NCBI GenBank assembly: GCA_018971725.1
Contig: JAGXAE010000009.1
Location: 1-33,217, forward strand
Length of the DNA stretch: 33,217 bases
Direction of reading: 5' to 3'
Source of the DNA: Pseudomonadota bacterium
GTDB lineage: Bacteria > Pseudomonadota > Alphaproteobacteria > Acetobacterales > Acetobacteraceae
Part shown: one piece after another, positions 1-33,217 of the stretch
Numbering within the stretch: the stretch's first letter is position 1
Layout: each line of letters opens with the position of its first letter
Notes under the pieces: generated by a model
What the model was told of the DNA's origin: nothing
Database searches by the model: none
Seen by the model: the letters and a program-made list of their open reading frames with translations, nothing else
Translations under genes and position numbers: made by a program

Positions 1-76
1 TTCGGGTGATAAGCCCGAAGGGCCGTAGAAGCTGCGCGGCGGGTCCGCGGCGGGTCCAGAATTCCGGGGCGATCAT
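1..76 (-). CDS. lpxK: Tetraacyldisaccharide 4'-kinase LpxK, N-terminal fragment (continues off the left edge)
   Basis: Minus-strand ATG at 76 overlaps the waaA stop (ATGA). Translation MIAPEFWTRRGPAAQLLRPFGLITR resembles LpxK N-termini, and waaA-lpxK adjacency is common. Confidence 0.7.
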   Translation of the reverse strand, partial: MIAPEFWTRRGPAAQLLRPFGLITR

Positions 77-1305
77 GGCACGCCTTGCAAGATGGCGTGT
101 GAAAGCCGTTCAGGCAATCGTTCTGTGTCCATAAAAGCCGCCGCCGCGCGCGTACCGGCCGCTTGGGCTGCGTGCGGATCGGCCAGCCAGCCTTGCACGG
201 CGGCGGCAAGCGATGGTGCGTCCGCAACCTCCCGCAGCGCCTCGGCGGCCCGCAGCCGCGCTGCGCTCTCTTCAAAATTCTCCAGATGCGGCCCGCAAAT
301 AACCGGACGGCCCAGTATAGCGGGCTCCACGATGTTGTGGCCGCCGAACCCCGCCAGCGAATTGCCGACAAAAGCGAATGGAGAGAGGCGGAAGAACAGC
401 CCCAGTTCGCCCAGCGTGTCCGCCACATAAACCTGCCCCGGCGCCGGCATCTGCCCCAAGGCGCGGCGGGGTGCGGCACTGCAAATAGCTGCCACCTCCG
501 CACCGCGTTCAGGATGGCGGGGAACCAAGAGAGTCACCAATGCGGGGAACTCTGCCAGCAAGGCCCGATGCGCGGCGAACACCAATTCTTCCTCGCCTGG
601 GTGGGTACTGGCCGCCAGCCAGACCGGACCTGGAAGTGCCGCCCGCAACGCCGCCAATGCCGCTTCATCGCAAGGCAAGGGTGCCGCGTGAAATTTCAGA
701 TTGCCCCATTCCAACACATTGGCGACACCCAGCGCCCGGAAATTCGCGGCGTCTCCGGCCGATTGCGCATGGATGGCGATGAAGCCACCCAACAGCTTTC
801 TCGCGGTGGCGGGGGCGCGCCGCCAATTGGCCGTGGAAGCGGCGGAAATCCGGCCATTGATGAGAAAACGCCTGATCCCGCGCGCATCGCATGCCGTCAG
901 GAGGTTCGGCCAGATCTCGCTTTCCAGAAACACCGCCGCGTCGGGCCGCCAATGGTCCAGAAAGCGCGCCACCCAGCCCGGTACGTCCAGCGGCACGAAC
1001 TGATGTACTGCATTCTCCGGCAGCCGCTCCGCCGCCAGCCTGGCGGAGGTGACAGTGCCGGTGGTGAGCAGCACCGTCCCCGCCGCCGCGAGCAGGCGGA
1101 TGACCGGCAGGGCGGAGACCGTTTCCCCCACGCTGGCCGCGTGCACCCAAATAAGCCGCCCCGGCGGGCGCGGCAAAGAGGCGATGCCCTCGCGCTCAGG
1201 CAGACGCGCTTCAATCTCCTTGCCCCGCGCCACCCGGCGAAGCAGCATCCGGCGCAGCACTGGTGCCGCCAAGCGCGTGGCCCCGGCATAGACGCTAAGG
1301 ATCAT
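73..1305 (-). CDS. waaA: 3-deoxy-D-manno-octulosonic acid (Kdo) transferase
   Basis: 410 aa with IWVHAASVGE, FLESEIWPN and GGHNIVEPA motifs typical of WaaA/KdtA. Confidence 0.95.
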   Translation of the reverse strand: MILSVYAGATRLAAPVLRRMLLRRVARGKEIEARLPEREGIASLPRPPGRLIWVHAASVGETVSALPVIRLLAAAGTVLLTTGTVTSARLAAERLPENAVHQFVPLDVPGWVARFLDHWRPDAAVFLESEIWPNLLTACDARGIRRFLINGRISAASTANWRRAPATARKLLGGFIAIHAQSAGDAANFRALGVANVLEWGNLKFHAAPLPCDEAALAALRAALPGPVWLAASTHPGEEELVFAAHRALLAEFPALVTLLVPRHPERGAEVAAICSAAPRRALGQMPAPGQVYVADTLGELGLFFRLSPFAFVGNSLAGFGGHNIVEPAILGRPVICGPHLENFEESAARLRAAEALREVADAPSLAAAVQGWLADPHAAQAAGTRAAAAFMDTERLPERLSHAILQGVP

Positions 1306-1967
1306 GGCACGGCTCGCCGGCTGGCATCGTTCAACGCTGCCTCAATCTCCGGCAGCGCCGCGCGCCAGCTTTCCCGTGGCACATGGATGGGCGCGCCGCA
1401 CACCAGAACCAGCCGCCCGAATGGCAGCGGAATGCGCATGCCGTCCCAGCTGTTTTTCAATGCGATGAACCGGCTCGTGGCCGCGCCGCAAGGCAGAACC
1501 ACGGCACCGCTCAAGCCTGCCAAAGCCGCCACGCCGGGTGCCGCGCACCGCGCAGGGCCGCGTGGTCCATCAGGCGTCAACACCACGTTGCTGCCAGAGT
1601 TGATCAGCCGCACCAGCTCATGCAACCCGGCCGCGCCGCCATTGGAACTGGAACCGGAAACCAGGCCCAGGCCGAAAGCGCGCATGATGTTGCCGATGAG
1701 CTGACCATCCCGGTGGCGGCTGGCAAACACCACAGCGGGGCGTTGGATGCCTGCTTTTCGCGCCTCGCGCCAAAGCCCTGGCATGGTCGGCAGCATCTCA
1801 TGCCAAAACGCCGCTATCACCGGCTTGTTGTCTGCCGCCAGCGCGGACAGATGCTCCCGCCCCATGACCCTGAGCCCGAACTGTAGCCGCAACACGGCGC
1901 GGATATACCAGGCCAGAAGCCGGGCCAGAGCTGCCTGCGCGGGCTTTGATTTCAGGACGCTTTTCAC
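1302..1967 (-). CDS. DUF374 lysophospholipid acyltransferase-like protein
   Basis: 221 aa; AAFWHEMLPTMP, SRHRDGQLIG and LTPDGPRGPAR motifs typical of DUF374. Overlaps the waaA start by ATGA. Confidence 0.9.
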   Translation of the reverse strand: MKSVLKSKPAQAALARLLAWYIRAVLRLQFGLRVMGREHLSALAADNKPVIAAFWHEMLPTMPGLWREARKAGIQRPAVVFASRHRDGQLIGNIMRAFGLGLVSGSSSNGGAAGLHELVRLINSGSNVVLTPDGPRGPARCAAPGVAALAGLSGAVVLPCGAATSRFIALKNSWDGMRIPLPFGRLVLVCGAPIHVPRESWRAALPEIEAALNDASRRAVP

Positions 1968-2021
1968 CCCGCCGCCGGTAGCATCAACCGCTGGTACTTG
2001 CCAGCGCGGCCACCCCCTTGC

Positions 2022-2933
2022 CTAATGGCTTGGCGGCGGCGCTGGCTGTTCAGCGCTTCGGCTTGCCGCGCCCTTTAACGATGGCCGCTTGCGCCACTCC
2101 CGGTCTATGGCGGCGTTCAGTTCCGCGCCGAACAGCACCACATAAGCGGAGATGTAGAACCACATCATCAGGCCGATCAGTGTTGCCAGCGGGCCGTAAG
2201 TTGCGCTGTAAGCCGCGAATTTGCCAACATAGAGCCCGAACGCCCAGCTTGCCGCCAGCCAGGCGATTGTGGCGATGGTGGCCCCCGGCGCGTAGAAAAT
2301 ACGGCCTTTGCCGGCGGGGCCGAAACGGTAAAGCAGCCCCAGCGCGATGATGACGAACCCAACCATGGAGATGAAGCTGACCAGCGTCACCAGGAATTTC
2401 ATGCTCGCCGGCAGGCCGAGAAATGCCAGCGCAATCGGCACGAACACCAGAAACCCGATGGCCAGAACCGTGCCGAGCACGGCGATGAAGGTCATGCTGA
2501 GAGCCACGGCGTAGAATCGGACCATCCCCCGCGTTTCCTTCTCCTGATAGGCCAAAGTGAGCGCGTTGATGACCGAGCGCGTGCCGGTGGAGGACGACCA
2601 CAGCGAGATTAAAAGCGAAACTGCGAAAGACACGCCAAGCCCCTTGGCGGGCGCGCTCACGATATCCTGTATCCGCTGGGAGATGAGGCTGTACACATCG
2701 GGCGGCATGAAGCTTTGCAGGTAATGCAGCTGCGGCTGCACCGTGTCTGGGTTGAAAACCAGCCCGTACAGCGAAATGAGCATGGTGATGGCGGGAAACA
2801 GCGCCAGCGTGGCATAGAAGGCGCAGCCCGCCGCAACCAGGGAAACGCGCTGGCTGGCGGTGGCACGGGCGCCGGAGACCACTGCCCGCCTCAGCACGGG
2901 CCAGTTTTGGCGCTTGAGGATTTCCTTGATCAT
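2022..2933 (-). CDS. YihY/BrkB family inner membrane protein
   Basis: 303 aa, about 6 hydrophobic segments; AAGCAFYATLALFPAI, SLWSSSTGTRSVINALTLAY and GAELNAAID motifs of the BrkB family. Confidence 0.9.
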   Translation of the reverse strand: MIKEILKRQNWPVLRRAVVSGARATASQRVSLVAAGCAFYATLALFPAITMLISLYGLVFNPDTVQPQLHYLQSFMPPDVYSLISQRIQDIVSAPAKGLGVSFAVSLLISLWSSSTGTRSVINALTLAYQEKETRGMVRFYAVALSMTFIAVLGTVLAIGFLVFVPIALAFLGLPASMKFLVTLVSFISMVGFVIIALGLLYRFGPAGKGRIFYAPGATIATIAWLAASWAFGLYVGKFAAYSATYGPLATLIGLMMWFYISAYVVLFGAELNAAIDREWRKRPSLKGAASRSAEQPAPPPSH

Positions 2934-3007
2934 CCCAGTTGATTTAAAAGATTAGCACACGGGATCAACCAGGTAATTGAAGCTTAATATACCGATGCCG
3001 CGGCGGG

Positions 3008-3862
3008 TCAGCCTTCCAGCAAAAATGCCTTGATCCGCGCCTGGCTCTCGTAATCCATCAGCGCCGGGGCATGGCCCGCATCCTGCACTACATAGCCCTC
3101 GGCCCCTTCGGCCAGCATGCGCTCATAGGTCTCGGGCAACAGCAGGTCGCTGCGGGCACCACGGATGACCAGGCGCGGCAAATGAATCAACTCCCAGATC
3201 GGCCACATATCCACATCCAACGGCACCGTGGCGCGGATCGGCTCGATGATCTTCGGGTCGTAATGCATCGCGATGGTTTTGCCCTCGCCCGAGGGGTCTG
3301 GCACCTGCCGGGCGGAGGACCGGGCCAGAGACGACCACTCGGCATCGGAAAGCGCGCCGAAAGGCTCATGCACCTCCCGCAAATGCTGCGCCAGCGCCGC
3401 AAAGGAGGCGAAACGCTCAGGTGCCGCCGCCATATAGTCGCGGATGCGGGCGAGCGCAGCGGCGGGAATATGCGGGCCGATATCGTTGAGCACCAACCGG
3501 GTGATGGGCGTGTTCTGCGCGGCGGCGATCATCATGCCGCAGATGCCCCCCAGCGAGGTGCCGACCCACGCCACGGGTTTGTTGATCTGCGCCAGCAAAT
3601 GCGCCAGCGCCAAGGCATAGGTGGGCGGCTGATAGGCAAGCCCCTCGGCCAGCCAGTCGGACTTTCCCCGCCCCGGCAGATCCGGGCAGATGACGTGGAA
3701 GCGGTCCGACAACGCCTCGGCCAGCGCGTCGAAATCCCGCCCGTTGCGGGTGAGTCCATGCACGCAAACCACCGCCGGGGCAGCGGGATTGCCGAATTCG
3801 ACAAAGGCCATTTTATAGAAGCGCGCGCCAAACAAATAATTGACCGACCCAGACCGCGCCAT
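3008..3862 (-). CDS. Alpha/beta hydrolase
   Basis: VVCVHGLTRNGRDFDALA, CPDLPGRGKSDW and nucleophile elbow GTSLGG; C-terminal DAGHAP. I prefer the MARSGSV start at 3862 over the longer ORF start at 4045, which overlaps the divergent gene. Confidence 0.88.
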   Translation of the reverse strand: MARSGSVNYLFGARFYKMAFVEFGNPAAPAVVCVHGLTRNGRDFDALAEALSDRFHVICPDLPGRGKSDWLAEGLAYQPPTYALALAHLLAQINKPVAWVGTSLGGICGMMIAAAQNTPITRLVLNDIGPHIPAAALARIRDYMAAAPERFASFAALAQHLREVHEPFGALSDAEWSSLARSSARQVPDPSGEGKTIAMHYDPKIIEPIRATVPLDVDMWPIWELIHLPRLVIRGARSDLLLPETYERMLAEGAEGYVVQDAGHAPALMDYESQARIKAFLLEG

Positions 3863-3911
3863 CGACCGCCCCCTTACTCGACCATACGGAAAACCTAGCC
3901 TATGGCCATAG

Positions 3912-5072
3912 ATGATGCCGCCTTTTGCCACAACCAGCCCGGCTGGAAGGATAATCACCGCGCTTGCGGCAGCGGGGCTCGCGCTTAACCTTGCAATGCT
4001 GGCGGCACTGCTGGCCGCCCATACCAGGTTGAACAGCGACTTCATGGCCTTCTGGTCGTTTCCGCGCTTCGTCGCGGCGCACCCGCCGGCACTGATTTAT
4101 AACGCCGCCGCGCTCATGGCGTTCCAGCAGCGGCTTTATCCAGGGTTTCACAGTTTCTACCCCTATCTCTACCCGCCCACACTGCTGCTGCCGCTCTCCT
4201 GGCTGAAATTCCTGCCCTTCGGCCCGGCGGAATTGGTTTGGACGCTGCTGGGATTGGCGGCGCTTTGGTTTGGCGCGCGTGCCATGTTTCCCGCCCGCCC
4301 TTGGGCCGTTCTGGCGGGGTTGCTGGCCAGCCCGGCGGCGCTCATCTGCGCCTCCACCGGGGAAACCGCCTTCTTCACCACGGCCTTGCTGCTGGCGGGC
4401 TTTGCCTGCCTGCCCACACGCCCCGCCCTGGCGGGGCTTTGGTTCGGGCTGCTGACGCTGAAGCCCCAGCTTGGCGTGTTGCTGCCCTTCCTTCTGCTGG
4501 CACGGTGGGAGTGGCGGGCGATCCTTTCCACCTGTATTACGGCCCTGCTGCTGAACGGCCTCTCCTGCGCGGTTTTCCCGGCAAATCTATGGGCGCAGTG
4601 GTGGCACACGCTGCCGGCCTATCAGAACAGCTATTTCAGCGCGGCGAAGGCACTGAACCTGAACATCATTGTCACCCCCGCCGCCAATTTGGTGGTGCTT
4701 GGCGCCAGCGAAAAAACCGCCTGGATCGTGCAGGTGATTTGTGCCTTGGCCATGGCCGCGCTCACCGCCTGGGCGGCGTGGCGGGCGCCTTACCGGCTGG
4801 CGGTGGCCATTACGCTCATCGCCAGCTTTCTCGCCCAGCCACACGCCTATGCGTATGACAGCGTGGCCGTCATCGCCGCCCTGGCCCTGGCGCTGGAAGC
4901 CCGGCCGGGACCAGCCGCGCTGGTGCTGGGCGTCGCGGTGTACCTCGCCCCCTGGCTGCTGCTTTCCCCTCTGTACCATTGGTTTCTTTATGCTCCCCTG
5001 CTGGCCGCATGCCTGCCGGTATTGCTGCCCCTTGCGCTCACGCCACGAAAAAGCGCAATCTCGGCGGCATGA
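3912..5072 (+). CDS. DUF2029/GT87-like polytopic membrane glycosyltransferase
   Basis: 386 aa, many TM segments; SDFMAFW, YPYLYPPTLLLPLSWL and LKPQLGVLLP motifs typical of GT87. Confidence 0.85.
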   Translation: MMPPFATTSPAGRIITALAAAGLALNLAMLAALLAAHTRLNSDFMAFWSFPRFVAAHPPALIYNAAALMAFQQRLYPGFHSFYPYLYPPTLLLPLSWLKFLPFGPAELVWTLLGLAALWFGARAMFPARPWAVLAGLLASPAALICASTGETAFFTTALLLAGFACLPTRPALAGLWFGLLTLKPQLGVLLPFLLLARWEWRAILSTCITALLLNGLSCAVFPANLWAQWWHTLPAYQNSYFSAAKALNLNIIVTPAANLVVLGASEKTAWIVQVICALAMAALTAWAAWRAPYRLAVAITLIASFLAQPHAYAYDSVAVIAALALALEARPGPAALVLGVAVYLAPWLLLSPLYHWFLYAPLLAACLPVLLPLALTPRKSAISAA

Positions 5073-5527
5073 GCCAGTCACTATATTATTCGCCGCCCCC
5101 TGAACGTGCCCTCTCCCATGGCGTGATCCCACGCCGCTGCGCCGCGTTTGTCCTCGACATGATCGGCATCGCGCTGTTCTTCTGGGCCATGGCTTTCGCC
5201 ATCGCCATATTTGGCGTGCTCACGCTGGGGTTCGGCTGGATGGCCTTTCATATCCTGCCCTGGCTGCCGCTGCTCTATTACACGCTGCTGATCGGCGGCA
5301 CAGGTGCCACGCCTGGCCAGCGCCTGGCTGGGCTGGCCGTGCGGCAGGACGCGACGCTGGAACCACCCACGCTCGCCCAAGCCTTTGTGTGGACCCTGCT
5401 GCTCTGGCTGAGCTTCGCCCTGGCGGGCCTGCCATTTCTGCTGGTCTTCCTTAACCCGCGCCACCGCGCCGCGCACGACATGCTTTCCGGCCTCACTCTC
5501 GTACGGGCCGTGCAATTTCGTTATTGA
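5069..5527 (+). CDS. RDD family membrane protein
   Basis: Start MSQSLYYS overlaps the upstream stop (ATGA). RRCAAFVLDMIGI, GATPGQRLAGLAVR and HRAAHDMLSG are RDD hallmarks. Confidence 0.9.
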   Translation: MSQSLYYSPPPERALSHGVIPRRCAAFVLDMIGIALFFWAMAFAIAIFGVLTLGFGWMAFHILPWLPLLYYTLLIGGTGATPGQRLAGLAVRQDATLEPPTLAQAFVWTLLLWLSFALAGLPFLLVFLNPRHRAAHDMLSGLTLVRAVQFRY

Positions 5528-5562
5528 CGCGGCGGCGCCAAGCCCCAAACATAGGGCCTAGC

Positions 5563-6324
5563 ATGAGTTTCAAGCCCGCCCGGAGACCGCATTTCTTCTA
5601 CACCACCTCGCCCCTGCCCTGCCCCTACGTGCCGGGCAGGACAGAGCGCAAGGTTGTGACCGAACTTGCCGGCGTTTCTGCTGAAACCCTGCACGACCGG
5701 CTTTCCCGCGGCGGTTTCCGGCGCAGCCACAACATCGCCTACGCCCCGGTTTGCCCCAATTGCAGCGCCTGCGTGCCCATCCGCATCCGCGCGCGGGATT
5801 TCCTGCCAAGCCGCACGCAAAAACGCATCGAGAAGCGAAATACCGACCTGCTGGTGCAGGAAATGCCGCCGCGCGCCACGGCCGAGCAATACGCCCTGTT
5901 TCAAACCTACCAGCAGACCCGCCATGGCGAGGGCGATATGTCCACCATGAGCTTCTACGACTATCGCGCCATGGTTGAGGACACGCCGATTGAAACCTCG
6001 ATGGTGGAATTCCGCCTGCCCGGGGGGCAGCTTGTTGGCGCCTGCCTGACCGACCGGCTGGGAGACGGGGTTTCCGCCGTTTACAGCTTTTTCGATACAG
6101 CCCTCGTCCAGCGCTCGCTTGGCACTTACGCGATCATCTGGCTGGTGCGCCGCGCCGTGGAACTAGGGCTAGACAATGTCTATCTCGGCTACTGGGTCGA
6201 AGAAAGCCGCAAAATGACCTATAAGGCGAAGTTCAACCCCAGCGAGATTCTGCGCGGCGGCCAGTGGCGGCGGCTGGGCGAACCCGCCCCGGCCATACCC
6301 GGCCTGATCCCCGCCTCCGCCTGA
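5563..6324 (+). CDS. bpt: Aspartate/glutamate leucyltransferase (bacterial N-degron pathway)
   Basis: MSFKPARRPHFFYTTSPLPCPYVPG, GFRRSHNIAYAPVCPNCSACVPIR and LGYWVEESRKMTYKAKFNPSEIL are diagnostic. I prefer start 5563 over 5524. Confidence 0.93.
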   Translation: MSFKPARRPHFFYTTSPLPCPYVPGRTERKVVTELAGVSAETLHDRLSRGGFRRSHNIAYAPVCPNCSACVPIRIRARDFLPSRTQKRIEKRNTDLLVQEMPPRATAEQYALFQTYQQTRHGEGDMSTMSFYDYRAMVEDTPIETSMVEFRLPGGQLVGACLTDRLGDGVSAVYSFFDTALVQRSLGTYAIIWLVRRAVELGLDNVYLGYWVEESRKMTYKAKFNPSEILRGGQWRRLGEPAPAIPGLIPASA

Positions 6325-6394
6325 GAAGGCTGGACGCGCGCCAACCGCGCCACCATGTACAAGGCTGTGCATGAGTGATGAAAGGTAGGCAGAG

Positions 6395-6964
6395 GTGGCG
6401 ACTTCTAAAGACGCATCTTCCACATTGCTGCGCGCGGCGGCTCTTTCCCTGCCGGTGGCGGTCATTGCCGGTGGGGCCATGCTGGCCAGGCGCCACAAAG
6501 TTGGCAACCCGCTGGTGCCAGAACCGCTACGCTCCGTGTCGCTGCAGGATTATCTTGGCCGCTGGTACGAGGTGGCGCGCTACGACCAGTCTTTCGAGAG
6601 AGGCTGCGAAGCGGTCACGGCCGATTACAGCCTGCGCGCGGACGGCAAAATCGACATCGTGAACGCCTGCCGCGACGCCAATGGCAAAATGCGTATAAGC
6701 CGGGGAACGGCCAAGCTCGTGCCTGGCAGCGGCGGCGCTAAATTCAAGGTCAGTTTTTTTAGGCCGTTGTACCTCGGCAATTACTGGGTGCTGGACCATG
6801 CGCAGGATTATAGCTGGTCGATCGTCGGGGAAGGTACCGGGCGTTATTTGTGGATCCTGTCGCGCTCGCCCGAGCTGGGTGAGATGGATTTGCGCATCCT
6901 GATCAACCGGGCCACGGCGCTGGGCTATGATTCCGCCCCGCTCGTCATCACCAAGCAGCCTTAA
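6395..6964 (+). CDS. Lipocalin family protein (Blc-like) with an N-terminal hydrophobic segment
   Basis: GTG start; YLGRWYEVARYDQSFERGCEAVTADYSL and LGNYWVLDHAQDYSWSIVGEGTGRYLWILSRSP motifs. No lipobox cysteine. Confidence 0.9.
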   Translation: MATSKDASSTLLRAAALSLPVAVIAGGAMLARRHKVGNPLVPEPLRSVSLQDYLGRWYEVARYDQSFERGCEAVTADYSLRADGKIDIVNACRDANGKMRISRGTAKLVPGSGGAKFKVSFFRPLYLGNYWVLDHAQDYSWSIVGEGTGRYLWILSRSPELGEMDLRILINRATALGYDSAPLVITKQP

Positions 6965-7052
6965 CGTAAAAAAGCCCGACGATGAAGCCGCCAACCCATT
7001 GCACGATAGTAAGCCGTACGCGCCCCGCGCGCGGAAATAAGGGGAATGACAC

Positions 7053-7067
7053 CGGCTGGTTAAGCCG
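7053..7067 (+). terminator. Possible weak terminator hairpin after the lipocalin gene
   Basis: CGGCT-GGTTA-AGCCG followed by an AT-rich tail (TCAGATTATTACTTT), between convergent genes. Confidence 0.25.
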
Positions 7068-7107
7068 TCAGATTATTACTTTAAGTTTTGTTAGACAAAA
7101 TCATCCA

Positions 7108-8994
7108 TCAAAAGCCGAACATATGGTCCAGCGAAAATCCGTCAGCCTTGTTTTCCAACCCATGGAAACCGAACAGCCGGCAGGTGGCGTCGCGGATAAG
7201 CACATAACCAGCTTCCCCGGCGGAATTTAATGCTGCCGGTGAAAAATACTGCGCGGGCCTGACAAGCTTCGAACCGGAACAGGCGATATGGATGCGCGCT
7301 GTTTCCAACAGAACCCCTTCTGAATCGTAAAGTTCTAGATCCGTACTGGAGTTTTCCACCCAGGACGCCGAAGCCGGATAGATGAGCACGCAAAAACTCT
7401 CGCGCCCGCCGAAGCCGAGCTTCAGGAACAGCCTTGTGGAAAGCCCCGGCGGCTTGCCGGTATAGCTCTGCGGCTCGTTCTTATACGTCATCAGTGTGTT
7501 GAAGATATGTGCGCCGAAGCTGCTTTCCGCGGCGTGGCCGCTAACGCGGTGTTCGAAACGGAATAGCGCGTGCATCCAGCCATCCGCCTCGCCGCCTTCT
7601 CGGAAATCATAGACCAGTTCGGCATGTCCGCCATCCGGCAGCGCATCGGGGGGCAGCACGTCGTCGAGGTCCACGGCGCGGTCATGATTCCGAGCCAGCC
7701 GCCCGAGAAATGTCTCCGCCACTTTCGCGCCGTTCGGTGCGAACACATCCATGCGCAACGGCATGTCGCGTTCAGCCTCCACCATCGGGGTGGGTAGCGC
7801 GATGGTTCTAAAACTTGCGCGTGGCAGCACGGGAAACGGCAACAGATAACCGCGACCCATGGCTGGGTGCATATCCCAGATGCCGGGGTCTGGCTGCAAG
7901 TCGGCGCGTTCCACATTCACATGCGCGATGCGCGTGCGGCCATCACGCACCACCTCGTAACGCGGCCGCACCACATGCATGCCGGAACGCACCTCAAGCT
8001 GCGCTGGCCAGCGAATATCAGGGAACAATTCCGCCACATCCAACGCGCGGGTGGCGAAGGGGGGAATCTCCTCCTCCAGCGCCACGGGCGCGTCGGCCCC
8101 CATGCGGTCCAGCGCCAGACCACCAGGCGGAATGGAAACGCCGTGGCTGTTCTGCACCCACAGGATCACCCGCTCACCCTCACGTGGCGCGGGCAACCCG
8201 GCAAAGCGCGCGGAAGGCCAGGCATTGGCGTCATGCGTGCAGGAAAGCGAGGCGCCGTTATCCGTGGCGTAGGTATCCAGCGCATATTTCACCACATCAT
8301 GCCCCGCCACGCCGATGGCATGAATGAAAAGCTGCCCGGTAAAGGGCTTCAGGCCAAAGCGGGCGCGCACCTCGCGGCTGTCCAGCACATAGCCACCTGG
8401 CCCGGCGGGAGCTTTTTGCGCCCATTCCGCAAGAATCTGCCCGCCCTGGCCGAACAGGATATGCTGGAATAGCACCTCCTTGGCGCCATAACCCGACCAA
8501 TAATTAGCGGTGGTAAGGCGCGTGGCGAAGCGGTCGTCATCGCGGAAGAACACGTAGTTGGTGGCGAAATTCCGCGCCTCCAGGTATCGCCCCGGCACGG
8601 AAAGCCAGGCCTCGGGAAGCTTCACCTCATCCAGCGTGAGCAACTCCGCCCCCGGCGGCAGCAAGCCGCGCAAATGCTGGGCCACACGCCCGGCATCGAA
8701 AGCGGCCATCAGCACGGTGCCAACGCGGGCATGCGGCAGGTCCAGCAGGGCGCGGGCCACATGCCCGGCGCGGATTTGGCCAATGGCTTGCGTGTCCTGC
8801 ACATACAGCCCTTCGATCTCCAGATCCGGGCAAAGGGCGAGCAGCGGGGCGGCGATGCCGTCGGGGTCGAACAAGGCCACCGGCCCGGCACGCTCGGCCA
8901 GGGCCGCCAAAGCGCGCGCCGCCAGCGGGTGGGAAAGCGCCTTGTACACCACGTTGCCGCCGCGCGTATTGTCGAAGGTTTCGATATTCAGCAT
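7108..8994 (-). CDS. Conserved-looking hypothetical protein of unknown function (~628 aa), coupled to an ELM1-family gene
   Basis: Open frame from ATG at 8994 (MLNIETFDNTRGG). The start is 4 nt after the stop of the upstream ELM1-like gene. The 5' part of the 729-aa ORF overlaps that gene and is rejected. I recognise no domain. Confidence 0.8.
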   Translation of the reverse strand: MLNIETFDNTRGGNVVYKALSHPLAARALAALAERAGPVALFDPDGIAAPLLALCPDLEIEGLYVQDTQAIGQIRAGHVARALLDLPHARVGTVLMAAFDAGRVAQHLRGLLPPGAELLTLDEVKLPEAWLSVPGRYLEARNFATNYVFFRDDDRFATRLTTANYWSGYGAKEVLFQHILFGQGGQILAEWAQKAPAGPGGYVLDSREVRARFGLKPFTGQLFIHAIGVAGHDVVKYALDTYATDNGASLSCTHDANAWPSARFAGLPAPREGERVILWVQNSHGVSIPPGGLALDRMGADAPVALEEEIPPFATRALDVAELFPDIRWPAQLEVRSGMHVVRPRYEVVRDGRTRIAHVNVERADLQPDPGIWDMHPAMGRGYLLPFPVLPRASFRTIALPTPMVEAERDMPLRMDVFAPNGAKVAETFLGRLARNHDRAVDLDDVLPPDALPDGGHAELVYDFREGGEADGWMHALFRFEHRVSGHAAESSFGAHIFNTLMTYKNEPQSYTGKPPGLSTRLFLKLGFGGRESFCVLIYPASASWVENSSTDLELYDSEGVLLETARIHIACSGSKLVRPAQYFSPAALNSAGEAGYVLIRDATCRLFGFHGLENKADGFSLDHMFGF

Positions 8995-8998
8995 GCGC

Positions 8999-9928
8999 TT
9001 ACAACCCCAAACGACGGCGCAGCTCCTGCCCCGCCCATTCCGTGTCATCCAATGGCGCTGTATCCCACAGCTCCAGCCTTCCGGCAAAATCCCGCACCCG
9101 GCCATCTTGCACCAACGCGTCCATGAAGGCGCCGATACGTGACGATTTCCCCGGTAAGCGCGCCAGAAACACCGGCACGCTGGTGGCCACGGCCTCGGAA
9201 ACCATGGAGACGGAATCCGCCGTGGCGATGATGGCATCGGCACAGGCCAGCATGCCGAAATAGGGGTTCTCGCCCGTGAAATCCCATATCCAGGCACCCA
9301 GCGGCTCCAAGACGGCGCGCAGAATCGCCACCACCTCGGGCGCTGTGCGGCGGGAAGGCGTGATCATCATCCCCGCCCCCTGGCGCATCACATCGGCCAG
9401 TTGGGCGGCCAGCGCTTTCGCCTCCGCCGCCTCGAACCTGTAGCGCCCATTGGAGCCGCCCAGCAGCACTGCCGCCAAGGGCCGGGGCAGATGCGCGAAA
9501 CGCGGCGCCCATATCTCCTTTTCCGCCGCCAGCCGCGCTTGCGTGACGCGATGCAAGGCCGTGCGGGTGACGATCACGTTTGGTCCCTCAATCCCGTCAT
9601 GCCGCCCGGCGAGAATCGCATCGAACCGCGAAAGCGCCATGCGTGGATGCTGGATGGCCACGGCCCTCGCATCCTTGCCACGCAGCGCCGCCGCCACGCG
9701 TGCCCCCGCCCCGCCGGCGCCGATGACCACCGGCGGCAAGGGTAGGGCGAAAAGCGCCGCATCCACCGCCCAGCGCGGGTTGAACCAGAAATTGGTGGGG
9801 ATGTGCCGCCAGAGCGGGCGAAAGCCCAAAGGCAGAAAATTCGGGGCGAACCCCGCCGCCTCGGCCAGACCCAGGGCCTGGGCACGCAGCCCCGCGAGAT
9901 CCGTGCAAATAATGCGCGCTTCAACCAT
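8999..9928 (-). CDS. Mitochondrial fission ELM1 family protein (DUF1022/COG3660-like)
   Basis: LGFRPLWRHIPTNFWFNPRWA, IQHPRMALSRFD, LLGGSNGRYRF, MITPSRRTAPEV, ENPYFGMLACADAIIATADSVSMVSEA. Likely start MVEARIICTDLAG at 9928. Confidence 0.9.
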   Translation of the reverse strand: MVEARIICTDLAGLRAQALGLAEAAGFAPNFLPLGFRPLWRHIPTNFWFNPRWAVDAALFALPLPPVVIGAGGAGARVAAALRGKDARAVAIQHPRMALSRFDAILAGRHDGIEGPNVIVTRTALHRVTQARLAAEKEIWAPRFAHLPRPLAAVLLGGSNGRYRFEAAEAKALAAQLADVMRQGAGMMITPSRRTAPEVVAILRAVLEPLGAWIWDFTGENPYFGMLACADAIIATADSVSMVSEAVATSVPVFLARLPGKSSRIGAFMDALVQDGRVRDFAGRLELWDTAPLDDTEWAGQELRRRLGL

Positions 9929-10010
9929 GTTGCATGCGGCTTTGCGGTGCGCGGCGCGCAACGTCAACCCGGCGGATTGCACGGCACCATGGCTCAGCTA
10001 GAGTGGCGGC

Positions 10011-11000
10011 ATGAGTTCCGGGTCCACGCCTGTACCCTCAATTGCCCCACCGCCGGGGCTGCCGGTGTTTCCGGTGAACATCGCCGCGCCGGATTTGTCG
10101 CCTTATGTGGCGGGCAATACCGGCATTCCCGGATTCACCATCCTGGAGTCCGGGATTGACGGGCCGCATGTGGTACTGGTTTCGTTAATTCATGGCAACG
10201 AATTTGCCGGCGCCATCGCGCTGGCCGAACTGCTTGCGGAAAACTTCAAACCACTCCGGGGAAAACTCACGCTCGGCTTCGCTAACCTCGCCGCCTATAC
10301 GCGGTTCGACCCCGCGAACCCCGTCGCCTCACGTTTTGTGGAAGAGGATTTGAACCGGGTGTGGGACGACTTCACCTTGTTCGGCGTGCGCCGCTCGGCG
10401 GAGCTGGACAGGGCGCGGGAGATAAAGCCGATAATCGACTCGGCTGATATTCTGCTCGACCTGCATTCGATGCTTTGGCCCGCCGACCCCGTGTTGCTAT
10501 GCGGCGCCGGGCCCCGCGGCCGGGCGCTGGGCCTGGCGGTGGGCACACCGGCGCTGGTGGTGGCGGATACGGGGCATGCGGGCGGCAAGCGGCTAATCGA
10601 TTACGGGCGCTTCACCGAGGGCTCGCCGCAGGGTGCGGCCTGCCTGCTGGTGGAAGCCGGGCAGCACTGGCACCAGGAGGCCGTGGAGCAGAGCCGGGCC
10701 ACCATCAGCGCCGTACTGCGCCATGCCGGCATGCTGCACGGCGCCTGCCCCGCGCAAGCAGGCCGCTTCGCCGAGGTGGTACAGCTTGTCACCGCGCGCA
10801 CGAACCGTTTCGTATTCGTGCGAGATTTCCGTGGCGGCGAGATCATTCCCGAGGCGGGCACGCTCATCGCGCATGATGGCGATGAGGAGATCCGCACGCC
10901 GGAGGACAACCTCATCATGGTGATGCCGAGCCTGAAGGTCAGCCATGGCCACACGGCGGTCAGGCTGGCCCGGGCCTGCCCGGTTCAGTCGCCGCGATAG
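10011..11000 (+). CDS. Succinylglutamate desuccinylase/aspartoacylase family zinc hydrolase
   Basis: HGNEFAGAIAL (zinc ligand motif), FVEEDLNRVW and DLHSM. Confidence 0.9.
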   Translation: MSSGSTPVPSIAPPPGLPVFPVNIAAPDLSPYVAGNTGIPGFTILESGIDGPHVVLVSLIHGNEFAGAIALAELLAENFKPLRGKLTLGFANLAAYTRFDPANPVASRFVEEDLNRVWDDFTLFGVRRSAELDRAREIKPIIDSADILLDLHSMLWPADPVLLCGAGPRGRALGLAVGTPALVVADTGHAGGKRLIDYGRFTEGSPQGAACLLVEAGQHWHQEAVEQSRATISAVLRHAGMLHGACPAQAGRFAEVVQLVTARTNRFVFVRDFRGGEIIPEAGTLIAHDGDEEIRTPEDNLIMVMPSLKVSHGHTAVRLARACPVQSPR

Positions 11001-12838
11001 GCGGAAACCGTATCGGCCACGCTATCGGCCACGTTCTCCTTGGTAATAACGCCGCGAATGTCGGCCCCCCTGGGCACCGCCACGCCATCGCGCACCACCA
11101 CCGCCATGATGGCAGCCTTGCTCCAAATGCGGCGGATGACCTCGAAGGCGATGCTGGCCTCACGCACCACAACGAATTGCGGGCTGGCAAGCTCTCCCAA
11201 CGTCAAATCGCGCTCGGTTTCCGCCAACCCCCGCCGCAGCGCCGTGTTGATCCGCAGAACGCCTTTGATGTGGCCATTTTCGGTCACCACCACATAGCGC
11301 ATCTGGCCGGTTTCCTCTTCGGCGCTCAGGAACGCCTCGAATGTGGTATCGGCAGGCAGCACCTGCGCGTTGCGCTCCATCACATCCGCGGCGCGGCGTA
11401 CCAGAAACATATTGGCATGACGGGTTTGGGGTATGGAATGTCCGCGCCCGGCCAGCTTGATGGTGTAGATATTCTCGCCCGAAAGCCGGCGCCGCACGCT
11501 TACCGCCACCGCCACCGCCACGATCATCGGCATCACGATGCTGTAATCGCGCGTCATCTCGAAAATCATCGTCACCGCCGTAATAACCGCTCCGGTGCCG
11601 CCGCCCACCATTGCCGCCATACCCACCATGGCGAAACTCGGCACGTCGATAGGCAGAGGCAGATGCATGGCGCGCAACGCAGCCGCGAAAGCACCGCCAA
11701 TGGCCGCGCCCATGAACAAGGAGGGTGAGAAAATGCCGCCGGAGGAGCCGGAGCCAAGGCTGACGGAGGTGGCGGTGAGCTTGGCCGCGAACAGCAGCAG
11801 CATGAAGCCCGCCAGCGGCAGCAAATGCAGCGGCAACTGCCCGGTGAGAATCGCCTCGATGGTGCCATAGCCAACGCCTTCGACGTAATAATGCCCGAAG
11901 CAAAGCAGAAGCAGATAGAACAGCAGCCCCACCAGAGCCATGCCAGCGGCGTGCCGCGCATAACGGTTGGGGATATGCTCAAAAATATCCTCCGCGAAGT
12001 GCAGGCCGCGGATGAAGCCGGTTGCCGCGACGCCGATGAACACCCCCAGCACCGCGAACAGCAGCAGCGTGACGGCCGCTTCCGGGCTGGTGCCCATCGG
12101 CGCCAAAGGCGGCACCAAAAAGGCCGGCTGATCACCAAAAAACGCGCGCCCGACGAACGTGGCGGCACCCGTGGCCAGCGCCACCGGCAGGAAGGAGGTG
12201 ACGCCGATTTCCGGCATCATCAGCTCAATGGCGAACATCACCCCGCCAATGGGCGTGTTGAAGGTGGCGGCAATGCCCGCCCCGGCGCCAGACGCCACCA
12301 GGATGATGCGCTGCTCGGCCGGCATGCGGATGATCTGCCCCAGCGTGGAGCCGAAGGCCGAGCCGATCTGGATGATCGGCCCCTCGCGCCCTACCGCCGC
12401 ACCCGTACCAATGGCAACCGCCGAGGCCACGGATTTAACCGCAGCCACCACCGGGCGGATGATGCCGTTTTTGTAGAAGATGGAATCCATCACCTCCGGC
12501 ACGCCATGCCCGCGCGCTTCCGGCGCGAAGTTCACAACGAGAAAAGTAACGATGAGCCCGCCAATGACCGGCGCGAGAATAATGCCAACACCCCAGGGCG
12601 AAGCCGGGGTGAAATGGTTGGCGTCATAACGCCAATTGAACTGACCCAGAAACGCGATGTTGTGGATGAGGCCGATGAGGGCGCGAAAGGCCGCCGCGCC
12701 AGCGCCTGTGAAAATCCCTAGTCCCAGCGCCAGAAGCGACAAGTTGACGAGGCCCAGCCCCCCCCCCCGCGGTATGCCCGCTTCCGCATGCGCGGCTACA
12801 GGAGAAGGAAGAACGTTTCCAGCGTTTTTGTTTTCCAT
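10985..12838 (-). CDS. ClC-type chloride channel/antiporter with C-terminal tandem CBS domains
   Basis: 617 aa; GREGPIIQIGSAFGS (gating Glu), FNTPIGGVMFAIE, GSGSSGGIFSPSLFMGA and two C-terminal CBS-like repeats. Confidence 0.93.
   Translation of the reverse strand: MENKNAGNVLPSPVAAHAEAGIPRGGGLGLVNLSLLALGLGIFTGAGAAAFRALIGLIHNIAFLGQFNWRYDANHFTPASPWGVGIILAPVIGGLIVTFLVVNFAPEARGHGVPEVMDSIFYKNGIIRPVVAAVKSVASAVAIGTGAAVGREGPIIQIGSAFGSTLGQIIRMPAEQRIILVASGAGAGIAATFNTPIGGVMFAIELMMPEIGVTSFLPVALATGAATFVGRAFFGDQPAFLVPPLAPMGTSPEAAVTLLLFAVLGVFIGVAATGFIRGLHFAEDIFEHIPNRYARHAAGMALVGLLFYLLLLCFGHYYVEGVGYGTIEAILTGQLPLHLLPLAGFMLLLFAAKLTATSVSLGSGSSGGIFSPSLFMGAAIGGAFAAALRAMHLPLPIDVPSFAMVGMAAMVGGGTGAVITAVTMIFEMTRDYSIVMPMIVAVAVAVSVRRRLSGENIYTIKLAGRGHSIPQTRHANMFLVRRAADVMERNAQVLPADTTFEAFLSAEEETGQMRYVVVTENGHIKGVLRINTALRRGLAETERDLTLGELASPQFVVVREASIAFEVIRRIWSKAAIMAVVVRDGVAVPRGADIRGVITKENVADSVADTVSAYRGD
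12758..12768. repeat. C11/G11 homopolymer inside the ClC coding sequence
   Basis: Read directly as CAGCCCCCCCCCCCGCGG; encodes (R)GGG near codons 24-27 on the minus strand. Confidence 0.95.
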
Positions 12839-12920
12839 GGGCCGGCATATTCACCCCCGATTCGAAAAACCGCAACCGCAACGTGCCCACTAAGCACGGC
12901 GCCGCACCATCATGTGGATT

Positions 12921-13016
12921 AATCTGAAATCATCGCACTCCCCTCAATTATTTAGAGGGCGATTCAGATTTCAGCTTCGCTCGTAGGCGCGCGAACCTGA
13001 AATCATCGCACTCTAG
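12921..13016 (+). repeat. Copy A of a dispersed hairpin repeat ending in CTCTAG
   Basis: Shares TTAGAGGGCGATTCAGA, a hairpin, and a TCATCGC(A/G)CTCTAG end with copy B. Contains a 17-nt direct repeat CTGAAATCATCGCACTC at 12924-12940 and 12997-13013. Confidence 0.88.
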
Positions 13017-13831
13017 CGCAAAAGCGCGTCCGCCAGAGCGTTCCAGCTCGCCTCATCCGGCGCCAGCAAGAGCCCGCCATCCGTCATCGAGGGGCGGTAA
13101 GCGGACCCATCGTAATGCCGCGCATAACCGCCCGCCTCGCGGTGCAGCAACACACCCGCCGCATGGTCCCAGGGCAGCAATTTGCGGAACATCTGCACAT
13201 GGCAATGCCCGGCCGCCAGCATACGGTATTGGTGCGCGGCGCAGCGGTAATCTGTCACCGCGGCCAGCTTGTCGAGCCGCTGGAGCACGTGGGAGCGCAG
13301 CGGTTCTTGCAAGAACCGCCAGGACATGGAGCCCACCATTCCGCTCACCGGCACGGGTGCTGCCACCTGCATGCGGCGGCGCGTGCCATCGGCGGCAACA
13401 AGCCAGGCGCCCTGCCCCTTCAGCGCAACGGCGCAATCATCGCCGAAGGGGTCGTAGATGAAGCCGGCCAGAATCTCATCCGCCTCCACCAATGCGGCCA
13501 TCACGCCGAACAATGGCAGCTCGGCGGCAAAATTCGCGGTGCCGTCAATCGGGTCCAGGATCCACACGCGGCCCGGTTCAAGCAGCCGCTCGAGGCGCGC
13601 GGCGCCGCTCGCCACCGCCTCCTCGCCGATCACGTCATCGCCGGGGAACAGTTTGTGCAACCCCGCCTTCAAAGCTTTTTCCGCCGCCTCGTCGGCGATG
13701 GTCACCGGGTCCAGCGGCCCAGCTTTGGTGCGCACATCCTCCGGTGCCAGCTTCTTGAACCGGCTGAGAATCTCGGTCTTCGCCACATGGCGCAGCAGGC
13801 CGATGACGGCTTCCGCCTCACAATTGTTCAC
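13013..13831 (-). CDS. Inositol monophosphatase family protein
   Basis: GTG start (MNNCEAEAVIG); VTIADEAAEKAL, GEEAVASG, WILDPIDGTANFA and WDHAAGVLLHREAGG motifs. GTGA overlap with hflX. Confidence 0.92.
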   Translation of the reverse strand: MNNCEAEAVIGLLRHVAKTEILSRFKKLAPEDVRTKAGPLDPVTIADEAAEKALKAGLHKLFPGDDVIGEEAVASGAARLERLLEPGRVWILDPIDGTANFAAELPLFGVMAALVEADEILAGFIYDPFGDDCAVALKGQGAWLVAADGTRRRMQVAAPVPVSGMVGSMSWRFLQEPLRSHVLQRLDKLAAVTDYRCAAHQYRMLAAGHCHVQMFRKLLPWDHAAGVLLHREAGGYARHYDGSAYRPSMTDGGLLLAPDEASWNALADALLR

Positions 13832-15108
13832 AGAGCTTCAAACCTCGCCTTATCGGCGGCGGAAAGCCGGACCTCGACCCGCACAAGCGTCTCGCCATCT
13901 TCGCGGGTCAGCACCTCGCCATGGCGGTAGAGCCAGGCGATCCGCGCGCCATCGGAAACCGGCACCTCCAGCGTGAACACCTCCAACGCGGCGGCAAGGC
14001 GCTCGTCTATTTCAGCGAGCAGGCGTGGCAGCCCCTCGCCGGTGAGGGCGGAGACCGCGATGCCTTCGCCCTGCACCACATGCGAGATGCCGCCCAGCAC
14101 ATCCGCCTTGTTCAAAACCTCCAGCGTGCGGGCGGGCCAACCTTCATCCACCGCGCCATCCTTGGCCATGCGATCCAGCACATTGCGCACATCCTTGGCC
14201 TGCGCCTCGGTGTCCGGGTGGGAAACATCCCGCACATGCAACAACAGGTCCGCCTCCGCCACTTCCTCCAGCGTGGCGCGGAAGGCGGCCACAAGCTCGG
14301 TCGGCAGTTCGGAGATGAAGCCCACAGTGTCCGAGAGGATGATGTTGCGGCCGGATGGCAGGGTGAGCCCGCGCATGGTGGGGTCGAGCGTCGCGAAAAG
14401 CTGATCCTCGGCCATCACCGTTGCCCCGGTGAGCGCGTTGAATAGGGTCGATTTACCCGCATTGGTGTAGCCCACCAACGCCACGATCGGGTACGGCACC
14501 TTCTTGCGCGCGCCGCGATGCAGCCCGCGGGTACGGCGCACATCCTCAAGCTCGGCCTTCAGCCGCACAATCCGGTCACCGATCAAGCGCCTGTCGGCCT
14601 CGATCTGCGTCTCGCCCGGGCCGCCGAGGAAGCCGAAGCCACCGCGCTGGCGCTCCAAGTGGGTCCAGGATCGCACAAGCCGCGAACGCTGATATTCCAG
14701 ATGCGCCAGCTCCACCTGCAAGGCGCCTTCACGCGTACGGGCGCGTTCACCGAAAATGTCGAGGATCAGCCCGGTGCGGTCGATTACCTTCGCGCCCCAG
14801 GCTTTTTCCAGGTTGCGCTGCTGTACGGGCGTGAGGGTGGCGTCCACCACCACCACATCAACCATGGCATCCCGCAGGGCGGCACCCGCCATTTCCACCT
14901 GTCCACGGCCCAGCAAGGTGGCGGGGGTCAGGCTGCGGAGCTGGAACACATGCTCGTACACGATGACAAGCCCGATGGACGCGGCAAGCCCCACCGCCTC
15001 GGCCAGCCGCGCCTCGGCGGAACGGCTTTGCCCAGCCGCGAAGGCGGCCTGCTTATCCCACGGTAGAACTATGGCGGCCCGGCTTGGCGGGGGCGCGGTC
15101 TCCTTCAT
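13828..15108 (-). CDS. hflX: GTPase HflX
   Basis: GYTNAGKSTLFNALTGA, DTVGFISELPTELVAAFRATLEEV; located directly downstream of hfq. Confidence 0.96.
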   Translation of the reverse strand: MKETAPPPSRAAIVLPWDKQAAFAAGQSRSAEARLAEAVGLAASIGLVIVYEHVFQLRSLTPATLLGRGQVEMAGAALRDAMVDVVVVDATLTPVQQRNLEKAWGAKVIDRTGLILDIFGERARTREGALQVELAHLEYQRSRLVRSWTHLERQRGGFGFLGGPGETQIEADRRLIGDRIVRLKAELEDVRRTRGLHRGARKKVPYPIVALVGYTNAGKSTLFNALTGATVMAEDQLFATLDPTMRGLTLPSGRNIILSDTVGFISELPTELVAAFRATLEEVAEADLLLHVRDVSHPDTEAQAKDVRNVLDRMAKDGAVDEGWPARTLEVLNKADVLGGISHVVQGEGIAVSALTGEGLPRLLAEIDERLAAALEVFTLEVPVSDGARIAWLYRHGEVLTREDGETLVRVEVRLSAADKARFEAL

Positions 15109-15124
15109 CCCGCCATCCCGCGCA

Positions 15125-15454
15125 TCAATCCTCGGCTTCCGGGTCGTATTGCGGCTCTGGCGCGCGATTCAGCTTCAGCGTGCCCGGACCACCCTCGGCG
15201 GTTGGCGCGGCGCCTTCGGCGCGGCCACCCTCGAACAGCATGATCGGCGCGCCGGGCATAACGGTGCTGATGGCGTGTTTATAGACCAGCTGGGTGTGGC
15301 CATCCCGGCGCAGCAGCACCGAGAAATTGTCGAACCAGGTAATGACGCCCTGCAACTTCACGCCATTGACCAGGAACACCGTGACCGGCGTCTTGCTCTT
15401 GCGCACATGGTTCAGAAACACGTCCTGCACATTTTGCGATTTTTCGTTTGCCAC
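15125..15454 (-). CDS. hfq: RNA chaperone Hfq with an acidic/proline-rich C-terminal tail
   Basis: GTG start; [61 protein letters not shown] is diagnostic. Confidence 0.97.
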
Positions 15455-15478
15455 GGCGGCATACCCCTTATGTTTTTG

Positions 15479-15498
15479 TCGCCCGCATTTTCGGGCGA
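15479..15498 (-). promoter_or_regulatory. Hairpin in the predicted hfq 5' leader
   Basis: Perfect 7-bp stem TCGCCCG-CATTTT-CGGGCGA about 25 nt upstream of the hfq GTG, with no U tract on either strand. Confidence 0.45.
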
Positions 15499-15562
15499 GT
15501 GATCAATCCGTTGTAAAAAAGCTCAAGTTAAGCGGCTGCGTGGCGCATACCGCTGAGTTTTA

Positions 15563-15590
15563 AGTATAGCGAGATTGTGCAACGCGACAA
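15563..15590 (-). promoter_or_regulatory. Putative sigma70-type promoter of hfq
   Basis: Minus strand TTGTCG-N16-TATACT upstream of hfq. Confidence 0.45.
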
Positions 15591-15661
15591 CACCACTTAC
15601 CGGACTTGCCAGCATGGGGCTTTTCCCGCAATTCATGCCGGATACCGGAGTCCGCCATAAA

Positions 15662-16099
15662 ATGGCCGTAAACGCCCAGCCAGACGCCCTGCCCGCGGAG
15701 CCTACCCAGGCCAAGCGCTTCGGCAAAACCCGCGCCGCGCAATCCAGCGCCACGCTGGAGGATTATGCCGAGCTGATCGACGATCTGCACGCGGGCGCAG
15801 GCGGGGCGCGGCCCACGGAGATCGCCCGCCGCCTTGGCGTTTCCCACGCCACGGCCATCAAGACCATCGGCCGCCTGAAACGTGCGGGGCTGGCGACATC
15901 GGTGCCTTATCATGGCGTGTCACTCACCGAGGCGGGACGGCAGCTGGCCGCGGCCAGCCGCGAGCGCCACCGCGTGGTGGTGGAGCTGCTCGTCGCCATT
16001 GGCGTGCCGCGCGAGGCGGCGGAGGAGGATGCCGAGGGAATCGAGCATTACATCTCGCCCGTTACCCTCGCCGCGTTTCGCGCCTTTCTAAAGCGCTAG
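15662..16099 (+). CDS. mntR: Manganese-responsive DtxR-family regulator MntR
   Basis: LEDYAELIDDL, helix-turn-helix PTEIARRLGVSHATAIKTIGRLKRAGL, RERHRVVVELL and EDAEGIEHYIS. Start uncertain (ATG 15614 or 15662; the listed ORF begins with TTG at 15575). Confidence 0.88.
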   Translation: MAVNAQPDALPAEPTQAKRFGKTRAAQSSATLEDYAELIDDLHAGAGGARPTEIARRLGVSHATAIKTIGRLKRAGLATSVPYHGVSLTEAGRQLAAASRERHRVVVELLVAIGVPREAAEEDAEGIEHYISPVTLAAFRAFLKR

Positions 16100-16236
16100 A
16101 GCCGGATGACATGAGATCGAATCGCCCTGGCGATCGCTCTCATGTCTGAATCCGTCTCTGAACCAATGAATTAGAGGGCGATTCAGACTTCAGTTCCGCT
16201 CGCAAAGCGAGCGAACCTGAAGTCATCGCGCTCTAG
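16096..16236 (+). repeat. Copy B of the dispersed repeat, CTAG at both ends, two hairpins, between convergent mntR and the lpxR-like gene
   Basis: CTAGAGCC...GCGCTCTAG; hairpin 1 at 16104-16153, hairpin 2 at 16186-16224 (16 of 18 positions paired, AAA loop). Confidence 0.9.
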
Positions 16237-17237
16237 AACCTTACCGAGAGCGCCACCGAGCCGTATTGGAAGGCCGGAGCGGAATGATGGAATTCGGGGG
16301 TCTCGAAGGTTTCCACCGCCGATATGCGCACGCCGCGATAGATAACCGCCGCGCCGAACTCCAGATCGCCCTGCAAATGCGTCAGCCCGGTGCCCCGGCT
16401 GGAACGGAAATCATTACCCTGGATCAGCATGTCGTGCGCCACGAAGCGCCCCAGCGCGCCGCCGAACACATACCAGACAAATGGCCGCGTGGGAGTGTAC
16501 GCATCCATGCCGGAAAGCTGCGGCTGCATCACCGCCGGGCCAAAATCTGAATCCAACCCCTGGCCGAAGCGCACAATGCCCCCGGTCTGCGCGTAAATCT
16601 CGGTATTGCCCACCTGCCCGGTGATCTGCGGCAGCACCTGCACGCCGATGGGGCCGAAATCCGCCACATCCTCGCGCCAGATGCGGCCGCCGTATAAATC
16701 CAGCGTCGGCTCGTTATGCAACTGGTAGTGCCAGCCTTTGTTGGGGGTTTGCCCAATGACCTCGTGAAACCCGTTCTGCACGGATTGCCCAAGCGCCGCC
16801 GGCCCAACAATACCAACCGCCAGGCCCAGAATCGAACGCGTTTCGGTCGTGTCCTGAATCAGGCTGAGCCTTGTGGATAGCTGCCCGGCATAGGGGCGGT
16901 CCTGCGGATTGGGGTTGTAAGCCTGGGTGTTGGACGGGGTAAATATCTGCTGCTGGAGATCGATCTCCAGCCTCTGCGTGCCCTCACCGAACAGGCCATG
17001 GCCGAAATTTGCGATGAACCCTGGCACCCAGCCGGTTGGCCCCACATAACCCAGCCGCTCGCCGGAGGTGTAAAGCTCATCCGTGCTCGGAATCGAGAGC
17101 GCGTCGTTCTCAAGCTGAATGGTGACGATGCTGTGCGGATCGTCAGGCGGCACAGCGGCCAAGGCTGGCTTGGCGAGGCAAACAGACACAGCCACACCCA
17201 ACGCGGCAAGAGAAATGGCGGTCGCGTATTTTTTCAC
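16233..17237 (-). CDS. LpxR-like outer-membrane lipid A deacylase (DUF2219)
   Basis: Signal peptide (GTG)KKYATAISLAALGVAVSVCLAKPALA; QLENDAL, LYTSGERLGYVGP, FHEVIGQTPNKGWHYQLHNEPTLDLYGGR; terminal F typical of outer-membrane barrels. The ORF extends to 17291, but the GTG at 17237 fits the signal peptide better. Confidence 0.85.
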   Translation of the reverse strand: MKKYATAISLAALGVAVSVCLAKPALAAVPPDDPHSIVTIQLENDALSIPSTDELYTSGERLGYVGPTGWVPGFIANFGHGLFGEGTQRLEIDLQQQIFTPSNTQAYNPNPQDRPYAGQLSTRLSLIQDTTETRSILGLAVGIVGPAALGQSVQNGFHEVIGQTPNKGWHYQLHNEPTLDLYGGRIWREDVADFGPIGVQVLPQITGQVGNTEIYAQTGGIVRFGQGLDSDFGPAVMQPQLSGMDAYTPTRPFVWYVFGGALGRFVAHDMLIQGNDFRSSRGTGLTHLQGDLEFGAAVIYRGVRISAVETFETPEFHHSAPAFQYGSVALSVRF

Positions 17238-17291
17238 TAGGATTAAACCTTTGCGGGCGTGGCGGTCAGCACGCTGCAAGATGTGACCCAA

Positions 17292-17316
17292 CGTTACAAA
17301 ATTGCAAGGTGTAACG
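17292..17316. promoter_or_regulatory. Candidate operator upstream of the lpxR-like gene
   Basis: Perfect 7-11-7 inverted repeat CGTTACA-AAATTGCAAGG-TGTAACG, 55-79 nt upstream of the proposed GTG. Confidence 0.45.
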
Positions 17317-17339
17317 CCCCGTTAAAAAAGCAAATCCGC

Positions 17340-18008
17340 CTAGCGTTCTTTCGCCGTTCCCAAGGCCAGATCGATCAGGCGTTCCAAAACCTCGCTCTCC
17401 TGCGCGCCGGCAATGGCATGTTCGCCGTCAATGAGAAAACATGGCACGCCGTTAATGCCCAGCCGGTGCGCGTGCAGATTTTCCGCATGCACGTGTTCCG
17501 AGCCCTCGCCTGAGGTGAGAAAACGCTCCACCGCCGCTTCGTCCATGCCCTCCCGCGCCGCCAGCGCGGCCAGCACGGCGGGGGCGCCAATGTCCAACCC
17601 CTCCACGAAATGCGCCGCGAATATGCGCTGCACCAACCGATCCGCCAGCCCCTCGCGCGCCGCTTCGCGGACCAGTCGGTGCGCATCCACGCTGCTGGGG
17701 GTGCGCCGGATCGCAGCGAAGTTGAACTCGATCCCCTCGGCGGCGCCAAGCTCGGCAATGGAGGCATAAAGCCGGCGCGCCCGCTCTTCGGCGCCGAATT
17801 TGCGGATCATGTAATCGGCGCGGGGCATGCCGCCACGCGGCATGTCCGGGTTCAACAAAAATGGGCGCCAGTGCAGTTCCACATTCAGTTCCTGCCTACG
17901 CGCCAGCAGGAAGGAAAGCCGCTTCACCCCAAGATAGCACCACGGGCAAACGAAATCGAAAACGATTTCGACCACAAGCCCAGCCGGCATGGGGGCCAAA
18001 ATATTCAT
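17340..18008 (-). CDS. DsbA family oxidoreductase (FrnE-like)
   Basis: VEIVFDFVCPWCYLGVKRL with CPWC active site; GINGVPCFLIDGEHAIAGAQ. Confidence 0.9.
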   Translation of the reverse strand: MNILAPMPAGLVVEIVFDFVCPWCYLGVKRLSFLLARRQELNVELHWRPFLLNPDMPRGGMPRADYMIRKFGAEERARRLYASIAELGAAEGIEFNFAAIRRTPSSVDAHRLVREAAREGLADRLVQRIFAAHFVEGLDIGAPAVLAALAAREGMDEAAVERFLTSGEGSEHVHAENLHAHRLGINGVPCFLIDGEHAIAGAQESEVLERLIDLALGTAKER

Positions 18009-18133
18009 TATAGAGTTCTAGCGCGTTCTGCCGCCGGAGACGAGAGCGTATTGTGCTGGAAGGCGACGATGCGCGCATGCGGCGAAAGCTCTCAAACCTT
18101 GTTTGAAACGGAATTATCTCCTAATTCCTCGCC

Positions 18134-18682
18134 ATGACCGAAAACGAGAATATGACGCCCGAAGACCAGGCCCCGCCGGATGAAAAATTGCTGGAGGCGC
18201 CTGATGAGCGCATCACCCGGCTTGAGCAGGAATTGCAGGAGATGCGCGACAAATGGCTGCGCGCCGAGGCCGAGATGGCCAATCTGCGCGCCCGCACCAA
18301 GCGCGATGTTGAGGATGCGCGGCTCTACGCCGTGCAGAAATTCGCCAAGGACGTGGTGGAAGCGGCCGAGAACCTGAAGCGCGGCATCGACAGCCTGCCG
18401 AAGAAGGACGAGGACGAGCCCGAGCTTGTCACCAAGCTGCGCGACGGGTTCGAAGGCATCGAACGCGCTTTCGTCGGTATGCTGGAACGCAATGGCATCA
18501 CCCGAACCGACCCCACCGGCGCCGCGTTCGACGCCAACCTGCACCAGGCCATGGCCGAGCAGGAAAGCGCTGACCACCCCGCCGGCACCGTGCTGCAAGC
18601 CTGGAGCCAGACCTGGCAGCTGAATGGCCGCCTGCTGCGCCCGGCGATGGTTGTGGTTTCCAAGGCGCCTGCGCAGAACTGA
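18134..18682 (+). CDS. grpE: Nucleotide exchange factor GrpE
   Basis: EMRDKWLRAEAEMANLRARTKRDVEDARLYAVQKFAKDVVEAAENL and AGTVLQAWSQTWQLNGRLLRPAMVVVSK. Confidence 0.95.
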   Translation: MTENENMTPEDQAPPDEKLLEAPDERITRLEQELQEMRDKWLRAEAEMANLRARTKRDVEDARLYAVQKFAKDVVEAAENLKRGIDSLPKKDEDEPELVTKLRDGFEGIERAFVGMLERNGITRTDPTGAAFDANLHQAMAEQESADHPAGTVLQAWSQTWQLNGRLLRPAMVVVSKAPAQN

Positions 18683-18691
18683 GCCGGAGCA

Positions 18692-21412
18692 TTATTTTGT
18701 TGGGTTTGAGGCCGCGCTCTTGGGGGCGGCCCCGCCCAACCCGAATATGCCGCGCAGAAATCCCGGTGTGAGCGCCGAAAGCGGATTCACCCCCACCTGC
18801 GGATCATCAAGCGGCCCTTTCACATGCGCCCGCATCGCGATCAGCCCGCCGCCTTTCTCCGCGGCGAACAGTTTGCCCAGCAGCGGAATTTTTCCAGGCA
18901 GCGAATTGATCGCGTAAGCGGGAACGATGGTGGTGTCGAGGTCGCAGATGCCGGTGCCGGTGTTCACGGTGCCGCTGGCAGTGAAGCCCAGCGATTCGGA
19001 ATAGGCGTCGGCGCCCTGCAGGGCAAGCACGTCACCGTCCAATGTAAATGGAAACGTGGCGTGGTCGATCAACAGCCCGGGGCCAGAAACCACCTCCGCC
19101 AGGCCATAAAGCGTAACCGCCTGCAATACCTTGATAAAGCCCGGCGCATTCACCAGCCGCGCCTGGCTCAGCCGCAAACTGCCCTTGGCCGGACCGCCGC
19201 CATACTCGGCTTGCAAATTCAGCGTGCCGCCACGCATGCCGCCGTAAATGCCCATCGCCTTCAACAGCGCGCCCGCGTCATCGCCTTGCATGGTCAGGCT
19301 GCGGCGCGTGTCAGAAAGCGGCGCTACTGTCACGCTCACGCCTTGCGCCGTGCCGGTGGCATGGCTGAGGTCATAGCCCTGGCCTGAAGCCGTCAATTGC
19401 ACATCCGCAAGCCCCGGTGCGGGTGGCTTGGAGACATAAAGCGTTTGAAACGCCAGGGCGGCCTGCCAGGGCGGCCCCGGCGCGGCGGACTTGGCCGGAG
19501 CCGACTTTGCCTGCGTTTCAGCTTTCTTCCAGCCGCTCCGGCGCAAGTCCAGCGCTATGCCCTTCGCCTTCAGCACCCATGGCGCGCCGGCGCTGGCGGG
19601 GGCCTGCAAGGTGCCGCTGGCCTCTGACCGGCCAATGCGTGCCTCTGCCAATATGAACAGCCCCCCATGGCTATGCCCTTGCACGGAAAGCCCCGGTGCT
19701 TGCATGTCCAAGCTCTGGATATCGGCCAGGTTCCCGTCATGCAGTGTGAATTGGGCGGAGAGGCTGCCAAGGCTGCCCGGTGTTTTCTCCCAGCCCAAAA
19801 GCGGCAGGGCCAGACCGGCAGGGGTGAGATCCGCCGTTACCTCGGCCTGTTGCCGCCCGTTCGGCGGCCCTGTCACTGAAAATTCAAAAGGTGCTGAGCC
19901 CTGCGCGGCGGAGGAGACGCTGGTTGGCGTATCCAGCCCGAAGGCATGCCAGAGCGTCGGCCCGGCGGTGCCTTTGATGGATAGCGTCTGGCCGCCATTG
20001 CGGCTGAAATCCTGGTCCATCGTCACGCTGGCGGGCTCATCCGCGAAATCCGCCGTGGCGGCGGCATGCAGCATGTGGCCATCCGTAACCAACGCCACCT
20101 GCCCGTTGGTGAAGCCAATGCCCGGAATGGGTGTGCCCATCCGCACGCTGGTCAGGTTCGTCCGCACATTCAGCGCCACATCCGCCACGCTCAAATTCTT
20201 CTTGAACGGGATCGTCGCGGTCAGAATCCCCCGCGCCTCGCCGGTCGCGCCTTTTATCTCAGGCGGGGTGGTATCCAGCAGGTTGAGTGGCGGCGCACCC
20301 AATATCGCCAGCACATCCTGCACCCGCCCAGCAAGGTCGAGCTTGAGGTCCCCGAACTGATCCTTGGCCGTCAGATCCGTGATCACCAGGCTGCCGCTTT
20401 CCAGGTTAACCCCTCCTGTCTCGCCGCTGCTGGCGGTTATCACCGCCGTATCGGCCCCCGGCATGGTGAAGACGCCGTTCAGATGCTGGATCGGCACCGC
20501 GCCGCGCAGCCAGGTCAGCGTGAGGTCGTCACCGCTGAACTGGCCCTGCGCGTTTTGCAACTGGAAATGGGAGAGATCGCCATTGGCCGACATGTCGAAG
20601 GTGAATTGCGCATCACGCGCGGTGCCGCCGGTGATGTTCCGCGTCACCCATCTGCGCGTGTCCCGCAGCACGTCCGGCGGCCAGAAATCCGGCAGGTCCG
20701 CCGCATGCACCATATCCACCCGGATGTTCAGCCGCCCCAGCCACAGCCTGTTAAGATGCGCCTGGAAGCTGAAGGTCAGAAGCGGCGCGCTCCGCCCGCG
20801 CTGGGCGAACTGCACCATGCCATTCGTGACATTCACGCCGCCATTACTTGCAACCGCGAGATCGAAATGGGCGGCACTCAACGCCACGGTGTCTTTCCCG
20901 CGGCCAATGCTGCCCGCGCCGATGGCGACATAAACCGCCCCATGCTGGAGCGTGAAACCGTCCCCTGGCCAGAGATTCGCGTACCAGGAAACCGGTACGT
21001 TGCCGCCTGGAAATGTGGCGCCCATTCCGCTCAGCAGCACCGGCTGGCGGCCTCCGAACAAATCCGCCACGGGCAAAGAGAGATCGGCATAGGGAATATC
21101 CGCGAGCGTGCCGCCCGATCCGGTCTGAATTTTAATGTTCGCGAGCTGCAGCACCAGCGGCATGGCGCCGCCACTGTGGTAACCGGCCCAGGCGAGTTCG
21201 GCCTTGGCCACATGCACCTCCACGCCCTCGCCGGTCACGCGCGAGGCCAGATAGGAGGCCAGTTTCGGCACCTCCAGCGGCCCCTTTGAGAGCCTGTAGG
21301 CGAATATCCCCAACATAGCCATGACGAGCAGAAGCAGCAGCGTGGCGATACGGCCAAGCTGGTGCAGCGCTTCTACAACTATCCAGGCTGCTTGACCTCG
21401 GCGCGGCTTCAT
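18692..21412 (-). CDS. YhdP-like / DUF3971, AsmA-like C-terminal domain protein
   Basis: 906 aa with an N-terminal TM anchor and a long beta-rich body (PDFWPPDVLRDTRRWVTRNITGGTARDAQF; C-terminal GDVLALQGADAYSESLGFTASGTVNTGTGICDLDTTIVPAYAIN). Confidence 0.85.
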   Translation of the reverse strand: MKPRRGQAAWIVVEALHQLGRIATLLLLLVMAMLGIFAYRLSKGPLEVPKLASYLASRVTGEGVEVHVAKAELAWAGYHSGGAMPLVLQLANIKIQTGSGGTLADIPYADLSLPVADLFGGRQPVLLSGMGATFPGGNVPVSWYANLWPGDGFTLQHGAVYVAIGAGSIGRGKDTVALSAAHFDLAVASNGGVNVTNGMVQFAQRGRSAPLLTFSFQAHLNRLWLGRLNIRVDMVHAADLPDFWPPDVLRDTRRWVTRNITGGTARDAQFTFDMSANGDLSHFQLQNAQGQFSGDDLTLTWLRGAVPIQHLNGVFTMPGADTAVITASSGETGGVNLESGSLVITDLTAKDQFGDLKLDLAGRVQDVLAILGAPPLNLLDTTPPEIKGATGEARGILTATIPFKKNLSVADVALNVRTNLTSVRMGTPIPGIGFTNGQVALVTDGHMLHAAATADFADEPASVTMDQDFSRNGGQTLSIKGTAGPTLWHAFGLDTPTSVSSAAQGSAPFEFSVTGPPNGRQQAEVTADLTPAGLALPLLGWEKTPGSLGSLSAQFTLHDGNLADIQSLDMQAPGLSVQGHSHGGLFILAEARIGRSEASGTLQAPASAGAPWVLKAKGIALDLRRSGWKKAETQAKSAPAKSAAPGPPWQAALAFQTLYVSKPPAPGLADVQLTASGQGYDLSHATGTAQGVSVTVAPLSDTRRSLTMQGDDAGALLKAMGIYGGMRGGTLNLQAEYGGGPAKGSLRLSQARLVNAPGFIKVLQAVTLYGLAEVVSGPGLLIDHATFPFTLDGDVLALQGADAYSESLGFTASGTVNTGTGICDLDTTIVPAYAINSLPGKIPLLGKLFAAEKGGGLIAMRAHVKGPLDDPQVGVNPLSALTPGFLRGIFGLGGAAPKSAASNPTK

Positions 21413-21429
21413 TCTGTTCTGCTTGCCAG

Positions 21430-24278
21430 ATGCCTAGTGATCTTCACAAGCCATGCTTCCCGCAGCCGGCTGATATAGCGGCGGCAGAGCGGCTATGCGC
21501 GGACTTCGCGGGCCTTGGCGCGCGAGAGGCGGGTTTTGCCGCCACCGAATCGGGTGCCGCCCTTCTGGCCGCCCTGGGCGGCAACGCACCCTATCTGGCC
21601 GATCTGGCGTGCCGCGAGCCCACCACACTGATTGCCTGCCTGGAAACCGGTCCACAAGCGGAAGCCCAGGCTGTGCTGGCCGGGCTGGATGCTCTGCCCC
21701 CCAGCCTGCCCCATGCCGGCCTCAGCGCTGCGTTGCGCCGGGCCAAGCGGCAAATGGCGCTGGCCATCGCCATCGCGGATATCGGCGGCATCTGGGCGCT
21801 GGAACAGGTGACCGGCGCGCTCTCCGACCTTGCCGAAACCACTCTGCGCGCCGCCACGCGCCACCTGCTGCGCAACCTGCACGACGCGGGTGAAATCACC
21901 CTGCCCCATCCTGAGGAACCGGAACGTAAAAGCGGCTTCGTGGCACTGGCGCTGGGCAAGCTCGGCGCACGGGAGCTTAATTATTCCTCGGATATTGATC
22001 TGGTGCTGCTGTTCGACCCCTCGGCACCGCCCTATCAGGCCGAATCGCAACGGCTGATGGCCCGGCTGGCGCGGGACCTCACCACCCTGCTCTCGGCGCG
22101 CGATGAGGAAGGCTACGTATTCCGCATGGATTTGCGGCTGCGCCCGGACCCTAGCGCCACGCCCCCCGTCATCTCCCTGGCCACGGCACTTTCCTATTAC
22201 GAGGCCCATGGCCGCACCTGGGAGCGCGCGGCGTTCTCCAAGGCGCGGCCGGTGGCGGGCGACCTGACGCTTGGCCGGCATTTCCTCGCCGCCATCCGCC
22301 CCTTCATCTGGCGCCGCTACCTTGATTTCGCGGCCATCTCGGACATTCACGAGATGAAGCGCCAGATCGACGCACAGCACAGCACCAAAGGACTGCACGG
22401 GCTGGATGTGAAGCTGGGGCGCGGTGGCATCCGGGAGATCGAGTTCATCGTGCAGACGCTGGGACTTGTCTGGGGCGGACAAAACCCGGCTTTGCGCATC
22501 CCCGCCACGCTGGAGGCCCTGCCCGCCATGGCTCGCGCCGGGCATATCCCCGAACGTGATGCCCGCCAACTCGCCACCGATTACCGGGAGCTGCGCCGCG
22601 TGGAACACCGGCTGCAAATGGTGGCGGACCGCCAGACCCATGAACTGCCCGCCACCGACGCCGCCTTGGATGCTTTCTGCGTCTTCCTGAACGCGCCGCA
22701 TTTCAAGCGAGATTTCCCCCGCCTGCTGAACCGCGTGCACAAGCATTTCCTGGAATTCTTCGATGCCGGGGCGGAAGACGGCAAGGGCGCGCTGGACCCT
22801 GGCCAAAACGGCCCGCCGCCCGCCACCTTCTCGACCAGGCTGCACGAACTGGGCTTCAAGGATGACAAGCACATTGCAGAACGCCTGCGGGAATGGGCCT
22901 CCGGCACCATGCCCGCCTTGCGCTCTCCACGGGCACGGGAATTGCTGGAAACACTGCTGCCGCACCTGCTCTCAGCCCTTGGCGCGCAGCCGGAACCAGA
23001 CAAAGTATTCGCGCATTTCGATACGCTGCTCGGCCGCCAGCGCGCCGGGGTGCAGCTATTGTCCCTGTTCGCCCGCAACCCCGCCCTGCTGCGGCGCCTG
23101 GCCGCCGTGCTGGGCGCGGCCCCGGCGCTTTCGGATTATCTGTCCGACGACCCGCAAGCGCTCGACGGGCTTCTGGCCCCGCAGGCGCGCTTCGCTGCCC
23201 CCCGGCCTTTGCTGCGCCACCTGCTGGCCGAAGCGGAGGATTTGGAGCAGGCCGCCGCCACCATGCGGCGCTTCGTGCGGCAGGAGGAATTTCACCTCTC
23301 CGTCGCCACGCTGGAAGGCAGGTTGGACGCGAATGAGGCCGGGCACCTGCGCAGCACGCTGGCGGAAGCAGCACTTTCGCAACTTCTGCCCTTCGTCATC
23401 GCCGCGCAAAAGGCGCGCCTGGGCAAGGTGCGCGGCACGAAAATCGCCATTGTGGCGCTGGGCAAGGCCGGCGCGGGCGAGATGCTGGCGGGCTCCGACC
23501 TCGACCTGATGCTGATCTACGATCACGCGCCCGCCGCCATCGCCCCCACCCATTGGTTCGTGCGGCTCAGCCACAGCTTCATCGGCGCGCTTACGGCACA
23601 AGGGCCGGGCGGGCCGGTTTATCATGTGGATATGCGGCTGCGCCCTTCCGGTAACCAGGGGCCGGTGGCCGTCTCGCTCGCCGCCTTCCGCAATTACCAC
23701 GCCCGCGAATCCTGGACCTGGGAACGCCTCGCCCTCACCCGCGCGCGGGTGATGGCCGCCACCCCCGGCTTTGCCGCCACCGTACGCGAGGCGATGTTGA
23801 GCGCGCTCTGCCGCCCGGAACCTAGCGCCAAGATATTGGCCGACACCGCCGCCATGCAGGCGAGGCTCGCGACCGAAATGCCACCGCGCGGTGCGTTCGA
23901 CCTACGGTCCATCCCCGGCGGCATGATGGAGGTGAGCTTCATCGCCCAGGCGCTGCAACTCATCCACGGCCCCACCGAGCCTGCCTTGTTCCAGCCCAAC
24001 ACGGCGGCGGCGCTGAAAGCCTTGGCCGATGCCGGACATCTGCGCCAGAGCGAAGCCGGAACGCTGATCCACGCGGATTTCCTATGGCGGACTGTTCAAG
24101 GCATCAACCGCATCACCGGCCTAGCGAGCCGCGCCACCTCACCGCCCGCCGCCATGCAGGAGCCGCTGCTGCGCGCCGCCAGTTTTGAAACGCTGGAGGC
24201 GCTGCAAGGCGAAATTACCGATACCGCGAAGGCCGCGCACGAGATCTTCTCACGTCTGATTATAGAAGGAGCTGCCAC

Positions 24279-24282
<4 letters not shown>
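21430..24282 (+). CDS. glnE: Bifunctional glutamine synthetase adenylyltransferase/adenylyl-removing enzyme
   Basis: 950 aa with two nucleotidyltransferase motifs, NYSSDIDLVLLFD and LAGSDLDLMLIYD. Confidence 0.96.
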
Positions 24283-24746
<464 letters not shown>

Positions 24747-24852
24747 AAGGCTTGGCAATGCGTTAAAAAATCAAGCGCGAAGACAAAATTTTACGATACG
24801 TTAACGGTTTTGGACGATCATGAGCCCATAATGGAGAAAGGTTCATGAAACG

Positions 24853-25938
24853 ATGTCCGGACTGATCGAAATTCCATCTTCCGGTACATGCCATTACGAT
24901 ATCAGCTCCAATTCCGCCCTTTGGCTGGAGGAGCAGCGTGCCCGCAGCCTCGCGGATTACGAGATTCTGGACAGCGCGCCGGAAATCTCGTTTGACGATC
25001 TTACTTATCTTGCCGCAAGTTTTTGCAATGCCGCCGCCGCGCTTATATGTTTTTTCACGCCGGACGGGCAATGGGTGAAGGCCAGTTGGGCCGGCACCAC
25101 CCATGCCGCCCGGCTGCATCATTTGCCCCGGCACGCCAAACTGTACGACCCCGGCCTGCACACAAGCGGCGGCATTCTTCTGCAAACCGGCGCTGCCGGG
25201 CCGGACCTCGCGGCCTGCAAGCTGCGTATCCTGGCCGCGGCACCCCTCGCCGCGCCAGACGGGCTGGCGCTCGGCAGCCTTTTGCTGCTGGACCGGCGCG
25301 AGCGCGCCCTGACCGATGGCCAGCTTGCGACACTTTCAAAACTTACCGCGCAAACCACGCGGCTTCTTGAATTGCGCCGAACCCTGGTGGGGCTTTCCGA
25401 AGCCAATGCGCGGCTTGGCCAGCAAAACATGACCGACGCGCTCACCGGCATTCCCAACCGCCGTGCTTACGACCACAGGCTGGCGGTGGAAGTCTCGCGC
25501 GCCGGGCGCACCGGCGACGCGCTTTGCCTGCTGCTCGCGGATATCGACCAGTTCAAAGCCTATAACGACGAATATGGCCACCCGGCGGGAGACACGGCGC
25601 TGCAATGCGTGGCAAGGCTGCTGCGCGGGGCGCTGCGCCCGTACGACTTTTTGGCCCGCTATGGCGGCGAGGAATTCGCCATCGTGCTACCCTCAACAGA
25701 CCTGACGGACGCCCTGATGGTGGCGGAACGCATCCGCGCTTTGGTCGCGGGCGCGGACCTGCCGCATCGCAAGCTCAGCGTTTCCCTTGGCGTGTCACGG
25801 CTGGATATCGAATCCGGCCCCCGGGCGCTGATGCTGGCGGCCGATAATGGCTTGTACCGGGCAAAGGCCGCGGGCCGGAACAAAGTGGTGATCGGCAAAT
25901 TGCGGGAAGATGACGTGGCCGGTTCCGCGCGGGCCTGA
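24853..25938 (+). CDS. Diguanylate cyclase with an N-terminal GAF-like sensor region
   Basis: DALTGIPNRRAYD, ADIDQFKAYNDEYGHPAGD, RPYDFLARYGGEEFAIVLP; the N-terminal region resembles GAF modules. Confidence 0.92.
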   Translation: MSGLIEIPSSGTCHYDISSNSALWLEEQRARSLADYEILDSAPEISFDDLTYLAASFCNAAAALICFFTPDGQWVKASWAGTTHAARLHHLPRHAKLYDPGLHTSGGILLQTGAAGPDLAACKLRILAAAPLAAPDGLALGSLLLLDRRERALTDGQLATLSKLTAQTTRLLELRRTLVGLSEANARLGQQNMTDALTGIPNRRAYDHRLAVEVSRAGRTGDALCLLLADIDQFKAYNDEYGHPAGDTALQCVARLLRGALRPYDFLARYGGEEFAIVLPSTDLTDALMVAERIRALVAGADLPHRKLSVSLGVSRLDIESGPRALMLAADNGLYRAKAAGRNKVVIGKLREDDVAGSARA

Positions 25939-25955
25939 ACGCGCGAAGGGCTGGT

Positions 25956-27200
25956 TTAGAACAACCCCGCGCCGGAGAGGCCGCCATAAACCCCCAGCCC
26001 CGCCGTGATCACCGAAAGCGTTATGGTGAGGCCGGCATACCAGCCGCGCAGCCGCACCGCGGGGGGCAGAGATTTCAACCCCAGCATCACCAGGAAGCCG
26101 AGCACCAGCGGCAGCAACAACGCGTTCATCACCTCCACGGCGATGTTCAGGATGACGAGATTCGGCACCACGCCCACCAACACGGCCCCGCAAATGAGGC
26201 AGGCCGCATAAACTCCGTAGAACCACTTGGCGCGGAAAGGATGGTCCTCCAGCGAGCGGCGATAGCCCGTGACCTCACCGAGCCCCCAGGCCAGCGCCAG
26301 AGAGGCGACGATGGAAGCAACCAGCCCCGCCCCCAGCACGCCGATGCCGAAGATCAGCTTGCCCATGGTGACGCCCAAATACGGGATAAGCGCCGCCGTG
26401 ATATCGCCCACGGTATTAAGGTTGGCATTAGGGTTTTTCAGCCCGATCGTGGCGGCGGTCGAGATCAGCACAGCGGCCATCACCAACTGGGTGACGACGG
26501 AGCCGATCGCCGTATCCCATTTCGCATAGCGAAAATCCGCCGGCGATAGTTTCTTATCCGCGATGGCGGATTGCTGGTAGAAAATCATCCAGGGCATGAT
26601 CACCGCGCCGATATTCGCGGCGACGAGATACAGATAATTCTTGTTGGCCAGAGCGGGTTGCAGCATCTGCGATGCAATCTGGTGGCCGTCCGGCTTCGAG
26701 ACGAAGGCGATGACGAAGAACACAAACTCGAACAATCCCAATGCCATCGCCACGCGTTCCACCCGGCGGTAGGAGCCGGTGAACGCCACAACCAGTAGAA
26801 ACAGAACGGAAAGGCCCAAGGTAACGGGGCGCGGCACGCCATAAAGCTCCCCTACCCCCGCAACGCCGGAAAATTCCGACAGCAGCGCGCCCACGGTGGC
26901 CACGGCCAGCCCAGCGGCGGAAAGCCAGGCCCAGCCTTTGCCAAATGTGTCACGGATCAGCTCGCCATGCCCCTTGCCGGTAAAAATACCCAGCCGCACG
27001 GTAAGCTCCTGCACAACATACAGGATAGGCATGAGCAGGAATTGCAGCAGCAGCAGCCTGTAGCCCCAGGCCACACCGGATTGCGAGGCTGTGATGATGC
27101 TGCCCACCTCGGTATCGGCCAGCATGACGACAAGCCCCGGCCCAAACACAGCCATGAACGGCAGGGCAACGCGGCGAGCAGACGAAGCGGTTTCCGACAC
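25956..27200 (-). CDS. Nramp-family divalent metal transporter-like protein (atypical motif)
   Basis: GTG start; 414 aa, about 11 TM segments; FGPGLVVMLADTEVGSIITASQSG and ANIGAVIMPWMIFYQQSAIADK align by eye to Nramp TM1 and TM6. Confidence 0.85.
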   Translation of the reverse strand: MSETASSARRVALPFMAVFGPGLVVMLADTEVGSIITASQSGVAWGYRLLLLQFLLMPILYVVQELTVRLGIFTGKGHGELIRDTFGKGWAWLSAAGLAVATVGALLSEFSGVAGVGELYGVPRPVTLGLSVLFLLVVAFTGSYRRVERVAMALGLFEFVFFVIAFVSKPDGHQIASQMLQPALANKNYLYLVAANIGAVIMPWMIFYQQSAIADKKLSPADFRYAKWDTAIGSVVTQLVMAAVLISTAATIGLKNPNANLNTVGDITAALIPYLGVTMGKLIFGIGVLGAGLVASIVASLALAWGLGEVTGYRRSLEDHPFRAKWFYGVYAACLICGAVLVGVVPNLVILNIAVEVMNALLLPLVLGFLVMLGLKSLPPAVRLRGWYAGLTITLSVITAGLGVYGGLSGAGLF

Positions 27201-27219
27201 GGCAATTCCTTACTTGCAA

Positions 27220-27236
27220 TTGAGAATAATTTTCAA
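27220..27236. promoter_or_regulatory. Putative Fur/Mur-type operator upstream of the Nramp-like gene
   Basis: TTGAGAATAATTTTCAA; core TGAGAAT-A-ATTTTCA is a 7-1-7 inverted repeat with one mismatched pair, 20 nt from the GTG start. Confidence 0.6.
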
Positions 27237-27244
27237 CAACCGAG

Positions 27245-27273
27245 CGCGTAATGCACTCCGCCCCGTCTGTCAA
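27245..27273 (-). promoter_or_regulatory. Possible promoter of the Nramp-like gene
   Basis: Minus strand TTGACA-N17-TACGCG. The -35 is perfect and the -10 is poor. The Fur-like box would fall near +1. Confidence 0.35.
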
Positions 27274-27279
27274 TGCGAC

Positions 27280-28107
27280 TTAATGCTGTGTTTTAGGGCA
27301 ATAAAAGCTACTGCGGCCGGATTGGGTGATCTGCTTCACCCCCGCGCAGGCAGGCGGGCCTGGGCAACGCTCGCACGGCTCGCCGGTGCGGCCATAAACC
27401 TTCCAGGCATGCTGGAAATAGCCCAATTCGCCGCTCGGCTGCACGTAATCACGCAAGGATGATCCGCCCGCCGCAATCGCCTCAATCAGCGTGGCGCGCA
27501 CGGCCTGGGCCAGCGCCTCCAGCCTCGGGCGGGAGATTTTTCCCGCGGCACGGGTGGGCAGTATCCCCGCGCGGAACAAGGCCTCGCTGGCATAGATATT
27601 CCCGATCCCCGCCACCACATGCTGGTCCAGCAGCACGGCTTTTATGGGTGCTGTGCGCCCCTTCACCACCCCGGCCAGATAAGCCCCGGAAAATTCGTTG
27701 CCCAGCGGCTCCGGCCCCATGCCCGCCAGCAGCTTGTGGGAATCCTCATCCATAGTGCGCACCAGGTCCAGCGCCCCGAACCGGCGCGGGTCCACAAAAC
27801 CCACGCGCCCGCCATCCTCGGTCTCTATGGTCAGGTGTTCATGCGCCGCCTCTGGCTTGTCCAGCAGCATCCGGCCGGACATGCCGAGATGAATCAGCAT
27901 GGACCAGCCGTTATCCAGCCGCATCAGCATGAATTTGCCGCGCCTGCGGAAGCCAAGCACCACCGCGCCCGTCAGCACGCGCGGCAATTCCGGGGGCACG
28001 GGCCAACGAATATCGGCACGGCGCAGAATGGCGCGGCTTATGCGCCGGCCGGTCAGGTGACCGTCCAGCCCGCGCATCACGGTTTCAACCTCGGGGAGTT
28101 CCGGCAT
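27280..28107 (-). CDS. mutM: Formamidopyrimidine-DNA glycosylase
   Basis: [32 protein letters not shown] and [29 protein letters not shown]. Confidence 0.95.
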
Positions 28108-28133
28108 GGCGAAACAAGGCTATAAAGGCGCCC

Positions 28134-28886
28134 ATGAGCCAGAGCAATGAAGGCGATACCGCCGATTTCGGTTTCCGTTCCGTACCCCGAGAGGAGAAAA
28201 GCTCCCTGGTCAGGGAGGTGTTCGACTCCGTGGCGGGCAAGTACGACATCATGAACGACCTGATGTCGCTCGGCATCCACCGGCTCTGGAAGCGCGAGTT
28301 CCTCAACGCCCTGGACCCGCGCCCGCACCACAAGCTGCTGGACCTCGCGGCGGGCACGGGGGACATCACCTTCGGCTGGCTGAAGCGCGGCGGCGGGCCG
28401 GTGGTGATGTCGGACATCAACAATTCCATGCTGAACGTGGGGCGGGACCGCGCCACCGCCAACGGCTATCTGGGCGATATCGAATTGCTGGTGGCGGACG
28501 CGGAAAATCTGCCGCTGCCGGATGGCCATTTCGACCGCGTTTCCATGGCGTTCGGCCTGCGCAACTGCACCAACAAGCAGAAGGTGATCGAGGAGGCCTT
28601 CCGCCTTTTAAGCCCCGGCGGACGCTTCTTGGTGCTGGAATTCTCCAAGCTACAAATCGCTGGGTTGGAAAAACTCTACGATGCCTGGTCCTTCCAGGCT
28701 CTACCCAAAATCGGCGGCGTTATCGCCAAGGATAGCGACAGCTACCAGTATCTGGCCGAGAGCATCCGCATGTTCCCGCCGCAGGAGGAGCTGAAACGCA
28801 TGTTCGAGGCGGCAGGATTTGAACGCGTGAGCGTCCGCAACCTCTCCGGCGGCATCGCCGCCATTCATGCGGGCTGGAAACTGTGA
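28134..28886 (+). CDS. ubiE: Ubiquinone/menaquinone C-methyltransferase UbiE
   Basis: VFDSVAGKYDIMNDLMSLGIHRLWKREF, LDLAAGTGDITF and AFGLRNCTNKQKVIEEAFRLLSPGG. Confidence 0.96.
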   Translation: MSQSNEGDTADFGFRSVPREEKSSLVREVFDSVAGKYDIMNDLMSLGIHRLWKREFLNALDPRPHHKLLDLAAGTGDITFGWLKRGGGPVVMSDINNSMLNVGRDRATANGYLGDIELLVADAENLPLPDGHFDRVSMAFGLRNCTNKQKVIEEAFRLLSPGGRFLVLEFSKLQIAGLEKLYDAWSFQALPKIGGVIAKDSDSYQYLAESIRMFPPQEELKRMFEAAGFERVSVRNLSGGIAAIHAGWKL

Positions 28887-30064
28887 AACGCATCCTGCTC
28901 ATCGTCACGGGCGGCATTGCCGCCTATAAGGCGCTGGAGCTGGTGCGCCTGGCCACCAAAGCGGGCATCGGCGTCACCGCCGTGCTCACCAAATCCGGCG
29001 CGCAATTCGTCACCCCGCTCTCTTTGCAGGCACTCACCGAGAACAAGGTCTATCAGGACCTGTTTTCCCTCACCGACGAAAGCGAGATGGGGCATATCGA
29101 GCTGTCCCGCTCGGCGGATCTGGTGGTGGTGGCCCCCGCCACGGCGGATATCCTCGCCAAAATGGCCGCCGGGCTGGCGGATGACCTCGCCAGCACCCTC
29201 CTTCTGGCCACCGACAAGCCCGTGCTGGTGGCCCCGGCCATGAATGTGCGCATGTGGCAGCACCCGGCCACCGAGGCCAACATGGCTTTGCTGAAGCAAC
29301 GCGGCGTGAAAGTGGTGGAGCCGGATGAAGGCCCGATGGCCTGCGGCGAATATGGCCCCGGGCGCCTTGCCGAGCCGCCGGAAATCCTCGCCGCCATCCA
29401 GGCCGCGCTGAATAACGGGCCGTTGCAGGGCAAGCACGCCATCGTCACCTCCGGCCCCACCCATGAGCCGATCGACCCGGTGCGCTTCATCGCCAACCGT
29501 TCCTCCGGGCGCCAGGGCCACGCCATCGCCTCGGCTTTGGCGGCGCTGGGGGCCCGCGTCACCCTTATCTCCGGCCCCGTCGCCCTGCCAGACCCTCTGG
29601 GGCTCACCACCGTGCATGTGGAAACCGCCCGCGAGATGCAGGCGGCGGTGCAGGCCGCCCTGCCGGCGGATATCGCCATCTGCGCCGCCGCCGTGGGGGA
29701 TTGGCGCACCGAAACCGAGGCCGGGCAGAAGATCAAAAAAGATGGCGGCGCGGCGCCTACCCTGATTTTGGCCGAAAACCCGGATATTCTGGCGGGCATT
29801 TCCGCCCCCGGCCCGCAGCGCCCGCGCCTCGTCGTCGGCTTCGCCGCGGAAACGGAGAAGCTCGCGGAACACGCTACAGCCAAACGCGCCCGCAAGGGGT
29901 GCGACTGGCTGGTGGCGAATAATGTCGGCGGCACCGGCATTATGGGCGGCAACGAGAACGAGGTGCTGCTACTGACCGGCACCGGCAGCGAGCACTGGGA
30001 CCGCATGAACAAACTGGCGGTGGCGCAGAAGCTCGCCGCGAAGATTGGAGAATATTTCGCATGA
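28883..30064 (+). CDS. coaBC: Phosphopantothenoylcysteine decarboxylase/phosphopantothenate-cysteine ligase
   Basis: GTG start overlapping the ubiE stop; [67 protein letters not shown]. Confidence 0.96.
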
Positions 30065-30510
30065 AATCTGTTGGCGTAAAAATTCTTCGCCTGCCGCATG
30101 GCGAGGGGCTGGACCTGCCTGCTTATGCCACGCTCGGCGCCGCGGGAGCGGACCTTCTGGCCGCTGTGCAATCACCCGTCACCATCGCCCCCGGCAAGCG
30201 CGCCCTCATTCCCACCGGCTTCTGCATCGCCCTGCCAGAAGGCTATGAGTTGCAGGTGCGCCCGCGCTCAGGGCTCGCGCTGAAAAACGGCATCACTTTG
30301 CCCAATTCTCCCGGCACAATCGATGAGGATTATCGCGGCGAGGTCGGCGTCATTGTTCTAAACACCGGCGATGCACCGTTCGAGGTGACGCGCGGCATGC
30401 GCATCGCCCAGGCGGTGCTGGCCCCGGTGGTGCGCGCGGCTTGGGAAGAAGTCTCGGATCTCAACGAAACCAAACGCGGCGCGGGGGGGTTCGGTTCTAC
30501 CGGGCATTAA
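30061..30510 (+). CDS. dut: Deoxyuridine 5'-triphosphate nucleotidohydrolase
   Basis: [32 protein letters not shown] and C-terminal [14 protein letters not shown] overlap with coaBC. Confidence 0.96.
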
Positions 30511-30565
30511 CCCGCCGCTCAGTTCATTTCTGTCATGAAAGCGCAATTCATTCCCCGGTGACAAA

Positions 30566-30588
30566 CCCCCGCCACATGGCTAAGGGGG
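30566..30588. promoter_or_regulatory. GC-rich hairpin in the 5' region of the ABC permease gene
   Basis: CCCCC-GCC-ACAT-GGC-TAA-GGGGG, 30-52 nt upstream of the permease ATG and 56 nt after the dut stop. No T tract. Confidence 0.3.
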
Positions 30589-30618
30589 CAAGACACCCAC
30601 CCGAAGCCAGGCGGCCCG

Positions 30619-32346
30619 ATGCGAAATTATACCCCCCCTGCCCTGGCTGGGCACCGCATTCCCAACCGCTTCGACGGCGCGGCCATGCTCGTGGTCCTGG
30701 GGTTGCTCATCGCGCTGGTAGAGGTTGGGCGCACCACCATCAACATGCCGATCGCGCAGATCGAAAACACGCCCATCCATCTAAGCCCGGACTGGCTGCC
30801 TTATTACGCACTGCGCTCCACCGCGCGCATGTTTGCCGCCCTGCTGTTCTCGCTGTTTTTCACCTTCACCTACGCGACGGTTGCGGCAAAATCGCGCCGC
30901 GCCGGGATGGTGCTCATCCCCATCCTGGACATTCTGCAATCCGTGCCCATTCTGGGCTTCCTCACCTTCACCACGGTGTTTTTCCTGCATCTTTTCCCCG
31001 GGCGGGTGATGGGCGCGGAGCTGGCCTCGGTATTCGTGATCTTCACCAGCCAGGCCTGGAACATGGCCTTCAGCTTCTACCAGTCCCTCACCACCCTGCC
31101 GGCGGATTTGCAGGAGGCTTCGCGCAGTTTCCGCCTTTCACCCTGGCAGCGCTTCTGGAAGTTGGATGTGCCCTTCGCCATGCCCGGCCTCGTCTGGAAC
31201 ACCATGCTCTCAATGTCCGGCGGCTGGTTCTTCGTGGTGGCGTCGGAGGCCGTGACGGTCGGCAACACCCAGTTCACTTTGCCCGGCATCGGCTCCTACG
31301 TGGCGGTGGCGCTGGAAAAGAAAGACCTGACCGCCATCCTCTACGCCATCCTGGCCATGTTGGTGGTGATTTTGCTCTACGATCAGTTGCTGTTCCGCCC
31401 GCTGGTCGCGTGGTCCGGCAAATTCCGGTTCGAGACCACGGCCGCCATCTCCGGCCCAGAGCCCTGGATGCTGAAGCTGCTGCGCCGCGCCGCCTTGTTC
31501 CGCGCCATCGGTGAAACAATTGGGGGCGGTTTCGAGACCATCTTCAGGCTCCGCCTTTCCTTCCGCCAGCCGGGCCAGGTGGATGAAACCAGTGAACCCT
31601 CGCCCGTCGTGGATGGCGTCTGGTTTCTGATGATCGCCGCCGTGGCGATCTATGCCGGCTGGAACATCGTTAACTATGTGTCCACCACCCTGCATTGGCA
31701 CGATCTGTTCACCGCGCTGCTGATGGGGGTTTACACGGCCATCCGCGTTTCGGTGCTGATGATCATCGCCGCCGCCATCTGGGTGCCGGTGGGGGTGTGG
31801 ATCGGGCTGCGGCCAAAAGCCACGCGCATCGCCCAGCCCATCGCGCAATTTTTGGCTGCCTTCCCGGCCAATCTGCTGTTTCCGCCGGTGGTGCTGGCCA
31901 TCGTGTATTTCCACGTCAACCCGAATATCTGGCTGACGCCGCTCATGCTGATCGGCACGCAATGGTACGTGCTGTTCAACGTGATCGCGGGTGCCGCCGC
32001 CTTTCCGGGAGACATGAAGGAGGCCGTGGCGAATTTCCAGATTCATGGCCTGCTCTGGTGGCGCAAGGTGATGATCCCCGGCATCCTGCCGTACTTCATC
32101 ACCGGCGCGCTCACCGCATCGGGTGGGGCGTGGAACGCCTCCATCGTCGCCGAAGTGGCAAGCTGGGGGCATGAGCAGCTCGCGGCACAGGGGTTGGGCG
32201 CCTATATCGCCCAGGCCACGGCGGCGGGTAACACGCCGCGCGTTGTTTTGGGGGTGGCGGTGATGGCCAGTTTCGTGATCCTCTTCAACCGCATCCTGTG
32301 GCGGCCGCTTTACGCCTACGCCGTCCGCCGCACCACGCTGGGGTAA
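30619..32346 (+). CDS. Duplicated (fused) ABC transporter permease, NitT/TauT-like (COG4986-like)
   Basis: 575 aa with two permease halves, each with an EAA-like loop: LPADLQEASRSFRLSPWQRFWKLDVPFAMP and FPGDMKEAVANFQIHGLLWWRKVMIPGILP. Confidence 0.9.
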   Translation: MRNYTPPALAGHRIPNRFDGAAMLVVLGLLIALVEVGRTTINMPIAQIENTPIHLSPDWLPYYALRSTARMFAALLFSLFFTFTYATVAAKSRRAGMVLIPILDILQSVPILGFLTFTTVFFLHLFPGRVMGAELASVFVIFTSQAWNMAFSFYQSLTTLPADLQEASRSFRLSPWQRFWKLDVPFAMPGLVWNTMLSMSGGWFFVVASEAVTVGNTQFTLPGIGSYVAVALEKKDLTAILYAILAMLVVILLYDQLLFRPLVAWSGKFRFETTAAISGPEPWMLKLLRRAALFRAIGETIGGGFETIFRLRLSFRQPGQVDETSEPSPVVDGVWFLMIAAVAIYAGWNIVNYVSTTLHWHDLFTALLMGVYTAIRVSVLMIIAAAIWVPVGVWIGLRPKATRIAQPIAQFLAAFPANLLFPPVVLAIVYFHVNPNIWLTPLMLIGTQWYVLFNVIAGAAAFPGDMKEAVANFQIHGLLWWRKVMIPGILPYFITGALTASGGAWNASIVAEVASWGHEQLAAQGLGAYIAQATAAGNTPRVVLGVAVMASFVILFNRILWRPLYAYAVRRTTLG

Positions 32347-32351
32347 TCGCC

Positions 32352-33217
32352 ATGGACCAGATCACCACGCCGCTCGTTACCGTGCGCCATTGCCGCCAGG
32401 CCTACCATAAGGAGGCCAGCGCCGACCTCGTGGTGCTGGATGATGTGAACCTCACTTTGCAGGAAGGCGAGATCGTCGCTCTGCTCGGGCGCTCGGGCTC
32501 CGGCAAATCCACGCTGCTGCGCATCGTCGCCGGGCTGCTGAAGCCCACCTCCGGCGAGGTGAACTGGCGAGGCGCACCGCTGAAAGGCCCCGCCCCCGGC
32601 GTGGCGATGGTGTTCCAGAGCTTCGCCCTGTTCCCCTGGCTCACCGTGCAGGAAAATGTGGAGCTCGGCCTGGAGGCCCTGGGGGTGAAACGGGACGACC
32701 GCGAGGAACGTTCGGAGGAGGCGATCGACCTCATCGGCCTGGGCGGTTACGACGGCGCCTACCCCAAGGAATTATCAGGCGGCATGCGCCAGCGCGTGGG
32801 GCTGGCACGCGCCCTGGTGGTTCACCCGGACCTCTTGCTGATGGACGAGCCCTTTTCGGCCCTGGACGTGCTGACCGCCGAGACCCTGCGCACCGACCTC
32901 ATCGATCTCTGGATGGACGGCAAGCTGCCAGTGAAATCCATCCTGATCGTAACGCATAACATCGAGGAGGCGGTGCTGATGGCGGACCGCATCCTGGTAT
33001 TCTCCTCCAACCCTGGCCGGGTGGCGCATGAGTTGCGCGTGCCCTTCACCCACCCACGCAACCGCTTCGACCCCGCCTTCCGCCAGATGGTGGACGATAT
33101 TTACGGCATCATGACCCGCCGCAAAGCGCCGGAGGTGCACGCCGCCGCCGCTGCCCCCAACCCATTCGCCCACCCTCTGCACCCGGTTGGCACCAACCTG
33201 ATGGCGGGCCTGCTGGA
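32352..33217 (+). CDS. ABC transporter ATP-binding protein, NitT/TauT-like (truncated at the right edge)
   Basis: ATG at 32352; Walker A GRSGSGKST, Q-loop VFQSFALFPW, signature LSGGMRQRVGLARAL, Walker B LLLMDEPFSALD. The frame stays open to the end with an extension past the ATPase core. Confidence 0.92.
   Translation, partial: MDQITTPLVTVRHCRQAYHKEASADLVVLDDVNLTLQEGEIVALLGRSGSGKSTLLRIVAGLLKPTSGEVNWRGAPLKGPAPGVAMVFQSFALFPWLTVQENVELGLEALGVKRDDREERSEEAIDLIGLGGYDGAYPKELSGGMRQRVGLARALVVHPDLLLMDEPFSALDVLTAETLRTDLIDLWMDGKLPVKSILIVTHNIEEAVLMADRILVFSSNPGRVAHELRVPFTHPRNRFDPAFRQMVDDIYGIMTRRKAPEVHAAAAAPNPFAHPLHPVGTNLMAGLL

Follow-up and report, generated by a model that had tools for sequence, protein, structure and literature searches.

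The convergent genes for an MntR-type regulator (Pfam Fe_dep_repress/Fe_dep_repr_C) and an LpxR-like protein (Pfam PF09982, E 7e-83; named relatives in Acidocella and Acidocella-like MAGs, including Acidocella aminolytica) end on opposite sides of a two-hairpin repeat at 16096-16236 of the window, the whole 33,217-nt stretch of DNA analysed here. Both stop codons lie in the ends of this repeat, raising the question of whether the repeat brought them there and what it does between the two genes. The interval reads CTAGAGCCGG...GCGCTCTAG, with CTAG at 16096-16099 and at 16233-16236. Sequence and fold agreed with the sequence-only reading of this interval as a two-hairpin repeat with CTAG at both ends. 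The ends of the open reading frames (AAG CGC TAG for mntR and, on the minus strand, GTA AGG TTC TAG for the lpxR-like gene) likewise bore out its observations that the two stops are the TAGs of the left and right CTAG and that the LpxR-like protein has a C-terminal Phe. The features of the locus, and of a relative of the repeat elsewhere in the window, are as follows.

15613-16099, plus strand: mntR-type regulator gene; stop TAG at 16097-16099, the last base of which comes from the element
16097-16098, no strand: left TA of the target-site duplication, forming bases 1 and 2 of the mntR stop; the G007 (L112) empty site has a single TA (...CGAAGCTAGAACCTGACC)
16099-16233, plus strand: probable non-autonomous IS630-type element proper, GAGCC...GCGCTC, 135 bp; a 139-nt unit from TA to TA, with identical ends genome-wide
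16234-16235, no strand: right TA of the target-site duplication, inside the lpxR stop as read on the minus strand
16097-16160, plus strand: left hairpin, seen in fold and covariation; outer arm TAGAGCCGGAT-GAC; conserved bulge of 3 nt (TGA) in the inner arm
16172-16235, plus strand: right hairpin, mirroring the left one; conserved bulge of 3 nt (TCA) in the inner arm GATTCAGAC
16097-16123, plus strand: IS630-like left terminal motif TAGAG-N17-GAATC, with the same spacing at IS630-family ends of the genus
16233-17291, minus strand: lpxR-like gene, convergent; stop TAG at 16235-16233, the last base of which comes from the element
12945-13016, plus strand: right half of a diverged family member, whose CTAG end is the stop of an inositol-monophosphatase-family gene (13013-13831, minus strand)

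We concluded that the feature very probably (probability roughly 0.86) belongs to a family of non-autonomous MITEs of the IS630/Tc1-mariner type that occurs across the genus, is mobilised in trans by an IS630 transposase, preserves stop codons and accumulates at gene 3' ends.

Empty sites and the stop codons of both genes

The mntR-lpxR junction without the element was found in G007, where it reads AAA CGA AGC TAG AACCTGACC. In this genome the two genes overlap tail to tail by 4 bases, both TAG stops are present in one CTAG, and the gene order is unchanged. In the sister genome G004 (L111), this site is filled by the element, as it is in the window. To find more empty sites, the genus was searched with ten additional joined-flank queries. 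Junction-exact empty sites were obtained for L145 (CTAA) in G025 and in G000, the genome of the window, for L006 (TTAA) in G004, and for L144 (CTAG) in G000. Other empty sites were found, but these orthologues had diverged at the junction, so that an exact empty site is not always readable. Filled sites exceed empty ones by 135 bp and one TA, indicating target-site duplication of TA at YTAR. This hallmark of an IS630/Tc1-mariner-type MITE was seen in the window versus G007 and at three more sites; lengths given here are 135 bp for the element proper and 139 bp including both TA copies. The base-exact empty sites support the earlier proposal that the element inserts at CTAG, which is one favoured form of YTAR.

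The outermost base of the element, adjoining the duplicated TA, is G at its start and C at its end. Since each gene keeps its TA and takes the third base from the element, TA+G yields TAG on either strand. At the sequence level, both stops are shown to be rebuilt with only the third base replaced, and neither predicted protein changes. Where the stop is TAA, the insertion converts it to TAG, as on both sides of L006. Thus, the element preserves stops and is not their historical source. The sequence-only reading, according to which the ends of the element supply the stop codons, had itself named a relative without the repeat but with the same TAG stops as the case against this claim; G007, with both TAGs already in one CTAG at the empty site, is such a relative, and as history the claim is wrong.

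A genus-wide family and its probable mover

The genome of the window, a 2.4-Mb draft of 269 contigs that is 86% complete, holds nine full-length copies of the element with 92-100% identity, in both orientations, and in addition one 80% copy and fragments. All nine share the same sharp ends, and the repeat is therefore not a product of chance. G004 has eight copies (96-97%). A search of 100 genomes, 38 of them from the same genus, gave matches in 27 of these 38 and in a single genome from outside the genus. Copies with intact ends have the form Y-TA/GAG...CTC/TA-R, with few exceptions among 39, and measure about 139 nt from TA to TA. With this length, no transposase ORF, multiple copies and near-identity among the recent ones, the element has the properties of a MITE. 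Just upstream of the diverged half-copy in the window lies a second right-end fragment, in which about 12925-12942 repeats 12997-13013.

At L187 (G000:C185, 1020-2734) and L147 (G004:C49), two inverted copies flank putative Nudix-like and dienelactone-hydrolase-like genes. The 1.7-kb segment is 99.9% identical between the two genomes, the mntR proteins of which are only 91% identical, and the right element copy marks the end of the match. This segment may reflect a recent transfer, a binning error or recombination at the repeat.

A second MITE family, of 104 nt, follows the same two-hairpin plan and has CTAG as its target in 25 of 29 cases. More than 20 near-identical copies with TAGAGC ends occur in G021 (L097, L320-L339), and the ends of this MITE resemble those of an IS630 in G016/G017/G031. 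Two of the G021 copies abut directly at a CTAG.

Transposases with the Pfam domain DDE_3 (IS630-type) were detected in 26-27 of the 38 genomes of the genus, including G004 (26 above the cut-off); none was found in G000, as an 86%-complete draft of 269 contigs. The IS630-family elements of the genus are about 1.05 kb long, several have TAGAGC ends, and their flanks are mostly of the YTA type; the transposase reading frames contain HTH_Tnp_IS630-type and DDE_3 domains. The motif TAGAG-N17-GAATC marks the ends of ten IS630-family loci among those examined, as it marks the left end of the element in the window, and in 408 kb of G000 it was found in copies of the element and in one chance match. 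The element and the IS630s of the genus have no more in common than the 5-6 outermost bases and, equally spaced, the inner GAATC; the bases in between differ. Among the matches listed, there was no full-length IS with exact TAGAGCSSGATGAC ends: many were MITE copies, and no pair lay about 1 kb apart. As the exact parent was not found among these matches, we only infer that an IS630 transposase mobilises the element. IS630 elements of the L052/L065 type were rejected as parents, their ends being different (TAGAGTCT) or cut by contig ends. An IS5-group transposase was rejected as the mover, since none of the PF13586 loci checked was flanked by the ends as an IS.

Placement at gene 3' ends and the role of the hairpins

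The background for the placement of copies was taken from 479 kb of G000, in which a hexamer-based gene caller, trained on this genome, identified 432 genes. YTAR sites in this background lie on stops in 95 cases (5 shared by two genes), between genes in 410 and inside genes in 739. The element loci (n=39) were drawn from nine genomes, their flanks were rejoined, and the same caller was applied; 26 were located on stops (5 shared), 11 were intergenic, and 2 were inside genes. Compared to the background, which is that of G000 only, the ratio of stop to intergenic sites was strongly increased (26:11 versus 95:410, odds ratio 10.2, p 1.2e-10), supporting the earlier claim that copies sit at stops more often than under random placement. 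Shared convergent stops were occupied in 5 of 37 loci versus 5 of 505 background sites (p 2e-4). Two of the 39 loci, L142 and L178, are probably one shared insertion, which would leave the conclusion unaltered. Among sites at a stop or at most 20 nt from one, the ratio was 26:5 versus 95:41 (p 0.13). The excess at exact stops is thus not significant, and the preference is therefore one for gene 3' ends, where stops are the main YTAR sites. As the excess covers gene 3' ends in general, tolerance explains the bias as well as function does.

The two-hairpin fold of the stretch has an energy of -73.5 kcal/mol (z -7.8 versus shuffles). In 26 diverged copies, 95.6% of the cells of the consensus structure were paired, changes on both sides were observed in 17 of 42 pairs (4-7 with partners slid), and the 3-nt bulge in the inner arm of each hairpin was retained in nearly all copies. 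The hairpins are maintained, and the covariation does not indicate for what purpose. Comparison with Rfam gave chance-level matches only, all of them outside the element. In one copy, L009 (G000:C33), the 3-nt bulge is missing and the right palindrome is perfect, which looks like the outcome of one arm being copied onto the other.

The strong bias of the copies towards 3' ends and stops, the high stability of both hairpins, the compensatory changes preserving their pairing, and the lack of room for a terminator of their own in overlapping tail-to-tail genes would all fit an element retained as a useful bidirectional 3' end, which would terminate transcripts, stabilise RNA as a hairpin or insulate convergent genes from each other. 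We consider such a role unlikely. The excess is general to gene 3' ends without significant over-representation of exact stops, G007 has the same gene order with an empty orthologous site, and either the mechanism of transposition or conversion between arms, the latter suggested by the perfect palindrome of L009, could also preserve the pairing. Moreover, neither a U-tract nor a terminator match was found on either strand between 15900 and 16450. As no run of U follows either hairpin, a classical terminator is unsupported, and so is the bidirectional terminator that the sequence-only reading had proposed, the bias being explicable by harmless placement at 3' ends.

It is less probable still that the element actively targets stops or gene ends beyond YTAR, for example via transcription or supercoiling at converging genes. 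The occupancy of shared convergent stops given above would be in line with such targeting, as would the bias in recent copies of the 141-bp family, which is still high (about 9 of 13 in G000 and G004). However, no extended target motif beyond YTAR was seen in the flanks of the element loci. In addition, the 104-nt family points to selection after insertion: in its youngest burst, that of G021, stops are occupied by 7 of 20 copies (p 0.06 versus the local background), compared to 6 of 9 among the older, diverged copies in other genomes (p 0.002). Survival at harmless sites thus seems to contribute to the bias.

Under the preferred reading of a stop-preserving MITE, the target was the 4-bp CTAG in which the convergent mntR and lpxR genes already overlapped, each ending in TAG as in G007. 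An IS630-family transposase would have inserted the element in trans at the TA of YTAR, with the duplication of TA apparent from the empty site. Harmless insertions of this kind may then have led to the observed enrichment of copies at gene 3' ends and stops, and the hairpins would most likely be part of how the element is built for transposition or replication.

Relation to known elements and consequences

IS630 is described in PMC2170065, citing Tenzen and Ohtsubo 1991, as inserting into TA with duplication of TA, preferably within CTAG. Insertion at TA with TA duplication is shared by the element with IS630 of Shigella sonnei and with ISY100 (IS630/Tc1-mariner superfamily); unlike these, it has no transposase, is 139 bp long, tolerates YTAR and has two hairpins. 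It also resembles ERIC/RU, RUP, SPRITE, Correia and MITEAba12, which are short, palindromic, non-autonomous multicopy MITEs moved in trans by IS elements (PMC10969869, PMC6382973, PMC2229807), but represents a different family with different ends. Within this group of papers, a terminator-like function has been suggested for SPRITE. Two-sided preservation of stops was not found in the accessible text of PMC10969869, where 'stop codon' does not occur, or in that of PMC6382973.

GTAG REPs are palindromic repeats near gene 3' ends, the termini of which often give the flanking ORF its TAG stop (PMC3733652); the general phenomenon is therefore not new. These repeats have a one-sided GTAG tag and are thought to be moved by RAYTs (PMC3733652), whereas the element described here has two like ends, duplicates TA, and resides in a genome in which no RAYT was found. 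A single-hairpin REP with a GTAG tag at one end was rejected, as both ends are alike in a symmetric YTAG...CTAR arrangement. A REP/BIME-like pair of palindromes moved by a RAYT (Y1 tyrosine transposase), with a TAG-bearing foot supplying stops as in GTAG REPs, would account for the paired inverted hairpins with conserved bulges, but is very improbable given that Y1_Tnp is absent from G000, G004, G025, G007 and G021 with weak matches in only 5 of the 38 genomes of the genus (PF01797), that the YTAR target is symmetric with TA on each side of the insertion, and that IS630 elements of the genus share the motif TAGAG-N17-GAATC of its left end.

The present analysis adds the TA+G rule, a clear two-sided case together with its empty site, and an enrichment measured for a family of IS630-type MITEs. 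The locus provides a base-by-base example of a transposon entering coding DNA on both strands at once with neither predicted protein altered, and this example explains why palindromic repeats so frequently appear to supply stop codons. It also reveals an annotation trap, in that stops seemingly derived from an element predate it. The TA+G rule and the bias towards YTAR at stops lend themselves to direct tests in any genome that carries IS630-type MITEs. A wider generalization, which we regard as doubtful, is that G-starting ends make TAR stops, including 4-bp convergent overlaps, the niche of CTAG/YTAR MITEs and their IS630 parents, with the inserted hairpins forming new 3' ends between formerly overlapping genes. 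If true, the TAR stop of any gene would be a two-sided safe harbour for such MITEs.

As a separate observation, CTAG is depleted in the window as a whole, with 18 occurrences compared to 43 expected from shuffles.
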